The notes under the pieces were generated by a model. It was not told where the DNA came from. It did no database searches and saw only the letters and a list, made by a program, of their open reading frames with translations. This document shows, in pieces, positions 1 through 64,000 of a stretch of 64,000 nt of DNA. Every line of letters starts with the position of its first letter. Position 1 is the stretch's first letter. This DNA comes from Maritalea mediterranea (GTDB lineage: Bacteria; Pseudomonadota; Alphaproteobacteria; Rhizobiales; Devosiaceae). The position numbers and the translations under genes are program-made. The stretch is from the NCBI RefSeq assembly GCF_021568695.1, contig NZ_JAKGTI010000001.1:992001-1056000 (forward strand), written 5' to 3'.

Positions 1-201
1 TATGTAAACCTTTCGAGCCCCACGGCCAATGATTTGCCACAGGCGCCAGACGAGGCAGCTCTCAATTTCACCAATCGGCATCTTGAATATGCGTTCACCT
101 GGTTCGGCTTGGCGGCATTGATGCCCATATTGGCGATTTTTTGGCTCATTCGTACCCGTCGCCCCCGGCAAGAACTTGCGAAATCGAAAACGGAAGATTA
201 G
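1..201 (+). CDS. SURF1 family protein, C-terminal fragment
   Basis: This is the last 66 codons of a gene that begins upstream of the window. The visible protein contains NRHLEYAFTWFGLA followed by a hydrophobic segment and a short basic tail. That is the usual end of SURF1 (Shy1), an inner-membrane factor for cytochrome c oxidase assembly: a periplasmic domain followed by the second transmembrane helix. It ends 33 bases before thrC on the same strand, so the two may be cotranscribed. In related genomes the upstream genes would be cytochrome oxidase subunits, but these are not visible here. The identification rests on the short conserved motif and the membrane topology. Confidence 0.8.
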   Translation, partial: YVNLSSPTANDLPQAPDEAALNFTNRHLEYAFTWFGLAALMPILAIFWLIRTRRPRQELAKSKTED

Positions 202-234
202 GGTGCACCCTCAAATTCACCTTCGGACGATCTT

Positions 235-1638
235 ATGGAATATGTAAGTACGCGCGGTGATGCGCCGCGATTGGGATTTTGTGATGCAGTCCTTGCTGGT
301 TTGGCGCGTGATGGCGGTCTTTATCTGCCCGAAAGCTGGCCGCAATTTTCGAGCGATCAAATCGCCGGCATGGCCAACCGGCCTTTTGCCGAAATCGCGT
401 TTGAGGTGATCTCACCCTTTGTCGATGGCGAAATTGCCAACGACAAATTGCGCGAGATGGTTGAGGCCGCCTATGGCACCTTCCGGCATGAAGCCGTGGC
501 CCCTTTGGTTCAGATCGCGCCGGGCCATTTTGTGCTCGAACTGTTTCACGGGCCAACGCTTGCGTTCAAAGATGTGGCGATGCAGTTTCTGGCGCGAGTG
601 ATGGACCATATTCTGGGCGAACGCGATCAGCGCGCCACCATTGTAGGCGCCACCTCGGGCGACACCGGCTCCGCTGCTATTGAAGCATTTCGCGGTCGCG
701 ACAACACCGATATTTTTATTCTCCATCCCAAGGGCATGGTGTCGCCGGTGCAACAGCGACAAATGACAACTGTGCTGGATGAGAATGTGTTCAACATCGC
801 CCTTGAGGGCAACTTTGACGATTGCCAAACCATCGTCAAAGACATGTTCAACAACCACCATTTCCGTGATTCCGTGTTGCTGTCCGGGGTGAATTCCATC
901 AATTGGGGCCGCATTGTTGCGCAGGTGGTCTATTATTTCACCGCCGCTGCTGCGTTGGGTGCGCCGCACCGTCAAATCAGTTTCACCGTACCCACAGGTA
1001 ATTTCGGCGACATTTTTGCCGGCTATGTGGCCAAGCGCATGGGGTTGCCGATCAAAAGTTTGATCATTGCCACCAATGAAAATGATATTTTGCGCCGTAC
1101 TTTGGATGAGGGCCGCTATGAAATGGATGGCGTCTCCGCCACCACAAGTCCTTCAATGGACATTCAGATTTCGTCCAATTTTGAGCGTTTGCTGTTTGAA
1201 GCGTCCGGTCGCGATGCGGAGCTGGTCAAACGCCAGATGGCGCAACTGAAACAATCCGGTGGGTTTGAACTGACCGCGACCGAAGCCAATGCCATTCGTG
1301 CTGAGTTTTCAGCCGGCACAGCTGATCAGGCGCAAACGGAAAAAACACAAGCCGATACTTTGAGCCATTCTGGCTATCTGCTCGACCCGCACACAGCGGT
1401 GGCTGTAGCAGTCGCCAATACGCAAATTGAACCCTCCACGCCGATGGTGTCGCTTTCGACAGCCCATCCGGCAAAGTTCCCGGCAGCGGTGAAAGCTGCC
1501 ACCCAAATTGACCCGGCGCTGCCGGACTGGCTGAGCGATCTATATGAGCGCGAGGAGCGCTATCAAGTGATCGCCAACAGTCAGAGTGAAGTTGAAAACT
1601 TCATCAAGTCCAAATGCCGCGCCTATAAGGAGACCTAA
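235..1638 (+). CDS. thrC: Threonine synthase
   Basis: The 467-residue protein has the length of the bacterial ThrC type that converts O-phosphohomoserine to threonine and phosphate with pyridoxal phosphate. The PLP lysine is K112 in the motif HGPTLAFKDVAMQF, and the cofactor-phosphate loop ATSGDTGSAA follows around residue 140. The N-terminus (STRG) and the conserved NSINWGRI segment fit the family. The enzyme is cytosolic and ends the threonine branch of aspartate metabolism. Its stop codon overlaps the ATG of the next gene by one base (TAATG), so translation of the two is probably coupled. No thrB is seen in the window. Confidence 0.96.
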   Translation: MEYVSTRGDAPRLGFCDAVLAGLARDGGLYLPESWPQFSSDQIAGMANRPFAEIAFEVISPFVDGEIANDKLREMVEAAYGTFRHEAVAPLVQIAPGHFVLELFHGPTLAFKDVAMQFLARVMDHILGERDQRATIVGATSGDTGSAAIEAFRGRDNTDIFILHPKGMVSPVQQRQMTTVLDENVFNIALEGNFDDCQTIVKDMFNNHHFRDSVLLSGVNSINWGRIVAQVVYYFTAAAALGAPHRQISFTVPTGNFGDIFAGYVAKRMGLPIKSLIIATNENDILRRTLDEGRYEMDGVSATTSPSMDIQISSNFERLLFEASGRDAELVKRQMAQLKQSGGFELTATEANAIRAEFSAGTADQAQTEKTQADTLSHSGYLLDPHTAVAVAVANTQIEPSTPMVSLSTAHPAKFPAAVKAATQIDPALPDWLSDLYEREERYQVIANSQSEVENFIKSKCRAYKET

Positions 1639-2900
1639 TGCCATTACGTTCGACCACCCTTGATAATGGGATGACGGTGATCACCCATTCCATGCCGAGC
1701 CTTGAAAGCGCTTCTGTGGGGGTTTGGGTCAAGTCCGGCTCTCGGTGTGAAACCGAAAAGGAACATGGCCTGTCCCACCTGCTGGAGCATATGGCCTTTA
1801 AAGGCACCGACACCCGCACCGCCCGGCAGATTGCCGAAGAAATTGAAAATGTGGGCGGCGATGTTAATGCCGCCACCAGCATTGAAAATACCGGCTATTT
1901 TTCACGCATCCTGAAAGAGGATGTGGGCCTTGCCGCCGACATACTGTCCGACATTTTGCAAAACTCACAATTCAGCAATGATGAGCTGACTCGCGAAAAG
2001 CATGTGATTTTGCAAGAAATCGGTGCCAGCCATGACGCGCCGGACGATTATGTGTTCGATTTGTTTCAGGAAGCCGCCTTCGAAGACCAAGCCATCGGTC
2101 GCTCGATTTTGGGCACCACAGAGTCAGTCGAGAGCTTCACGCCAGACGCCATCCGGGCCTATATGGACCGCATGTATGTGGGTGACCGCATGGTGATGAG
2201 CGCGGCGGGCAATGTGGATCATGATCAATTGGTCGACATCGCTGCTAACAAATTTAGGGATTTGAAAGTCAGTGGCGCCCCTGATCCGGTGGAGGCGAAA
2301 TTTACAGGTGGAGATCGTCGGCTCAATCGCGATCACGAGCAAGCGCATATTCTGATTGGGGTTGAAGGCCGCCCCTACCACCATGACGGGTTTTATGCCT
2401 CGCAAATCCTTTCTGCCATTCTGGGCGGTGGCATGAGCTCGCGCCTGTTTCAGGAAGTGCGCGAAAAGCGCGGCTTGTGTTATTCCATCTTCGCTTTCCA
2501 CTGGGCCTTTGCCGATACCGGCATTTTTGGCGTCTCCATGGCCACCGGCGATGATGATGTGCAAGAACTGATGCCCGTGGTGCTCGACCAGTTGCACCAA
2601 GCCACCCAAAACATCACGGAAGAGGAAGTGTTGCGCGTCCGTAACCAGATTCGCGCTGGCTTGTTGATGTCGCTTGAGCGTCCATCGTCACGTGCCGGTC
2701 AATTGGCGCGGCAACAGCTCTTGTGGGGCCGTCCCATTTCGTTGGAAGAAACGGTGGAGCGCATCAACCGGATCGATGCCGATCGGGTGATGGAGGTGGC
2801 GTCGCAATTGTTCCACAACGCCAAGCCAGTGGTTTCGGCCATCGGGCCTTTGGATCACTTTCCGTCCTACGATAAAATTCAAGACGGATTGAAAGCATAG
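1638..2900 (+). CDS. M16 family zinc metallopeptidase (processing-peptidase-like)
   Basis: This 420-residue protein has the inverted zinc motif HLLEH at residues 47-51 and the third ligand E127 in VILQE, exactly 76 residues after the second histidine as in pitrilysin/MPP-beta enzymes. Both halves of the M16 fold are present, with the glycine-rich GGGMSSRLFQEVREKRGL stretch of the second half. No signal peptide is visible, so a cytosolic role in peptide degradation is most likely; the physiological substrate is unknown. In many alphaproteobacteria this gene follows thrC directly, as here, and a GNAT gene follows 10 bases further on. All zinc and catalytic residues are intact. Confidence 0.93.
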   Translation: MPLRSTTLDNGMTVITHSMPSLESASVGVWVKSGSRCETEKEHGLSHLLEHMAFKGTDTRTARQIAEEIENVGGDVNAATSIENTGYFSRILKEDVGLAADILSDILQNSQFSNDELTREKHVILQEIGASHDAPDDYVFDLFQEAAFEDQAIGRSILGTTESVESFTPDAIRAYMDRMYVGDRMVMSAAGNVDHDQLVDIAANKFRDLKVSGAPDPVEAKFTGGDRRLNRDHEQAHILIGVEGRPYHHDGFYASQILSAILGGGMSSRLFQEVREKRGLCYSIFAFHWAFADTGIFGVSMATGDDDVQELMPVVLDQLHQATQNITEEEVLRVRNQIRAGLLMSLERPSSRAGQLARQQLLWGRPISLEETVERINRIDADRVMEVASQLFHNAKPVVSAIGPLDHFPSYDKIQDGLKA

Positions 2901-2910
2901 GAGTGGCGGG

Positions 2911-3507
2911 GTGATTGGACGGTTCTTCTCGTTGCAAACGCTCACCCCGCTGGAAACCGAGCGGCTGCATATGCGTCTGCCGGAGCTTGAAGACTATCCG
3001 CAATGGGCCGAGCTGCGCGCTGCCAGTCAAGACTTTCTCAAACCCTACGAGCCAACCTGGGGCGAAACTGAACTGGCGCGCTTTTCGTTTCGACACCGCG
3101 TCAAAAAAGCGCGCAGCGATGCAGCGGCGGACAAGGCCTATGCCTTTTTGATCTTTGAGAAAGCGGAAAATCTGAGGCTGGTCGGGGGCTTGAACCTGTC
3201 CAACATTCGTCGTCGCGTTGCCCAGGCTGTCACCTTGGGCTATTGGGTCGGAGCCGAGCACATCAATAAAGGTATAATGAGTGAGGCGGTCGCCAGAGTT
3301 TTGCCATTTATTTTTGATGAACTAAGCCTTCACCGCGCTGAAGCGGCATGTCTGGTGGATAATCATCGTTCCATGCGGGTCTTGGAGAAAAATGGATTTG
3401 TGCGCGAAGGTCAGGCGGAAGGCTATTTAAAAATTGACGGAAAATGGCAGGATCACGTGCTTTTCGGGCTCACCAAAGAACGATATAAAAAACACAATAA
3501 GTCATGA
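2911..3507 (+). CDS. GNAT N-acetyltransferase, RimJ/RimL type
   Basis: The 198-residue product belongs to the RimJ/RimL-like acetyltransferases, which transfer acetyl from acetyl-CoA to protein N-termini or small amines. It opens with LETERLHMRLPELEDYPQWAEL, has the LGYWVGAEHINKGIMSEA segment that forms the acetyl-CoA site, and ends with NHRSMRVLEKNGFVREG. I used the GTG at 2911 because it lies 10 bases after the M16 stop and leaves a normal family N-terminus; an internal ATG near 2971 is a less likely alternative. The substrate cannot be told from sequence. It is probably the last gene of a thrC-M16-GNAT unit. Confidence 0.87.
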   Translation: MIGRFFSLQTLTPLETERLHMRLPELEDYPQWAELRAASQDFLKPYEPTWGETELARFSFRHRVKKARSDAAADKAYAFLIFEKAENLRLVGGLNLSNIRRRVAQAVTLGYWVGAEHINKGIMSEAVARVLPFIFDELSLHRAEAACLVDNHRSMRVLEKNGFVREGQAEGYLKIDGKWQDHVLFGLTKERYKKHNKS

Positions 3508-3555
3508 TCAGAACACTTTGAAGTCTGACAACAATCACGACAATAAAGTTGATGT

Positions 3556-3585
3556 AACGGTTTTTTCGGGCTACGAAAAACCGTT
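3556..3585 (+). other. Perfect inverted repeat upstream of the EAL gene
   Basis: Two 10-base arms, AACGGTTTTT and AAAAACCGTT, are separated by a 10-base loop. The repeat ends just before the GGGGG ribosome-binding stretch of the phosphodiesterase gene that starts at 3596. It could be a protein operator, a leader hairpin affecting translation, or a weak terminator for the genes upstream. It does not match any c-di-GMP riboswitch I recognise. Confidence 0.5.
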
Positions 3586-3595
3586 GGGGGTAAAT

Positions 3596-6500
3596 ATGGG
3601 AATGTACCGCGTGCTGCGTAGCGCTCTTTTTGTTTTGGCGCACCTTTGCCTTTTGTTCTGGGTCGGGGCGGCGACAGCATTGGAAGTGGTGACCATTCCG
3701 GAGAAGATTGGCGCGGTTGATCTCACCGCGGCTGTTGAACTTCGAGAGGGGCAAGAGGGCAGGGTGCAACTGTCCACCGCACCGGACGTCAATGGTATTA
3801 TTCGCCGTATCGAAGTACAGGCCACCAATGCCAGCGCCAATCCCGATTGGGCGCTGATCGCAATCCATAATCCGTTGGATGTGCAAGTCGAACGCTTGTT
3901 GGTGGCGCCCTTTTTCCAGTTGCCCGGCTCTGGTGTGTTTCGCACCGATCTGGGTGGCAAACGCATCAATGTGATCACCGCCAGCCAGGGGTTCCGTCCC
4001 CAACGGGTGGCCGATCAGGAAGCTGATGTGTTTTCCATTACGGTCGATCCAGGGGCAACTGTCACCTATGTGATCGAGCTTGAAGGGGAAAAACTACCCG
4101 AATTGGTGTTGTGGGAACCGTCCTCCTATCGTGACTATGTCAATGCCTTCACGCTGTTCCGTGGCACAGTGTTGGGCGTTTCGGGGCTGCTGGCGGTGTT
4201 CTTGTCGATTATGTTTGTGGTGAAGGGCCGCGGCGTTTTCCCTGCGGCTGCAGCGCTTGCTTGGGCTGTCATGTTCTATTTGCTCGTGGACTTTGGCATA
4301 TTGGCAAAGCTGATCAACATTCAGCCGACCCAGTTGCAGACCTATCGCGCCGCGGCGGAGGCGGCGCTGGCCACAACCTTATTCGGCTTTTTGTTTATCT
4401 ATCTGAACCTGCACCGATGGCACATCCGCTTTATCCATCTGGCGTTGGCGCTGATGCTGGTCATGCTGGCGCTGATCATTCTGGCCTTCTTCCAGCCGGT
4501 GTTGGCCGTGGGAACGGCACGGGCGGTGTTGGCGCTGTTGGGTGTATTCGGCATTGTCGTGGTAGGCTTTTTGGCACTGCGCGGCTACGATCGGGCGGTA
4601 CTGATCGTGCCCACCTGGATCATTTTCGTGGCCTGGCTGGTGTTTGGCTATATGGTTGTGTCTGGTGACATCACCAACGATATTGCCCAATCTGCGGTCG
4701 CGGGTGGTCTCGTGTTGATCGTGATGCTTCTGGGCTTCACGGCCATCCAGCATGCCTTCACCGAGGGGCAGGTATCCATTGGTGCCTTGTCGGAAGTTGA
4801 ACGGCGTGCCCTGGCCTTGACCGGCAGTGGCGATTTTGTCTTTGACTGGAATATTGAGCGTGATCGTGTCGTCGTTTCTGACGGACTGGCCGCGCGTCTG
4901 GGCGAAGACCCGAATGCTCTTCGTGGTGACATTAAATTATGGCTGGAGCGTCTTCATCCGGAAGACCGGGACCGCTTTCGCACTGCACTGGATACATTGG
5001 TCGAGCTTCGGCGTGGTCGCGTCGCGTCTGACTTCCGCATCATCACCCATGATGGTAGCTATCGCAATTTCCGGCTGCGGGTAAAGCCAGTCTTGGGCGG
5101 CAACGATGAAGTATCGCGATGTGTTGGCACCTTACAGGATGTCACAGATGAACGTGTTGCGCGTGATCGACTTTTGCATGATGCAGTGCACGACAGTTTG
5201 ACAGGCCTGCCCAATATCGAACTTTATCTAGACCGGCTGGATCGGGCATTGACCCGCTCGCGCGAATCTCGCGCCACGAAGCCGGCAGTTTTTTTGATCG
5301 ATCTGGATGGGTTTACCAATCTCGATGAGCGGATCGGTCATGTGGCCGCTGATTCCGTTTTGCTCGCCATTGCGCGTCGTCTGTCACGTCTGATGCGGCC
5401 TCTTGACACGCTGGCACGCATTAATGGCGACCAGTTTGCCGTGATCCTTGTGTCAGAGGATAGCGCTGCCAAGATCGCCGGATTTGCCGAGCAATTGCGC
5501 AGGGCAATCCGGGAGCCGATCAAGTTTGGCGATAATGAGCTGTCTGTGTCCGCATCAATGGGCATCACCATTTATGACAACAAGCCGATCACAGCACAGC
5601 AAGTGCTGCGCAATGCCGAACTGGCCATGTTGCATGCCAAACGCGACGGCGGCGATCGGATCGAAGCGTTCCGCACCACAACAAGCGATACCGCAGCTGC
5701 CCGCAATCCGTTGGACGTTGATTTGAAAACGGCAATTGATAATCGTGAAGTTCAAATTCTCTTCCAGCCCATTTTTGACCTGTCCAACGGTCAACTGGCC
5801 GGCGCCGAGGCCTTGATGCGTTGGCACCACCCGCAGCGCGGGGCCATTAGCCCGTCTGAGTTCATTCCGTTGGCGGAACGGGCCGGTCTGATTGAAAAAC
5901 TGGGCCGTGTGGTGATTGAACAAACCTCGTCACAGCTCAAGAACTGGCTGTCGGGTGGCGAAATGGATAAGAACTTCTTCCTCTCGATCAACCTGTCGGC
6001 GCAACAGCTTTCATCTGAGACCATGCTCAACGACATGCGCTCACTGGTATCGACAAACCCGAAAATCGCGCAAAGGTTCTTGTTGGAGGTGACGGAAAGT
6101 CAGGTCATGACCAGCCCTGAGCATTCGGCCTACGTGCTGGATTCACTCAAGAGCCTGGGCTTCCGCTTGGCGCTCGATGATTTCGGGGTGGGACATTCAT
6201 CGCTTTCGTATTTGCACCGCTTCCCGTTCGACTTCATCAAAATCCCATCCACTTTTGTGCAGCTCGATGAACGTCACGGCATTGCGCAAACCCAAATGCC
6301 GATCATGAAGTCGATCATGTCCCTGTCCCACGATCTGGATTTGAAAGTGATTGCCGAAGGGGCGGAAAGCGATGAAGAAGTGGCGCGCATTCAGGGGCTC
6401 GGTTGCCATTATGCCCAGGGCTTCGCCTTCTCCAAGGCAATCTCCGGGGGTGAATTTGAGCAATTGTTGGCCAAGGATGCCAAGAGCCGGAAACAAGCTG

Positions 6501-6712
6501 CCCGCGACGCGGAGCAGCGGGCCCGTAAAGCCGAAAAACAAGCGCAGGCTAAAAAACTGGCCGCAGCAGAACGTCAACGCAAAAAAGAACTGGCTGACAA
6601 ACGCGCTGCCGAAAAACGTGCGATTGCGGAAAAGGCTTCAAAAGTGGCCCAACCTGATCGGGTGCCAGAACCAGATAAACCGGCATCGCCGACCAAGAAG
6701 TCAGAGGAATAA
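3596..6712 (+). CDS. Membrane-anchored PAS-GGDEF(degenerate)-EAL c-di-GMP phosphodiesterase
   Basis: The protein has 1038 residues from the ATG at 3596, chosen because of the GGGGG stretch just upstream and the signal peptide that follows; a longer frame from 3434 overlaps the previous gene. Order: signal peptide (about 1-30), periplasmic domain (to about 180), roughly seven membrane helices (180-385), PAS (400-520), GGDEF-like (520-700), EAL (715-955), then a Lys/Ala/Glu-rich tail (960-1038). The GGDEF signature reads NGDQF at 610-614, so cyclase activity is doubtful. The EAL half keeps E738-A-L, the DDFG motif at 861-864 and an EGAE loop, so c-di-GMP hydrolysis is expected. The front resembles 7TMR-DISM sensors, but its ligand is unknown. 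The charged tail is unusual for this family. Confidence 0.9.
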   Translation: MGMYRVLRSALFVLAHLCLLFWVGAATALEVVTIPEKIGAVDLTAAVELREGQEGRVQLSTAPDVNGIIRRIEVQATNASANPDWALIAIHNPLDVQVERLLVAPFFQLPGSGVFRTDLGGKRINVITASQGFRPQRVADQEADVFSITVDPGATVTYVIELEGEKLPELVLWEPSSYRDYVNAFTLFRGTVLGVSGLLAVFLSIMFVVKGRGVFPAAAALAWAVMFYLLVDFGILAKLINIQPTQLQTYRAAAEAALATTLFGFLFIYLNLHRWHIRFIHLALALMLVMLALIILAFFQPVLAVGTARAVLALLGVFGIVVVGFLALRGYDRAVLIVPTWIIFVAWLVFGYMVVSGDITNDIAQSAVAGGLVLIVMLLGFTAIQHAFTEGQVSIGALSEVERRALALTGSGDFVFDWNIERDRVVVSDGLAARLGEDPNALRGDIKLWLERLHPEDRDRFRTALDTLVELRRGRVASDFRIITHDGSYRNFRLRVKPVLGGNDEVSRCVGTLQDVTDERVARDRLLHDAVHDSLTGLPNIELYLDRLDRALTRSRESRATKPAVFLIDLDGFTNLDERIGHVAADSVLLAIARRLSRLMRPLDTLARINGDQFAVILVSEDSAAKIAGFAEQLRRAIREPIKFGDNELSVSASMGITIYDNKPITAQQVLRNAELAMLHAKRDGGDRIEAFRTTTSDTAAARNPLDVDLKTAIDNREVQILFQPIFDLSNGQLAGAEALMRWHHPQRGAISPSEFIPLAERAGLIEKLGRVVIEQTSSQLKNWLSGGEMDKNFFLSINLSAQQLSSETMLNDMRSLVSTNPKIAQRFLLEVTESQVMTSPEHSAYVLDSLKSLGFRLALDDFGVGHSSLSYLHRFPFDFIKIPSTFVQLDERHGIAQTQMPIMKSIMSLSHDLDLKVIAEGAESDEEVARIQGLGCHYAQGFAFSKAISGGEFEQLLAKDAKSRKQAARDAEQRARKAEKQAQAKKLAAAERQRKKELADKRAAEKRAIAEKASKVAQPDRVPEPDKPASPTKKSEE

Positions 6713-6761
6713 ATCACGGCTGAGCGTTTGAGCTGAAGCGCATCAATAGCGAGCGCCGGAT

Positions 6762-7355
6762 CTAGGCGTTGCCGGAATGCGGCGTGAGAAATGCCAAATC
6801 GATGCCGGCATCTTTCAGCGCCTTGCGATAGCGTTCTTCCATCGGGGTGGAAAAAATGAGTTCGGCGCTGGCCGGCGCCACCATCCAACCATCGCGCACC
6901 AGCTCACTTTCCAGCTGGCCCGGTTCCCATCCGCAATAGCCCAACGCGAGCAAGGCCTTTTCCGGCCCATCCCCTTCGGCAATCGACCGCAAAATATCCA
7001 GCGTGGTTGATAAACACATTTCATCATCAACCGCCATAGAATTGTCAGCGGTTTGATAATCGGGGCTGTGCAGCACGAATCCGCGACCGGTTTCAACGGG
7101 ACCGCCCACCACAATCGGCTGCTGGTATGGGTCGGCATGGCCTTCTTCCACATGGTCGGTGACCTTAATGTCGAACTGCGCCATCAAATCGGCAAACTGC
7201 ATGTCGGGCATACGCTTGTTCACCACCAGTCCCATAGCGCCCTCTTTCTCATCGTGGGCGCACAGATAGATCACGGTGTCTTTGAACCGTTCATCTTCCA
7301 TGTCTGGCATGGCCACCAGTAATTGACCTTTTAGTGAAAACGTCACGCCGTTCAC
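6762..7355 (-). CDS. yqgE: YqgE/AlgH family protein (DUF179)
   Basis: The 197-residue protein matches the YqgE/AlgH family: LKGQLLVAMPDMEDERFKDT at the start, then the conserved ALLALGYCGWEPGQLESEL segment. Structures of the family are known, but the biochemical function is not established. The gene is transcribed divergently from the DsbD-N-like gene at 7484; the region between the two holds one GANTC site (GAGTC near 7373). The protein has no signal sequence and is presumably cytosolic. The length is about normal for the family. Confidence 0.92.
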   Translation of the reverse strand: MNGVTFSLKGQLLVAMPDMEDERFKDTVIYLCAHDEKEGAMGLVVNKRMPDMQFADLMAQFDIKVTDHVEEGHADPYQQPIVVGGPVETGRGFVLHSPDYQTADNSMAVDDEMCLSTTLDILRSIAEGDGPEKALLALGYCGWEPGQLESELVRDGWMVAPASAELIFSTPMEERYRKALKDAGIDLAFLTPHSGNA

Positions 7356-7483
7356 CTTCGTTTGCTTAAAAAGAGTCTCGCTCTATCCATATGAATAAAG
7401 GCTTAACAGGTAAATGCGGTAAATCAAATATTGTTCACAAAGCCCTGAACAGGATTGTCTTTTCTGCGCCACAAATTTGGCGT

Positions 7484-8332
7484 ATGAGACGCGTCATGAC
7501 ATCAAGACTTTTCCTTCTATTTGCCATTTTGATCGCCACGCTGGGCGCAGCGCGCGCAGACACGGGGGCGTGGGTCAATGTGGCGCCAGGTGCCAAGATC
7601 CGCTTGCTCACTGCCGATCAAGTGGGGCCGGATAGCAGCATGCTGGCCGGTCTTGAATTTCAGTTGCGGGACGGCATGAAAACCTATTGGCGCGTGCCGG
7701 GGGAAAGCGGCATTCCGCTCACCGCCGATTGGGAGAAAAGCCAAGGCATAAAAAGGGTCGACTTTTTATGGCCTATGCCCAAGCGCGAACTGGATAAGGG
7801 CTATTTCGACTATGTCTATAAAGAAGACTTCATCTTGCCGTTCGCCGTGCACCTTGATGAGAGCGACGCGGCGGTGCCGCCGCGCCTAGTGGGCGAACTG
7901 ATGCTGGGCATATGTGGTGAGATCTGCGTGCCGGTGAAGTTTAAAATCGACCGAGCCCTTACGCTTGATCGAGAAGACCGGCCGGTCGGCTTTAAACTTA
8001 GCGCAGCCCTGTCCTATGTGCCTGTCGAAGATGACCGCGCTGACGCGCCCTTCGACGCAGTTTACTTTGATTCAGAAAACGATCAGCTGCTGGTTCCGAT
8101 GTCATCTGATCCAAAGGAAAATGAGACATTAATCCTTGATTTACCAATCCAATCTTTGCTTTTCGACGTGCCTCAAAATCGCCCCGGTTCGTCAGTACTC
8201 ACCATCCAACCGCTAAATGAGATTTCTTTGGCTGACCATATTGGGTCCGCGGTCAGACTGACATATAGTGGCCGCGCGGGCGCCTTTGAAAAAACGGCGC
8301 CCGTTTTATCGATAGAGGCGCTTGATCAGTAA
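7484..8332 (+). CDS. Periplasmic DsbD N-terminal-domain-like protein
   Basis: From the ATG at 7484 the protein has 282 residues and begins with a signal peptide (RRVMTSRLFLLFAILIATL, cleaved near ARA-D). The mature part resembles the immunoglobulin-like N-terminal domain of thiol:disulfide interchange protein DsbD, including TYWRVPGESGIP and the cysteine pair in GICGEICVP. In DsbD this domain passes electrons to periplasmic thiol proteins. Here it is a free-standing domain without the membrane part, so the electron source is unknown. The frame opens earlier at 7391, but that stretch would put 31 residues before the signal peptide. A peroxiredoxin gene follows 38 bases downstream, which fits a thiol-redox role. 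Confidence 0.8.
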   Translation: MRRVMTSRLFLLFAILIATLGAARADTGAWVNVAPGAKIRLLTADQVGPDSSMLAGLEFQLRDGMKTYWRVPGESGIPLTADWEKSQGIKRVDFLWPMPKRELDKGYFDYVYKEDFILPFAVHLDESDAAVPPRLVGELMLGICGEICVPVKFKIDRALTLDREDRPVGFKLSAALSYVPVEDDRADAPFDAVYFDSENDQLLVPMSSDPKENETLILDLPIQSLLFDVPQNRPGSSVLTIQPLNEISLADHIGSAVRLTYSGRAGAFEKTAPVLSIEALDQ

Positions 8333-8370
8333 TTCGAGGGCATGGCTAGTTGAATGTATAGAGGGGATTT

Positions 8371-8868
8371 ATGGCATTAGATATCGGCAGCAAGGCACCA
8401 TCACAAAACGTCAAACTGGTAAACGCACAGGGTGTGCAAGAAGTTGATTTTGCGGATTTGGTGGCCGACGGCACATCTGTTATTTTTGCGGTGCCGGGTG
8501 CCTTCACAGCCACGTGCCACCTCAATCATATGCCAGGCTATATTGCACTGGCGGACGAGTTTAAGTCCGCTGGCGCGGATCGAATTTTATGCCTTTCCGT
8601 GAATGATCACTTTGTGATGCAGCACTGGGGCGAGCAAACCGGAGCGCTGGGCGTTGTTGATCTGGTGTCAGATGGCAATGCAGATTTGGCCAAGGCGCTC
8701 AAGCTGGACAAGGACTTTTCAGCCGCAGGTTTCGGCACGCGTTATGTTCGCTCTAGCCTTTTGATTAAAGATGGCGTAATTTCCCATGTGGAGATTGAAG
8801 CGCCGGGCGGCGATATCGTCGTAACTGGTGCGCCACATATGTTGGATGTGGTTAAAAACAGCCAGTAA
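8371..8868 (+). CDS. Peroxiredoxin, Prx5 (AhpE/PMP20) type
   Basis: The 165-residue enzyme is a type-5 peroxiredoxin that reduces hydrogen peroxide and organic hydroperoxides. The peroxidatic cysteine is C49 in PGAFTATCHLNHMPGY, with the usual P42, T46 and downstream arginine context (GTRYVRSSLLIKDG). There is an AT for the more common PT before the cysteine, a tolerated change. It is cytosolic and the full family length. It follows the DsbD-N-like gene by 38 bases and precedes a lipoprotein gene by about 50 bases, so the three may be transcribed together. The reductant (glutathione/glutaredoxin or thioredoxin) cannot be told from sequence. Confidence 0.94.
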   Translation: MALDIGSKAPSQNVKLVNAQGVQEVDFADLVADGTSVIFAVPGAFTATCHLNHMPGYIALADEFKSAGADRILCLSVNDHFVMQHWGEQTGALGVVDLVSDGNADLAKALKLDKDFSAAGFGTRYVRSSLLIKDGVISHVEIEAPGGDIVVTGAPHMLDVVKNSQ

Positions 8869-8919
8869 ATCGGGTTGTTGGGGTATTTCGGGGGGCCAAA
8901 GGGTCAAAAAGTGAGAAGC

Positions 8920-9516
8920 ATGTCAGTACGCGTAATTTGCAAACAAATATTCCGCCATTCACGCATGGCGGGTGTTGGTGCCATGGCGGGAGCACTATTG
9001 CTGTCCGGTTGTGTCGGCTCGTTCACCGGCGGCAATACGGATAGTAAATATATCAATAGGTCCGCGAGCGAGACCGAAATCGCCAGCGCAGCACCTTCGG
9101 CCTTACCAATCATCGCCAGCGAGTGCCCCGAAATCAAAATTCGTCCGGGTGGTGAAAGTTTTGCCCTTTACGCGCGTGGTAAAGAAGGTGACCCTAAAGG
9201 CCTGCGGTATCAGGCGGTCATCGACAAACAATCCCGCAATTGTATTGTTTCTAACGGCTTGATCACCGTTAAAATGGGTGTTGTTGGTCGCTTATTGGCT
9301 GGGCCTGAGGCGGGCTCTGGCGCCGTCGATGTGCCCTTGCGGTTCGCCGTTGAGCGCGACGATATGGCGGTCTTTTCCGAAAAATACAATATCCCGATCA
9401 CCATCACCCCTCCAAATCAAGGCGAAGAATTCGTCAAGGTTGTGGAAAATGTGGCCATCCCCTATGTGGGCGGCGAGCAGATCACCATTTGGGTTGGCTT
9501 TGATCCAAAAGGATAA
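8920..9516 (+). CDS. Conserved outer-envelope lipoprotein of unknown function
   Basis: The protein has about 198 residues from the ATG at 8920. A basic N-terminus and a hydrophobic core lead to the lipobox LLSGC, so it should be lipidated at the cysteine and exported. The mature part includes ECPEIKIRPGGESFALY and a later region IPITITPPNQGEEFVKVVENV, a pattern I associate with conserved alphaproteobacterial envelope proteins; no catalytic motif is visible. The GTG at 8911 and TTG at 8875 are possible alternative starts. It ends 60 bases before the glycine riboswitch and is not part of that operon. Confidence 0.75.
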   Translation: MSVRVICKQIFRHSRMAGVGAMAGALLLSGCVGSFTGGNTDSKYINRSASETEIASAAPSALPIIASECPEIKIRPGGESFALYARGKEGDPKGLRYQAVIDKQSRNCIVSNGLITVKMGVVGRLLAGPEAGSGAVDVPLRFAVERDDMAVFSEKYNIPITITPPNQGEEFVKVVENVAIPYVGGEQITIWVGFDPKG

Positions 9517-9537
9517 ATACTTAAAACGCAAAACAGG

Positions 9538-9566
9538 TTGACCTAGCGGAATTTACTGCTAGGTTA
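9538..9566 (+). promoter_or_regulatory. Putative gcv promoter region with inverted repeat
   Basis: A TTGACC hexamer at 9538-9543 could be a -35 element for the riboswitch transcript. It overlaps an inverted repeat, ACCTAGC (9541-9547) and GCTAGGT (9558-9564). The -10 candidate at 9560-9565 is weak. The repeat could be an operator or a small hairpin ending the upstream lipoprotein transcript. The evidence is positional only. Confidence 0.35.
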
Positions 9567-9573
9567 CCCACTG

Positions 9574-9765
9574 CAATGCGGGAGAGATTGGGCCTTAGAG
9601 CCTGACGCCGAAGGAGCAACCGCCCCGGAAACTCTCAGGCAACAGGGACCGCATGCAAACATAACTCTGGAAAGCGAGTTGATCTTTTTAAGGTCGATTC
9701 CACCGAAGGGGGTAGCCGGAACGCTCGTTCCGGGAAATCTCTCAGGTTTACCCGACAGGGGGGGC
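9574..9765 (+). promoter_or_regulatory. Tandem glycine riboswitch
   Basis: Two glycine aptamers lie back to back ahead of gcvT. The first (about 9574-9655) has GCGGGAGAG at its start, GCCGAAGGAGCAA in the middle and AAACTCTCAGG at the end. The second (about 9658-9765) repeats the pattern with ACTCTGGAAAG, ACCGAAGGGGG and AAATCTCTCAGG. These are the family signatures of the glycine riboswitch, which in related bacteria turns on the glycine-cleavage operon when glycine is plentiful. No strong terminator is evident between the second aptamer and the gcvT start at 9825, so control may act on translation or on a weaker hairpin (GCGCCAGGCGAC to GTCGCTGGC, about 9769-9797). Confidence 0.95.
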
Positions 9766-9824
9766 GCCAGGCGACATAATTTGTCGCGTCGCTGGCACTT
9801 GTCGGATAAACAAATGAGGGAATA

Positions 9825-10964
9825 ATGGCAGGGGCGGATTCACAGGATCTTTTGCAAACACCATTGCACGACACCCATATTGCATGGGGCGGTCGCATGG
9901 TTGGTTTTGCAGGCTATGCAATGCCGGTACAATATAAAGGCATTGTCGACGAGCACCATCACACACGAAATGAAGCATCGCTTTTTGATGTGTCGCACAT
10001 GGGTCAATTTGCCGTTACTGGCGCGGACCATGACACAACAGCACGCGCGCTCGAAAGCCTGATGCCGGGCGATCTGGTGGGGCTGAAACCCGGCGAAATG
10101 CGCTACACGCTTTTGCTGAACGCTAATGGCGGTATCGAAGATGATCTGATCGTCACTCGCCCGGCAGAAACAGATCGCGATGGCACCTTGCTTATCGTGT
10201 TCAATGCGGGTCGCAAAGAGCATGATGTGGCCATTTTGCGCGAAAAGCTTGGCGACAAACTCTCCATCGAAACCTATTTTGACAGCAAGGCGCTGTTGGC
10301 CCTTCAAGGCCCAAAAGCCGCCGATGTGCTGTCACGCTATTGCGACTTACCGCAAAAACTCAGCTTTATGAACGCCGCCCCCGCCACCATCGAGGGCTTG
10401 GATGTTTATGTGTCTCGTGCCGGCTATACCGGTGAAGACGGTTTTGAATTGTCCGTCGCCAATGAAGACGCCGCAAAGTTGGCTGAATTGCTGGTGAGCA
10501 ATGACGAAGTCGAACCTGCTGGCCTTGGCGCACGCGATAGTTTGCGCCTTGAGGCGGGCCTGTGCCTTTACGGTCATGATATGGATGATCAGCGCGACCC
10601 CATCAGCGCTGGCCTGATCTTTGCCATCGGCAAGGGCCGTCGCGTGGAAGGCGGTTTCCCCGGCGCATCGAAAATTCAAAATCTGATCTCCGACGGCGTG
10701 TCGGAAAAGCGTGTGGGCATTAAGTTTGAGGGCCGCATGCCGGTGCGAGAAGGCGCTGACATTGTTGACGAGAATGGCGATCCTATTGGTAAGGTCACTT
10801 CAGGCACATTCGGCCCCACCATCGGATCGCCAGTGGCGTTTGCCTATGTGCCGACAGATAAGGCGAAAATTGGTACAGAATTGACGGCCCTTGTGCGCGG
10901 CAAGCCCGCCAAAGGTACGGTGACCAAGCTTCCATTTACACCAGCAAATTATGTGCGTCTTTAA
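9825..10964 (+). CDS. gcvT: Aminomethyltransferase (glycine cleavage T protein)
   Basis: The 379-residue T protein transfers the methylene group of the aminomethyl-lipoyl H protein to tetrahydrofolate and releases ammonia. Family marks include TPLHDTHIAWGGRMVGFAGY near the start, DVSHMGQ, the GYTGEDGFE motif and the late G-LARDSLRLEAG type segment (GLGARDSLRLEAGLCLYGHD). It is cytosolic and complete. It is the first gene behind the glycine riboswitch and is followed by gcvH, gcvPA and gcvPB with short gaps, so the complete set except the shared L protein is made from one transcript. Confidence 0.97.
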   Translation: MAGADSQDLLQTPLHDTHIAWGGRMVGFAGYAMPVQYKGIVDEHHHTRNEASLFDVSHMGQFAVTGADHDTTARALESLMPGDLVGLKPGEMRYTLLLNANGGIEDDLIVTRPAETDRDGTLLIVFNAGRKEHDVAILREKLGDKLSIETYFDSKALLALQGPKAADVLSRYCDLPQKLSFMNAAPATIEGLDVYVSRAGYTGEDGFELSVANEDAAKLAELLVSNDEVEPAGLGARDSLRLEAGLCLYGHDMDDQRDPISAGLIFAIGKGRRVEGGFPGASKIQNLISDGVSEKRVGIKFEGRMPVREGADIVDENGDPIGKVTSGTFGPTIGSPVAFAYVPTDKAKIGTELTALVRGKPAKGTVTKLPFTPANYVRL

Positions 10965-10979
10965 TCCAAGGGGGAAGAA

Positions 10980-11348
10980 ATGAGCGACACAAAATATACC
11001 GAAGATCACGAATATATCCGGGTTGAAGGCAACCAAGGCACCGTGGGCATCACCGACTATGCGCAAGAGCAATTGGGCGATGTGGTGTTTGTGGACGTGC
11101 CTGAAGTGGGTGCCAAATTTTCTAAGGGCGACGAAGTGGCCGTTGTGGAATCAGTGAAAGCTGCATCAGAAATCTATGCGCCAGTATCCGGCACCGTAAC
11201 CGCGGTAAACGAGACCCTTGCTGATGAACCCGGCCTGGTGAACTCTGATCCGGTTGTAAATGGCTGGTTCTTCAAAATCGAAATTGATGATGCAAGCGAG
11301 CTGGATGGCTTGCTGGACGACGCTGCCTATAAGGCACATATCGAGTAA
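10980..11348 (+). CDS. gcvH: Glycine cleavage system H protein
   Basis: The 122-residue H protein carries the lipoyl arm that shuttles the aminomethyl group between P, T and L proteins. The lipoylated lysine is K60 in [17 protein letters not shown], a perfect family match, and the N-terminus [12 protein letters not shown] is typical. It starts 15 bases after gcvT behind a GGGGGAAG ribosome-binding site and ends 12 bases before gcvPA. Nothing is unusual in length or motif. Expression should follow the glycine riboswitch. Confidence 0.97.
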
Positions 11349-11360
11349 ACGAGGATAAAT

Positions 11361-12701
11361 ATGCGCTATCTTCCAAATAGTGATCAAGACAGGCAGGTCA
11401 TGCGCGATGCCATCGGCATCAAAAGCGACGATGAGCTGTTTGTACGCGTACCAAAAAAGGTTTTTGACACAGCTAAGCCAGACTTGCCTGATCATCAACC
11501 AGAATTTGCTGTAGAGGCGCATATTCGCCAACTGGCTCGCAAAAACCGAGCCGGTGGCGATGGTCCGTTTTTTGTCGGGGCAGGGGCCTATCGCCACCAT
11601 GTGCCCGCAAGCGTAGACCATTTGATCCAGCGGTCAGAATTCCTGACTGCTTACACTCCATATCAGCCTGAAATCTCTCAGGGCACGCTGCAAATGCTGT
11701 TTGAGTTTCAAACGCAAGTGGCAAACCTGACAGGCATGGAAGTGGCCAACGCCTCGCTTTACGACGGTTCAACCGCGGCCATGGAAGCCGTGTTGATGGC
11801 CCGTCGCCTGAAAAAGCGTGACGGTGTTGTGGTGTCGGGTGGGTTGCACCCGCAATATCGCGACACCATCGCCACCTATTTGGGCAAAGACCCTGCATTC
11901 AAATGCATGGACGCTGACCCACAAGCGCAAGAAGACATTATTGCGCAAATTGACGACAGCACGGCCTGTGTTGTGGTTCAATCACCGGACTTTTACGGCA
12001 ATTTGCGCGATTTGCGCCCAATTGCCGAAGCCGCCCATGAAAAGGGTGCGCTGTTGATCGCCGTGTTCACCGAAGTGGTGTCCCTCGGTGCCATCGAATC
12101 TCCCGGCGCCCAGGGCGCTGACATTGTGGTTGGCGAAGGCCAATCCATCGGCAACCCGCTGACTTTCGGCGGACCTTATGTCGGCTTGATGGCCACCCAT
12201 CCGAACCTGGTGCGGCAAATGCCTGGCCGCGTGTGCGGTGAAACCGTGGACGCCGAAGGTAATCGTGGTTTCGTGTTGACGCTCTCGACCCGTGAGCAGC
12301 ATATCCGCCGCGATAAAGCCACGTCAAATATCTGCACCAACTCTGGCTTGTGCGCTTTGGCGTTCTCCATCCACATGTCTTTGCTGGGTGAAAAAGGCAT
12401 TGAACATTTGGCATTGCTGAACCATCAGCAAGCCGTGAAAACCGCCGACGCCTTGAGCAAGATCGATGGCGTTGAAGTGCTCAACAGCTACTTCTTCAAC
12501 GAATTTACGGTGAAGTTGCCAAAGGCGGCTGCCCCAATCGTGGAAGCATTGGCTGAGAAAAACATTCTCGCAGGTGTGCCCGTTTCGCGCTTGGAGCCCG
12601 GTAAAAAAGAACTGGAAAATCTGTTGGTCATTGCGGCCACTGAGTTGACCAGCGATGCAGATATTGACGCATTGACCAACGCATTGAAGGAGGTCATCTG
12701 A
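11361..12701 (+). CDS. gcvPA: Glycine dehydrogenase (decarboxylating) subunit 1
   Basis: This 446-residue protein is the N-terminal half of a split P protein. It has the start MRYLPNSDQDRQVM, the AYTPYQPEISQGTLQ stretch and the A-subunit fold of the PLP-dependent decarboxylase; the PLP lysine sits in the other subunit. Together with GcvPB it decarboxylates glycine and loads the aminomethyl group on GcvH. The stop overlaps the ATG of gcvPB by one base (TGATG), giving coupled translation of the two halves. Many alphaproteobacteria carry a single-chain GcvP instead; the split form is normal in bacteria more widely. Confidence 0.96.
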   Translation: MRYLPNSDQDRQVMRDAIGIKSDDELFVRVPKKVFDTAKPDLPDHQPEFAVEAHIRQLARKNRAGGDGPFFVGAGAYRHHVPASVDHLIQRSEFLTAYTPYQPEISQGTLQMLFEFQTQVANLTGMEVANASLYDGSTAAMEAVLMARRLKKRDGVVVSGGLHPQYRDTIATYLGKDPAFKCMDADPQAQEDIIAQIDDSTACVVVQSPDFYGNLRDLRPIAEAAHEKGALLIAVFTEVVSLGAIESPGAQGADIVVGEGQSIGNPLTFGGPYVGLMATHPNLVRQMPGRVCGETVDAEGNRGFVLTLSTREQHIRRDKATSNICTNSGLCALAFSIHMSLLGEKGIEHLALLNHQQAVKTADALSKIDGVEVLNSYFFNEFTVKLPKAAAPIVEALAEKNILAGVPVSRLEPGKKELENLLVIAATELTSDADIDALTNALKEVI

Positions 12702-14254
12702 TGTTGAACAATCAAGGCCGTCCAACCGGTGTGGATAATGTCACATCATCAAGCGCTGTAAACGGCGCAGCCCTGTTGCCATCAGAGCCATTGATCTTTG
12801 AAATCGGCACCAAAGAAAAATCTGGCGTGGATTTGCCTGCGCTTGATCAAAATGTGGGCTCGAAATTGGGTAAATTTGCCCGCAAATCAGATATCGATTT
12901 GCCCGCCCTGACCGAGCCACAAGCCATGCGCCACTACGTGCGCATCTCCCGGTTGAACTATTCAATCGATGCGGGCTTTTACCCGCTTGGCTCGTGTACT
13001 ATGAAGCACAATCCGCGCCTCAATGAAAAAATGGCGCGTTTGCCCGGCATTGCGGATATCCACCCGCTGCAACCACAATCAACTGTGCAAGGCGCAATTG
13101 AATTGATGGAAGAACTGGCTCATTGGTTGATGGAATTGACTGGCACTAAAGCCGTTTCCATGACACCTAAAGCCGGCGCACACGGCGAAATGTGTGGCAT
13201 GATGGCCATCAAGGCGGCGCACGAGGCTAATGGCCAGAGCCATCGCAATATCGTGCTGGTGCCTGAAAGCGCCCACGGCACAAACCCGGCCACAGCAGCA
13301 TTCTTGGGCTACAAGGTGAAGCCAATTAAAGCTCGCGAAGATGGCACGGTAGATGTGCAGGCTGTAAAAGACGCTTTGGATGAAAATGTGGCGGGCATCA
13401 TGCTCACCAACCCCAACACTTGTGGGCTGTTTGAGCCTGACGTGATCGAAATCGCCGATGCGGTGCACGAGGCTGGAGCCTATTTCTACTGCGACGGCGC
13501 GAACTTCAACGCCATTATGGGCGTGATCCGTCCGGGCGATTTGGGCATCGATGCCATGCACATCAATCTGCACAAAACCTTCTCCACACCGCATGGCGGT
13601 GGTGGTCCAGGCGCTGGTCCGGTTGTGTTGTCTGACGCGTTGGCGCCATTCGCGCCACTGCCCTATGCGAAGCGCGATGGCGATAAGCTCACCTTGGTCG
13701 AAAACAAAGGCGAGGGCAGCGATCACTTGGGCCGTTTGTCAGCCTTCCATGGCCAAATGGGCATGTATGTCCGCGCCTTGACCTATATGTTGTCACATGG
13801 TGTGGACGGTTTGGGCCGCGCCGCGCGCGATGCAGTGCTCAATGCCAACTATTTGAAGGCAAAATTGTCAGATTTGTACAATGCGCCTTATGGCGACCAG
13901 CCCTGCATGCATGAAGTGTTGTTTGATGACAGCACCCTGAAAGGCACAGGTGTCAGCACTCTTGATTTGGCCAAGGCCATGATCGATGAGGGGTATCATC
14001 CCATGACCATGTATTTCCCATTGGTGGTGCATGGCGCCATGTTGATCGAGCCAACCGAAAGCGAAAGCTTGCACACGCTCGATCAGTTTATCGGCACCAT
14101 GCGTGAACTGATGGAAGACGCCAAGGCAGGCAATGTGGAGCGCTTCACCAATGCGCCCATGAAAGCGCCGATGCGTCGGCTGGACGAAACCCGGGCCGCG
14201 CGTTCGCCTATCCTTAAATGGGAAGCACCGACGCAGCAAAAAGCGGCTGAATAA
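12701..14254 (+). CDS. gcvPB: Glycine dehydrogenase (decarboxylating) subunit 2
   Basis: The 517-residue subunit holds the PLP site of the split P protein: K292 in INLHKTFSTPHGGGGPGAG. The substrate-channel segment SCTMKHNPR and the VPESAHGTNPA motif are also present. A stretch of about 45 residues (with a second L-PALD-like motif) precedes the usual LIFE-G core, slightly longer than average. It pairs with GcvPA, whose stop overlaps its start. A rho-independent terminator follows two bases after the stop codon, so this is the last gene of the riboswitch-controlled operon. Confidence 0.97.
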   Translation: MLNNQGRPTGVDNVTSSSAVNGAALLPSEPLIFEIGTKEKSGVDLPALDQNVGSKLGKFARKSDIDLPALTEPQAMRHYVRISRLNYSIDAGFYPLGSCTMKHNPRLNEKMARLPGIADIHPLQPQSTVQGAIELMEELAHWLMELTGTKAVSMTPKAGAHGEMCGMMAIKAAHEANGQSHRNIVLVPESAHGTNPATAAFLGYKVKPIKAREDGTVDVQAVKDALDENVAGIMLTNPNTCGLFEPDVIEIADAVHEAGAYFYCDGANFNAIMGVIRPGDLGIDAMHINLHKTFSTPHGGGGPGAGPVVLSDALAPFAPLPYAKRDGDKLTLVENKGEGSDHLGRLSAFHGQMGMYVRALTYMLSHGVDGLGRAARDAVLNANYLKAKLSDLYNAPYGDQPCMHEVLFDDSTLKGTGVSTLDLAKAMIDEGYHPMTMYFPLVVHGAMLIEPTESESLHTLDQFIGTMRELMEDAKAGNVERFTNAPMKAPMRRLDETRAARSPILKWEAPTQQKAAE

Positions 14255-14255
14255 C

Positions 14256-14291
14256 AAAACCGCCTCACGGAAATTCGTGGGGCGGTTTTTT
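14256..14291 (+). terminator. Rho-independent terminator of the gcv operon
   Basis: AAAACCGCC (14256-14264) pairs with GGCGGTTTT (14281-14289), with a further CACG/CGTG pairing inside, and a run of six T follows. It begins two bases after the gcvPB stop. Confidence 0.92.
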
Positions 14292-14356
14292 CATCTCACG
14301 TGAGGTGAAAACGGACAAAAGCGGTAAAACAATAACAAATAAATGCCGCTTCATTA

Positions 14357-14389
14357 GGCGGTGGGTGCTGCAGAACCCACCGCCTTTTT
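14357..14389 (+). terminator. Second strong terminator before the GNAT pseudogene
   Basis: GGCGGTGGGT (14357-14366) pairs perfectly with ACCCACCGCC (14375-14384) around an 8-base loop, followed by TTTTT. It lies 66 bases after the first terminator and no gene lies between the two. It may be a backup for the gcv operon. Confidence 0.88.
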
Positions 14390-14431
14390 CTTTGCCACGG
14401 TCCTGCTGCATTTTTGCGCCAGTCTTATGAA

Positions 14432-14884
14432 ATGATTATCCGCGCAGCGCAGCCACATGAAGCACAGGAGTTGAGCGAGCTTTGTTTACGCTCCAAGGCC
14501 TATTGGCCCTATGACGCCGCCTTTATTGAAGCCTGTCGCGATGAGTTGACCCTGTCTGCCGCCGATATACAACACGGCAATATCCAAGTGGCCGAAATAG
14601 CCGGCCGACATGCTGGGCTGGTGCAACTGGAAAATAGTTGCCCCGTCGCAGAACTTGAATTGCTTTTTGTTGATCCAGATTTTATCGGCAAACGCGTCGG
14701 CCACGCGTTGTTGCAATGGGCGATCGACCAGGTCCGCAACAAGGGGGGGCAAAAGCTCATCACCGTCGCTGATCCCTAGGCCGCCCCATTCTATGCCCAT
14801 ATGGGATTTAAAAGGACAGGTTTTTCACCCTCCGCATCCATCCCCGGCCGCGAGCTGCCAGAGATGGAATACGCCCTGATTTAA
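14432..14884 (+). pseudogene. GNAT N-acetyltransferase interrupted by an in-frame amber codon
   Basis: From the ATG at 14432 a GNAT-fold protein reads to LITVADP, where a TAG codon (14777-14779) stops it. In the same frame the sequence continues as AAPFYAHMGFKRTGFSPS and on to a TAA at 14882-14884. Together the two parts give a normal 150-codon acetyltransferase, with the ELELLFVDPDFIGKRVG cofactor loop before the stop and the FY..MGF segment after it. In relatives the interrupted motif usually reads ADP followed by Asn or another residue, then A..FY. One base change explains the stop, and there is no other visible decay, so the mutation looks recent. The short product would lack the last strands of the fold. 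Readthrough or a sequencing error are alternatives. Confidence 0.85.
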
Positions 14885-15264
14885 CTATCATGACGGGGCT
14901 GACACAACTGCCAGCTCACCCCAAATTTGTCGCTCACCCAGCCATAGCGTTTTGCGAAGTCATAGGCACCCAGATTCATCATAACTTGCCCTTCCTTGGA
15001 GAGCCGCTCATAGGCGAGATCAAGGCTAACCTGGTCTTCAAAGAACACAAACAGCGAGAAGGAGGGGGTGAAATCGAACGGTTGATCAATTGGGCTATCG
15101 ATCATCAACAATTGATTTTGTCCAAACAATAGATTTGCCGATTCTATTGTACCATCCTCTCGCGTGCGTTTGTCGGTCACTTTTGCAGCTGGAATGGCGT
15201 TGGTATAATGTTCAAGTGCGGCGCTGGCATTGCCCTTGAACATCAACATGGGGTGCAATTTCAT
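14881..15264 (-). CDS. VOC family protein (PhnB/glyoxalase-like)
   Basis: The 127-residue protein starts MKLHPMLMFKGNASAALEHY, the standard opening of the PhnB-like branch of the vicinal-oxygen-chelate superfamily, and has the later AYERLSKEGQVMMNLGAYDFAKRYGWVSDKFGVSW segment. Members bind metals or small ligands; this branch is often labelled 3-demethylubiquinone methyltransferase-like, without proof of that activity. It converges with the GNAT gene so tightly that the two stop codons overlap (14881-14883 and 14882-14884). There is no partner gene. The substrate is unknown. Confidence 0.88.
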   Translation of the reverse strand: MKLHPMLMFKGNASAALEHYTNAIPAAKVTDKRTREDGTIESANLLFGQNQLLMIDSPIDQPFDFTPSFSLFVFFEDQVSLDLAYERLSKEGQVMMNLGAYDFAKRYGWVSDKFGVSWQLCQPRHDS

Positions 15265-15390
15265 AAAAAGCCTCGATAATCAATAAAGTTGCATTGTGCC
15301 TAAATTGACCGCAATCTTCAATAAGGCATTGCAACTCATGATATTTGCATGCTTTTGCAGTGAGAAGCGGGCAGAAGAAGGAGTGAGAAG

Positions 15391-15741
15391 GTGCGAAAAT
15401 TTTTTATATTCTGGCACGGTATGAAAGCCGCATTCGGCGACGAAACCGTCCGTACAATTCTCAGCGTCACCCTGATAATTATCTTTCTGACGTCGCTGCT
15501 CTATATGTGGATAGAGGGGTGGGGGTTCATAGACTCGCTTTATTTCTCTGTGATGACTATTTCCACAGTCGGATATGGCGACTTCACACCAAAAACTGAT
15601 ATCGGCAAATTTTTGACCATTGTGTACGTCATTTCCGGCATGGGTATTTTTGTGGCGTTGGTCACGCGCATTGCCAATACGATGCTGCGCCAGTCGGCTG
15701 AAGAGATTGAAGAACTGCGCCAGACATCAAAAAGGACGTGA
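15391..15741 (+). CDS. Two-transmembrane potassium channel
   Basis: This 116-residue protein is a minimal K+ channel of the KcsA-like Ion_trans_2 type. It has an outer helix at about 23-42, a pore helix with the selectivity filter T59-V-G-Y-G-D64, and an inner helix at about 78-100 containing the GMGIF hinge. There is a short cytosolic tail and no RCK or nucleotide-binding domain. Four copies should form one pore in the inner membrane. I chose the GTG at 15391, preceded by a GAAGGAGTGAGAAGG ribosome-binding region. It stands alone between the VOC gene and the convergent ATP synthase operon. Confidence 0.92.
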   Translation: MRKFFIFWHGMKAAFGDETVRTILSVTLIIIFLTSLLYMWIEGWGFIDSLYFSVMTISTVGYGDFTPKTDIGKFLTIVYVISGMGIFVALVTRIANTMLRQSAEEIEELRQTSKRT

Positions 15742-15810
15742 TGAGTGGTGCCTGCTCTTGATCGGCGGGAATTGGGGATTGGTATTGGCGGGAGAACAAT
15801 AGCAGACATA

Positions 15811-15837
15811 AAAAAAAGCGGGCCATAAAGGCCCGCT
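15811..15837 (-). terminator. Rho-independent terminator of the F0 operon
   Basis: Read on the minus strand, AGCGGGCC and GGCCCGCT (15817-15824 with 15830-15837) form a perfect 8-base stem with a 5-base loop, followed by a run of T (the A run at 15811-15817 on the plus strand). It lies 30 bases past the stop of the last atp gene. Confidence 0.92.
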
Positions 15838-15866
15838 CTAATTTGTTGACAGAGGTCCGGTTGACC

Positions 15867-16349
15867 CTAGTTCAGCTTGGCTGACACGTCCTTAATGGCA
15901 GCGTCGATCAACGCGTCGCCCTTTTCGGACATCTTGTCGGCCAGAACGATCCGCGCAGCTTCAACAGCAATATCTGCAGAGCGAGCGCGCACGTCAGCGA
16001 GCGCTTGGGCTTCCGCTTGGGCAATTTTCTCTTCCACCGCTTTGGTACGGCGGGTGATCAAATCATCCAGCGACTGTTGCGCTTCTTCTGTCATCCGGTC
16101 AGCTTCAGACTTGGCAGCTTCAACAATCTCGGCTGCTTCATCTTCCGCGGCCTTACGCTTACGCTCATATTCCGCCAGAAGGGCTTGCGCCTCTTCGCGC
16201 AACCGCTTGGCCTCTTCCAACTCATCCGCAATCTGTTTGGACTTGTCGTCCAGCGTGGCAATCACTTTTTTGGGCACGCCCAAATAGGTGATTAGTCCCA
16301 AAAAGACAACAAGACCGATAAACGCCCAAAGGGATGCATCAAGTTCCAT
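15867..16349 (-). CDS. atpF: ATP synthase F0 subunit b
   Basis: The 160-residue protein has a single N-terminal membrane helix (about 6-24) and then a long charged coiled coil rich in Ala, Glu and Lys. This is the subunit that forms the peripheral stalk linking the membrane a subunit to F1. The other stalk subunit b' is encoded 4 bases upstream. This pair of different b-type subunits is typical of alphaproteobacteria and photosynthetic bacteria. It is the last gene of the operon, followed by a terminator. No odd residues were noted. Confidence 0.93.
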   Translation of the reverse strand: MELDASLWAFIGLVVFLGLITYLGVPKKVIATLDDKSKQIADELEEAKRLREEAQALLAEYERKRKAAEDEAAEIVEAAKSEADRMTEEAQQSLDDLITRRTKAVEEKIAQAEAQALADVRARSADIAVEAARIVLADKMSEKGDALIDAAIKDVSAKLN

Positions 16350-16353
16350 CTTG

Positions 16354-16881
16354 TTATCCTTTCACCACTTTCGCGACCGCGTCTTTCGCAGCTTTTTGCG
16401 CGGTGCGGCCAACAATGTTGGTCACAATCGCCAAAGCTGTTTCAGATGCGATTTCCTCAACATGCTCCATAGCAGCCTGTTTGGTCTCGCGAATATCGTT
16501 TTCTGCTGCAGCCATTTTCTTGGCCAGATCGGCTTCGACCTTGGCGCGTTTCTTGTCGAGATCAGCACGGATGGTATCGCGTGTTTCCTCAGCAATATTA
16601 TGCGCCTTTTGCTTGGCATCGGCCAATTCTGCTTCATAGGCCTGAATGGCTTGGTCGGTCTTTTGCTTCAGCCGTTCGGCTTCAGCCAAATCCCCTTCAA
16701 TGCGGTCACGCCGCACCTCAAGAATTTCGCCAATGCGCGGCAAAGCCACCTTGCTCATCAGGAAATAAAGCGCAGCAAATGTAAGTGCTAACCACAATAG
16801 CTGAGATCCAAAGGTGCTTGGATCAAACGGCGGGAAAACGCTTGCCGCTGCTTCTTGTGCGCTATTTGTTTTGCTTGCCAT
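16354..16881 (-). CDS. atpG: ATP synthase F0 subunit b'
   Basis: The 175-residue b' subunit has an N-terminal extension of about 25 residues, a membrane helix (about 28-46, ending with SKVALPRIGEIL) and a coiled coil. SKVALPRIGEILEVRRDRI is a family signature for b'. It heterodimerises with subunit b in the peripheral stalk. Its distance from the upstream atpE gene is 134 bases and holds a strong hairpin, unlike the 4-base gap to b. The gene symbol atpG is used for b' in several alphaproteobacteria; elsewhere it means the gamma subunit, so it should be read with care. Confidence 0.93.
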   Translation of the reverse strand: MASKTNSAQEAAASVFPPFDPSTFGSQLLWLALTFAALYFLMSKVALPRIGEILEVRRDRIEGDLAEAERLKQKTDQAIQAYEAELADAKQKAHNIAEETRDTIRADLDKKRAKVEADLAKKMAAAENDIRETKQAAMEHVEEIASETALAIVTNIVGRTAQKAAKDAVAKVVKG

Positions 16882-16963
16882 GTGAATACCTGGTTTTTAC
16901 CGTCGCCAATAAAGGCAACAAACAATGCATCTATTCTGCCAAAGTCGGGCAAAAATGCAATGA

Positions 16964-16994
16964 AAGGCAGCCCATTTGAAAATTGGGCTGCCTT
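16964..16994 (-). terminator. Hairpin between atpE and the b' gene (possible attenuator or processing site)
   Basis: On the minus strand, 22 bases after the atpE stop, AAGGCAGCCCA and TGGGCTGCCTT (plus-strand 16964-16974 and 16984-16994) form a perfect 11-base stem with a 9-base loop, followed by CATTGC and no long T run. It may stop part of the transcripts or protect the atpE message. Either would raise subunit c over b and b', as the complex needs. Confidence 0.75.
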
Positions 16995-17015
16995 AAAACT
17001 TTTAACGCGCGTTGA

Positions 17016-17243
17016 TTAAACGGCGAACAAAAGCAACAGGGCAACCAAGAACGAGAAGATGCCCAAAGCTTCAGTCACCGCAAAACCGAAGATGAGGTTA
17101 CCGAACTGAGCTTGTGCTGCTGAAGGGTTGCGCAACGCACCTGACAAGAAGTTGCCAAAGATGTTGCCCACGCCCATTGCTGCGCCTGCCATGCCAACAC
17201 ATGCGATACCGGCACCGATAAGTTTTGCTGCTTCCGCTTCCAT
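17016..17243 (-). CDS. atpE: ATP synthase F0 subunit c
   Basis: The 75-residue proteolipid forms the rotating c-ring. It has two membrane helices joined by a polar loop (RNPSAAQ, residues 38-44), the glycine-rich packing motif in helix 1, and the proton-carrying acid E58 in [13 protein letters not shown] glutamate here and no sodium-binding pattern point to proton coupling. It lies between atpB and b' in the F0 operon. A strong hairpin follows it, consistent with the higher copy number of c relative to other subunits. Confidence 0.97.
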
Positions 17244-17310
17244 TTTGAACTCCTTTAAAAGCTGGACCTTATTGCGGCATTTGCCGCATTGTTAGTTGAA
17301 ACCGTAGTTG

Positions 17311-18072
17311 TTAATGGCTTGGGTGAATTGCATCATTCAGATACATAGATGTGAGAACCGCGAACACATAGGCCTGCAAGGCAGACACCAGGAATTCAAG
17401 CGCTGTTAGCGCAACGGTCATAGCGAATGGCAAGGTGGCACCCAAAACACCAACCGCACCAAGCGAAGAGAGGCTGACAATAAAGCCGGCGAACACTTTC
17501 AAAGTGATGTGTCCCGCAAGCATATTGGCAAACAAACGAACTGAAAGGCTGATCGGACGAGAGAGAAATGAAACGATCTCAATCGGAATAACGATCGGCA
17601 ATACATATCCGGGCACGCCAGCCGGCACAAAGAGCTTCAAAAAGCCCAGGCCATTGCGCATAAACCCGTAAATAATCACAACGCTGATCACCAGCATGGC
17701 GAGGGCGAATGTGACGATGATATGGCTGGTTACTGTGAAGAAGTAAGGCACCATACCAAACAGGTTGGCCACCAGCACGAACATGAACAGCGAGAACACA
17801 AATGGGAAAAACTTCATCCCTTCCGTGCCTGCGCTCGATCGCACCATATTGGCCACAAACTCATACATCATCTCGGACAGAAGCTGCAGTCGCCCCGGCA
17901 CAAGGCCGCGACCGCGGGTTGACAAGATCAAAAATGCTGAGATCGCGACAACAGTCAGCACCATAAAAAGGGCAGAGTTGGTGAACGCGATTTCAAAACC
18001 GCCAGTTTCGCCTTCGCCACCAATGGTGAAAATGTCCGTGATCTTAAACTGTTTAATTGGATCGTTTGCCAC
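17311..18072 (-). CDS. atpB: ATP synthase F0 subunit a
   Basis: The 253-residue membrane protein is the stator half of the proton channel. The essential arginine is R179 in [14 protein letters not shown], and further helices carry the conserved polar residues near the C-terminus ([24 protein letters not shown]). The N-terminus [15 protein letters not shown] is typical of alphaproteobacterial AtpB. It lies 17 bases downstream of atpI and about 67 bases upstream of atpE. The F1 genes are not in this window, as expected for bacteria with split F0 and F1 operons. Confidence 0.96.
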
Positions 18073-18089
18073 GCCCCAGCCCCTTATCG

Positions 18090-18494
18090 CTATTTTCCGT
18101 CAGCATCATCGCGATGCGTATCCGGCCCTAAATCCATCTTCGGTGTGATGATCGCTTCGGCATTCATGCGTGCGGCAGATCGCACAACATTCATCACACC
18201 AGCAACAAAGCCCACCAGCACCATCACCAATAAAAGCCAGGGCGATGTGCCCAAACCCATATCGGCAAAATAACCAATAAAGCCCCCCACAATGATCGCT
18301 GCGATAAACTCGGTGCCCAACCGCGCCGCCTTCGCGTGACCAGATAGGTGCTCTTTAGGTTCAGTCTTGTATTCACCATAACCACCTCGTTGCCGTGCCG
18401 CTCTAATGCGGGCATCGAGATCGCCAGTGGGTGGACCACCAACCAAACCTTTCGGGGCGTCTGTTTTGGCGCCATTTTCATCAGAATTGGACAT
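18090..18494 (-). CDS. atpI: AtpI, F0F1 assembly-associated protein
   Basis: The 134-residue protein has a charged N-terminus of about 60 residues and two membrane helices (about 64-85 and 92-110) containing [15 protein letters not shown] and [13 protein letters not shown]. These are marks of AtpI, which assists c-ring assembly or Mg2+ supply. It is the first gene of the F0 operon, transcribed leftward. The promoter should lie in the 290-base region between it and the divergent TetR gene at 18787. Upstream codons give no better start. Confidence 0.88.
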
Positions 18495-18744
18495 TTTACC
18501 AACCCGCCAAAACTGGCTTTACGCACAAAATAGAGTGCCCCTCAAATTCGGGGGCAACATAGGGCTTTGCCATTTTGCTGTCAAGATTATGGGTGTTGCG
18601 TTAAGGTCTTGAATATAAATGATAAATGAGAGTGTGCGAATCTTTTTGCTGCGGCAAAATTACCGCGAATTTAACTTTGCGCACATTTTGAACATAAATC
18701 CGAGGACTGGCCATAGCTAAGATTCGGCAAGTGCTTGAATTTTG

Positions 18745-18756
18745 TACATATATGTA
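18745..18756. promoter_or_regulatory. Palindrome TACATATATGTA before the TetR gene
   Basis: A perfect 12-base palindrome lies 31 bases before the ATG of the TetR gene, followed directly by TAAAAATAA, which could hold a -10 element. The position suits an autoregulatory operator. The rest of the 290-base gap between atpI and this gene shows no other clear element. Confidence 0.45.
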
Positions 18757-18786
18757 TAAAAATAAGCTATCCAACTTGAGAGCATT

Positions 18787-19407
18787 ATGGCCCGGCACAA
18801 ATCCTTTCACCTTACAGATGCCTATGAAATATTACTGGACCGCTTCTGGCGGCATGGGTTGTCGTCGATGAGTGTGAAGGGCATGGCCGATTGTTTGGGG
18901 CTGACCCGCTCGAGTTTTTACAATGCATTCGGCAGCCGCGAGGCCCTGCTGCAAAATCTGGTGTTATATTATGAGGTACAATCACCGCAAATCGCATTGG
19001 TGGTCGCAGAGCCGCCAATCGATGTGAAATATCTCTTCACCGCTTTGATACGTGAGATGTGCGTCGCGCACCGCGCCGATCCCGACCGCAAAGGCTGTCT
19101 GTTGACCAACCTCGCCATTGAAACGCGCGACAATGAGCCAGCGCTGCGCAAACTGCTCCTGCAAATCAACGCAGATCGCATCGCACGATTGATCGAAATC
19201 TGTTTATGGGCCGTCGCCGCAAAAGACTTGCCCCGCACCACCGACTGTGAAAAACATGGACATCAGCTTTTCGCGCTGTTGGAGCAGATCAATCTTCTCG
19301 CCCGCACCTTACCCACTTGCGACCCGCTTGAGGAGATTGCGCTCACCCAGCTTGCCCGACTGGGGCTTTATGCGGAAGGTGAGGGGGAGCTTGAAGCCGT
19401 TGTCTGA
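18787..19407 (+). CDS. TetR/AcrR family transcriptional regulator
   Basis: The 206-residue protein has the N-terminal helix-turn-helix of TetR regulators: MSVKGMADCLGLTRSSFYNAFGSREALLQNLV (residues about 28-59). The C-terminal ligand domain contains KGCLLTNLAIE, a pattern shared with the TetR_C_16/YcdC-like group in which the cysteine region is often conserved. It is transcribed divergently from the ATP synthase operon but has no obvious target gene next to it; smc converges from the other side. The ligand is unknown. A palindrome sits just upstream. Confidence 0.9.
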   Translation: MARHKSFHLTDAYEILLDRFWRHGLSSMSVKGMADCLGLTRSSFYNAFGSREALLQNLVLYYEVQSPQIALVVAEPPIDVKYLFTALIREMCVAHRADPDRKGCLLTNLAIETRDNEPALRKLLLQINADRIARLIEICLWAVAAKDLPRTTDCEKHGHQLFALLEQINLLARTLPTCDPLEEIALTQLARLGLYAEGEGELEAVV

Positions 19408-19425
19408 TAAGAAGCTTCACCTGCC

Positions 19426-19446
19426 GCCCCGGACTTGATCCGGGGC
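19426..19446. repeat. Palindromic repeat unit, GCCCCGGA type
   Basis: GCCCCGGA, a 5-base loop CTTGA, and TCCGGGGC form a perfect palindrome lying between the convergent TetR and smc genes. The same unit recurs at 35689-35709, 63685-63705 and 63786-63806, always between genes. The placement could serve as a bidirectional terminator or as a REP-like element. Confidence 0.85.
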
Positions 19447-19454
19447 CAACCCAA

Positions 19455-22400
19455 TCACCCCACATCCTCCAAAAAACTCTCTGCTGTGGTCAAATCCACG
19501 GAGACCAGATTGGAGATGCCCTTTTCCGCCATGGTCACGCCGAACAAGCGATCCATGCGCGCCATAGTGATGGGGTTGTGGGTGATGGTCACAAAGCGGG
19601 TGTCGGTTTTCTCGCGCATACTATCTAGCAAATTGCAGAACCGCTCCACATTGGCATCGTCCAGCGGTGCGTCGACCTCATCCAGCACGCAGATGGGGGC
19701 CGGGTTGGTCAGGAACACCGCAAAGATCAGCGACATGGCGGTCAGTGCCTGTTCGCCGCCTGAAAGCAATGTCATGGTTTGCGGCTTTTTGCCCGGCGGC
19801 CGCGCAATAATCTCAAGCCCGGCTTCCAGCGGGTCGTCACTTTCCACAAAAGTTAGTTCTGCTGTGCCGCCCCCAAACAGCTGGGTGAACAAGTCTTTGA
19901 AGTGGTTGTTCACCTTTTCAAATGCCTCGTTCAGCCGTTGGCGCCCCTCGCGGTTCAAGTTGGAAATGCCCGTGCGCAGCTTGGCAATTGCCGCGATCAG
20001 ATCTTCGCGGTCGGTCACCATAATATCGAGCTGTTCTTCGGTTTCCGTGGCTTCCTGTTCAGCGCGCAGATTGACGCCGCCCAGCCGCTCACGTTCGCGT
20101 TTCAGCCGGTCCAGCTTGGCGTCAACCTTGTCGATTTCGGGCAGGGGCGCTTCCGGCTTCAGCCCTGCCACTTCAGCAGTACGGCTCGCGGGAATGTCCA
20201 ACGTCTCGGATACCATCTGCTCAATCTGCATCCGCTGGCTGGCGAGGGATTTTAGGCGCTCTTCAATCCGTGCGATTTCTTCGCGCACTTTGGACAGCGC
20301 CGCCACCGCATCGCGGGCATCCTTATCCTCATTGCGCTGGCGTTCCATCGCCACAGCCACCTTGTCCGCCGCCCGTCTTTGCGCGTGAGCCGCATCTTCA
20401 ATCTGATCTTCCAGCTTGGCCCGCTTGTCGCTGAACTGGTCCGGCGCGCTGGCCAATTGCGCCAACTGCTCGTCAATATCTGCCTTGCGTTTCGCCAGCA
20501 CATCCAGATGCGCCTGCGTATCGTTCAGCCGGTTTTGCCATTTCTGCTGTTCGGCCCCGATGCGCTCCAGCCGCTGCTTGCGCATTCGCGCCGCATTCTC
20601 AAACCCGGCCAGCCGCATCCGTGCATCATTGGCCACGCGTCGCAGCTCGGCCAATTTTTGGTTGCCCGCTTCAATCTGTTGGGTGAGGGCGCTCTCATCC
20701 TCAATCTGCGCCAGCGCAGCTTCGGCATCGGTCACCGCAGCCTGCGCCTCGTCCTGGCTGGATTTCAGTCGAATTTCCGCTTCTTCCAGTGCCGAACGAC
20801 GAGAGGTCAGGTCCACCAGACCTTTTTGCGCCGCGTCCAGCGCGCCCTGCGCCACATTGATCTGCCGCTGCGCCTCGCGATAGGCTTGGCGCGTGGCCTG
20901 TGCCTCTTGCTTGGCCGCATCCAGTTTGGCCGAAGCCGTTTGATATTGCGTGTCCAATTCTGCCGCAGCTGCTTTGGCTTTGGCCAAATCCGCTTCAATC
21001 TCTTGCAACCGGTTGCGCTGCGCCAATCTCTGTGCCGCCGCGCTTGGCGCATCCGCCCGCGCTACAAACCCGTCCCAGCGCCACAAATCACCCGCAAGCG
21101 TTACCAGCGCTTGGCCCACATGCAATTGGCTGTGCAGGGCCTTGCCGTGCGCAAATTCCACCAGCCCGATCTGATTCAACCGTCGTGTCACCAAATTGCT
21201 GCCGGTCACATACTGGCTCAGCGGCGTCACGCCCTCGGGCAGGGCGGGGTCATCAGCGCCCACCTCGGCCCCGGCCCAGTAAAGCGGTGCGCCTGCATCA
21301 GAAGACGCGTCCAGATCATCGCCCAGCGCTGCGCCCAGTGCCGTCTCATAACCCGGTGCCACCTGCAGCGCATCCACCACGGCGGGCCATAGCGATTTGT
21401 CATGCACATTGAGCATTTTGTCGATGGCCTGCGCTTCCGCCTCCAGCCGGGTGACTTCGCTTTTGGCGCTGCTGCGCGGCTCGGCCAGCGCATCCATCGC
21501 TTGCCGCGCCTGTTCCACTTGCGCTTCAGCCGCATCCGCCGCGTGCTCGCTGGCGACCAGCTTCGCTCTGGCCTCTTCCAACTCGCGCTCGCGAAGTTGA
21601 ATGGTTTTATCTTCCTGCAACTTGGCCACAACCTGTCGCGCTTCTTCGCGCACATCGGCCAATTGCCGCGCCAGCTTTTCGGCCCGTGTGCGGGCATCAT
21701 TCAGGCTACGTTCGGTTTGGGCCTTGTGGGCGCGCAAATTGCTCAGCTTGTCGCGTTCAGCGCTCAGCCCCTTCTCGAATTCTTCTGCCGCTTGGCCGGA
21801 ATGCTCGGCTTCCTGTTGCGCCGCGGCCATATCCTGCGCCTCGGCCTCTTCATCCGCCAGCAAGCCCTTTTGCTCGTCGATCAGCCCGCGCAAAAACTCT
21901 TTGGCTTCTTGCACCTGCGTCTCATCGCGCTCCACATCGGCATGCACCTGGTGCGCGCGGCCTTCCAGCTCAATACGCCGGTTTTTCGCCCGCCGCGCAT
22001 CGGCCTCCAACTGCTCCAGCGCCATTTTGACCCGCTGCAATGCTGCCGCCGCTTCTGCCTCTGCCTGCCGCAAGGGCGTCAGTTCGGCTTCCGACTGTTC
22101 CAGCTTTTGCCGCGCGCCAAGTTCCACATGGGTGGCGTCGGCCAGCAAATTCACCAACCGTTGATGCTCGGCCTGCGCCTCTTTTTCCGCCACCTTGGCG
22201 TTCACCCAGCGCAGGTGAAACAGCGTCGCCTCGGCCTTGCGGATTTCGCCTGAAAGCCCGCGATAGCGCGTGGCCTGCCGTGCCTGCCGCTTCAAATTTT
22301 CAAGCTGGGTGGAGACTTGGCCGATAATATCGTCCACGCGCTCCAGATTGTTCTCCGCCGCCCGCAGCCGCAATTCGGCCTCATGCCGGCGTGAGTGCAG

Positions 22401-22916
22401 GCCGGATATCCCCGCCGCTTCTTCCAAAATGGCACGTCGTTGCACTGGCTTGGCCGCGATCAATTCGCCGATCTGCCCCTGGCGCACCAGCGCCGGGCTG
22501 TGCGCCCCGGTGGAAGCATCGGCAAACAAAAGCTGCACATCACGCGCTCGCACCTCGCGCCCGTTTACGCGATAGACGGAGCCGTGCTCCCGCTCAAGCC
22601 GGCGTGTCACTTCCAGTTCGTCATCTTTGTTGAAAATGGCAGGGGCGGTGCGGTCTTTATTGTCCAACACCAAGCTGACTTCTGCCGTGTTGCGAGCGGG
22701 GCGGCTGGACGATCCGGCAAAGATCACATCATCCATGCCTGAGGCACGCATATTTTTATAAGAATTTTCCCCCATCACCCAGCGCAGGGCTTCCACCAGA
22801 TTGGATTTGCCGCAGCCATTGGGGCCCACAATGCCGGTCAGGCCGGATTTCAGATGCAGTTCTGTGGAGTCGGGAAAGCTTTTAAAGCCGAGAAGCTTGA
22901 GGCGCGAAAATTTCAT
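19455..22916 (-). CDS. smc: Chromosome segregation ATPase SMC
   Basis: The 1153-residue protein has the full SMC plan: head with Walker A GPNGCGKS at 31-38, a long coiled coil, a hinge around 500-650, the return coil, and a C-terminal head with the LLSGGEQ signature (near 1049) and Walker B CVLDEVDAPLDD. SMC dimers bind ATP and, with ScpA and ScpB, extrude and organise chromosomal loops near the origin. scpAB are not in the window. It follows a DsbA-like gene by 30 bases on the same strand, a pairing common in Rhizobiales. Strong GC-rich codon use makes long opposite-strand frames appear here; they are artefacts. Confidence 0.97.
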   Translation of the reverse strand: MKFSRLKLLGFKSFPDSTELHLKSGLTGIVGPNGCGKSNLVEALRWVMGENSYKNMRASGMDDVIFAGSSSRPARNTAEVSLVLDNKDRTAPAIFNKDDELEVTRRLEREHGSVYRVNGREVRARDVQLLFADASTGAHSPALVRQGQIGELIAAKPVQRRAILEEAAGISGLHSRRHEAELRLRAAENNLERVDDIIGQVSTQLENLKRQARQATRYRGLSGEIRKAEATLFHLRWVNAKVAEKEAQAEHQRLVNLLADATHVELGARQKLEQSEAELTPLRQAEAEAAAALQRVKMALEQLEADARRAKNRRIELEGRAHQVHADVERDETQVQEAKEFLRGLIDEQKGLLADEEAEAQDMAAAQQEAEHSGQAAEEFEKGLSAERDKLSNLRAHKAQTERSLNDARTRAEKLARQLADVREEARQVVAKLQEDKTIQLRERELEEARAKLVASEHAADAAEAQVEQARQAMDALAEPRSSAKSEVTRLEAEAQAIDKMLNVHDKSLWPAVVDALQVAPGYETALGAALGDDLDASSDAGAPLYWAGAEVGADDPALPEGVTPLSQYVTGSNLVTRRLNQIGLVEFAHGKALHSQLHVGQALVTLAGDLWRWDGFVARADAPSAAAQRLAQRNRLQEIEADLAKAKAAAAELDTQYQTASAKLDAAKQEAQATRQAYREAQRQINVAQGALDAAQKGLVDLTSRRSALEEAEIRLKSSQDEAQAAVTDAEAALAQIEDESALTQQIEAGNQKLAELRRVANDARMRLAGFENAARMRKQRLERIGAEQQKWQNRLNDTQAHLDVLAKRKADIDEQLAQLASAPDQFSDKRAKLEDQIEDAAHAQRRAADKVAVAMERQRNEDKDARDAVAALSKVREEIARIEERLKSLASQRMQIEQMVSETLDIPASRTAEVAGLKPEAPLPEIDKVDAKLDRLKRERERLGGVNLRAEQEATETEEQLDIMVTDREDLIAAIAKLRTGISNLNREGRQRLNEAFEKVNNHFKDLFTQLFGGGTAELTFVESDDPLEAGLEIIARPPGKKPQTMTLLSGGEQALTAMSLIFAVFLTNPAPICVLDEVDAPLDDANVERFCNLLDSMREKTDTRFVTITHNPITMARMDRLFGVTMAEKGISNLVSVDLTTAESFLEDVG

Positions 22917-22946
22917 CTCGCGCCTCGTTTTTCGAAGTGCGAGGGC

Positions 22947-23645
22947 CTAAAGAAGTGGATCGATCTCTTTAGCCCAATTTTCAAGCGGCACTACCCCTTC
23001 AATCAACTTGCCGTTCACAAAGAACGATGGAGTCGCACTCAGGTTAAATTCCTCAATCGCCTGGGTCCGCAACAATTCTAGTTCCTTAAAAAGCGCTTGG
23101 TTTGTCAAGCTGGCGTCGAAGGTTTCCTGTGTAAATCCGTTATTTAGTGCAATTTCGGCAATTGCATCACGCGGCGTTTCAGAGGCAGCCCAAGTGCGTT
23201 GAGTCGCAAAGAACACTTTGAGGATCTCATAATAATCCACATTCACGCCTTCTTCCTCGCTTGCGGCGAGCATATAAACAACAGCATCAAGGATGTTGCG
23301 CACGAACGGGCGCACCACAAACCGGATTTTACCGGTATCGATATATTGCTCTTTGAATTCTGGATATACAGCATTGTGGAATGTGCCGCAGTGCGAGCAA
23401 GTGGGTGATGAATATTCGATCACGGTCACTTTTGCGTCTTCATTGCCGATCCAGCGATCTTCAAACGCCAGCGGTTTCATCAAATCGCCGGTCGGCGCAT
23501 ATTCCGTTGGGGTCTCGTTGTCAGCTGTATTGACGGTGCTTTTGTTCTCAGCCTGGGCATTGCCGCCATTGTTGTCGCACCCGGCCAGCATAAAGGCACC
23601 GGCCCCGGCGCCAACCATCAGCATATGTCTGCGAGAAAGATCCAC
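22947..23645 (-). CDS. DsbA-family thiol:disulfide oxidoreductase, lipoprotein
   Basis: From the GTG at 23645, preceded by GGAGAG, the protein has 232 residues. The N-terminus (DLSRRHMLMVGAGAGAFMLAGC) has a twin-arginine-like RR pair and a lipobox ending at C23, so it is likely a membrane-tethered periplasmic protein. The thioredoxin fold holds the active site CSHC at 83-86 in SPTCSHCGTFHN, and the cis-proline loop ATPSFFVNGKLIEG follows. CSHC fits the DsbA/BdbD-like thiol oxidases of alphaproteobacteria. It probably inserts disulfides into exported proteins. It is cotranscribed with smc by position. The reading frame extends upstream to 23702 but without a good start. Confidence 0.9.
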   Translation of the reverse strand: MDLSRRHMLMVGAGAGAFMLAGCDNNGGNAQAENKSTVNTADNETPTEYAPTGDLMKPLAFEDRWIGNEDAKVTVIEYSSPTCSHCGTFHNAVYPEFKEQYIDTGKIRFVVRPFVRNILDAVVYMLAASEEEGVNVDYYEILKVFFATQRTWAASETPRDAIAEIALNNGFTQETFDASLTNQALFKELELLRTQAIEEFNLSATPSFFVNGKLIEGVVPLENWAKEIDPLL

Positions 23646-23758
23646 GTTCCACTCTCCATCTATTGTTTGATGGCAACTTACACATAATAATGATGGCAGC
23701 AAGAGGGCAGGGCGCTATTGCCGTCCTGCCCCCACCTCACATTTGAGTGATGTGCTGC

Positions 23759-24412
23759 TTATTTCCGCAGCAAATACACACCGACCCAGATAAACCAGAC
23801 GATAAAGCCAAGCCCGAAGATCGAACCGCCAATCTCTGATGCCGCTGGGATTAAAGTGGAAAGACCCGCCGTGCCGATCACCATGCCCAAAATATTCAGC
23901 GGCTTTTGCAGCTGGTTTGACAAAAACGCCCCCAGCGAAATCACCAGCACCCAAAAGCCCCCGGCCAACTCATTGCCGCCGCCAATTCCGTTTTCCACAT
24001 GCGAGAGCGCCAGATAAAGCGTTGCGGCCCCGTCCGGATCGCTTGCCGCCATGCCCGTCACCGCCGCCAGTGAGATGTTCGACACCATGCCTGCCGCCAA
24101 AATCAGCCCGGCCCAGATCAAGCCGTAGGCAGATCCGATGGCCGCCAAGGTCGGCGCGCCGCCTTTCAGTCGATCATAAAGCGCCACGGCCAGCATCACC
24201 ATGGCGAAGCTGTTCATAATCCAGATGACAAAATTCCACACGGCGAGCGTGGTCGTGTTGTCGATCATAAATTGAACCTTGTCCGCTGCCTCGCCTTCAA
24301 AATACCCCGCCGGGGCCAACACGGCGAGCAACAGGCCAAAGCCAAACAAATAGGTGCCACCAGCTACAATGCCTGCCACGCCGCCGGCTTTTTGCAATTT
24401 CACATTCATCAT
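23759..24412 (-). CDS. Multi-pass membrane protein, DUF4386-like
   Basis: This is a 217-residue membrane protein with about six hydrophobic helices and the N-terminal pattern KAGGVAGIVAGGTYLFGFGL. It resembles the DUF4386 group, whose function is unknown. The start at 24412 is preferred because AGGA lies five bases upstream; the frame opens at 24427. It is divergent from the AraC-type regulator at 24541 with a 128-base gap, which suggests that the regulator controls it. There is no export signal beyond the first helix and no catalytic motif. Confidence 0.72.
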   Translation of the reverse strand: MMNVKLQKAGGVAGIVAGGTYLFGFGLLLAVLAPAGYFEGEAADKVQFMIDNTTTLAVWNFVIWIMNSFAMVMLAVALYDRLKGGAPTLAAIGSAYGLIWAGLILAAGMVSNISLAAVTGMAASDPDGAATLYLALSHVENGIGGGNELAGGFWVLVISLGAFLSNQLQKPLNILGMVIGTAGLSTLIPAASEIGGSIFGLGFIVWFIWVGVYLLRK

Positions 24413-24540
24413 TTTCATCCTGCACAATTAACGTGGCTTGCACATAAGCTTCATTGGGCAGGGCGCAAATGACTTGAGAAATCATTTTATTGACCCCACA
24501 TATCACCAGATTAAGATATGGGGCGTAGTCGGGGGGCGAA

Positions 24541-25560
24541 ATGATGGAAAAAGGCAGCGTTTCAGCTGGTTATCTAAAATCAATCTTGGATTATGCGGTA
24601 GATCAGGGCGCGTCGCGTTCCGTGCTATTGGCCGCTGTCGACTTGGACGACGCCATTTTCGCCGATGCGGATAACCGCGTGCCGATGGAAAAGTTTCGCC
24701 GCATGATGCAGCTGGGCGCCGAACACACGAACAATCCCGCCTTCTCGCTGGATTATTGTTGGGACATGCCCTTTGTCCGCACCTCCATTGTCGGGTTGAT
24801 CGCTGAATCCACCGCCAATATGGGCGAGGCGCTGGAGCAGCTCAATCGCTATGGCAAGCTTGTGGCCGAGGTGGATATTGGCACTGCAGGCGAGCGCTTC
24901 GCCCTGGTGCCTGAAGGTCAAGAATTATGGCTGGAAGATACGCGGCTGAACCCCAATGAGTTCCCCGAACTCACCGAAAGCACCTTTGGCCGCTTCATTT
25001 GCGAGTTCCGCCGCCATTTTGGCGACACCCCCTTTGTCAAACGCATCAAGGTCACCCACGAGCGGCCCGCTCATTATAAGGATTATGACCGGGTGCTGCA
25101 GGCCCCGGTCGAGTTCGCGGCAGACCGCAACGCCATGGAAATCGAAACCTCTTGGCTTACGGTGAAAACCGATTACGCCGACCGCTATGCCTTCGGCATT
25201 CTCTCCAAACATGCCGATGCGTTGCTCAAAGAGCTGGAAAGCAGCAAAACCATCAAAGGCCGGGCCGAAAGCATCATGATCCCCGTGCTGCATACGGGCG
25301 AACTGACCATGGATCAGGTGGCCGACAAAATGGGCCTTTCTCGCCAAAGCCTTTATCGCGGCCTTAAGGCCGAAGGCATCTCCTTCGAACAATTGCGCGA
25401 CGATCTCCGCCACAAAATGGCCTGTCACTATCTGGCCGAGAAAAAAGTCTCCGCCAACGAAACCGCCTACCTCGTCGGCTTCTCCGACCCCAGCGCCTTC
25501 TCCCGCGCCTTCAAACGCTGGACCGGCCAAGCCCCGGGTTCGTGGCAGGCGGTGGGGTAG
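24541..25560 (+). CDS. AraC family transcriptional regulator
   Basis: The 339-residue protein has an N-terminal arabinose-binding-like domain of the OruR/ArgR-type (residues about 10-200, opening with YLKSILDYAVDQGASRSVLL) and a C-terminal double helix-turn-helix (about 245-335). The DNA-binding part includes MDQVADKMGLSRQSLYRGLK and the AraC signature VGFSDPSAFSRAFKRWTG. Its divergent neighbour, the membrane protein at 23759-24412, is the likely target. A weak inverted repeat, ATAGCAA and TTGCTAT, lies 80 bases past the stop. The inducer is unknown. Confidence 0.92.
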   Translation: MMEKGSVSAGYLKSILDYAVDQGASRSVLLAAVDLDDAIFADADNRVPMEKFRRMMQLGAEHTNNPAFSLDYCWDMPFVRTSIVGLIAESTANMGEALEQLNRYGKLVAEVDIGTAGERFALVPEGQELWLEDTRLNPNEFPELTESTFGRFICEFRRHFGDTPFVKRIKVTHERPAHYKDYDRVLQAPVEFAADRNAMEIETSWLTVKTDYADRYAFGILSKHADALLKELESSKTIKGRAESIMIPVLHTGELTMDQVADKMGLSRQSLYRGLKAEGISFEQLRDDLRHKMACHYLAEKKVSANETAYLVGFSDPSAFSRAFKRWTGQAPGSWQAVG

Positions 25561-25754
25561 GGGCGAAGTGGTACTGCACCAATCAACCCCACCCGCGTCA
25601 TTTTACGACTTTACTCCACCGATGAGAAATGCCCGAGGATAGCAATTCTTTGCTATTTCGGTGAGATGAGGAATAGATGATTGCAATGACAACGCATTAC
25701 ACATCAAGTCAAAGGTGGCTTTAAATATTTACCAATTGCCATTATTAAAGTGCC

Positions 25755-26669
25755 ATGAATGACGTAAAACGAATCAAACTATTCAACCGCCAGAAGCTGC
25801 TTTTAGCGCTATTAAAAGCATTCGGCGGTGAACTTAAAAATGTAGATTTTCAGAAATATTTATTTCTGTTTACGAGAATTTGTGAGCAGGAGAAAAGTTT
25901 CGACTTTGTACCCTATCGATACGGCTGCTTCTCTTTTCAGTCCTATGCTGACAGGCGAAAACTCAAAGAACTGGGTGTGCTGGAGGGCGACAGCTGGAAA
26001 TTATCGAAAGGTATTGATGACGTTCATATTGATATCGACGAAAGTGTTTCTAATAAAGTAAACCTATTTGCGGATAGGTATCGTGGAATTTCTGGTAAAG
26101 ACTTGATACGCGAAGTCTACAAAAAATATCCCTATTATGCCATCAATAGCGAGATTGCAGACGAAGTTCTAAATCCGGCTCAGTTGCTAGAAGTTCAAAA
26201 AATGCAGCCATCGGTTGATGGCGATGAGAAAGTTCTGTTCACTATTGGCTACGAGGGGGGATCTATTGACAACTACCTCAATAGACTGGTTGCTAAGGGT
26301 GTTTCCTTACTTATTGACGTTCGAAAGAACCCAATAAGCCGCAAATATGGTTTTTCAAAACGCACTTTGTCTGATGCTGTTTCTAAGTTAGGTGTCGACT
26401 ACTTACATATCCCTGAGCTTGGCATAAACTCAGTGGATAGGAAGTCATTGAATAACATAGATGATTACAAGAAACTTTTTGACAAATATGAAAAAGAAGT
26501 GCTCTTTTATGCTGATACTGAAGTAAAATTTATATTAGAAAAACTGAATACAAGGAAACGTGTTGCAGTAACCTGTTTTGAAGCTGATCATTGTATGTGC
26601 CATAGAAGTCGTGTTGCAAATTCAGTTGTTGCAGCTTCTAATTACGAGGTTGTGCTGCGCCATATTTAG
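25755..26669 (+). CDS. DUF488 domain protein with an N-terminal accessory domain
   Basis: The 304-residue protein carries a C-terminal DUF488 domain (about 160-304) with the family motifs TIGYEG (163-168), DVRKNP (188-193) and CFEADHCMCHR (274-284). The Cys/His cluster is the invariant part of DUF488. The first 110 residues form a separate domain with RQKLLLALLKAFGGELKN and FDFVPYRYGCFSFQSYADR, a pattern I have seen fused to DUF488 but cannot name. The biochemical role of the family is not established. The gene is much AT-richer than its neighbours (near 40 percent GC by eye) and is followed after 5 bases by its partner at 26675, so the two form one unit, likely gained by transfer. Confidence 0.85.
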   Translation: MNDVKRIKLFNRQKLLLALLKAFGGELKNVDFQKYLFLFTRICEQEKSFDFVPYRYGCFSFQSYADRRKLKELGVLEGDSWKLSKGIDDVHIDIDESVSNKVNLFADRYRGISGKDLIREVYKKYPYYAINSEIADEVLNPAQLLEVQKMQPSVDGDEKVLFTIGYEGGSIDNYLNRLVAKGVSLLIDVRKNPISRKYGFSKRTLSDAVSKLGVDYLHIPELGINSVDRKSLNNIDDYKKLFDKYEKEVLFYADTEVKFILEKLNTRKRVAVTCFEADHCMCHRSRVANSVVAASNYEVVLRHI

Positions 26670-26674
26670 TCGTT

Positions 26675-27493
26675 ATGGCAATCGAAAAGATACTAATTAC
26701 CGTAAAGACCTATCCGGTTACCTCCAAAAAGTATGTAGAAACCGTTTGTACAGCGGGCATTCGTGAGGATGGCTCATGGGTCAGAATTTATCCAGCACCG
26801 TTTCGTTTGTTAGGTAAAGAGTCACAGTACTCAAAGTACCAGTGGGTGGAATTGGACCTCGTGAGGAATGATACGGACTTACGTCCAGAGAGCTTTCGCC
26901 CAGTCAACATCGATGCTATCAGACCATTAAATAAGATAGATACTAAAAACAACTGGGCTGAGCGCAGGCGACTGATACTATCAAAAAACGTGGTAAGAAC
27001 GAGGCTCGATGAGATCATTCGAGATGCGAATGAAAATCGTTACTCACTTTGTGTTTTCAAGCCAGCAAAAATCCGAAACTTCCTGGTAAAGCCAAAAACC
27101 AACGAGAAGCAGGATCGGCGAGCAGCCGCTCAGGAGCTAGCAAAACAGGGCATGTTGTTTTCCAGCGGCGAACAGGCTGAGCTTGAGCTCATGCCAGCAA
27201 TTCCATATAGATTTCTATACGAATTCGAAGATGCTGTCGGTAGGACGAGCAAAATGCAGATTGATGATTGGGAAACAAGCCAGCTTTATCTATCATGTAC
27301 AAACAGAGGTCATACTCCCGAGCAAGCAGCAGAGATGGTCAAAGATAAATATCTAAATGATTTTGCAAAAAAGAAAGACTTACACTTCTTTTTAGGAACA
27401 ACAAAACGTTGGCATGGTCTCAGCCCAAATCCGTTTTTAATCGTAGGCACGTTTCATCCACCACACTCCCCACAACTAGAGATGCCTCTTTGA
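26675..27493 (+). CDS. Conserved hypothetical protein paired with DUF488
   Basis: The 272-residue protein starts MAIEKILITVKTYPVTSKKY, followed by VCTAGIREDGSWVRIYPAPFR and, near the end, DFAKKKDLHFFLGTTKRWHG and NPFLIVGTFHPP. I recognise this as a widespread conserved hypothetical that tends to travel with DUF488 genes; no function is known to me. The segment SKYQWVELDLVRNDTDLRPES is also conserved. It has no membrane helix or signal. Base composition is low like its partner. Its TGA stop directly abuts the TAG stop of the convergent DUF721 gene, with no bases between. Confidence 0.82.
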   Translation: MAIEKILITVKTYPVTSKKYVETVCTAGIREDGSWVRIYPAPFRLLGKESQYSKYQWVELDLVRNDTDLRPESFRPVNIDAIRPLNKIDTKNNWAERRRLILSKNVVRTRLDEIIRDANENRYSLCVFKPAKIRNFLVKPKTNEKQDRRAAAQELAKQGMLFSSGEQAELELMPAIPYRFLYEFEDAVGRTSKMQIDDWETSQLYLSCTNRGHTPEQAAEMVKDKYLNDFAKKKDLHFFLGTTKRWHGLSPNPFLIVGTFHPPHSPQLEMPL

Positions 27494-28006
27494 CTAACCC
27501 CGCCCCCTAAGCCCCCGCCCTAGCTTCATCAGTGCCTCGCGTAGTTCCGCATCCTCAATGCCATCCAGCTCTGCATTCAGTTCCGCCTCAACCTTCGGCG
27601 TCAGCGGCCGCAACTGAGGCCGGGTGTCCTCTTGCTGCTGTGGAAGAAACGGGCGACGGGATGGTTTGATTTTATCCACCAGATAAAAGCCGAAATAGCG
27701 GTTGATTGCGCCTTTGATCATGTCGGTTTCATGGGTGAAGGCGAGGGCGTAGATGGGGTCGACGCTTACGGTGAGTATCGCGCCGGCTGCGCCTTCAATC
27801 TGCCCGGCATGGGGCCATTTGAGTTGGTCGGGGATCACCGATTGGTCAAACGGTTCGGGCACAATATGCGCCCAACGGGTCAACAATTCGGCATTAGCAA
27901 AGCCGCGCTTTTGCGCCAGCGGTTCAATCGCCCGTTCGGCCAATTCCGAAATAGACTTGGCGCGGTTCCAATGTTTGTACGGCCTGGTTTTTTTCTTCTC
28001 TGCCAT
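27494..28006 (-). CDS. DciA-like DUF721 protein
   Basis: From the ATG at 28006 the protein has 170 residues. The N-terminal half matches DUF721: KSISELAERAIEPLAQKRGFANAELLTRWAHIVP and later GAILTVSVDPIYALAF. DUF721 includes DciA, a replicative helicase loader or operator in many bacteria, but the alphaproteobacterial copies beside mutY have not been clearly assigned. It is divergent from mutY with 79 bases between the starts, and in related genomes sits with DsbA and Smc; here the transferred DUF488 island and the AraC pair split that block. The frame extends to 28228 but those residues are not family-like. Confidence 0.85.
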   Translation of the reverse strand: MAEKKKTRPYKHWNRAKSISELAERAIEPLAQKRGFANAELLTRWAHIVPEPFDQSVIPDQLKWPHAGQIEGAAGAILTVSVDPIYALAFTHETDMIKGAINRYFGFYLVDKIKPSRRPFLPQQQEDTRPQLRPLTPKVEAELNAELDGIEDAELREALMKLGRGLRGRG

Positions 28007-28085
28007 CGGGTGCCCGTTCAAATATGTTGCGCACAAATGGTGCTTTTGGCTTGAGCCAGCGGCGCAACGCAGTAGAGTGCCCATC

Positions 28086-29156
28086 ATGCATGAAAAAATC
28101 TCAAAAACTAGGGGGAAAAACGCCCCCACTTTAGACGCGGAAGCGATGCTCGAGTGGTATGACCGCTCAGCCCGCACATTGCCATGGCGCGTGGGGCCGC
28201 AGGCGCGGGCAAAAGGGGTGTTGCCCAACCCCTATTTCGTCTGGCTGTCGGAGATTATGTTGCAGCAAACCACAGTGCCGACGGTGGGGAAATATTTCGC
28301 CGCGTTCACGTCGCAGTGGCCGACTATTTTTGATCTGGCCGCCGCCCCGCGCGACGATGTGCTTAAAGCCTGGGCGGGCCTTGGCTATTATGCCCGCGCC
28401 CGCAATCTGCATGCCTGCGCCCAGGTGCTGGTTGAAGAGCACAACGGCATCTTCCCCGCCAGTGCCGAAGAATTGCAGAAGCTGCCCGGCATCGGGCCCT
28501 ACACCAGCGCCGCCATCGCCGCGATTTGTTTTGATGAGCAGGTGGCCGTGGTGGATGGCAATGTGGACCGGGTGGTGGCGCGCTATACCGCTTTGGACAC
28601 GCCGGTGCGCGATCAAAAGCCGTTTGTGCGCGAAGTGGTGGCGCGGTCGGTACCCAAGCGGGCCGGGGACTTTGCCCAAAGCCTGATGGATTTGGGCGCC
28701 ACCATCTGCGCCCCAAAACGCGCCAACTGCTTGATTTGCCCCATCGCCGAAAATTGCGCGGGCCGCAAATCCGGCGCGCCGGAAAACTATCCGGTGGCCG
28801 CGCCGAAAAAGCCAAAGCCCCAGCGCTTTGGCCATGCCTTTGTGGTACAAAATCAGCGGGGCGACATCTTCCTGCGTCAGCGCCCGGAAAAGGGCCTCTT
28901 GGCCGCCATGACGGAAGTGCCGGGCAGCGAATGGGTTGGCGACCGCACCGAACCCGAGTTCCCGTTTGCCGGAGACTGGCACAAGCGCGGCACCATCGAC
29001 CATGTGTTCACCCATTTCGCCTTGGAAGTGACCGTCTGGTTCATCCAAAGCGACACGCCCCCGGCGGCAGAAGGGTGGTGGCAACCAGGTGAAACCGTCG
29101 AGGGCGAAGCCTTGCCCACCGCCTTCAAAAAAGTGCTGCAAAAGGCATTGAAATAG
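28086..29156 (+). CDS. mutY: A/G-specific adenine DNA glycosylase MutY
   Basis: The 356-residue enzyme removes adenine paired with 8-oxoguanine. The glycosylase half has SEIMLQQTTVPTV with the catalytic glutamate, the helix-hairpin-helix LPGIGPYTSAAIAAI, and VVDGNVDRV with the conserved aspartate. The iron-sulfur loop is C-x6-C-x2-C-x5-C in ICAPKRANCLICPIAENC. The C-terminal NUDIX-like domain for recognising 8-oxoG follows (about 240-356). The ATG at 28086 was chosen because protein homology begins there; the frame runs open much further upstream across the DUF721 gene on the other strand. Complete, with all key residues. Confidence 0.96.
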   Translation: MHEKISKTRGKNAPTLDAEAMLEWYDRSARTLPWRVGPQARAKGVLPNPYFVWLSEIMLQQTTVPTVGKYFAAFTSQWPTIFDLAAAPRDDVLKAWAGLGYYARARNLHACAQVLVEEHNGIFPASAEELQKLPGIGPYTSAAIAAICFDEQVAVVDGNVDRVVARYTALDTPVRDQKPFVREVVARSVPKRAGDFAQSLMDLGATICAPKRANCLICPIAENCAGRKSGAPENYPVAAPKKPKPQRFGHAFVVQNQRGDIFLRQRPEKGLLAAMTEVPGSEWVGDRTEPEFPFAGDWHKRGTIDHVFTHFALEVTVWFIQSDTPPAAEGWWQPGETVEGEALPTAFKKVLQKALK

Positions 29157-29159
29157 TCA

Positions 29160-29909
29160 TTAGCGCAAAATTCTCGCGGCGATGGGCGGGGCCAGCAGGT
29201 TTAAAAACCGCAGCAATTTGGCTTTGCCCACCCAGATTTCATTTCGCCCTTTGGCAAGACCATTCACCACCTCAAGCGCTGCCTGTTGTGGTGAAATCTT
29301 TCCGGTGCCACGGCCTCTGGTCATTTCCGTATCCACCAGCGCCATCACCGCTTCGCTGATCTGAACTTGCGGCGCTTCATCCTCACATTGATAGCGGATC
29401 GCGCGGGTGAAATGGCGCACCCACGCCTTGGTGGCGCAATAAACGGGGGAGGCCGCTTTCGGCGCAATCGCCAGCCCGGTGCTGATGTTGCAGATCAGCG
29501 CTCGCTCTTGCCGCGCGAACTGCGGCAGCAGCCCAAGGCTCAAAGAGATAAGCGCATCAAGATTGAGCGCGATTTCGTCGCGCCCATCTGCAATGTTCCG
29601 TGGTGCATCGCCAGCAAGCACATTCATCTCAACCTGCCGCGCGGCATTATTGATCAGCACATTCAGGTCCGGATGGTTGGTCAGCAGATGCTCAATCAAC
29701 TGGTCAACCGCTTTGGCCTCCGCAAGGTCACTAGCATAGGGCGTCACCGCTTGAGGGAATTGCTGTTGCAGCCGCCGCAAATCATCTTCATTGCGACCCA
29801 CCACAATAAGTTGAGCACCCCGCGCGATCAGTAGTTTCGAAATTTCCAGCCCGATCCCCCGCGCGCCGCCGGTCACCAACGCCTTGCAGCCCGAAAAGTC
29901 AAATCCCAT
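29160..29909 (-). CDS. Short-chain dehydrogenase/reductase
   Basis: The roughly 249-residue enzyme is a classical SDR with the nucleotide motif TGGARGIG (about 14-21), the NNAA segment (LINNAARQ), the catalytic serine-containing ICNIST, and the YCATK tyrosine-lysine pair. Arg in VVGRN after the second strand suggests NADP(H). The substrate is unknown. The ATG at 29909 has GAGG seven bases upstream; two GTG codons precede it. It is divergent from a TetR regulator across a region with a perfect palindrome, so it is probably repressed by that regulator. The stop lies 4 bases from the end of mutY. Confidence 0.92.
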   Translation of the reverse strand: MGFDFSGCKALVTGGARGIGLEISKLLIARGAQLIVVGRNEDDLRRLQQQFPQAVTPYASDLAEAKAVDQLIEHLLTNHPDLNVLINNAARQVEMNVLAGDAPRNIADGRDEIALNLDALISLSLGLLPQFARQERALICNISTGLAIAPKAASPVYCATKAWVRHFTRAIRYQCEDEAPQVQISEAVMALVDTEMTRGRGTGKISPQQAALEVVNGLAKGRNEIWVGKAKLLRFLNLLAPPIAARILR

Positions 29910-29949
29910 CACCACACCTCATTTACAAAAAATCGTTGAGTGTGATAAT

Positions 29950-29963
29950 TGAGTAATTACTCA
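29950..29963. promoter_or_regulatory. Palindromic operator in the SDR/TetR intergenic region
   Basis: TGAGTAATTACTCA is a perfect 14-base palindrome midway between the SDR start and the TetR start. Its size, symmetry and place fit the binding site of the adjacent TetR protein, acting on both divergent promoters. Confidence 0.7.
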
Positions 29964-29980
29964 GTTTTGGAAACTCGCAT

Positions 29981-30598
29981 TTGTCTTCGCTCGCCAAACA
30001 ACCCGCCAGTCCTCGCAAACGGCCGCGCCAAGCCCGCGCACGTGTAACTGTTGATGCAATTTTGCAGGCCAGCACTCGCATTTTACAAAAGCAAGGGTTG
30101 GAGAAATTCAACACCAACCACATCGCCGATGTGGCCGGGGTCAGCGTGGGCACGCTATACCAATATTTCCCGAGCAAGGACGCAATCCTAATCGAACTGA
30201 TCCGGCAAAAGCGCAGCCAATTAAGCGATGCATTGGCAGACGCGGCAGCGCAATCTGCTGACCTTACGCTGGAACAGGCATTGGACAATCTGTTGCGCGT
30301 GACCATCGCCCACCAACTGAGCTGGCCGATGGTGGGGCGCACGCTCGATTATGCCGAGAGCTTTCTGCCTCTCGCGGATGAAAGCTTCAACTTCAAGCGA
30401 GAACTCACCGACATCATTTCGACATTGCTCGCCAAATTCTCAGTGCCGAATGCGGATATGGTGGCGCGTGATTTAATCTTCGCCTTAAACGGATTAATCG
30501 AGGGGATTTTGGCCACGCACAACGCAGATGCGGACCAAATCTTCACCCGCGCACAATTTTTGGCACACGGCTATATAAATGCAGTCAGAGAAAACTGA
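29981..30598 (+). CDS. TetR/AcrR family transcriptional regulator
   Basis: The 205-residue regulator begins with a basic stretch (SPRKRPRQARARVTVDAIL) and the helix-turn-helix IADVAGVSVGTLYQYFPSKDAI (about residues 48-69). The C-terminal domain resembles the TetR_C_17-like group. The start is a TTG at 29981; no better start exists nearby, since the basic segment comes immediately after. It is divergent from the SDR gene and the shared region holds a 14-base palindrome. Most likely it senses a small molecule handled by the SDR; no ligand can be named. Confidence 0.9.
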   Translation: MSSLAKQPASPRKRPRQARARVTVDAILQASTRILQKQGLEKFNTNHIADVAGVSVGTLYQYFPSKDAILIELIRQKRSQLSDALADAAAQSADLTLEQALDNLLRVTIAHQLSWPMVGRTLDYAESFLPLADESFNFKRELTDIISTLLAKFSVPNADMVARDLIFALNGLIEGILATHNADADQIFTRAQFLAHGYINAVREN

Positions 30599-30658
30599 AA
30601 TTTGCTGAAATAATCTAAAACTTTTTGGAGTTTTTACCCCGATTTCACCTGCCCAAAG

Positions 30659-30690
30659 AAAAAGCCGCTGATCTGACTTAGACCAGCGGC
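30659..30690 (-). terminator. Rho-independent terminator of ccrM
   Basis: On the minus strand GCCGCTG and CAGCGGC (plus 30684-30690 and 30664-30670) form a stem, extended by TCT/AGA pairs, followed by a T-rich run (the AAAGAAAAA stretch at 30655-30663). It lies 31 bases after the ccrM stop. Confidence 0.85.
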
Positions 30691-30720
30691 ATCGAGGTTG
30701 CCTGTATGCAGTACTGGAGG

Positions 30721-31866
<1,146 letters not shown>

Positions 31867-31869
31867 TTA

Positions 31870-31920
31870 CTTAACCCTAACGCAATACTACCTCGCCAGT
31901 TGTAATTTGTTAGGGTTAAG
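31870..31920. repeat. 12-base inverted repeat upstream of ccrM
   Basis: CTTAACCCTAAC (31870-31881) and GTTAGGGTTAAG (31909-31920) are perfect inverted copies separated by 27 bases. They lie between the ccrM start and the rnhB stop. The right copy overlaps the CtrA-like box, so this could be a paired binding site for a regulator, or a hairpin in the ccrM leader. Confidence 0.7.
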
Positions 31921-31930
31921 CGAGCTTTAA
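31916..31930 (-). promoter_or_regulatory. CtrA-like box upstream of ccrM
   Basis: TTAAGCGAGCTTTAA matches the CtrA consensus TTAA-N7-TTAA exactly. It sits 50-64 bases before the ccrM start codon at 31866. CtrA control of ccrM is documented in Caulobacter and relatives; this gene is in the right family and place. Confidence 0.7.
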
Positions 31931-31988
31931 ATCTTATGGTAAACCAAAAGTAAACAATGAGATTGCGCCGCTAAAGCACTGTTTTGAA

Positions 31989-32666
31989 TCAGTTTTCTTT
32001 GGCAATTATTTCTGCGATTGGCTTGAAATCTTTGCGATGATGATCGCAAGCCCCATGGTCAATCAATGCGGTCAAATGCTGCTTGGTGCCATAGCCTTTA
32101 TGTTTCAAAAAGCCGAAATGGGGGGCATCGCGCTCCATAATCTCACAGGCCCTGTCGCGGGTCACCTTGGCGATGATTGAAGCGGCGGCGATGGAGAGGG
32201 AGCGGCTATCGCCCTTGATCAAAGAGTGCCCGGCGCAAGGGAGATTGGGCGGCACATCTCGCCCGTCAATCAGGGCGACGTGCGGCTGCTGCGCAAGCGC
32301 TTCCACAGCCCGCCGCATGGCCAACAGGGTGGCGCCACGAATATTGTGGGTGGCGATCATCTCCGGCGGCGCGCTGGCAATGCCAACTTGGGCACCGCTA
32401 AGGAAAATCTCATCATAAAGCCGATCCCGCACCTTCATGGTCAGTTTCTTGCTGTCATTCAGCCCGTCCGGCACGTTTTCGGGATTAAGGATCACCGCCG
32501 CGGCAACCACTGGCCCGGCAAGTGGCCCGCGTCCAGCTTCATCCACGCCGCACACAATTTTGCCCTGCGCACGGAACGCGTCCTCCAGCGACAGATCAGG
32601 ACTGCCGAATAAATCTGATTGTGAAGTCGATGATGAGTCGGGTCTGGTCATGGCAATTTGTGCCAT
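31989..32666 (-). CDS. rnhB: Ribonuclease HII
   Basis: The 225-residue enzyme removes ribonucleotides and RNA from RNA-DNA hybrids. The DEDD active site is visible from GVDEAGRGPLAGPVVAAAVIL (residues about 40-60), ALIDGRDVP, and the SIAAASIIAKVTRDRACEIM segment. The N-terminal 30 residues before VCGVDEAGRG are variable in the family; the start could be as late as the ATG at 32651. It is followed by ccrM on the same strand after 122 bases, an arrangement common in alphaproteobacteria. RNase HI is also encoded in this window (54550). Confidence 0.95.
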   Translation of the reverse strand: MAQIAMTRPDSSSTSQSDLFGSPDLSLEDAFRAQGKIVCGVDEAGRGPLAGPVVAAAVILNPENVPDGLNDSKKLTMKVRDRLYDEIFLSGAQVGIASAPPEMIATHNIRGATLLAMRRAVEALAQQPHVALIDGRDVPPNLPCAGHSLIKGDSRSLSIAAASIIAKVTRDRACEIMERDAPHFGFLKHKGYGTKQHLTALIDHGACDHHRKDFKPIAEIIAKEN

Positions 32667-32803
32667 AGTCGAGGAGGCAAGTGAAGTGTGAACCCTTTGC
32701 TCGACCGGTTTGCATTCAGCCTATGCCCTGTTATGGTTTGGGGAACAAGATTTTAATCCCCCAAAATCCTCCAAGAAAAACAAAGCAGCAGGGAAATCGA
32801 AAA

Positions 32804-33610
32804 ATGGAACAAATGTCCGAAATGGCAATTGGGTATGGCCCGATTGTGATCAATGCAATCAAAGCGCTGATCATTCTTGTGATCGGCTGGATTGTGGCCA
32901 ACACGGTCTCACGTGTGGTGCGCAAAAAGGTGGCTGAAAACGATCGTATCGATAGCACCATTGGCAATTTCGCTGCGGCAATTGCCAAGTGGGTTATTCT
33001 GCTGATGGTGGCCATTGCCGTGCTCGGCCTGTTCGGCATTGAAGCCACATCGCTTGTGGCCGTTTTGGGCGCCGCCACGCTGGCCATCGGCCTCGCGCTG
33101 CAAGGCACCCTGTCTGATTTGGCTGCCGGCTTTATGCTGATCATCTTCCGTCCTTACAAAAACGGCCAGTTCGTTGATATTGGCGGCACTGCGGGCACGG
33201 TCGTGGACATCAATCTGTTTGTGACCGAATTGGTCACACCTGACAATGTGCAGATCATTATCCCAAACGGTCAGGCCTGGGGCGCAATCATTACCAACTA
33301 TTCCCATCACAACACCCGCCGGTGCGATCTGACTTTTGGCATTGACTATAATGATGATGCGGACAAGGCGATGAAAATCATTGAAGATCTGGCCAAAGCC
33401 GACGATCGGGTGATGGATACGCCAGAACCGTGGCTGCGCGTGACAAATTTGGGCGATAGCAGCGTTGATATTTCGGTGCGCCTTTGGTGTCAGGCAGCGG
33501 ATTATTGGAACCTGAAATTCGCCATGACCAAAGCGGTGAAAGAAGCGTTCGATAAAGAAGGCATTTCCATTCCATATCCGCACTCTGTGGAAATTAAGAA
33601 AGAAGGCTAA
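32804..33610 (+). CDS. Small-conductance mechanosensitive channel, MscS type
   Basis: From the ATG at 32804 (AGGGAAA upstream) the protein has 268 residues, close to E. coli MscS. It has three membrane helices, the last one glycine/alanine-rich (LGAATLAIGLALQGTLSDLAAGFMLIIFRP), and then a beta domain with EVTVPN-type loops (LVTPDNVQIIIPNGQAWG). It opens on membrane tension to release solutes after osmotic downshock. A terminator follows 21 bases after the stop. It is divergent from rnhB. The reading frame extends upstream to 32681, but with no family signal. Confidence 0.94.
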   Translation: MEQMSEMAIGYGPIVINAIKALIILVIGWIVANTVSRVVRKKVAENDRIDSTIGNFAAAIAKWVILLMVAIAVLGLFGIEATSLVAVLGAATLAIGLALQGTLSDLAAGFMLIIFRPYKNGQFVDIGGTAGTVVDINLFVTELVTPDNVQIIIPNGQAWGAIITNYSHHNTRRCDLTFGIDYNDDADKAMKIIEDLAKADDRVMDTPEPWLRVTNLGDSSVDISVRLWCQAADYWNLKFAMTKAVKEAFDKEGISIPYPHSVEIKKEG

Positions 33611-33631
33611 GGCCATTCGGCCAAAGCAAGG

Positions 33632-33659
33632 GCCCGCCGGACAACCGGCGGGCTTTTTT
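33632..33659 (+). terminator. Rho-independent terminator of mscS
   Basis: GCCCGCCGG and CCGGCGGGC form a perfect 9-base stem with an ACAA loop, followed by six T. It lies between mscS and the convergent hydrolase gene. Confidence 0.93.
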
Positions 33660-33672
33660 GATCCGGGCGGAA

Positions 33673-34617
33673 CTATTGCTTGTTCAGCCACTCCAAGATG
33701 GCTTGATTGGTTTCCTCCGGCTTTTCCTGCTGAATCCAGTGGCCGCAATCAAGGCTGACCTCATCCACATTCGGCACAAAGTCAGAGAGATTTTCCGATT
33801 TAGGGATCATGTCCCGCTCGCCATAAATCATCAAAGTGGGCTGTTTGATGATCGGGTCCACATCGGCCAAGATGTGCCAGTTGCGGTCCATATTGCGATA
33901 CCAATTGATGCTGCTGGTGAACCCGTTTTGCTCAAAACTTTGCACCAGAACCGTTAGTTCATCATCACTCAGCACTGGATCGCCCGGCGCCTCTTCGGCC
34001 TTGGCGAGATTGATCATCATATTGCCCGGCTCCGGCGGCGTCAGCGGTACATTTTTGCGAAACAGATTGCGGAGAAAGCGTTTGGTATTTTGATCCAGCA
34101 CCGCATCGGCCACGCCCGGCTGGCGGTTAAAGTGGACAAAATAATGATCGCCGCCAAATATCTCTTCCAAAAACTCGATCCAGGGCTTTTCCGTCCGCGC
34201 CTGATAGGGCAGGGCCAAATTGATGATTTTACGCACACGCTTCGGGTGCAACTGGGCCATGCACCACACCACATTGGCTCCCCAATCATGGCCGACGAAA
34301 ATCGCCTCGTCATAGCCGAAATGATCAAGCAGCGCGGCAAGATCGTTTGTGAGGTGGGTTATGTCATAAGCGGTCACCTCCGCCGGGCAGGAAGAATTGC
34401 CATAGCCTCGCTGGTTGGGCACGATGACATGATAGCCCGCCGCCACAAGGGCAGGCACCTGATGCCGCCAGGCAAAGGCATGTTCGGGCCAGCCATGGCA
34501 AAGCACAATCGGATTGCCCTTATTTTCCTGGCCGGCTTCAAACACCTCAAGCTCCACACCATTTACAGCGATTATGGTGGGGGGTGGGAAATTGGTTGAG
34601 TTGATCATCGTGTCCAT
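33673..34617 (-). CDS. Alpha/beta hydrolase, epoxide hydrolase type
   Basis: The 314-residue enzyme belongs to the epoxide hydrolase branch: oxyanion motif HGWPEHAFAW (about 41-50), nucleophile elbow VGHDWGANV with the catalytic aspartate, lid tyrosine region, and the histidine in LDCGHWIQQEKPEE near the C-terminus. It should open an epoxide by an ester intermediate. The substrate is unknown. It is divergent from a WYL regulator with a palindrome between them. No signal peptide is present, so it is cytosolic. The start may be the second methionine (three codons on). Confidence 0.92.
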   Translation of the reverse strand: MDTMINSTNFPPPTIIAVNGVELEVFEAGQENKGNPIVLCHGWPEHAFAWRHQVPALVAAGYHVIVPNQRGYGNSSCPAEVTAYDITHLTNDLAALLDHFGYDEAIFVGHDWGANVVWCMAQLHPKRVRKIINLALPYQARTEKPWIEFLEEIFGGDHYFVHFNRQPGVADAVLDQNTKRFLRNLFRKNVPLTPPEPGNMMINLAKAEEAPGDPVLSDDELTVLVQSFEQNGFTSSINWYRNMDRNWHILADVDPIIKQPTLMIYGERDMIPKSENLSDFVPNVDEVSLDCGHWIQQEKPEETNQAILEWLNKQ

Positions 34618-34701
34618 TATTCACCTGTTCGTTCTGCGCCGCTGGGGCGCGCATTGGTCTTTATCGCGAGATTGGCTCGCTTTGAGGACACTATGGATAT
34701 T

Positions 34702-34720
34702 TATGCCATTATTTGGCATA
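34702..34720. promoter_or_regulatory. Palindromic operator upstream of the WYL regulator
   Basis: TATGCCA and TGGCATA are perfect inverted arms separated by TTATT. The element ends 8 bases before the regulator ATG at 34729 and lies about 85 bases from the hydrolase start. It is a likely operator for both divergent genes. Confidence 0.65.
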
Positions 34721-34728
34721 TTTGTTTG

Positions 34729-35463
34729 ATGGCAGACTCAAGTTTTGAAAAACGCGCAGACCGGCGCACACGGCTTTTGGGATTGCTCCGATCAGAAGAC
34801 CATTGGACAACCGCTGATTTACGCACGCAATTGGGCGTCAGCCAGCGCACCTTGATGCGGGAATTGGCGGCGTTGAAAGAGGCAGGCTATCCCATCGAGT
34901 CGGACAGGGGGCGCGGCGGCGGCATTCGACTGGATGGGCGCTGGGGCATCGAGCGGCTTAATCTAAGCCATTATGAAGTGATCGAGCTGATCCTTTCCCT
35001 CGCCATTGTGGAAAGTCTGCAGTCACCGCTGCTCACCGGCAATCTTAAAGCCATCAAGCAAAAGCTGTTTCAAGCCTTTCCACAAAAACAACGCAGCGCC
35101 GTCAGCAATATCCGCAAGCGGGTGATGATCGGCGACAATGCCAACAAATCTATACTCTCCGCATATACGCCCCCGCCGCAGCACATCTCCGAATCCATCG
35201 CCGAAGCTTTTTTGCAGCAAAGCCTTTTGGAGATCGACTATCAAAACGAAGCCATGGCCCGCCGCACCCGGGTGATCGAAGCCCAATTCATCCTGCTCAA
35301 CTGGCCCATCTGGTACATCATCGCCTGGGACCATTTGCGCGACTCGTCGCGGGTTTTTCGGATTGATCGGATTAAGAAGGCAAAAGTGGTGGACGGCAGT
35401 TTCTCCTTGCGCCCGAAAGAGGTTTTTACCGGGATATATCGGCCGTTTTATCAGACGATTTAA
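34729..35463 (+). CDS. HTH/WYL domain transcriptional regulator (YafY type)
   Basis: From the ATG at 34729 the protein has 244 residues, matching family length. The N-terminal winged helix is seen in DRRTRLLGLLRSEDHWTTADLRTQLGVSQRTLMRELAALKEAG and the wing in DRGRGGGIRLDGRW. The C-terminal part holds the WYL ligand domain in degenerate form (NWPIWYIIAWDHLRDSSRVFRIDRI). An earlier in-frame start at 34654 would place the palindrome at 34702 inside the coding sequence, so the later start is better. It is divergent from the epoxide hydrolase and probably regulates it. Confidence 0.88.
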   Translation: MADSSFEKRADRRTRLLGLLRSEDHWTTADLRTQLGVSQRTLMRELAALKEAGYPIESDRGRGGGIRLDGRWGIERLNLSHYEVIELILSLAIVESLQSPLLTGNLKAIKQKLFQAFPQKQRSAVSNIRKRVMIGDNANKSILSAYTPPPQHISESIAEAFLQQSLLEIDYQNEAMARRTRVIEAQFILLNWPIWYIIAWDHLRDSSRVFRIDRIKKAKVVDGSFSLRPKEVFTGIYRPFYQTI

Positions 35464-35534
35464 GGAAGTCGCTGAGGGCATTACGGTTTGATGTTGTGGG
35501 TTGGGCTATTTGCATGGATTCAACGCACAGCGTC

Positions 35535-35554
35535 ATTCCCGCGTAGGCGGGAAT
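35535..35554. repeat. Palindromic repeat, ATTCCCGC type
   Basis: ATTCCCGC, GTAG, GCGGGAAT is a perfect palindrome. It is flanked by CGTC before and CCAG after, the usual surroundings of this element in alphaproteobacterial intergenic DNA. It occurs once as a clear unit in the window. Confidence 0.75.
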
Positions 35555-35613
35555 CCAGTTGGGAACTTCTACTGTGCAATACCTAAATGATTGGGGTCTT
35601 GGTTGGCGCTTGC

Positions 35614-35644
35614 CTGGATCCCCGGACCGAGCCCGAGGATGACG
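35614..35644. repeat. Degenerate palindromic repeat
   Basis: CCTGGATCCCCGGACC is followed by GAGCCCGAGGATGACG. It resembles the GCCCCGGA-type units but the right arm reads CCCGAGG, so the palindrome is imperfect. It is likely an older copy of the same element. Confidence 0.5.
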
Positions 35645-35688
35645 TGGTGGGCGCGGTTGGTTTTGCGGATATCATCATTGCTGCTTTG

Positions 35689-35709
35689 GCCCCGGATGTA
35701 GTCCGGGGC
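35689..35709. repeat. Palindromic repeat unit, GCCCCGGA type
   Basis: GCCCCGGA, TGTAG, TCCGGGGC form a perfect palindrome of the family also seen at 19426, 63685 and 63786. It lies 67 bases ahead of the TetR operator. Confidence 0.85.
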
Positions 35710-35775
35710 GGCTATGGTGACGTTGGTTGTTGGATGCGAACCTGCGGCCAGTAAGTCAGAATTACCTGTTGCATT

Positions 35776-35793
35776 TACCGACACATGTCGGTA
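35776..35793. promoter_or_regulatory. Palindromic operator of the TetR-CPBP operon
   Basis: TACCGACA, CA, TGTCGGTA form a perfect 8-base inverted repeat. It is 11 bases ahead of the TetR start at 35805, close to where a promoter would sit. It is the natural candidate for autoregulation. Confidence 0.72.
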
Positions 35794-35804
35794 TATACAT
35801 CCTT

Positions 35805-36413
35805 ATGCGAACACGATTGAGCAAAACTGACCGCCGTAAGGACATATTGAACAAAGCGCGACTGCTGATTGCGGCGCGCGGCTATGCGGGTACGGAAATG
35901 GAGGATATTCGGCTGGAGTGTCAGCTTTCGCGCGGCGGGCTTTACCACCATTTTGGCAATAAGCGTGCTGTGCTTGATGCATTGATTGAGGAAGAAGTGC
36001 TGGGGCTCGTCAGGGTGCTTGATGAGTCTGAAGTTTGGCCCATTGCAGTGCTTTTAGACTTTGGGTCCAGTCATCTTGGCAATGATCCCGGCATTGTTGC
36101 GGATCTTAATGCGCCAGAGGAGCGATTAGACTATCTCTCCAGCCTTGAGGTGGCTTTTGACCGTCATTTGACCCCAGTACTTGGCAAGAAAATGCAGGAG
36201 CACATTCTTCCCGAATTCGATGCCGCACATGTGTCTGAGCTCTTTGTAACGGTGAACGCGCATGTCAATCGCCGTCATATCCTTGGGGACTGGACGGATG
36301 AGCAAGCAGCAGGTTTTGCGGCAACAGCGCTTCAAGCCCTGGTGCCATTCTTAAAAGACCCAACCCAGCTTCACTCAACCATCGCCGAATTGAAAAAAGT
36401 GAGCACGTCATGA
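35805..36413 (+). CDS. TetR/AcrR family transcriptional regulator
   Basis: From the ATG at 35805 the regulator has 202 residues and begins MRTRLSKTDRRKDILNKARLLIAARGY, with the helix-turn-helix MEDIRLECQLSRGGLYHHFGNKRAVLDAL (about 34-62). The longer frame from 35727 would code across the palindrome at 35776-35793 and is not preferred. Its stop overlaps the start of the CPBP protease gene by four bases, so they form a two-gene operon. The palindrome directly upstream suggests that the protein controls its own operon. The ligand is unknown. Confidence 0.9.
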   Translation: MRTRLSKTDRRKDILNKARLLIAARGYAGTEMEDIRLECQLSRGGLYHHFGNKRAVLDALIEEEVLGLVRVLDESEVWPIAVLLDFGSSHLGNDPGIVADLNAPEERLDYLSSLEVAFDRHLTPVLGKKMQEHILPEFDAAHVSELFVTVNAHVNRRHILGDWTDEQAAGFAATALQALVPFLKDPTQLHSTIAELKKVSTS

Positions 36414-37180
36414 TGCCAGTTTTCTTTCTAGGCCTAACCTTTGCCATATCGCTTGCGGGCTTTGCCTGTATTTGGGCCATTCCGGCTGCTAGGTCGCCTG
36501 AAACATTGATCGGACTTCCCTTCTGGCTGGTCATGGTATGGGGGCCGTCTTTGGCCGCGCTGATCGTGAGCGCGCGAAATGGTCAACTATCAGATTTGTT
36601 GGCGCGCCTTATAAAAGTCTCCTCCATTCCGCCAGAGGTCTGGCTGCTGATTGTTGCGCCCGTTCTCGTATTGATCATCTTGCGCCCTTTCGCACCAGAC
36701 GCAACATCTCCCCTTAGTGTCGGTATGGTTGTTGCACTTGTTGGATTCAATCTGATCCTCGGGCCTTTGGGCGAGGAGCTTGGTTGGCGCGGTATACTGC
36801 AAGAGCATTTAAATCAAAGATTTGGCTGGCTTGAGGCCTCGCTGATGGTTGGCGTGATCTGGTTGATCTGGCACTTGCCCCTCTGGGCAATCGACTCGCC
36901 GCACGCGCAAATTGCGCTGCCTCTGTTTGCCGTGCATGTTATGCTCTATGCCATCATTATCGGTGCCGCCTATACGATCTCGGGCGGATCAATCCTGCCC
37001 GCTGTCATGATCCACCTCACCTTCAATGTGGCCGCAAACCTGGCGATATTTGCCGGCTATAAAGAAGCCAACGCCTGGTTTTCCATGAGTATCGGTCCCT
37101 ATGTTCTGTTGGCCATTTGCGCATGTGTTTTTGTCTATATGCGAACTGGGCAGTCTGGCTTGAGATGGCTGCCATTCTAA
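36410..37180 (+). CDS. CPBP family intramembrane metalloprotease
   Basis: The 256-residue membrane protein has about seven helices and the three motifs of CPBP (CAAX/Abi) proteases: GEELGWRG with the glutamate pair, HLPLWAI with a conserved histidine, and MIHLTFN with the final histidine and asparagine. These form the catalytic site in family members that cleave prenylated proteins or peptide signals; in bacteria some confer bacteriocin self-immunity. There are no bacteriocin genes nearby. It overlaps the upstream TetR gene (ATGA) and is probably repressed by it. A structured intergenic hairpin follows. Confidence 0.9.
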   Translation: MMPVFFLGLTFAISLAGFACIWAIPAARSPETLIGLPFWLVMVWGPSLAALIVSARNGQLSDLLARLIKVSSIPPEVWLLIVAPVLVLIILRPFAPDATSPLSVGMVVALVGFNLILGPLGEELGWRGILQEHLNQRFGWLEASLMVGVIWLIWHLPLWAIDSPHAQIALPLFAVHVMLYAIIIGAAYTISGGSILPAVMIHLTFNVAANLAIFAGYKEANAWFSMSIGPYVLLAICACVFVYMRTGQSGLRWLPF

Positions 37181-37207
37181 GAATCCAATCTCGCCTCAAA
37201 AATATCC

Positions 37208-37269
37208 AGAGTGCCGCCCCAAGGCGTTGGAGTACCGTGCGGGGGCACGACAATTGGGGCGGGCACTCT
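37208..37269. repeat. Long imperfect hairpin between convergent genes
   Basis: AGAGTGCCGCCCCAA (37208-37222) faces TTGGGGCGGGCACTCT (37254-37269), one base short of a perfect inverted repeat, with an inner CGTGC/GCACG hairpin. It sits between the CPBP gene and the convergent radical SAM gene. It could end both transcripts, or be a small mobile or repeat element; only this copy is seen here. Confidence 0.6.
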
Positions 37270-37318
37270 GGTAGGGGAGCCAAGTCTGTTGGCATTAGGG
37301 CCGAAGGATAGGGGAATC

Positions 37319-38473
37319 CTAAAACAGACTTAGCTGCGGGTCTTCCACTTTTGGCGGAGTAAACAGGTCTGTGCGCAAATGCGGCATGCGCTTTTTCATG
37401 CCATAGCGCTCGATCGCCAGGTCAAATCGGCGTTGCAGCGAGAAAGCATAGGGGCCTTGCCCGGCCATGCGCGAATGAAAGCGCGGGTCGTTTTCGCGGC
37501 CCTGGCGCACATCGCGCACCAGATTGAGCACATGCCGCAGCCGATCCGGGAAATGCCGCAACAGCCATTCGCGGAACAATTGCCGCACTTCGCCCGGCAG
37601 GCGCAACATGATCATGGTGGCGCTTTGCGCGCCATTGGCCGATGCTGCCGCCAAAATTTTCTCGATTTCCGCATCATTGATCGCAGGAATGACTGGCGCG
37701 ACGGCCACTGAAACCGGAATGCCTGCAGCACTAAGCAGCTCCACCGCTTCCAGCCGCCGCGCAGGCGAGGAGGCGCGCGGTTCCAATTTCCGCGATAGGA
37801 TATGGTCCAGCGAGGTGATGGACATGGTGACATGCACCAGATTTTGCTTGGCCAATTGGGTCAATAAATCCAGATCTCGAACAATCAGGCTGGATTTGGT
37901 GGTGATGGTGATCGGGTGCTTATGCGCCACAAACATTTCCAGCAAAGCGCGCATGATCTTCTTGTCGCGCTCAATCGGCTGATAGGGATCTGTGTTGGTG
38001 CCAATGGCGATCGGCTTCACGCTGTATTTTTTGTTCAGCCACGCCTCATAGAGCCGCTCAGCTGCATTGGTTTTGGCATAAAGCTCACGCTCAAAATCCA
38101 GCCCCGCCGAATGGCCCAAATAAGTGTGAGTGGGGCGGGCAAAGCAATAAACGCAGCCATGCTCACAACCGCGATAGGGGTTGATCGAGCGATCGAAATG
38201 AATGTCCGGCGAGTCATTTTTGGTGATGATCGATTTGGACTTTTCGTCCCGCACAGTGGTTTTGACCGCCTCCAGCGCGTCAAGATTGCCCCAGCCATCT
38301 TCAACATTCTCGCGGCTAAAGCGTTCAAACTTTGAAGTCTGGTTGGATTGAGCCCCGCGCCCGCGATTAAGATGTGGCGCGATGATGCTGCGAGACAACA
38401 TATCCGCATCGCTGCTTTTCGCAATGCGCGCCAGGCTTTCCGGTGAGGGCGGAAATACTGCGTTCATTCCCAT
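37319..38473 (-). CDS. PA0069 family radical SAM protein
   Basis: The 384-residue protein carries the iron-sulfur motif NPYRGCEHGCVYCFARPTH with C-x3-C-x2-C (about residues 97-104), spaced as in the SplB/PA0069 group rather than the plain SAM type. The family splits S-adenosylmethionine to start radical reactions; the substrate is not known. It has the ITTKSSLIVRDLDLL segment in the barrel. It is a single-gene unit facing left, and a CtrA-like box lies 96 bases upstream of its start. Length is normal. Possible roles in DNA repair are only suggested by the SplB resemblance. Confidence 0.92.
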   Translation of the reverse strand: MGMNAVFPPSPESLARIAKSSDADMLSRSIIAPHLNRGRGAQSNQTSKFERFSRENVEDGWGNLDALEAVKTTVRDEKSKSIITKNDSPDIHFDRSINPYRGCEHGCVYCFARPTHTYLGHSAGLDFERELYAKTNAAERLYEAWLNKKYSVKPIAIGTNTDPYQPIERDKKIMRALLEMFVAHKHPITITTKSSLIVRDLDLLTQLAKQNLVHVTMSITSLDHILSRKLEPRASSPARRLEAVELLSAAGIPVSVAVAPVIPAINDAEIEKILAAASANGAQSATMIMLRLPGEVRQLFREWLLRHFPDRLRHVLNLVRDVRQGRENDPRFHSRMAGQGPYAFSLQRRFDLAIERYGMKKRMPHLRTDLFTPPKVEDPQLSLF

Positions 38474-38568
38474 TTTAGTCTCCGTGCCTTTGGCGCAAAG
38501 ATGCGCGCTCAGTTCAAATCAGTGTGTTCCTGATTCTTAGCACGATTTGGAGAACAAAAAAAGAACAT

Positions 38569-38584
38569 TTAACGCGATTTTAAC
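38569..38584 (-). promoter_or_regulatory. CtrA-like box upstream of the radical SAM gene
   Basis: TTAACGCGATTTTAAC matches the CtrA consensus TTAA-N7-TTAAC. It is about 96 bases before the radical SAM start at 38473, with a GANTC methylation site (GATTC, 38532-38536) between. The box overlaps a short palindrome GATTTTAACAAAATC. Confidence 0.6.
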
Positions 38585-38619
38585 AAAATCAGCGCGGGAA
38601 GAAGTGGCGCGAAGCCCCG

Positions 38620-39168
38620 TCAGTCATGGTCTGGCGCCATATTGAGCCGTGGAATATTATCGATGAAATTGCACGGCTTGTGGCGGCTGTCCAATTGATA
38701 GTTGATCACGCCCTGCCAGCCATCACGACACGCTCCTTTGGAGCCTGGCAGGCAGAACACCAAGGTGTTCCGAGCCAAACCGGCGGTGGCGCGGCTTTGC
38801 AGGGTGGAGGTGCCAATCTGGGCGGCAGAATATTGATGGAACAGCACGGAAAAGCCATCAATGCGCTTGTCGAACAAGGGCTCTAAAGCTTCCGGTGTTA
38901 CGTCACGCTTGGCAAAGCCGGTGCCGCCGGTGGTGATCACCACGTCGATGTTCGCATCGTTGAGCCAAGGCTCGACAATGCCGCGAATGGCCTCAATATC
39001 GTCCTTGACGATCTGCCGATCCAGAACCTTGTGACCGCTCTCTTCGATCATGGATTTCAGCAACGCGCCGCTATCATCATTTTCCAGCGAGCGCGTGTCG
39101 GACACGGCCAAGATGGCGATGTGGAGCGGGATCAGTGTTTTGGTTTCATCAAGATTAAATTTGAACAT
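38620..39168 (-). CDS. moaB: Molybdenum cofactor biosynthesis protein MoaB
   Basis: The 182-residue protein is of the MoaB/MogA group that adenylates molybdopterin. The glycine-rich site ITTGGTGFAKRDVTPEALEPLFDK (about 88-111) is the family hallmark, and the N-terminus HIAILAVSDTRSLENDDSG is typical. The enzyme is cytosolic. The family-4 UDG-like gene ends 19 bases upstream on the same strand, so they may be cotranscribed. No other Moa/Moe gene is in the window. Confidence 0.93.
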   Translation of the reverse strand: MFKFNLDETKTLIPLHIAILAVSDTRSLENDDSGALLKSMIEESGHKVLDRQIVKDDIEAIRGIVEPWLNDANIDVVITTGGTGFAKRDVTPEALEPLFDKRIDGFSVLFHQYSAAQIGTSTLQSRATAGLARNTLVFCLPGSKGACRDGWQGVINYQLDSRHKPCNFIDNIPRLNMAPDHD

Positions 39169-39186
39169 AGGAATTCCGATTGAGAA

Positions 39187-40122
39187 CTAGCTCTCATTTT
39201 GAAGAGCGCGTTTAAACTTGAGCATATCATGCCAAACAAGCGCCTTTTGCGCTGGCTTGTTCAGCAAATGGGACGGGTTCAGCGTGGCGAAGGCTTGGGC
39301 GCGGTGCCCATCAATCTCAACAGTGTGGGCTTGGCCGCGCAGGCGCAAAATGCTGCCCTTTTGATTGAGAATTGCGTGCGCTGCTTGTTCGCCAAGGCAG
39401 AGGATGAATTTTGGCTTGATCAGCCCAACCTGCCGTTGGAAAAACGGCAGGCATAAGTCATGTTCAATGGGCGAGGGGCGTCGGTCGCCCGCGGGACGCC
39501 ACGGCAAGATATTGGTTCGATAAACCTGGCTGTAATCGAGCTGGATGGCGGCGAGAATTTTTTCCAGCAGCGCACCCTCAGCGCCTTGAAACGGTAAGCC
39601 CGCCAAATCATCCTGCTTGCGCGGCGCACCCCCAGCCACCATCAAATCGGCATCGGCGGGGCCTTCACCAAACACCAGCTTGTCCGCATGGCGCTTGAGC
39701 GGGCAGGCGTCAAAATGCATCAATGCGTCACGCAAAGCCTCTAAATTATCTGCTGCCTTTGCCGCTTTTGCGGCAATTTCAATCTCGGCTTTGCCGGCCA
39801 TATTCTGGGGACGGGCAGCCGGTTTGGTCTCTTCCTGCTGCAAAAGCGGGTTCGCAATAGGCCCCGATCCATGGTTCACTGCTGGCGGTGCCGCATTTTG
39901 CGAGGTTTGTGACGCTGCAGCTGGGGCAGCGACGCCAGTTTTTGGCGCGGCAAACCGATCCACCGCTTCATCATCCACGGCCAAATCAACGCCCATCGCC
40001 TCGTACCATTCCAACAGGCTGGCAAGGCTGGCCATATCTGCGTCCAGATACGACGCGCCAGGCACAGGTGCAAAAGCACCTTTCTCAGCATTGTCATTTG
40101 GCGGTGGGGTATTTTCACTCAT
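39187..40122 (-). CDS. Uracil-DNA glycosylase family 4-like protein with altered motifs
   Basis: The 311-residue protein has the family-4 UDG domain (about 140-310) after a long low-complexity N-terminus rich in Ala, Gln and Pro (about 30-125). Recognisable parts include CPLKRHADKLVFGEG, DDLAGLPFQGAEGALLEKIL and YRTNILPWRPAGDRRP. However the first catalytic motif, usually GEAPG, reads GGAPR, and the last, usually HPxxLL, reads NPSHLL. Two of the four iron-sulfur cysteines seen in classical members also appear replaced, which is common in alphaproteobacterial relatives. Activity on uracil is therefore uncertain. It precedes moaB. Confidence 0.82.
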   Translation of the reverse strand: MSENTPPPNDNAEKGAFAPVPGASYLDADMASLASLLEWYEAMGVDLAVDDEAVDRFAAPKTGVAAPAAASQTSQNAAPPAVNHGSGPIANPLLQQEETKPAARPQNMAGKAEIEIAAKAAKAADNLEALRDALMHFDACPLKRHADKLVFGEGPADADLMVAGGAPRKQDDLAGLPFQGAEGALLEKILAAIQLDYSQVYRTNILPWRPAGDRRPSPIEHDLCLPFFQRQVGLIKPKFILCLGEQAAHAILNQKGSILRLRGQAHTVEIDGHRAQAFATLNPSHLLNKPAQKALVWHDMLKFKRALQNES

Positions 40123-40296
40123 ATTTTATTCATAGCCCATTGAATTCGGGGCGCATAGCGCCTGGCGTCTCAAGTGAACGATTTTTTTGATGCAATTTAA
40201 TGTCACATCCTTGCACCTAGGCCATAAAATAGCCAATCTATGGGCCATATCTATGATTGTTCGAATCTAAATCAAACAAGGGCTATCCCAAACGTG

Positions 40297-42024
40297 ATGA
40301 ATTGTTCAAAAAAACTGCACCACCTTCTTCTGGCGTCAGCGATGGTGTTGGGCACAAATGGTTTCGCACAAGCCCAAGACATCACAAATATCGAACAATT
40401 CTCGCTTTATCACCCGTCAATCTCGGGCAGCTATCTGGCGGGACGTGGCGCGTTTGAAGACCGACAAAATGATTTGGCTGCCTCCTATTTTATGGATGCG
40501 CTGGAAGCCGATTGGGGCAATATTGCGTTGCTGGATCGTGCCTTTGTCGCGCTGGTTTCCGCCGGGCGCGTTGAAGAAGCTGAAATGGTGGCCAAGCAGT
40601 TATTGAGCGTGGAGCCGCAAAATGAATTGGCTCGCATCACCGTGGGTGTGGTGGCGCTGAAGGAACGGCGCTATGCCTCCGCGCTTAAAACGCTTGAAGG
40701 CATGTCTAAAGATTCATTGTTTGGCATCACCGGCAATGTGATCTGGTCCTGGGCTGTCACCGACGTGAAGAACGGCCAGGTGGGCGTGGAAAATCTGGAG
40801 CCGATCAGCCAACCGGGCTTTAAAAACTTTTTGGTGTTTCAAAGCGCGTTGATGGCGGACCTGTCTGGTGATCTGAAATTGGCCGAAGCATTGTATGATC
40901 AAGCCTACGAGGCGGATCCGTTTGTTTTCCGCATTGTTGAAGCTTATGCGCGCTTTTTGGGCAATCAGGGAAAATTTGACGCGGCATTGGACATTATCAA
41001 GCGGTATAATGACCGTGGGTTGACGCACGTCAACATTGAGACGTTGACCGAAATGCTGGCGCAGAAAAAACGTCCAGGACGGATGGCCAATAATGTGCAG
41101 CAGGGCGCTGCTGAAACCTTGCGTGGCCTGTCTTCCGCCTTGTCGCGTGAGCAGGCATCAGACATTTCGATCCTGATGATGCGCCTTGCCGGCTTCTTGC
41201 ACCCCAAATCTGATTTGATCACCTTCTCCATCGCTGACTTGATGGAACGGGCCGACCGGTTTGAAGTGGCCAACGCCCATTATGCCAAGGTGGGGCGCGA
41301 TTCGCCCCTGCATGGGGAAGCATTGGTGCGCACAGCCGAAAATTTGCAAGAAATCGGCGATGTAGACGAAGCCATTCGCAAATTGTCCAATCTGGCGAAC
41401 ACCATGCCCGACAACCTCACTGCCGTAATCGCGTTGGGGGACGCATTGCGGCGCGACAAACGTTATGAGGAGGCTGCCAAAGCCTATGACCTGGCGTTGG
41501 AGATGACTGGTGGCGAGCGCACCATTGATTGGCACCTCTACTATGTCCGCGGCATCGCCCATGAACGGGATGGAGCGTGGGAAAAAGCAGAACAGGATTT
41601 TCTACAGGCGTTGGAATTGAACCCCGACCAGCCGCAGGTTTTAAACTATCTTGGCTATAGCTGGGTCGATCAAGAAATGCAGCTTGAACGCGCATTGGAG
41701 ATGATTGAAAAGGCCGTGGCCTTGCGCCCTGAGGATGGTTATATCGTCGACAGTCTCGGCTGGGCCTACTACCGGCTGGAACGGTTTGAGGAAGCGGTGG
41801 AAACCTTGGAACGCGCGGCGCGTCTGAGCCCGAGCGACCCCACAATCAATGATCATTTGGGCGATGCCTATTGGCAGGTCGACCGCAAACGAGAAGCCAG
41901 ATATCAATGGTCAATCGCTCTGGAATTGACCACCGAGGATGATGAAGAGTTGGCGGAGGAAATTCGCAAGAAGCTGAAAGGCGATTTCAGCACCCTGAAG
42001 CGGGTGGCGGATTTGAGCAACTAG
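40297..42024 (+). CDS. Tetratricopeptide repeat protein, exported
   Basis: From the ATG at 40297 the protein has 575 residues. A signal peptide (MNCSKKLHHLLLASAMVLGTNGFAQAQ) leads into many TPR units; the clearest run from YYVRGIAHERDGAWEKAEQDFLQALEL through LERAARLSPSDPTINDHLGDAY near the C-terminus. TPR arrays bind proteins; no enzymatic domain is seen. It ends 3 bases before ispE, so the two are almost certainly cotranscribed, an arrangement shared with other Rhizobiales. The exact role is unknown, but an envelope assembly or complex-forming role is plausible. It is divergent from the UDG-like gene. Confidence 0.9.
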   Translation: MNCSKKLHHLLLASAMVLGTNGFAQAQDITNIEQFSLYHPSISGSYLAGRGAFEDRQNDLAASYFMDALEADWGNIALLDRAFVALVSAGRVEEAEMVAKQLLSVEPQNELARITVGVVALKERRYASALKTLEGMSKDSLFGITGNVIWSWAVTDVKNGQVGVENLEPISQPGFKNFLVFQSALMADLSGDLKLAEALYDQAYEADPFVFRIVEAYARFLGNQGKFDAALDIIKRYNDRGLTHVNIETLTEMLAQKKRPGRMANNVQQGAAETLRGLSSALSREQASDISILMMRLAGFLHPKSDLITFSIADLMERADRFEVANAHYAKVGRDSPLHGEALVRTAENLQEIGDVDEAIRKLSNLANTMPDNLTAVIALGDALRRDKRYEEAAKAYDLALEMTGGERTIDWHLYYVRGIAHERDGAWEKAEQDFLQALELNPDQPQVLNYLGYSWVDQEMQLERALEMIEKAVALRPEDGYIVDSLGWAYYRLERFEEAVETLERAARLSPSDPTINDHLGDAYWQVDRKREARYQWSIALELTTEDDEELAEEIRKKLKGDFSTLKRVADLSN

Positions 42025-42027
42025 CCG

Positions 42028-42909
42028 ATGAGCCCCAGCCCTAACGCGGAATGGTATGAGCCCGCCCCGGCCAAGATAAACCTGGCACTGCATATTGTGG
42101 GGCAGCGCAGCAATGGCTATCACGAGCTGGAAAGCCTTTGCGTGTTCACGCAATTGTGCGACGAACTGACAGTTCAGGCATCTGAAAAAGACGAGCTGGT
42201 GCTGACCGGGCCGTTTGCTGCTGGCTTGCGCGGTGAACGCTCGAATATCGTGCTGAAAGCGCTGGCTCTATTTCGCCAGAAATTCCCTGATAGCTTGCCC
42301 AGCGGGCTGAAAATCAAGCTGATCAAAGCTTTGCCGGTCGCAGCAGGTATTGGGGGTGGCTCGGCCGACGCAGCAGCCATGTTGCGCCTGGCCAATCGGC
42401 TGTCCGGCCTTAATCTGACTGTCAATGACCTGAAGGAAATAGCGCTTGAGTTGGGTGCGGACGTGCCCATGTGCTTGCTTTCGCGTACCGCCTTTGTGGA
42501 TGGGGTGGGCGAACATATAGAGGCGCTCCCAGAATTTCCCACCCTGCAATTGGTGTTGGCCAATCCTGGTAAGCCTGTCTCAACGGCAGACATTTTCCGC
42601 AAACTGCGCGAAAAACAAAACCCGCCACTTAAGCGCGATGCCGCCGATTTCGGCCACATCACCGCCATCTCCATGTGGCTGGAAGGCACCCGAAATGATT
42701 TGCAAAAGCCTGCGATAGAGTATTTGCCTGAAATTGCTGACATGATGGCCGATCTTGGGGAGCAAAAAGGGTGCCTGCTTTCGCGCATGTCTGGCTCGGG
42801 CGCGACCATTTTTGGTGTCTTCGGGTCCTCGGCTGAAGCGATGTTGGCGGCACAAAGCTTTCGCAAAAATTGGCCGCATGCGTGGGTGGCCCAATCGGCA
42901 ACACTCTGA
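42028..42909 (+). CDS. ispE: 4-diphosphocytidyl-2-C-methyl-D-erythritol kinase
   Basis: The 293-residue kinase of the MEP isoprenoid pathway phosphorylates the 2-hydroxyl of CDP-methylerythritol. GHMP-family marks are APAKINLALHIVGQRSNGYHEL (residues 14-35), the ATP loop LPVAAGIGGGSADAAAML (about 106-123) and the MSGSGATIFGVF motif near the C-terminus. The start follows the TPR stop by 3 bases. Other isoprenoid genes in the window are the polyprenyl synthetase (43522) and ispH (55516). It is complete and cytosolic. Confidence 0.96.
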   Translation: MSPSPNAEWYEPAPAKINLALHIVGQRSNGYHELESLCVFTQLCDELTVQASEKDELVLTGPFAAGLRGERSNIVLKALALFRQKFPDSLPSGLKIKLIKALPVAAGIGGGSADAAAMLRLANRLSGLNLTVNDLKEIALELGADVPMCLLSRTAFVDGVGEHIEALPEFPTLQLVLANPGKPVSTADIFRKLREKQNPPLKRDAADFGHITAISMWLEGTRNDLQKPAIEYLPEIADMMADLGEQKGCLLSRMSGSGATIFGVFGSSAEAMLAAQSFRKNWPHAWVAQSATL

Positions 42910-43036
42910 CGTCGGACATCAGTTTGTTTTGTAACTGGTTTTCGGTGTTCGGTGGCATTTGATCAAAATTAGCGATCAATTCTCAAGAGACAGATTTTAA
43001 ACTTTGGTCAAACCAACCTGACTGACCGGAGGCCAG

Positions 43037-43507
43037 ATGAATCGCGCCCAAATGTTGCAACCCATCCAACTGATTTACGTGAGTGCCGCGACAAGGCCGC
43101 TAGAGCCCGCGCAATTGCGCGACTTATTGGCCGTGGCCCGCAAAAACAACTACTCCGTAAAAGTCACTGGGGTACTGGCCTATCATGACCAATGTTTCTT
43201 GCAGGTTTGGGAAGGCGCGCGTGTCGCCGTTGAGGCGATATATAATCGTGTGAGCACTGATCCGCGCCATCAACAAGTCACAACTTTGTTGCGGCAGGAA
43301 ATCGATCGCAAAGAGTTTGAAGAATGGTCACTGGCTTATTTTGACGGCAAAGACGATGCCGAGCGGCTTGCTGGCTTTGTGAAGTGTTTAAACGCACTAA
43401 AGCAACAAACAAAAGGCGAAAGCGCCGCCCTCAATATATTGAGCCAGTTTGAAAACGGTGATTGGCGGAATCTGCTGGAGCAAAGTCGAAGGGCGCAGGT
43501 GGCCTGA
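43037..43507 (+). CDS. BLUF-domain blue-light sensor
   Basis: The 156-residue protein is a short BLUF photoreceptor, which binds FAD and signals blue light. The flavin-contacting residues are in place: Y14 in IQLIYVSAATR, N37/N38 in RKNNYSVKVTG, Q56 in CFLQVWEG, and W97 near the C-terminal end. A helical tail of about 50 residues (residues 105-156) may couple to an unknown partner. It stands alone with no output domain, between ispE and the convergent polyprenyl synthetase gene. The ribosome-binding site GGAGG is seven bases upstream. Short stand-alone BLUF proteins usually act by protein contacts. Confidence 0.93.
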   Translation: MNRAQMLQPIQLIYVSAATRPLEPAQLRDLLAVARKNNYSVKVTGVLAYHDQCFLQVWEGARVAVEAIYNRVSTDPRHQQVTTLLRQEIDRKEFEEWSLAYFDGKDDAERLAGFVKCLNALKQQTKGESAALNILSQFENGDWRNLLEQSRRAQVA

Positions 43508-43521
43508 TCTTAAAAAGACGC

Positions 43522-44565
43522 CTAGTAAGCGCGTTCCACGCAATAATCAGCAACATCAATCAGAATACGACCACCTGGATGGTCGGCAAATTCCTTGAGA
43601 TGCGTTTTGGCGACATCCGCATGTTCGCGGGCACGCTTCAGCGCGTCTTCTAGCGCGTTGGTGTTGTGCAAAATCTCGACGACGCGCGAAACAGCTTCAG
43701 CACTCGCTTCTGCGTCGCCCAAATGGGCCTTGATGAAATCACAGTCCGCTTGGTTGGCATTTTGCAGTGCATGCAAAATGGGCAACGTCATTTTGCCTTC
43801 GCGCAAATCATCGCCAACATTCTTGCCGATGGTGCCGCTAACACCGCCATAATCAAGCACATCATCCACAATCTGGAAGGCGATGCCCAACTCGGCACCA
43901 TATTGCTTCAGCGCCTTGCGCTGTGCCTCGGTGGCACCGCCGGCCATGGCCCCCACTTCGGTCGCAGCTTCAAAAAGCGCGGCGGTTTTGGCTTTAATCA
44001 CGGCAAAATATTCGTCCACCTGAGTGGTCAAATCATTGGCTTTGGACAATTGGAACACTTCACCCTCAGCAATGATCGCTGCAGCTTGCGACAGCACGCC
44101 CAGCGCATCCACATCGCGGGTTTCCACCATCATCATAAAGGCCTGGCCGAGCAAAAAGTCGCCCACCAAAACGGACGCAGCATTGCCCCACACCATGCGG
44201 GCCGCCAGCTTGCCCCGGCGCTTAGAGCTCTCATCCACCACATCATCATGCAGCAAGGTGGCCGTGTGCATAAATTCAACGGCGGCGGCATAATTGATGT
44301 GATGCGTGTTTTGCGGCGTGAACAGACGGGCAGCGGCCACAGTCAACATCGGGCGCAAGCGCTTGCCGCCAGCATCGATCAAATAAGACGCCACTTCGGG
44401 CACCATTTCCACCCGGCTGCCCACGCGGGCCAGCAGCATTTCGTTAACCGATTCCATATCGTCGCGGGTAAACGCAATCAGCTCGTCAACCACATCTTTG
44501 GGTTTGACCTGATCAGCCATTGCCTGTGCGCCACTCATATTTCGCCCCATGGACAAATGTCCCAA
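43522..44565 (-). CDS. Long-chain polyprenyl diphosphate synthase
   Basis: The 347-residue enzyme is an all-trans prenyl transferase with GGKRLRPML, the first aspartate-rich motif LLHDDVVDESSKRRG and the second FQIVDDVLDYGG. The small residues (Ala, Val, Gly) before the first motif agree with long products, the side chain of ubiquinone (octa- to decaprenyl). The N-terminal MGHLSMGRNMSGAQAMADQ region offers several starts; MSGAQAM at 44538 or MADQ at 44520 could be used. It is a single gene divergent from the methyltransferase at 44668, a classic arrangement. Confidence 0.94.
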   Translation of the reverse strand: MGHLSMGRNMSGAQAMADQVKPKDVVDELIAFTRDDMESVNEMLLARVGSRVEMVPEVASYLIDAGGKRLRPMLTVAAARLFTPQNTHHINYAAAVEFMHTATLLHDDVVDESSKRRGKLAARMVWGNAASVLVGDFLLGQAFMMMVETRDVDALGVLSQAAAIIAEGEVFQLSKANDLTTQVDEYFAVIKAKTAALFEAATEVGAMAGGATEAQRKALKQYGAELGIAFQIVDDVLDYGGVSGTIGKNVGDDLREGKMTLPILHALQNANQADCDFIKAHLGDAEASAEAVSRVVEILHNTNALEDALKRAREHADVAKTHLKEFADHPGGRILIDVADYCVERAY

Positions 44566-44667
44566 TTCGCTTAATCGAATTTTTGCTGTAATCTGGTGTC
44601 AAACTCAACAAAACTTGTTGCCAATCGTCGGACAAGATAACTCTATTCGATATTAAGATTCATATAT

Positions 44668-45459
44668 GTGCTTATGTCCGTAGACCACCCGCAAGGGAAA
44701 GTAAAACAACATTGTGTCACATCTGACGCTTTTTTAGGGGGTAAACTCAATGTTTGCCAGCCCGAAAAGGGCTTTCGCGCAGGCGTGGATAGCGTCCTGC
44801 TCGGCGCGGCGGTGGATGACGATGTGAAATCATTGCTGGATTTGGGCGCTGGCGTCGGCGTGGCGGCCATGACAGCGTTGACGTACTGCCCCGGATCCAC
44901 GGCGCTTCTGGCCGAAATTGATCCTGAAATCGTCGAGATTGGTCACGATAATTTGCACGACAATGGCTTTGTCACGCGCGGCACTTATAGCTTGATTGAC
45001 ATTATGTCTTCTGGACCAGAGCGAGTGGCTCAGGGCATGGCGCAGGACCATTTCGACAGCGTGATTGCAAATCCACCCTATTTCGACGAAAAGACCGTTT
45101 CACTGCCTGATGACAATTACGGCAAGCGCGCGCACGCCCACGCGATAGATTGTTTAGAGCGGTGGGTGAAAGCGGCGGTGAGCTGTGCTGCGGCTGGTGG
45201 TGAAGTGATCTTTATCCACCGTGCGGCGGAGCTGCAAAAGCTGATGAAGTATTATGATCGGCGGTTGGGCAACATTACGATTTTACCGATCACATCTCGC
45301 CCGGGGCAGGAGGCAAGCCGGGTGTTGGTGCGGGGGTATAAGGGATCGAAAGCGCCCTGCAAGCTCTTGTCGCCGCTGCATTTGCATGGCAGTGAAGGGC
45401 GCGAATTCACACCCCAACTGCAAGCCATTTTAATGGGAAAAGACAAATTGCACTGGTAG
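44668..45459 (+). CDS. tRNA1(Val) adenine-N6 methyltransferase-like (TrmN6/YfiC)
   Basis: The 263-residue protein belongs to the class I SAM methyltransferases that share the YfiC plan: QPEKGFRAGVDSVLLGAAV, the LDLGAGVGVAAM nucleotide loop, and the catalytic NPPYF motif in FDSVIANPPYFDE. YfiC methylates A37 of tRNA1(Val), but homologues in this gene neighbourhood have not all been tested. It precedes an S49 peptidase gene, as in many Rhizobiales. The ATG at 44668 has alternative codons close by (M3 at 44674). Confidence 0.9.
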   Translation: MLMSVDHPQGKVKQHCVTSDAFLGGKLNVCQPEKGFRAGVDSVLLGAAVDDDVKSLLDLGAGVGVAAMTALTYCPGSTALLAEIDPEIVEIGHDNLHDNGFVTRGTYSLIDIMSSGPERVAQGMAQDHFDSVIANPPYFDEKTVSLPDDNYGKRAHAHAIDCLERWVKAAVSCAAAGGEVIFIHRAAELQKLMKYYDRRLGNITILPITSRPGQEASRVLVRGYKGSKAPCKLLSPLHLHGSEGREFTPQLQAILMGKDKLHW

Positions 45460-45530
45460 TTTGAATTTTAAACCTTACATTGTGGGCAATCATTGAAATT
45501 CAAAGCGCTGTGGCGCAAACAGGGAACTCT

Positions 45531-46397
45531 ATGCACGACGATTTGACCGACAAAATCAAAGCACCTTGGCACGCACGACTTTTGGGCCGCGACAATGTGC
45601 AAATACCGGTTGTGCGCCTCACCGGCACCATTGAAGCCAGCCAAAAGCCCGACCGGATCAATATTGCCAATGCCGCTCCTTTGCTCCAGCGAGCCTTCAA
45701 GATCAAACAGGCGCCCGCCGTGGCCATTATCATCAATTCGCCCGGCGGTTCGCCAGTGCAATCGCGTTTGGTCGCGAAATATATTCGCGATCTGGCGGCA
45801 GAAAAAGACAAGAAGGTGCTGGTCTTTATTGAAGATGTGGCGGCCTCCGGCGGCTATTTTATCGCCACAGCGGGCGACGAGATCATTGCGGACCCCAGCT
45901 CCATTGTCGGCTCCATCGGCGTAATTTCGGCCACCTTTGGTTTTGTCGATGCCATCGAAAAGCTGGGCGTCAGCCGCCGGGTTTACACCGCAGGGGAGAA
46001 CAAATCGACACTCGATCCGTTCCTGCCTGAGAAGCAGGAAGATGTGGACCGGCTTAAAAAGCTGCAGCTCGATGTGCATGAAGTGTTCAAGGACTATGTG
46101 AAAGAGCGTCGCGGTGACAAGCTGGACTTAGAAAAGGAAGGCCTGTTCTCCGGCGAATTCTGGACCGCAAAGAGCGCCATTGAATTTGGTCTTGTTGACG
46201 CGCTGGGCGACATATATGAAACTTTGAAAAAGCGTTATGGCAAGAAGGTCAAGCTGATGAAAATCGAGGAAAAGCGCGGATTGTTTTCGATGCCGCGTAT
46301 CCCGTTTTTGGGCGGGCAGGTCGGCCAGCAATCTTTGAGCGATGACATGCTTTCAACCCTAAAGGCGCAGGCCCATTGGTCGCGTTTCGGACTTTAA
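45531..46397 (+). CDS. S49 family signal peptide peptidase-like protease
   Basis: From the ATG at 45531 the protein has 288 residues. The S49 dyad is present: the serine in VAASGGYFIATAGDEI and the lysine in YTAGENKSTLDPF. The SIVGSIGVISATFGF segment is also typical. There is no clear N-terminal membrane helix, in contrast to SppA, so the enzyme may be soluble or peripheral. It probably degrades cleaved signal peptides or other small peptides. It is followed after 9 bases by a small membrane protein gene, and the two look like an operon. Confidence 0.92.
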   Translation: MHDDLTDKIKAPWHARLLGRDNVQIPVVRLTGTIEASQKPDRINIANAAPLLQRAFKIKQAPAVAIIINSPGGSPVQSRLVAKYIRDLAAEKDKKVLVFIEDVAASGGYFIATAGDEIIADPSSIVGSIGVISATFGFVDAIEKLGVSRRVYTAGENKSTLDPFLPEKQEDVDRLKKLQLDVHEVFKDYVKERRGDKLDLEKEGLFSGEFWTAKSAIEFGLVDALGDIYETLKKRYGKKVKLMKIEEKRGLFSMPRIPFLGGQVGQQSLSDDMLSTLKAQAHWSRFGL

Positions 46398-46406
46398 GAG
46401 GCAAAC

Positions 46407-46616
46407 GTGTTTCTTCGTATCGCTGTTTTTGTTCTGCTGGTGGTGCTGGTCTATTACGGCATCAAGAGCATTCGTGAGAATTTCAAACAGCATTTCAAAA
46501 ATCTGGATGAACAAAAAAAGGCGCGCGATCAATCCGACCGCGCGCGCGGCAATATTGTTGATCTGGAAAAAGACAAAAAAACCGGCGTCTATAAGCCGAA
46601 AGACAAAAAAGACTGA
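46407..46616 (+). CDS. Small single-pass membrane protein of unknown function
   Basis: This 69-residue protein has an N-terminal hydrophobic helix (MFLRIAVFVLLVVLVYYGIKSI) followed by a highly charged, Lys-rich tail ending PKDKKD. I used the GTG at 46407, ten bases after the S49 stop. It resembles small proteins that follow S49 peptidases in related genomes; no function is known to me. The charged tail may face the cytoplasm. Confidence 0.62.
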   Translation: MFLRIAVFVLLVVLVYYGIKSIRENFKQHFKNLDEQKKARDQSDRARGNIVDLEKDKKTGVYKPKDKKD

Positions 46617-46696
46617 CGCATTTGCGGGAGCTGCACTTGTTTTGTAACTAACTTGCGCGCTCAATTACAAAAAGCCCGTTTAAGAGGCACGCGCAC

Positions 46697-47965
46697 ATGC
46701 ACGACAAAACTTTGCAGTTCACCGACCATCCTTTTCGCGCCAAGGCGCTGGGCGAAATCCACGCACGACCGGTTCAGCCGCTCGGCCCCGAAGGCCGATT
46801 GCGAAAGGTGGCGACCTATTTCGGTCGCGAGCCAGGGCGCCACGATCAGATGCGTGAAGAGTTCGCCAGCTGGTGCCACAAAAACCAGATCAAGCCGCAA
46901 TTCCTGACCGACCGCCAGGCGCGCTATCAGGTGGGCGAATATGCCGTCACCTGGCAATTGCATTCCGAACATGTTTCGATCACCTGGATGCCGGAAAGCT
47001 TGCCGGACGACCCTTGGCCCCAAGGGATTGGGCTGGAAGCGATCACGGCGGCGCAATTGTTGGTGACGACGCGGGTGGATCTGATCAATGCCGAAACCAT
47101 TCATCAAAACGCCCTCAAAGGGTTCCGGCGGGCGAGCCTCTTCTATGCCAAGGTGGAAGAGGGGATGGCGGAAATCGCCACCGACTTCTTGCCGGACAAG
47201 GACGGGTTCACCCGACTTGAATTTGCCGGGGCAGGGATATCCGATGTGCGGCGCGGCGTGATTGCCCGCTATCTGCTGGAAGTGGAGACGTTCAGGTCGC
47301 TAGCCTTGGTGGCGCTGCCGGTGGCGCAGGATATTGGCCCCAAAGTGGATAATGTGGAGCGCGGGCTCGAAAATATTCTCAAGCGGCTGAACAGCGAACC
47401 TGATTCCGAGAATAATGAGGAACTTCTGGCTGAACTGAACAAACTGGCGCTGGAAACCGCGAATTTTCACAACGAAACCAATACGCTTTTTGCCGCCAGC
47501 TATTCCTATGATCAGCTGGTGCGGCATCGGCTGGGGCTGTTGGAAGAAAAGCGGGTGACTGGCCATACCAATATGGCGCGCTATTTGAGCAATCGTATGG
47601 ACCCCGCCATGTCCACCTGCGCTGCATTGCAGAGCCGATTAAACGCATTGACGGATCGACTGACCCGCGCTGCCGAATTGCTGAACACCAAGGTGTCGAT
47701 CGAGATTCACAAGCAAAACCAGGATGCGCTGAAAGCCATTTCCGATACCAGCGTGAGCCAATATAAATTGCAAACAACGGTGGAGGGGCTTTCCACCATC
47801 GCCATCACCTATTATGCGCTGGGTGTTATCGGCTATATTGTGGCCGGGCTGAATATTGAAGGTATGCCCTCAAAGAGCTTTGTGCTGGCGATTGCCGCGC
47901 CTTTTGTGTTGGCGCTCACATGGCTGGCCATGCGGCATATCAGGCAATTGCACAATAAGCATTAG
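46697..47965 (+). CDS. DUF3422 membrane-anchored protein
   Basis: The 422-residue protein opens DKTLQFTDHPFRAKALGEIHARPVQPL, the DUF3422 signature. It has a long central helical region with coiled-coil features and two C-terminal membrane helices (about 368-390 and 395-415). The function is unknown; a membrane scaffold or transport-regulating role is only a guess. It sits between the S49/small protein pair and glyQ. Length is as usual for the family. No catalytic motif was seen. Confidence 0.88.
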   Translation: MHDKTLQFTDHPFRAKALGEIHARPVQPLGPEGRLRKVATYFGREPGRHDQMREEFASWCHKNQIKPQFLTDRQARYQVGEYAVTWQLHSEHVSITWMPESLPDDPWPQGIGLEAITAAQLLVTTRVDLINAETIHQNALKGFRRASLFYAKVEEGMAEIATDFLPDKDGFTRLEFAGAGISDVRRGVIARYLLEVETFRSLALVALPVAQDIGPKVDNVERGLENILKRLNSEPDSENNEELLAELNKLALETANFHNETNTLFAASYSYDQLVRHRLGLLEEKRVTGHTNMARYLSNRMDPAMSTCAALQSRLNALTDRLTRAAELLNTKVSIEIHKQNQDALKAISDTSVSQYKLQTTVEGLSTIAITYYALGVIGYIVAGLNIEGMPSKSFVLAIAAPFVLALTWLAMRHIRQLHNKH

Positions 47966-48094
47966 CCTGCGTTCAAAATTTAGTTTGCCGCAAGGGCCAC
48001 CTGCCGCTTGATAAATCGGCAAGGCGCAATTAGGTTGCAGCCCGATTACACCGATTGAAGCGACACGATCGCGGTTCTGCCAAAGGTCAAGTTT

Positions 48095-49021
48095 ATGAGC
48101 GAACAAAATGTGCCGGCCCATCTGGACCCCAAAAAATCATTTCAGGGCCTGATTTTGACATTGCAAAATTTCTGGGCCGCCCAGGGCTGTGTGATTTTGC
48201 AACCCTATGACATGGAAATGGGCGCGGGCACCTTCCATCCGGCCACAACTCTGCGTTCGCTGGGGCCAAAACCGTGGCGCGCCGCCTATGTGCAGCCCTG
48301 CCGTCGTCCAACAGATGGCCGCTATGGGGAAAACCCCAACCGCTTGCAACATTATTATCAGTTTCAGGTTTTGCTGAAACCCAGCCCGGAAAAACTGCAA
48401 GAGCTTTATCTGCAATCGCTCTATGCCATTGGCATTGATCCGAAAATGCACGATCTGCGATTTGTAGAGGATGACTGGGAAAGCCCAACCCTTGGCGCTT
48501 GGGGCCTGGGCTGGGAATGCTGGTGCGATGGCATGGAAGTGAGCCAATTCACCTATTTCCAACAGGTGGCCGGTTTTGAATGCTCACCGGTATCTGGTGA
48601 GTTGACCTATGGTCTGGAACGGATCGCCTGCTATCTGCAGGATGTGGACAGCATCATGGAGCTGAACTTTAATGGTCGCGAAGGCGACGAGAAGGTCACC
48701 TATGCGGATGTATTTCTGCAAGCAGAGCAAGAGTTTTCGCGCTATAATTTTGAGCAGGCCAACACGGAAATGTTGTTCCAACACTTTAAGGATGCGGAAG
48801 CCGAATGCCGTGCCATTCTAGAAGCGGGTGATAACGGCAATCATCACAAAATGGCGATGCCAGCCTATGAGCAATGCATCAAAGCCTCACACATCTTCAA
48901 TTTGTTGGATGCCCGTGGCGTAATTTCGGTGACTGAGCGGCAAAGCTATATTTTGCGGGTGCGCGAACTGGCCAAAGCCTGCGGCGGTGCCTGGCTGAAT
49001 ACGGAAGCGGGTGGCGCATAA
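48095..49021 (+). CDS. glyQ: Glycine-tRNA ligase alpha subunit
   Basis: The 308-residue catalytic alpha subunit of the tetrameric bacterial glycyl-tRNA synthetase. Class II motifs and the family segments [35 protein letters not shown] and [30 protein letters not shown]-type stretches (here [18 protein letters not shown]) are clear. The beta subunit glyS is 2.96 kb downstream rather than directly after it, with the ArfA-like gene, lemA and a DUF2207 gene in between. It is complete, and the GGTCAAG region upstream is a weak ribosome-binding site. Confidence 0.97.
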
Positions 49022-49050
49022 GGCTTGAACGGTTGGGTGGCTCGCCCTAT

Positions 49051-49080
49051 ATCAAGGCGGCAAACCAAAGGAGCCTTGAT
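49051..49080 (+). promoter_or_regulatory. Hairpin presenting the ribosome-binding site of the ArfA-like gene
   Basis: ATCAAGGC (49051-49058) and GCCTTGAT (49073-49080) are perfect inverted copies. The 14-base loop holds the ribosome-binding site AAAGGA, and the ATG follows directly at 49081. The hairpin may fix the site in an open loop, bring it close to the start, or bind a protein. Confidence 0.6.
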
Positions 49081-49293
49081 ATGCAGAAAAAGCACAAAAA
49101 GGCCCCGAACAGGCCCCCCAATATGGCTGCGAGAGCCTTGGGCGAGAAGCAATTCGGTGCCAAAGTGATTGAGCAAAAGCAAAAGTATTCTCGTAAATCG
49201 AAATTCAAAAAAGGGCGATTTGATGTTGATCAGTCGCCCTTTTATTTTGCTCATATGGACGCATCGGGCTTTTCGTGTAATGTTTGCGCTTAG
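49081..49293 (+). CDS. ArfA-like ribosome-rescue factor candidate with an in-frame terminator
   Basis: This is a 70-codon gene with AAAGGAG seven bases before the ATG. Its product reads NMAARALGEKQF (14-25), then Val29 and Lys pairs, then KYSRKSKFKKG (35-45). This matches the ArfA core, which has an A..AL..LF...V...KGKGSY.RK.KH pattern; ArfA lets stalled ribosomes at nonstop messages be released with RF2. Residues 46-70 are hydrophobic and Cys-containing, like the tail of full-length E. coli ArfA (72 residues), which acts as a degron. A hairpin with the shape of a rho-independent terminator sits in frame at 49209-49243. It would cut the message near codon 55, where natural active ArfA ends. 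Homology is inferred by eye, not by a search. Confidence 0.68.
   Translation: MQKKHKKAPNRPPNMAARALGEKQFGAKVIEQKQKYSRKSKFKKGRFDVDQSPFYFAHMDASGFSCNVCA
49209..49247 (+). terminator. Terminator-like hairpin inside the ArfA-like reading frame
   Basis: AAAAGGGCGA (49209-49218) pairs perfectly with TCGCCCTTTT (49234-49243), with an inner TGAT/ATCA pairing, followed by ATTTT. It overlaps codons 43-56 of the gene. A transcript ending here has no stop codon, as happens naturally in E. coli arfA. Processing by RNase III would have the same effect. Confidence 0.82.
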
Positions 49294-49349
49294 ATGTTGA
49301 AAGACATAAAAAAATTGGCTTGAGGCAAGCGGTAAGGCGGGAGACAAGA

Positions 49350-49910
49350 ATGGACTTTTTACAGATCTTTTTGGCGGTGAGTGGAGTCATCGTCTTTTTT
49401 GGTATTCTCACCTACAACAAGCTGGTGAAACTGCGCCAATTGGTGCGTGAAGGCTGGTCTGGCATTGATGTCCAGTTGAAACGCCGCGCAGATTTGATAC
49501 CGAACCTTCTTGAAACTGTAAAAGGCTATGTCACCCACGAGCGTGAAACCTTGCAGGCCGTGACCGAAGCGCGCGCAGCGGTGCAAAGCGCAGGCGATGC
49601 TTCACCCCAAGAACGCGGCAAGCTTGAAAGCATGTTGTCTGGGGCATTGGGGCGTTTGTTTGCGGTGGCAGAAGACTACCCTGATCTGAAGGCTGATAGC
49701 TCCTTCATTGAATTTCAAGAAGCGCTGCAGCAGGTGGAAGATGAGATCCAACTTTCGCGCCGCTATTATAACGGCACGGTGCGCAATTTAAACGTCACAG
49801 TGGAAAGCTTCCCTTCCAACATTGTCGCCAACATGTTTAATTTTACACAAGAAGAATACTTCGAACTCGAAAATGAATTGGATCGCGCTGTTCCAGATGT
49901 GTCCTTCTAA
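49350..49910 (+). CDS. LemA family protein
   Basis: From the ATG at 49350 (GGCGGGAGA just upstream) the protein has 186 residues. It begins with a membrane helix (DFLQIFLAVSGVIVFFGILTY) and has the LemA core: DVQLKRRADLIPNLLETVKGY, then a helical bundle ending SFPSNIVANMFNF. LemA proteins are coiled-coil membrane proteins with unclear function. It overlaps the DUF2207 gene by 14 bases, and this pair is common in bacteria. The longer frame from 49284 runs from the end of the ArfA-like gene and adds nothing family-like. Confidence 0.92.
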   Translation: MDFLQIFLAVSGVIVFFGILTYNKLVKLRQLVREGWSGIDVQLKRRADLIPNLLETVKGYVTHERETLQAVTEARAAVQSAGDASPQERGKLESMLSGALGRLFAVAEDYPDLKADSSFIEFQEALQQVEDEIQLSRRYYNGTVRNLNVTVESFPSNIVANMFNFTQEEYFELENELDRAVPDVSF

Positions 49911-51873
49911 TCGGTTTTGCCATAGCTTAAAGACGATTATTCTCGCAGTGTTGGCGGGCTTGTGGCTCGCCATATCCGCGCACGCGGCTGAACGGATCAC
50001 GTCCTATGCCGTCAACATCGAAGTGCTGCCCAACGCCGAGCTGCAAATCACCGAACAAATTTCTGTGCGGGCCGAGGGCGATCAAATCCGCCGGGGCATC
50101 TTTCGCGATATACCCACCGTCCTGCAGGATGATGAAGGGCGTAAAATCCGCGGTTCCATCTATGACGTTGTGGTGACCCGCGATGGCGCGCGCGAGAACG
50201 TTTCCATCGAAGGCATCGAAGGCGGAAAGCGCCTTTATATCGGCGAGGAAGATGTATTTCTTGATCCTGGCATCTACACTTACGAGCTGAAATATAAGAT
50301 GGACCGGCAGATCCGGTTCCGCACTGATCATGATGAACTCTACTTCAATGCCATTGGCCAGTTTTGGGCTTTCCCGATCGATAAGGCCGTGGTGCGCGTT
50401 GAGTTGCCTCCGGGGGCTGGAATTATTGATCACACAGCCTATAGCGGCCGCTATGGCGACGACACGCAGGATGTGAGCATTACGCAAAACACTGACGGCA
50501 ATCTGACCTTTACCGCTACACGGCCCTTTGCACCTTATGAGGGTATGAGTGTGGCTGTTGCCCTGGAAAAGGGGGCCATCGCTGAGCCGGAAGGCATGAA
50601 AGCCTTTCTCTATTTCCTATCCGATATGCGCGGACAAATTTTTCCGCCCATTTTCGCCATTCTGATTTTGCTCTATAACGTGTTCGCTTGGACTCGCGTG
50701 GGGCGTGATCCACCGAAGGGCACGATCATCCCGCTGTTTTATCCACCCGAAGGCTTTTCGCCGGCGCTCGTTCACTATGTGCATCATTATGGATGGCATA
50801 AAGCGGGATGGCCGGCTTACATCGCGGCGTTGATTTCGCTTGCGGTCAAGGGGTTGGTGGTGATCGGTGAGACGGAGGATAAAAACACGACCGTCAAAGT
50901 CACCAATGCTGCAATGCCCTCGCTGCCGCCGGGGGAACTGCGCATTTATAATTGGTTGCGCTCAAAAGGTGAAATTGAGATCAACAAAGATATTGGTGGA
51001 AGCTTGCACGACAATCACAATGAAGTGCTGGAAACAATTGAAGACGAAAACCGTCGGACTTATTTCAATCACAATGTGGGCTATATCGCCTTTGGCGTCA
51101 TCTTTTCCGCCCTCTCCATCTTCGTCATGGTGTTTTTCGAGATTATCGATTTTATATGGTTGCCTATCGCTGTGGCGCTGGCGGCGCTGATCATGACCGC
51201 AACCGCCGGCATTTCGCATCTGATGGCCGCTCGGTCCATGTTTGCTTGGGCTAAGGTCTTTGTGATTGTTGCGATTATTGGCAATTTTGTCCCGTTTATG
51301 TTCACCACAACAGGCCTGTGGGACACCCTGCAGGCGGCCTGGGATAACGGCACTTTCGAAAGCGTGCTGGCGAGTTGGCAGGGCGATATGGCGGTGATTT
51401 CCGTACTCTCGATTGTGGCAATCAATGCGATATTTGCCGTGCTGATGCGGGCCCCCACCATTCAGGGCCGCAGGGTGATGGACCAGATCGAAGGCTTTAA
51501 AATGTACCTGGAAACGGCCGAAAAAGAGCGGCTGAACCTGCATGATGAGCCCGAATTGAACAAGAGGCGCTTCGAGGCGATTTTGCCTTATGCTATTGCG
51601 CTGGGCGTCGAGAAGCCATGGGCAGAGCACTTCCAGAATGAGATGAAACGGGTGGCCGAGCGTACCGGTCAAAAGGCTGATGTGCATTTGGGCTGGTATA
51701 GCGGCAGACGCTTCACGGCCAACCGACTGGCCTCCAGCCTCTCCAAAACCACCGCATCGATAAGCGCCGCCATGATTGCCGCCAAGCCGCAATCTTCCTC
51801 CTCGTCCGGGTTTTCTTCCGGTGGCGGCTTTTCCGGCGGTGGCGGCGGCGGCGGCGGTGGCGGCGGCTGGTAA
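49897..51873 (+). CDS. DUF2207 membrane protein with glycine-rich tail
   Basis: From the ATG at 49897 the protein has 658 residues. A signal peptide (SLKTIILAVLAGLWLAISAHAAE) leads to an extracytoplasmic DUF2207 domain (about 33-225; ERITSYAVNIEVLPNAELQITEQI), followed by membrane helices and a cytosolic region. It ends in Ser/Gly-rich tails (SSSSSGFSSGGGFSGGGGG). The glycine end is also seen in YciQ-like and TPM proteins that partner LemA. The start overlaps the lemA stop by 14 bases, so they form one unit. Function is unknown; an envelope or protein quality role is only suggested by the partnership. Confidence 0.88.
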   Translation: MCPSNRFCHSLKTIILAVLAGLWLAISAHAAERITSYAVNIEVLPNAELQITEQISVRAEGDQIRRGIFRDIPTVLQDDEGRKIRGSIYDVVVTRDGARENVSIEGIEGGKRLYIGEEDVFLDPGIYTYELKYKMDRQIRFRTDHDELYFNAIGQFWAFPIDKAVVRVELPPGAGIIDHTAYSGRYGDDTQDVSITQNTDGNLTFTATRPFAPYEGMSVAVALEKGAIAEPEGMKAFLYFLSDMRGQIFPPIFAILILLYNVFAWTRVGRDPPKGTIIPLFYPPEGFSPALVHYVHHYGWHKAGWPAYIAALISLAVKGLVVIGETEDKNTTVKVTNAAMPSLPPGELRIYNWLRSKGEIEINKDIGGSLHDNHNEVLETIEDENRRTYFNHNVGYIAFGVIFSALSIFVMVFFEIIDFIWLPIAVALAALIMTATAGISHLMAARSMFAWAKVFVIVAIIGNFVPFMFTTTGLWDTLQAAWDNGTFESVLASWQGDMAVISVLSIVAINAIFAVLMRAPTIQGRRVMDQIEGFKMYLETAEKERLNLHDEPELNKRRFEAILPYAIALGVEKPWAEHFQNEMKRVAERTGQKADVHLGWYSGRRFTANRLASSLSKTTASISAAMIAAKPQSSSSSGFSSGGGFSGGGGGGGGGGGW

Positions 51874-51981
51874 GCCGATTGGCCACCGAGTTGCGCCGCC
51901 AAAGGATTTGCCATGGACAAGCCGCGGTAAGCCCGTTATCAAGCCCCTGATATCAACACTTTTTAACAAGCGATCATCAAT

Positions 51982-54075
51982 ATGCCTGAACTCTTGCTTG
52001 AACTGTTTTCAGAAGAAATCCCGGCTGGCCAACAGCGCCGCGCGGCGGAAAACTTGAAAAAACTGATTACCGATCAATTGGTGGAAAAAGGCGTGTTGTA
52101 TGAAGGTGCGGTGGCTCACGCCACGCCACGCCGCCTGACGCTACATATTGCGGGCCTGCCCAAGGCGTCCGAAGACGTCAAAACTGAACGCAAAGGCCCG
52201 CGAACGGATGCGCCGGAAAAAGCAATCCAGGGCTTTTTGCGCGCCGCTGGCCTGAACTCAGTTGACGAAGCGCAAGTGCAAAGTGACCCAAAAAAGGGTG
52301 ATTTCTATGTGGCGGTGATCGAGAAAAAGGGTGAATTGACCACCGATATTCTCGCCAATCTGCTGCCGGGCACCATTGAGAAGTTCCCCTGGCCGAAATC
52401 TATGCGTTGGGGATCGGGCAAGCTGAGCTGGATTCGCCCGCTGCGTGCCATCACTGCGACCTTTGGTCATGAAGGCGAAGACCCGGAAATTATCGACTTT
52501 GAGGTGGATGGACTGAAGTCCGCCGATATCACTTATGGCCACCGCTTTATGGCACCGGATGCCATCAAAGTGCGCCGTTTTGACGATTATGCTCAGGCGC
52601 TGGAGCAAAACAAGGTAGTGCTGGACTTTGACCGTCGCAAAGAAATGATCCGCGCCGATGCGGCCAATCTCGCCTTCGCCCAAAATCTCAATGTGATTGA
52701 AGATGAGGGGCTGCTGGACGAAGTGGCCGGGTTGGTGGAGTGGCCGCAAACCATGATGGGCCGTTTTGATGAAAAGTTTCTCTCACTGCCCGAAGAAGTA
52801 GTGATTACCGCGATCCGCGCTCACCAGAAATGCTTCTGCCTGCGCGATGGCAACACAGGCAAACTGGCCAACCATTTTATTCTTGTCTCCAATCTGGATG
52901 CGGAAGATGGCGGCAAAACCATTGTGGGCGGCAATGAGCGGGTGATCAAAGCACGGCTGTCCGACGCGAAATTCTTCTACGATACCGATTTGAATGTGCC
53001 ACTGGAAAACCGCTTGTCGAAGCTCGACAATATGGTCTTCCACGAAAAGCTGGGCACCCAGAGCGCCCGCGTGGAGCGGTTGATTGCGTTAAGCAAAGCC
53101 ATCGCCGCGCAGATCAACGCGCCCACGCAGGATGTGGAACGCGCCGCCAAATTGGCTAAGGCCGATCTGGTGACCGATATGGTGTTTGAATTCCCCGAAT
53201 TGCAGGGGCTGATGGGCCGCTACTATGCCGAAGCGCAGGCTGAGAAATCCCAAGTCGCGGCGGCATTGCAGGACCATTATAAGCCGGTGGGGCCAAGCGA
53301 TAATGTGCCCGAAGATTTGACCGCAGCCGCTGTGGCGCTGGCGGACAAGCTGGACATGCTGACCGGCTTCTGGGCCATTGATGAAAAGCCGACAGGGTCA
53401 AAAGATCCGTTTGCATTGCGTCGCGCGGCGCTGGGCGTTATCCGCATCTGCTTGGAAAACAAGCTGGACTTTGCCTTTGATCAGCTGCTGGCGGACCACA
53501 TGCAAAGCTTCACCGTTGAAGGTGAGGCGGAAGAGGTGCTGGCATCCTTGTGCAGCTTTATGGAAGACCGGCTGACCGTGCAAATGCGCGAGCAGGGTAT
53601 CGCTCATGACGTACTTAGCGCCGTGCTCTATAAGAACGGCTTGGCCAAGGGCGTGAGCCTTGTGAACATTGCCGCACGGGCGAAAGAGCTGAACGGGCTG
53701 GTGAAAAGTGAGCAGGGGGAAAGCCTTGTGGCCGGTTATCGACGCGCGGCCAACATTTTGCGCGCCGAAGAGAAAAAGGATGGCCGCCGCTATCAGGACG
53801 AAGTGGACCACACCCTGTTCAAGACCGGCGAGGAAGAAAAACTCGCGACCTCGATCGAAGTGATCAATGAAGCGGTGGCCGCCAACATTGCCGCCGATGA
53901 TTTTGCCACCGCCATCAGTGAGCTGTCCTCCCTGCGGGCGCCAGTGGATGCGTTCTTTGAGAATGTGCTGGTGAATGACGACGATCAGGCTGTGCGGGTC
54001 AACCGGCTTAATCTGCTGGCAAAACTGCGCGATACCATGCATTTGATCGCCAATTTCTCCAAGCTAGAAGGCTGA
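51982..54075 (+). CDS. glyS: Glycine-tRNA ligase beta subunit
   Basis: The 697-residue beta subunit of the tetrameric glycyl-tRNA synthetase binds and positions tRNA(Gly). It starts PELLLELFSEEIPAGQQRRAAENL and keeps the HD-like and anticodon-binding regions; SKDPFALRRAALGVIRI and VNRLNLLAKLRDTMHLIANFSKLEG at the end are standard. A terminator follows 36 bases after the stop. The alpha subunit gene is 2.96 kb upstream on the same strand. Complete and typical in length. Confidence 0.97.
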   Translation: MPELLLELFSEEIPAGQQRRAAENLKKLITDQLVEKGVLYEGAVAHATPRRLTLHIAGLPKASEDVKTERKGPRTDAPEKAIQGFLRAAGLNSVDEAQVQSDPKKGDFYVAVIEKKGELTTDILANLLPGTIEKFPWPKSMRWGSGKLSWIRPLRAITATFGHEGEDPEIIDFEVDGLKSADITYGHRFMAPDAIKVRRFDDYAQALEQNKVVLDFDRRKEMIRADAANLAFAQNLNVIEDEGLLDEVAGLVEWPQTMMGRFDEKFLSLPEEVVITAIRAHQKCFCLRDGNTGKLANHFILVSNLDAEDGGKTIVGGNERVIKARLSDAKFFYDTDLNVPLENRLSKLDNMVFHEKLGTQSARVERLIALSKAIAAQINAPTQDVERAAKLAKADLVTDMVFEFPELQGLMGRYYAEAQAEKSQVAAALQDHYKPVGPSDNVPEDLTAAAVALADKLDMLTGFWAIDEKPTGSKDPFALRRAALGVIRICLENKLDFAFDQLLADHMQSFTVEGEAEEVLASLCSFMEDRLTVQMREQGIAHDVLSAVLYKNGLAKGVSLVNIAARAKELNGLVKSEQGESLVAGYRRAANILRAEEKKDGRRYQDEVDHTLFKTGEEEKLATSIEVINEAVAANIAADDFATAISELSSLRAPVDAFFENVLVNDDDQAVRVNRLNLLAKLRDTMHLIANFSKLEG

Positions 54076-54109
54076 TCAGCCCTTAATTTGAACAAATTGC
54101 AGTTTTAGT

Positions 54110-54143
54110 AAACGCCGTAAGCCGTAAGGTTTGCGGCGTTTTG
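54110..54143 (+). terminator. Rho-independent terminator of glyS
   Basis: AACGCCG and CGGCGTT form the stem around a longer loop, with a TTTT run partly within the right arm. It lies 36 bases after the glyS stop and ends the glyQ to glyS cluster. Confidence 0.78.
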
Positions 54144-54248
54144 TATCATTTTGGTATTTTTTAAATACTTCATTAACCACAAATCTCTAGACGCTAATAT
54201 TCAAAATGCCTAATCTGCTGGGCGTTAGCGGGTGAGTAGAAGAAAGTG

Positions 54249-54530
54249 ATGCAGTTGCGTAAGATTGTTTTAGCGATGGTGATGGCCCTTTTGCCCATCT
54301 CGGCCTCGGCCGCTCAATATGAAGTGCAAGCGCAAAATGGCAATGAACAGGGCTGGTCGCTCAAAGCCGATTGTGAGGCCAATTTAAGCACAAGTTGCAC
54401 GTCGGCCTATTTTTGCTCCAATGAAATCTGGATGGCGAATGCCTCCTTTGATGCGGTGCAACAGCGCCGATATGATGGCCAGCAACTGGTGATCGTAAAA
54501 GATGGCAACCCCATTTGCGCGGTGAATTGA
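54249..54530 (+). CDS. Small exported protein of unknown function
   Basis: The 93-residue protein has a signal peptide (MQLRKIVLAMVMALLPISASA, cleaved at ASA-AQ) and a short mature domain with four cysteines (C near 41, 48, 54 and the last near 91), which could form disulfides in the periplasm. I do not recognise a family. The ATG at 54249 follows a GTG codon at 54246. It stands alone between glyS and rnhA. Confidence 0.65.
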   Translation: MQLRKIVLAMVMALLPISASAAQYEVQAQNGNEQGWSLKADCEANLSTSCTSAYFCSNEIWMANASFDAVQQRRYDGQQLVIVKDGNPICAVN

Positions 54531-54549
54531 TCTCCACCCGAACGGCCTA

Positions 54550-54993
54550 TTACTTTTCCTTAAAAGGCGCCATACCCCGATTGGCCAACTGATCGGCGCG
54601 CTCATTGCCTTCATGCCCCGCATGGCCTTTCACCCAATGAAAGGTGACATCATGCTGCTGAAGTTTCGAATCAAGTTCCCGCCATAAATCTTCGTTTTTA
54701 ACCGGCTTTTTAGATGCGGTGCGCCAGCCATTGCGCTTCCAATTGTGGATCCAGCCGGTAATGCCGCCTTTGACATATTGGCTGTCCGTATAAAGATCAA
54801 TCGGGCAGGCACGCTTAAGCGCGTTAAGCGCCTGAATCGCTGCCATCAGTTCCATACGGTTGTTGGTGGTGTTGGCCTCACCGCCGCACAATTCCTTTTC
54901 CTTGCCGTTAAAGCGCAGCAGCGCGCCCCAGCCACCGGGGCCAGGATTGCCTGAACAGGCACCGTCGGTAAAAATGGTCACACGCTCAGCCAC
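54550..54993 (-). CDS. rnhA: Ribonuclease HI
   Basis: The 147-residue enzyme cuts RNA in RNA-DNA hybrids. The DEDD residues are D10 in [18 protein letters not shown]48 in [11 protein letters not shown]70 in [10 protein letters not shown], and the late Asp in [12 protein letters not shown]. It is the standard length. It is the last gene of an ispH-GNAT-rnhA run on the minus strand; the GNAT gene overlaps its start by 8 bases. In many Rhizobiales thrB stands between ispH and rnhA; here an acetyltransferase takes that place. Confidence 0.96.
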
Positions 54994-55513
54994 GCCACAT
55001 CTCCCGCGTATATTTGTGAAACGTCAGTTCTTTGCCTGTTTCCTCTTCCGTCTCGGTGTGGGTGAACACCATACCGATGGACCGGAGAATATGTATAGAG
55101 GGCGCATTGGCCGTATAGGCAAAGCCCCAGCAAAAATCATGATCGGTTTCGCGAAACAGCCAGTCACGGATGGCAACCGCGGCTTCCTTGGCGTAGCCCT
55201 TGCGCCATTCTGATCTTAAGATCGCATATCCAAGTTCAGGTGTATTCTGGGGGCCATGCACGCCAAAGCCAGCGCGACCCACAAAGGCACCATCTGACTT
55301 CCGGATCAGGCGAAATTTGCAAAATCCAAATCGGGCATAGTTTTTGGCCCACTCATTCATGCGGGCTTGCGCGTCCTCACGCGTTTCGCGACGACCGAGC
55401 AAATAGCGCCCAACATCTTCATCATCGTGCAGCCTGAACACATCTTCAAGCTGGTCTGGGGTCCATGTGCTAAACACCAGCCGGTCGCTTTCAAACAAGG
55501 GCTTGCCGTCCAT
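54986..55513 (-). CDS. GNAT N-acetyltransferase, RimJ/RimL type
   Basis: The 175-residue acetyltransferase has the opening [32 protein letters not shown] and the acetyl-CoA loop [18 protein letters not shown]. These place it in the RimJ/RimL-like clan, where modified partners are ribosomal proteins or small molecules. It lies between ispH (2 bases away) and rnhA (8-base overlap), and is cotranscribed by position. The substrate is unknown. A different gene usually holds this position in relatives, so an earlier replacement is possible. Confidence 0.88.
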
Positions 55514-55515
55514 TA

Positions 55516-56466
55516 TCAGGCCCGCAGCTCCCGCGGCACATTAAAGGCGATATTTTCTTCTGCCGTCACTTCAGTGGAGACGGTGATGTCATAATGTTCG
55601 GCAAATTTTTCAATGATCTCATTCACCAGCTCTTCTGGTGCCGAGGCACCGGCAGAGATGCCCAATTTGTTCACGCCCTCAAAGTCAGCCCAGACGATGT
55701 CGCTGGCGCGCTGGATCAAGCCAGATTTCGGGCAGCCTGCGCGATCGGCCACTTCCACCAGCCGCATTGAGTTGGAGGAGTTAGGGGCGCCAACAACCAC
55801 CATGGCATCCACATGCGGCGCGACCTGTTTCACTGCCTCCTGCCGGTTGGTGGTGGCGTAGCAAATATCTTCCTTGTGCGGTGCGCTGATGCTGGGGAAG
55901 CGCTTTTGCAGCGCCGCGACAATCGCCGCTGTATCATCCACAGAAAGGGTGGTTTGCGTGACAAAGGCCAAATCATTCGCTGATTTGGGCTCAAACTTTT
56001 CCGCGTCCTCGACCGTTTCGATCAAAGTGATCGCGCCTTCGGGCAATTGGCCCATTGTGCCGATCACCTCCGGGTGCCCCGCATGGCCGATCAGTACAAT
56101 TTCCTTGCCCTCATCATAATGGCGCTGGGCTTCCACATGCACTTTGGACACCAGCGGGCAGGTGGCGTCGAGATAGAACATTTTACGTTCCTGCGCATTG
56201 GCGGGCACCGATTTTGGCACGCCATGGGCGGAGAAGATCACTGGGGCGTCCGTGTCGGGGATTTCATCCAATTCTTCGACGAAAACCGCCCCCTTTTCGC
56301 GCAGGCCATCTACCACATATTTATTATGTACAATCTCATGCCGCACATAGACCGGCGCGCCATATTTTTGCAACGCCAGCTCTACAATCTGGATCGCCCG
56401 GTCCACACCGGCGCAAAAACCGCGTGGGGCACAAAGAATTATTTCCAAAGGTCGTTTTTCTGTCAT
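55516..56466 (-). CDS. ispH: 4-hydroxy-3-methylbut-2-enyl diphosphate reductase
   Basis: The 316-residue [4Fe-4S] enzyme makes the last step of the MEP pathway, yielding IPP and DMAPP. The three cluster cysteines are in [11 protein letters not shown] (about 16), [13 protein letters not shown] (about 96) and [14 protein letters not shown] (about 196), and the [11 protein letters not shown] motif follows. It heads a minus-strand operon with a GNAT gene and rnhA. The start is typical. It is complete and cytosolic. Confidence 0.96.
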
Positions 56467-56577
56467 AGTGGTGAGAGATGCGTTCTATTTGTGGTGAAGT
56501 CAAGGCATAGACAAAAGCTCAGTTGCCCTGAACTGATTTGATCCGCATAGTAATAAATGTGAATCTGTTTGTCTCGG

Positions 56578-58884
56578 GTGAAAATTGTGCCACATTCCAT
56601 CAATCAGCAAATCTTTGCGCTTGCGCCGGCCAATGAGCCGCCGCGCCTGAACAAAGAGCAGGAGCGATTGGTCGTGGGCAAGGCTGCCTGGATTTATGCC
56701 ATGGCACAATCCGGTGTGCCCACAGCGCCCACAATCTGCCTGACGCGCCAAGCCTGGGAAAATCTGAAAACCGCCGATGTGGGCAGCCCCATGGCCGCCC
56801 ATTGGGTGGCGACCCTGTTCAAATTGGTCAAGAAGGGCCAGCAACCGCCCAAGCTGGTGGTGCGCACCGCCGCCCACACGCATTTGGCCGGGCTGGCACG
56901 GGTGCGCGGGGCCATCGACGCGCCGGCAAAGGACAAAGACGCGCTGGACGTGAAAAAGCCACTCGGCCGCGCCATTCAACGGGCATTCGATTCTTACCAG
57001 ATCGGCACCCCGGTTTGGGCCGATGATGGTGCCGTCAATCTGAAGGACGAGCAGATCGTTATCGTGCAGGCCGCCTTCGATCAGCCTGTGGTGCAAATGC
57101 AAACGCGTGACCTCAATTCAGGCCTGATGGGGCCAACGGCCGTCAATGGAGAGCGGGCATTGCCGGAGAGTTTTACCGGCACCGCGGCGCAGGAGCTCTG
57201 TGCCACCGTAGATCGGTTGGCTGGCACGCATATGATTTGCCTGGCTGCTCTGGCGGGGAAACGTGTGGTGTTTCTATCGGCGCGTCCCGTGCAGGCCCCC
57301 ATATCGGCCATTCTGGAAGCCGCCTGCGATCGAGTGGCGCGTGGTATTTGGACGCCAAGGCAGGCAGTGAGTAAAGTCGACCCGGGTCGACTGCCGCAAT
57401 TGCTGCACGCTCGTTTAAAGAGTAAAAAACGCGCATCGCCGCTCTCAGTCGGCATGGGCGTTTCCCCCGGCGCGGCCAGCGGCGCTATTGTCTTTTCCGC
57501 TGAGGATGCGTCGCGCTATCAGGCGCGGGGCAAGGATTGTATCCTGGTTAGTCTCGAAACGGGACCAGCTGATATTGAGGGCATGCAGGCTGCAAACGGC
57601 ATTCTCACCGCCCGGGGCGGGATCACCAGTCATGCAGCGGTGATCGCGCGGGTGACAGGCAAACCCTGCGTTTCCGGCGTGCGCTCTTTGGTGATCGACA
57701 TGGAAAATGGCACTTTGCAACTGGGTGATCGCACCCTGACGCAAGGCGCGGAACTAACTATTGATGGAAACTCGGGCGAAGTCTATGCCGGTGCGTTGCC
57801 GCTGACACAGCCCAATATTGGCGGCGCTTTGGGTAAATTGCTGGATTGGGCGGATGGAAGCCGCACCATTGAAGTGCGCACCAATGTGGAAACCATCGAG
57901 GGTGCGCGAACAGCTCTGTCCTTTGGAGCAGAGGGCATTGGCTTGGCGCGATCCGAACATATGTTTTTTTCCGCGGAACGCATGGTGGCGCTGCGCCGCA
58001 TGATGTTCAGCCAAGATCTGGATGATCGGGTGGAGGCGCTGCAAGGGCTAGTGGAATATCAAGCCAATGATTATGCCCAGCTGTTCACCGAAATGGAGGG
58101 GCGACCCATCACGGTGCGCCTGTTTGATCCGCCACTTCACGAGTTTCTGCCCCGCACCCCGGAGGAGGTTCAAGAGACCGCAGCCTCGCTCGGGCTCAAA
58201 ATTAGTGATTTTGAGCGGCGACTGGAGCGGTTGATTGAGGTGAACCCGATGCTGGGGCATCGCGGTTGTCGTTTGGCGATATCTTACCCTGAAATTCTGG
58301 AAATGCAGATCAAGGCGCTGGTCGCAGGTGGGAATGCGGCGATACAGACCAATGATGTGCCGGTCAATCTGGAAATCATGGTGCCATTTGTTTCTTCTTC
58401 GCGAGAGGTCGCCTGGGTGCGTAGCCATATTCTGGCGCTGATGGAGCAATTGGGTATGTCGCCCTCCGAAACATTCAAATACTCCGTTGGCACCATGATT
58501 GAGTTGCCCCGTGCCGCGATCCGCGCCGGGGAGATTGCCAAACATGTTGATTTCTTCTCTTTTGGCACCAATGATTTGACCCAAACTACTTTCGGGATTT
58601 CGCGCGACGATGCGCCAGCATTTTTGGCGGCCTATCAACGCAAAAAACTTTATGATGCCGATCCGTTCGTCACCATCGACAAGAAGGGCGTTGGCGAGCT
58701 GATCCGCACCGCCATTCGCCGCGGAAGAGCCGCTAACAAAGATTTAAAGATCGGCATTTGTGGCGAACATGCGGGTGATCCGGAGAGTCTGAAGTTTTTT
58801 GCAGGTCTCAATGTCGATTATGTGAGCTGCTCCCCGTTCCGCATTCCCATTGCGCGTTTGGCCTTGGCACAGGCAGCAATTTAG
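56578..58884 (+). CDS. PPDK-like PEP-utilising protein with a degenerate ATP-grasp domain
   Basis: About 768 residues from the GTG at 56578 (a TTG at 56569 is an alternative). The C-terminal two thirds match pyruvate phosphate dikinase: the phosphohistidine motif GGITSHAAVIAR, and then a PEP/pyruvate barrel with LFDPPLHEFLP, FGTNDLTQTTFGISRDDA and the catalytic cysteine in CGEHAGDPES. The N-terminal third is recognisably related (VVGKAAWIYAMAQSGVPTAPT) but shortened, and lacks the normal MPGMMDT and NAQGEDVVAG segments that bind ATP. It is thus likely unable to use nucleotide, and might work with another kinase, act as a phosphotransfer protein, or bind PEP. PPDK itself is about 880 residues. 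Confidence 0.82.
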   Translation: MKIVPHSINQQIFALAPANEPPRLNKEQERLVVGKAAWIYAMAQSGVPTAPTICLTRQAWENLKTADVGSPMAAHWVATLFKLVKKGQQPPKLVVRTAAHTHLAGLARVRGAIDAPAKDKDALDVKKPLGRAIQRAFDSYQIGTPVWADDGAVNLKDEQIVIVQAAFDQPVVQMQTRDLNSGLMGPTAVNGERALPESFTGTAAQELCATVDRLAGTHMICLAALAGKRVVFLSARPVQAPISAILEAACDRVARGIWTPRQAVSKVDPGRLPQLLHARLKSKKRASPLSVGMGVSPGAASGAIVFSAEDASRYQARGKDCILVSLETGPADIEGMQAANGILTARGGITSHAAVIARVTGKPCVSGVRSLVIDMENGTLQLGDRTLTQGAELTIDGNSGEVYAGALPLTQPNIGGALGKLLDWADGSRTIEVRTNVETIEGARTALSFGAEGIGLARSEHMFFSAERMVALRRMMFSQDLDDRVEALQGLVEYQANDYAQLFTEMEGRPITVRLFDPPLHEFLPRTPEEVQETAASLGLKISDFERRLERLIEVNPMLGHRGCRLAISYPEILEMQIKALVAGGNAAIQTNDVPVNLEIMVPFVSSSREVAWVRSHILALMEQLGMSPSETFKYSVGTMIELPRAAIRAGEIAKHVDFFSFGTNDLTQTTFGISRDDAPAFLAAYQRKKLYDADPFVTIDKKGVGELIRTAIRRGRAANKDLKIGICGEHAGDPESLKFFAGLNVDYVSCSPFRIPIARLALAQAAI

Positions 58885-59046
58885 GCCTTTATTTACCAAA
58901 GGGTCAAAATTTAGCCCCATAATCTCCTTTTCAGCGCTGCAAACCAACCACATTCAGACCGTGATTCGCGTTTACTCCCCATAAACCAAGATTCGACATA
59001 CTAGGCCCACGGCGCGTTTATGCCTGTGAGTAGCATCGAGTAAAAA

Positions 59047-60093
59047 ATGAGTTTGAAAATGGCTGGCCCGAAAGGGCAGGGGCGCGTAAAAAATAAGCCG
59101 CTATATAATGGCTTTTGCGCGATATTGAGCTTTGCAACGGTGATGATCGCTTTTACCAACGTTTCCCTGGAACGGTTGGACGAAAGCGCTGAGTTGTTTA
59201 TCGATCCTATGCAGATCGACAAATTGCTGGCATCACGTGAAGCCGCACCCACTTTGGAAAATTTCTCTGTTGCGGCCGCTTTTGTCGGCCCAAATCGCGA
59301 TGCCAAAACCGACCGGCGTCGCGGCCCGACCGCAATGGAGGTGGCGCAAAGCTTTGCCCAGACGCGCTTCAAACTGGCGGAGGCAAGGGCACCCAAAGTG
59401 GAAATGCCTGACCCAATTATGGTGGCTGCCATCGGTGACACCCCAAAAAAGACGAGAACGCCAGGCGAAGATGTGGAATTGGTCGCTGCGCCGCAGGAAA
59501 TGCCCAAAATGGCCGCGCTTAAAGCGATTGATGCGATTTCAGGCACTGCCGAAAATGGTCCGGACGCCGTCGATCGAGACCCCAACCTGCCATTCCCAGT
59601 AAAAGTGCCAACAAAGCTGGCCTATGCGCGCGACAATGCCCCCAAAACAACAGATTTGACCGCGCCGCTGACGCAAGCGTCCATGGACGCGGACAAACGT
59701 GAAAAGTGGTGCATGGCAACAGCCATTTACTTTGAGGCGCGTGGCGAAAAATATCGTGGCCAGGTGGCCGTGGCTCAGGTCGTACGCAATCGGGTCAAGC
59801 ACAAGGCCTATCCCAACACAATTTGTGGTGTCGTGTTTCAAAATCAAACTTGGCGCAATCGCTGCCAGTTCTCATTCGCCTGTGACGGCATTCCAGAGCG
59901 TGTTAATGAAAAAGGCGCGTGGGCCACCGCAGAGGAAATCGCCCATAAGGTGATCCGCGGCGATATATATCTGCCTGAAGTGTCGAATTCGACTCACTAT
60001 CACGCCGACTATGTGAACCCGCATTGGGCCTCGCGCCTGAAGCGCATGACCAAAATCGGGACGCACATATTCTATCGCTTCAAACGCGGCTAA
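59047..60093 (+). CDS. SleB-type cell wall hydrolase
   Basis: The 348-residue protein has an N-terminal membrane helix (about 20-38, GFCAILSFATVMIAFTNVSL), a long low-complexity periplasmic linker, and a C-terminal Hydrolase_2 (SleB) domain from about 218. The domain holds WCMATAIYFEARGEKYRGQVAVAQVVRNRV with the catalytic glutamate in YFEARGE. Such enzymes cleave peptidoglycan glycan strands. In alphaproteobacteria they are thought to work in cell wall remodelling, not spore germination. It stands alone. Confidence 0.93.
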   Translation: MSLKMAGPKGQGRVKNKPLYNGFCAILSFATVMIAFTNVSLERLDESAELFIDPMQIDKLLASREAAPTLENFSVAAAFVGPNRDAKTDRRRGPTAMEVAQSFAQTRFKLAEARAPKVEMPDPIMVAAIGDTPKKTRTPGEDVELVAAPQEMPKMAALKAIDAISGTAENGPDAVDRDPNLPFPVKVPTKLAYARDNAPKTTDLTAPLTQASMDADKREKWCMATAIYFEARGEKYRGQVAVAQVVRNRVKHKAYPNTICGVVFQNQTWRNRCQFSFACDGIPERVNEKGAWATAEEIAHKVIRGDIYLPEVSNSTHYHADYVNPHWASRLKRMTKIGTHIFYRFKRG

Positions 60094-60109
60094 TTCGGGT
60101 TTTGCGCGA

Positions 60110-60616
60110 TCACTTTGCCATAGATTGGTAATAGTAAACGATGGAAGATGGGCTGTGCATCAGGTCAACCTGGCGCTGATGCAGCTCCGCTTTGGTAAAA
60201 TAGGTCATTGAGCCATCTGTCACGCCGGGCACCAACGGGAATACCCGTTCAGCTTTAATGCCCGGATACATCACGCTGGATGAGGCAAAGCCATCGGTTG
60301 AATAGGTGCCAGTGCTGGTGTAGGCGATGCGGACATCGTGTTCATTGCCATAACCGATCTTACGCACTGTGGCGCTGGCAAACGGTTCCATATCAACATT
60401 ATCGTTCGCCGTGATGCGAAAATGCTCATCATTGATGCGCACGAACTGGGTCAAATCAATGGGTTGAGGTGCCTGTTCATCCCGTATTTCATCAGCACCT
60501 GCTTGCACGCTGCGCACAAACTCCGGCCCCATTTCAGCTAGAGCTACGCCACCGGTCACAGCAAGCAAAAAGGCGAGTGGGCCAAAGTGGAAGCTTGAAA
60601 ATGGTGAGCTGCGCAT
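60110..60616 (-). CDS. Conserved exported protein with a CtrA-box promoter
   Basis: The 168-residue protein has a signal peptide (SFHFGPLAFLLAVTGGVALAEM) and a mature domain that includes FVRINDEHFRITANDNVDMEPF and a YYYQS tail. I do not know a family for it, though related proteins occur in other Rhizobiales. It has no cysteine, lipobox or membrane helix besides the signal. A perfect TTAA-N7-TTAAC box lies 71-86 bases upstream of its start, so its expression could follow the cell cycle. It converges with the SleB gene. Confidence 0.72.
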   Translation of the reverse strand: MRSSPFSSFHFGPLAFLLAVTGGVALAEMGPEFVRSVQAGADEIRDEQAPQPIDLTQFVRINDEHFRITANDNVDMEPFASATVRKIGYGNEHDVRIAYTSTGTYSTDGFASSSVMYPGIKAERVFPLVPGVTDGSMTYFTKAELHQRQVDLMHSPSSIVYYYQSMAK

Positions 60617-60686
60617 GATGAATCCTTTTTAAAAATATGTTGTTTAAGGATTTATCAACCATTGCCATGCGCGGTCAAAGCAATGC

Positions 60687-60702
60687 TTAAGAAATGGTTA
60701 AC
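60687..60702 (-). promoter_or_regulatory. CtrA-like box upstream of the exported protein gene
   Basis: TTAAGAAATGGTTAAC matches TTAA-N7-TTAAC exactly; on the minus strand it contains the TTAACCAT octamer seen in many CtrA targets. It lies in the gap between the HD gene end and the start of the exported protein gene at 60616. Confidence 0.7.
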
Positions 60703-60778
60703 AGATGCGCCATAACGGGACGCTGTTGCTCGGCAAAAAAAGCGACGCAGTCGAAGTTAAATGCAGGGCATTTGCGGG

Positions 60779-61393
60779 TTAGCGTGCGGCAGGGCCGGAG
60801 ATTTCAGAAAAGTTTTGCATAAATTGCTCATGCGCCACATGGATGGGCCAGGGGCGAATAAGGCTTTCGAAGTCCGGCATATCAAAGCTCGCAAGGCTTG
60901 GCTCGCCAAAAAGTTTGCGGGCCTCTGCCGGTTCAAATCCGGCCAGATTGACCGCCTCAAAATAGGCGGCCTGCTGATCGGCCTTTTTAATCTGCTTCAC
61001 GACGCTGGCCGACGGATTGGCGGGCAAAGAAAAACGCACATGGATTGCGCCAAGCAATCGGTTTTCAAGTTTTTTGTACTCGCCGCCCATCGCCGCTTTC
61101 AAAGGTGAGATAATATCGCCCATCACATATTCTGGCGCATCATGCAGCAGCGCATAGAGCCGCGCCGACCCGTCAAATTTGGGATTGGCGGCGACCGCCA
61201 GATGCATCACCAGAATCGAGTGCTGGGCCACAGAGAAAGCATAGTCGCCATTGGTTTGCCCATTCCATCGCGCCACACGCGCCAAGCCATGGGCAATGTC
61301 GCTCAACTCAATATCCAGCGGCGAAGGGTCCAACAAATCCAAACGACGGCCAGACAGCATGCGCTGCCATGCACGGGGTTGCGATTTCGCCAT
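60779..61393 (-). CDS. HD-domain nucleotide phosphohydrolase (YfbR-like)
   Basis: The 204-residue protein has HD-superfamily metal motifs: FSVAQHSILVMHLAV (first His), ALLHDAPEYVMGDI (the HD pair) and a later Asp in KKADQQAAYF. The length and motifs match YfbR-like 5'-deoxynucleotidases, which remove phosphate from dNMPs. It precedes an exported protein gene on the same strand with 162 bases between, and follows ygfZ after 31 bases. The assignment is to the superfamily; the substrate is not certain. Confidence 0.85.
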   Translation of the reverse strand: MAKSQPRAWQRMLSGRRLDLLDPSPLDIELSDIAHGLARVARWNGQTNGDYAFSVAQHSILVMHLAVAANPKFDGSARLYALLHDAPEYVMGDIISPLKAAMGGEYKKLENRLLGAIHVRFSLPANPSASVVKQIKKADQQAAYFEAVNLAGFEPAEARKLFGEPSLASFDMPDFESLIRPWPIHVAHEQFMQNFSEISGPAAR

Positions 61394-61424
61394 GGGGGAG
61401 GGCTCTCCGGAATTGTGCGCAGGT

Positions 61425-62234
61425 TTAAGAATCGCTCAAATCGTAGCTGGCCCAGTGGGGCGCCGCAAGCTGAACTGGCTGCTCCCCGTGCAAAAAAGTG
61501 GCGCCCTTTTTGGCTTTATCGGTCCGCACCAGCGCCAACCCCAACCGGTCGCTGACATTCAGCAGATCGCCAATCTTTTTCTCATTAGCCTCGATGGGGC
61601 CGGGCGCGTCCAAGGGCGCTTCGGCCGAAACGCACATAATGCGCTTACGCGCGGTGCCGCGATGCTGCATGCGTGACACCACCTCTTGGCCAATATAACA
61701 CCCTTTTTTGAAATCAATGGCGCCGGGCAGCAAATCCATGCCGATATCGTGGGCGAAAAAGCTGTTGGGCTCGAAATCAGCCGGGCAGGCGGCAATGCCA
61801 TTTTCAAACCGGGTTTGCGTATAGGCTGCGGTGCCATCATCCCAATCCTCGGCATCGCCTATGGCCGCGTAATGGCGGAAGCCCATGCCGGGGCGGATAT
61901 CTTTAAACGCCTCATCGGTCTCTTCGCTGGACCAGCCCACGGCCATATCCTCAACCGCTTCCATTTCCACATTGGCGCGCATCTTATAAAGTCGCATCCG
62001 CTTGAAAAAATCATCCACCAGCGCCGAATCGAGATCGGTATAAAGGGCATCGCCCAGCCGGAAGATTTGCCCTTCAAACAGGATTTTGCCCTGCGGCGAC
62101 AGCAGCGCGAACCATTGGCAGGTCTTTTCCTCCAACGCGCGGACATTGGCGGTGAGCGTGTCATGCAGCAGCTTTTCCGCATCAGGACCGGAAAAGGAAA
62201 TCAATTTGCGATCAAGTTTGAAAATAGTTGGCAT
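61425..62234 (-). CDS. ygfZ: Folate-binding protein YgfZ (CAF17-like)
   Basis: From the ATG at 62234 the protein has about 269 residues. Its hallmark is KKGCYIGQEVVSRMQHRGTARKR, the conserved cysteine-containing motif of YgfZ, a GcvT-like tetrahydrofolate-binding protein needed for iron-sulfur cluster assembly and some tRNA modifications. The FSGPDAEKLLHDTLTANVRAL segment near the start is also typical. It is divergent from the dihydroorotase gene (62322), a common neighbour pair in Rhizobiales. The frame opens earlier at 62270, but 62234 sits behind a GAGAGGG stretch. Confidence 0.92.
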   Translation of the reverse strand: MPTIFKLDRKLISFSGPDAEKLLHDTLTANVRALEEKTCQWFALLSPQGKILFEGQIFRLGDALYTDLDSALVDDFFKRMRLYKMRANVEMEAVEDMAVGWSSEETDEAFKDIRPGMGFRHYAAIGDAEDWDDGTAAYTQTRFENGIAACPADFEPNSFFAHDIGMDLLPGAIDFKKGCYIGQEVVSRMQHRGTARKRIMCVSAEAPLDAPGPIEANEKKIGDLLNVSDRLGLALVRTDKAKKGATFLHGEQPVQLAAPHWASYDLSDS

Positions 62235-62321
62235 AGGCCCTCTCACTTGGCTTGCCCTTTGTGGGGGCATCGCGTTAAACCGAATGAAACCTACATATCA
62301 TCTAACAAAGAGCACACCACC

Positions 62322-63656
62322 ATGAATGCGAAATTTGACAAAATTTTTATCAATGCAACGCTGGTCAATCATGATGGGGTGCACCAAGCAGATGTGGGCG
62401 TGATCAATGGCCGCATCGCCCATATTGGTGATTTGCAGAACGCAGAGGCAGGGGAAACGATCAATTGCAAGGGGCTGCATATCCTGCCCGGCGTGATCGA
62501 CACTCAGGTGCATTTCCGCGAGCCGGGCGCAGAGCACAAGGAAAATCTTGAAACCGGGTCGCTGGCTGCGGTGATGGGCGGGGTGACCGGGGTGTTTGAA
62601 ATGCCCAACACCAACCCGCTGACCATTGACCGCACCACTTTTGAAGACAAGATCAAACGCGCCACCCACCGCATGCATTGCGACTTTGCCTTCTATATTG
62701 GCGGCACCCACGACAATGTGGAAGAGTTGCCACTGCTCGAGAAGCTGCCGGGCTGTGCCGGGGTAAAAGTGTTTATGGGCTCGTCCACCGGCTCGCTGCT
62801 GGTGGAAGATGACGATGGGGTGGAAAAGATTCTTTCCGCCATCAGCCGCCGCGCCGCCTTCCACTCGGAAGACGAGCCGCGCCTGAATGATCGCAAGCAT
62901 TTGCGCGTGGAGAATGACCCGTCAAGCCATCCGGTCTGGCGCGATGTGGAAGCGGCGGTGAAGAGCACCAAGCGCCTGCTTGCGCTCGCCCGCAAAACCG
63001 GCAAGCGCATCCATGTGCTGCACATTTCAACTGCCGATGAAATGGATATTCTGGCCGCCAACAAAGATGTGGCCACCGTGGAAGTCACCCCGCATCACCT
63101 CACTTTGGACGAAACGGCCTATGACCGATTGGGCACCTATGTGCAGATGAACCCGCCAGTGCGCAATGCCGAGCACCGCGCCGGCATTTGGCGCGGCGTG
63201 GATTTGGGCATTGTCGATGTGCTCGGCTCCGACCATGCGCCGCACACCAAAGAGGAAAAGGATCAGCCTTATCCCAATTCCCCATCGGGCATGACCGGGG
63301 TGCAAACACTGGTGCCCATCATGTTGGATCATGTGAATGCCGGGCGCATGAGCCTTGAACGCTTTGTGGACCTCACCAGCCATGGCCCCAACCGCTTGTT
63401 CCAGATCAACCATAAGGGCCGCATTGCGGTGGGTTATGATGCCGACTTCACCATCGTCGACATGAACCGCGAGCAAACCATCACCAACGACTGGATCGCC
63501 TCCAAACCGGTCTGGACGCCTTATGATGGCGTGAAGGTGCAAGGCTGGCCCGTCGGCACCATCCTGCGCGGCCACCGCGTGATGTGGGAAGGCGAGCTGG
63601 TGGATGCCCATAAGGGCGAGCCCATGCGCTTTGCGGAGAGCATGGCGGCGGAATAA
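62322..63656 (+). CDS. pyrC: Dihydroorotase, class I
   Basis: From the ATG at 62322 (the frame extends far upstream without a family signal) the protein has 444 residues. Metal and catalytic residues: TQVHFREPG (HxH), the lysine in GVKVFMGSS (carbamylated), FHSEDEPRLND, HVLHIST, and DVLGSDHAPHT with the catalytic aspartate. It closes the ring in pyrimidine synthesis. The group is the amidohydrolase-type class I enzyme that alphaproteobacteria often carry beside ygfZ, and it may be an alternative to pyrC located elsewhere, so the gene symbol is only family-level. Its last 27 bases are partly copied 210 bases downstream. Confidence 0.92.
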   Translation: MNAKFDKIFINATLVNHDGVHQADVGVINGRIAHIGDLQNAEAGETINCKGLHILPGVIDTQVHFREPGAEHKENLETGSLAAVMGGVTGVFEMPNTNPLTIDRTTFEDKIKRATHRMHCDFAFYIGGTHDNVEELPLLEKLPGCAGVKVFMGSSTGSLLVEDDDGVEKILSAISRRAAFHSEDEPRLNDRKHLRVENDPSSHPVWRDVEAAVKSTKRLLALARKTGKRIHVLHISTADEMDILAANKDVATVEVTPHHLTLDETAYDRLGTYVQMNPPVRNAEHRAGIWRGVDLGIVDVLGSDHAPHTKEEKDQPYPNSPSGMTGVQTLVPIMLDHVNAGRMSLERFVDLTSHGPNRLFQINHKGRIAVGYDADFTIVDMNREQTITNDWIASKPVWTPYDGVKVQGWPVGTILRGHRVMWEGELVDAHKGEPMRFAESMAAE

Positions 63657-63684
63657 CTCCGTCGGACAGCGGATCGAGCGTTTG

Positions 63685-63705
63685 ACCCCGGATCAAGTCC
63701 GGGGT
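63685..63705. repeat. Palindromic repeat, ACCCCGGA type
   Basis: ACCCCGGA, TCAAG, TCCGGGGT is a perfect palindrome of the same family as 19426 and 35689, with A/T instead of G/C at the outer pair. Confidence 0.85.
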
Positions 63706-63744
63706 GGTAGGTGCTTTGCTAAAGCCCCATCCGTTAACAACACC

Positions 63745-63765
63745 ATCCCGGCCCTGAGCCGGGAT
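63745..63765. repeat. Palindromic repeat, ATCCCGGC type
   Basis: ATCCCGGC, CCTGA, GCCGGGAT is a perfect palindrome with the same arm and loop lengths but a different sequence. It is flanked by ACC and CAC. Confidence 0.75.
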
Positions 63766-63785
63766 CACTTGCAACCGCATAAACT

Positions 63786-63806
63786 GGCCCCGGATCAGGT
63801 CCGGGG
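63786..63806. repeat. Palindromic repeat unit, GCCCCGGA type
   Basis: GCCCCGGA, TCAGG, TCCGGGGC. Same element as at 19426 and 35689; this is the third palindrome in 122 bases. Confidence 0.85.
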
Positions 63807-63860
63807 CGGCCACCATGTGACACGTTAGGCGAATTGGTTGACAACCATATAGGTGAACTT

Positions 63861-63887
63861 ATGCGTTTTGCGAAGAGCATGGCGGGG
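63861..63887 (+). repeat. Partial duplication of the dihydroorotase gene end
   Basis: ATGCGTTTTGCGAAGAGCAT and the next bases match 63624-63650 (the end of the dihydroorotase gene) at about 24 of 27 positions, followed by GGGTAG in place of CGGAATAA. It is a short imperfect direct repeat with the palindrome cluster between the copies. Confidence 0.6.
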
Positions 63888-64000
63888 TAGATAGGGGTTT
63901 ATGCGGCGAGGCAATATGAGGCAAGGCGGGTGTTTTGGCTGAGCGCGCGAAGTTTACTTTCTGCATCACTTCGAAGTCCGTTTTGAGGCCAAAGTTAGAA

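Follow-up and report, generated by a model that had tools for sequence, protein, structure and literature searches.

Locus and gene neighborhood

The window analyzed here is a stretch of 64,000 nucleotides from Maritalea mediterranea, in which a short arfA-like open reading frame (ORF) lies on the plus strand between glyQ (48095-49021) and lemA (ATG at 49350), the two flanking genes being given their Pfam names. Translation confirmed the ORF, its 70 codons and its place between these genes, as proposed in an earlier sequence-only reading of the same DNA. The features of the locus are collected in Table 1. Relatives of this gene in the Devosiaceae are divided below into 15 hairpin-form loci, which carry a strong stem-loop inside the ORF, and 13 hairpin-free loci, in which no strong stem was detected.

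Table 1 Features of the arfA-like locus in the window
Feature	Position	Strand	Basis
Likely own promoter: TTGAAC (49025-49030), 16 nt, CTATAT (49047-49052)	49025..49052	+	CTAT[ACT]T element in relatives; inferred
Shine-Dalgarno AGGAG	49069..49073	+	Sequence; 7 nt before the ATG
arfA-like ORF, 70 codons (70 aa) from ATG at 49081, then TAG at 49291-49293	49081..49293	+	Translation; homologues in 33/136 Devosiaceae genomes
Protein core, codons 1-42 (N14, A17, L20, F25, Y36, R38, K39); ArfA-like without KGKGS	49081..49206	+	Alignments A1 and A6, PDB profile searches, hhalign with column-shuffle control, codon comparison
Terminator-like hairpin, in frame; 12-bp continuous stem, 15 bp including inner pairs	49209..49243	+	Folds, shuffles, conserved position and pairing in relatives, scan without ORF limits
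T-rich 3' side (TTTTATTTTG); expected transcript end	49240..49249	+	Sequence
Codons 57-70 (read-through tail) with the stop; expected to be absent from the active product	49249..49293	+	Tail length and sequence vary between species; no consistent protein constraint

Among the 15 hairpin-form loci, 11 carry the element CTAT[ACT]T at 31 to 39 nt ahead of the ATG, versus none of the 13 hairpin-free Devosiaceae loci tested, a distribution which suggests that the hairpin-form genes may have a promoter of their own. Because a generic sigma-70 scan gave no match for the proposed promoter of the Maritalea ORF, its assignment is inferential. A glyQ motif occurred within 300 nt upstream in 10 of the 15 hairpin-form loci (one more, L076, was recognized by eye) and in none of the 13 hairpin-free loci. 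On the other side, a lemA-like ORF (ORF labels assigned by eye) followed in 9/15 hairpin-form loci and, within 230 nt, in 9/13 hairpin-free loci; from this shared neighbor, the two forms look like relatives at one locus. Three further ArfA/DUF7230-like genes from the search of the order (L040, L043, and L044) end in an ordinary stop and stand directly before an ORF that we take to be moaA.

Protein family and relation to ArfA

NCBI places Maritalea in the Devosiaceae, Hyphomicrobiales, Alphaproteobacteria, and family f1 of the genome collection is called Devosiaceae here on that ground. When 61 genomes, among them the window's own, were searched with the protein, 14 yielded a homologue, and the gene was present in all six genomes of the window's genus, its own genome counted. 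The homologues share the pattern P-P-N-x-A-A-x-A-L-x4-F-x2-K-V-x-K...Y-[ST]-R-K-x-K-[HF], in which the Maritalea protein has K-F in place of the K-H pair. A profile built from 13 of the 14 loci, all Devosiaceae (A2; L014 was omitted as doubtful), matched 33 of 136 Devosiaceae genomes and, at the level of the order, 12 of 297 genomes, four of these 12 being Devosiaceae.

The Maritalea protein had no match to Pfam ArfA (PF03889) at E values up to 1 and none in NCBIfam, which gave two chance matches only among the 14 homologues; phmmer against the PDB returned weak, unrelated matches only. Its sole Pfam match was to DUF7230 (PF23876), at 17.2 bits and thus below the gathering cut-off of 27. Among the 14 homologues, 12 matched DUF7230 (best E of 2.2e-7) and five weakly matched Pfam ArfA (best E of 0.0041).

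Against all PDB sequences, six ArfA sequences headed the matches of A2 (E of 0.0025 to 0.0078), with the next match at 3. The same search with A6, a profile of 27 alphaproteobacterial rows, gave six ArfA sequences at 1.8e-7 to 4.9e-7 and the next match at 0.38; A6 is not independent of ArfA, because five of its rows had been found with Pfam ArfA. With hhalign, A2 scored 28.6 against beta/gamma-type ArfA (300 column shuffles reached at most 18.3) and 53.1 against the alphaproteobacterial Pfam-ArfA matches (shuffle maximum of 20.0). By both the shuffles and the PDB searches, the similarity to ArfA at the profile level goes beyond composition.

Aligned to Escherichia coli ArfA, the family keeps N14, L20, F25, and V29 in register. 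Position 25 is Phe or Tyr in 13 of the 14 rows of alignment A1 (His in L013), and the RF2-contact leucines of E. coli are not conserved. Phe25, Leu19, and Leu24 of ArfA are described as contacting RF2 (PMC5378476), and residues 27-30 are also listed as doing so (PMC8012679, PMC5378476). KGKGS is absent from all 13 rows of A2, with two residues (L011) or three missing before Y-x-R-K; according to PMC6299226, none of the KGKGS residues of ArfA is essential. The sequence-only reading had described an ArfA-like core followed by a hydrophobic tail: the likeness of the core was upheld by the profiles, with the qualification that it lacks KGKGS, but no family-wide conservation of the tail was seen. 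Our conclusion is that a single superfamily comprises ArfA, DUF7230, and the genes of the Devosiaceae, the link to ArfA being based on profiles of about 45-50 residues.

A hairpin inside the ORF

The terminator-like stem that had been noted inside the gene was recovered as a hairpin of 35 nt with the arms AAAAGGGCGATT / AGTCGCCCTTTT, pairing over 12 continuous bp (15 bp in the predicted fold when inner pairs are counted) and followed by ATTTTG. It falls within codons 43-55, and no in-frame stop precedes its end. Eight of 200 shuffles folded as well as the hairpin, six of 200 as well as the stretch from the Tyr codon, and one of 200 reached its stem score, so that as a single sequence it is only moderately beyond chance. 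A generic terminator scan of positions 48800-49500 reported three sites, none of them the in-ORF hairpin, perhaps owing to the loop limit of 8 in that scan. The weight of the hairpin case is carried by comparative evidence, not by the single sequence.

In 15 Devosiaceae genomes (6 Maritalea and 9 from other genera), a stem follows the core, its start lying 21-25 nt from the first Tyr-codon base of Y-[ST]-R-[KR]. With the stems aligned by their first G or C pair, all 105 pairs at the first seven stem positions of these loci are standard, a count that is favored by construction, as the best stem was chosen per locus. Two to five pair types were seen per position, both arms varying at pairs 2-7, and at positions 4-9 arms swapped between groups paired at 45% versus 88% for a locus's own arms. 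(A MAFFT alignment of the hairpins, A5, was set aside as it mixed stems of different register.) By minimum free energy, 14 of the 15 loci ranked at 0-7 of 200 shuffles and L070 at 36 of 200, and all 15 stems have five to nine T at the 3' side. The stop codon lies beyond the hairpin at a distance of 11-228 nt, a spacing that looks unconstrained.

A scan without ORF limits covered 66 distinct loci and stems within 120 nt of the Tyr codon, with a stem-score threshold of 22 that we set, some Tyr positions placed by hand, and L041, at a contig end, left out. Strong stems were found in 32 of the 66 loci, and 31 of these 32 were inside the ORF, the weak ones among them being L130 (8 of 200 shuffles) and L093 (23 of 200, without a T-run). 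The 30 scanned Devosiaceae loci, out of 33 carriers, comprised the 15 hairpin-form loci, one with a stem past the stop (L089), 13 lacking a strong stem, and L093 with its weak in-frame stem. Of 36 loci outside the family, 15 have a strong stem in frame, borderline in L130; a T-run is present in eight of these stems (L019, L021, L111, L116, L119, L120, L125, and L127). The sequence-only reading had named conservation of the hairpin in relatives as a check, and this was observed in the 15 Devosiaceae loci and in the in-ORF position of the strong stems, with about half of the relatives lacking the hairpin. Nonstop control therefore does not extend to the whole group, as 34/66 loci have no strong in-ORF stem.

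These comparisons bear on a rival explanation in which the peptide has a different ribosome- or RNA-binding role and the hairpin is a mere glyQ-lemA terminator overlapping a small ORF by chance. The hairpin does sit between glyQ and lemA in the window and is, taken alone, only moderately beyond its shuffles; hairpins are missing from about half of the relatives, and no single-sequence match to ArfA was obtained. Against it stand the strong in-frame stems at non-Devosiaceae loci, the almost exclusive placement of strong stems within ORFs, a stem start that keeps its place relative to the Tyr codon among the Devosiaceae, and profiles that rank ArfA first in the whole PDB. We regard this explanation as unlikely.

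The presence or absence of T-runs is relevant to how a nonstop mRNA would arise. Six in-frame stems outside the Devosiaceae (L046, L106, L109, L110, L117, and L123), close after Y-x-R-[KR], have no T-run and are candidates for sites of RNase III cutting instead of termination. Both routes exist in E. coli (PMC8012679, PMC3989581), and RNase III cleavage could be the main source of nonstop mRNA in Maritalea; yet the T-rich 3' sides of all 15 Devosiaceae stems resemble those of intrinsic terminators, and we give cleavage as the main route only a small chance.

Selection on core, hairpin, and tail

Codon comparisons separated the core from what follows it. Over codons 13-42, third positions accounted for 16/22, 14/20, 15/22, 21/30, and 10/16 of the changes in five pairs and for 18/33 and 16/29 in two pairs with L074, in which non-synonymous versus synonymous codons numbered 15 to 7 and 13 to 7. 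The hairpin codons of seven close pairs, summed, showed 4 synonymous versus 27 non-synonymous codon changes, and the tail showed no consistent protein constraint over seven pairs. By this pattern, selection keeps the core as a protein and the stretch after it more as RNA.

One pair, L036 and L071, departs from the rest in that its tail from codon 56 is identical at 15/15 residues with three synonymous changes, as would be expected if the full-length 70-aa protein were the functional form and the hairpin merely tuned its level. Against such a role for the full-length protein, the length and sequence of the tail and the distance to the stop vary widely among relatives, and the other pairs show no clear protein constraint on the tail; we therefore consider it highly improbable.

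Some tails have recognizable ends. In L035 and L069 (genus g1) the read-through tail ends in L-L-A-A, comparable to the R-L-A-A end of tmRNA tags seen in the genus, and L-L-A-A, or a sequence resembling S-L-L-A-A, also closes several beta/gamma-type ArfA ORFs (L031-L033). Such tails could contain a second degron of their own, and the likeness to an ssrA degron fits some loci only. Hairpin-free loci of genus g11, e.g., L082 and L089, have an acidic C-terminal end (D-P-V-L-E-A-E-K-Q-D-G-D-S-E in L082).

Ribosome rescue genes of the hosts

The Maritalea genome contains a tmRNA gene with the tag ANDNFAEARLAA, RF1 and RF2 above their NCBIfam cut-offs, and ArfB above its own. RF2 contains SPF, and a G-W-G stretch in it was taken as the Trp switch loop. 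All six Maritalea genomes have both the arfA-like gene and ArfB; because tmRNA and ArfB are both present, the arfA-like gene would be a second backup in this genus. Across 37 Devosiaceae genomes tmRNA was detected in 35, with no match in G027 and G034.

Within 35 sampled genomes, an ArfB-type match was absent from 6/13 hairpin carriers, 3/8 other carriers (hairpin-free or unclassified), and 1/14 non-carriers. In hand counts over genomes at least 90% complete, fewer than three RF-1-family matches were found in 11 of 28 carriers versus 9 of 91 non-carriers (Fisher p of about 0.001, ignoring kinship), where a missing third match may mean a missing RF gene and not a missing ArfB, as G024 has an ArfB-type match. 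The Devosiaceae pattern suggests that the arfA-like gene may compensate for the loss of ArfB. In genus g9, five genomes (G013, G022, G027, G032, and G725) have no ArfA-like match and at most two RF-1-family matches, so that ArfB can also be missing where there is no arfA-like gene. Genus g9 may depend on tmRNA alone, though G027 is also without a tmRNA match. The genomes of this genus are small (about 2 Mb).

Distribution in the Alphaproteobacteria

Profile A6 matched 34 of 385 sampled Alphaproteobacteria genomes, the window's own included, which corresponds to 24 of 277 genera, and to 23 of 315 when the better genomes are considered. Pfam ArfA alone matched 5 of 190 genomes of the class; DUF7230 matched 2 of 190 in the class and 1 of 249 in a phylum-wide sample.

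Published accounts place ArfA elsewhere. A 2024 survey of 15,259 genomes by nhmmer profiles reports arfA in 0 of 2,376 Alphaproteobacteria and ArfB in 2,022 of the same 2,376 (PMC11633108). ArfA is described as confined to some beta- and gammaproteobacteria in the BrfA paper (PMC6881298) and in two reviews (PMC8012679, PMC8874680), and to enterobacteria in an older review (PMC3985003). Our literature search, of partial coverage, found no paper reporting an alphaproteobacterial ArfA or DUF7230 protein. The expectation of the sequence-only reading that an ArfA-type backup would be new or little described in this class agrees with the survey and with the texts that restrict ArfA.

Proposed mode of action

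Taken together, we consider it likely that the Maritalea gene encodes a divergent ArfA-type rescue factor, made from nonstop mRNA by means of the in-frame hairpin and repressed by tmRNA. In favor of this reading are the profile-level homology to ArfA, the protein-level constraint on the core, the conserved hairpin inside the ORF, the tmRNA and RF2 genes of the host, and the more frequent absence of an ArfB-type match from sampled hairpin carriers than from non-carriers. The mRNA would end at, or be cut in, the hairpin before the stop, leaving a ribosome at the end of a nonstop message. With tmRNA working, the product of about 54 aa would be tagged and destroyed; with tmRNA overwhelmed, it would accumulate and rescue ribosomes. 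By analogy with ArfA, a ribosome halted on truncated mRNA would take up the basic stretch Y-S-R-K-x-K-[HF] in its vacant mRNA channel, and N-x-A-A-x-A-L-x4-F would be the region that brings in RF2 and opens it.

Several observations count against reading the gene as a divergent ArfA. At the protein level, these are the missing Pfam ArfA and NCBIfam matches, the absent KGKGS, the unconserved RF2-contact leucines, and K-F for K-H. At the level of genomes, they are the loci without a strong in-ORF stem, the retention of ArfB throughout Maritalea, and the five genus g9 genomes, which combine the lack of an ArfA-like match with at most two RF-1-family matches.

With somewhat less assurance, we lean toward a wider proposal, that ArfA extends beyond the beta- and gammaproteobacteria as a sporadic ArfA/DUF7230 superfamily in about 1 of 11 sampled Alphaproteobacteria from many families. 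Its members would work without KGKGS, would occur in two regulatory states, one nonstop-controlled by an in-frame hairpin and one constitutive with an ordinary stop, and could replace a lost ArfB. If this is true, the nucleotide-profile search of the survey missed a whole ArfA branch, the uncharacterized Pfam family DUF7230 probably gains a function, and a tmRNA-ArfA nonstop feedback that was repeatedly kept or dropped beside ArfB loss becomes open to study within single families.

Comparison with known rescue systems

ArfB resembles the proposed factor as a backup for rescue but has its own GGQ catalytic motif; GGQ does not occur in the 70-aa Maritalea translation, and the host arfB is a separate gene. 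We know of no in-gene terminator reported for arfT. Compared by description only, ArfT is likewise a small basic factor that recruits an RF (PMC6299226), with a distribution wider than first thought (PMC6514570). BrfA of Bacillus subtilis, an RF2-dependent rescue factor, has an intrinsic terminator inside the gene, comparable to the terminator-like hairpin of the Maritalea gene, but is described as evolutionarily distinct from ArfA (PMC6881298); no BrfA-named chain appeared in the PDB searches with A2 and A6 at E values up to 10.

Two DUF7230 members, L015 and L016, share with the Maritalea family the short Y-x-R-K form that lacks GKG. They differ in that the loci over the family threshold (L015, L016, and L095) have no strong stem, and the family carries no assigned function.

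The closest likeness is to ArfA itself (E. coli YhdL, PF03889), from which the Maritalea family differs in a deletion of two or three residues in the KGKGS region, in escaping detection by Pfam ArfA in the case of the Maritalea protein, in belonging to another bacterial class, and in having hairpin-free homologues within the Devosiaceae. Nonstop mRNA is the source of ArfA in E. coli, through a stem-loop that serves both for termination and as an RNase III site, and the full-length protein is unstable (PMC8012679, PMC3989581). The Maritalea gene resembles it in encoding a small, basic protein with the core layout N...L-x4-F-x3-V-x-K...Y-x-R-K-x-K, in carrying a stem-loop in the coding region before the stop, and in residing in a host with tmRNA and RF2 genes.
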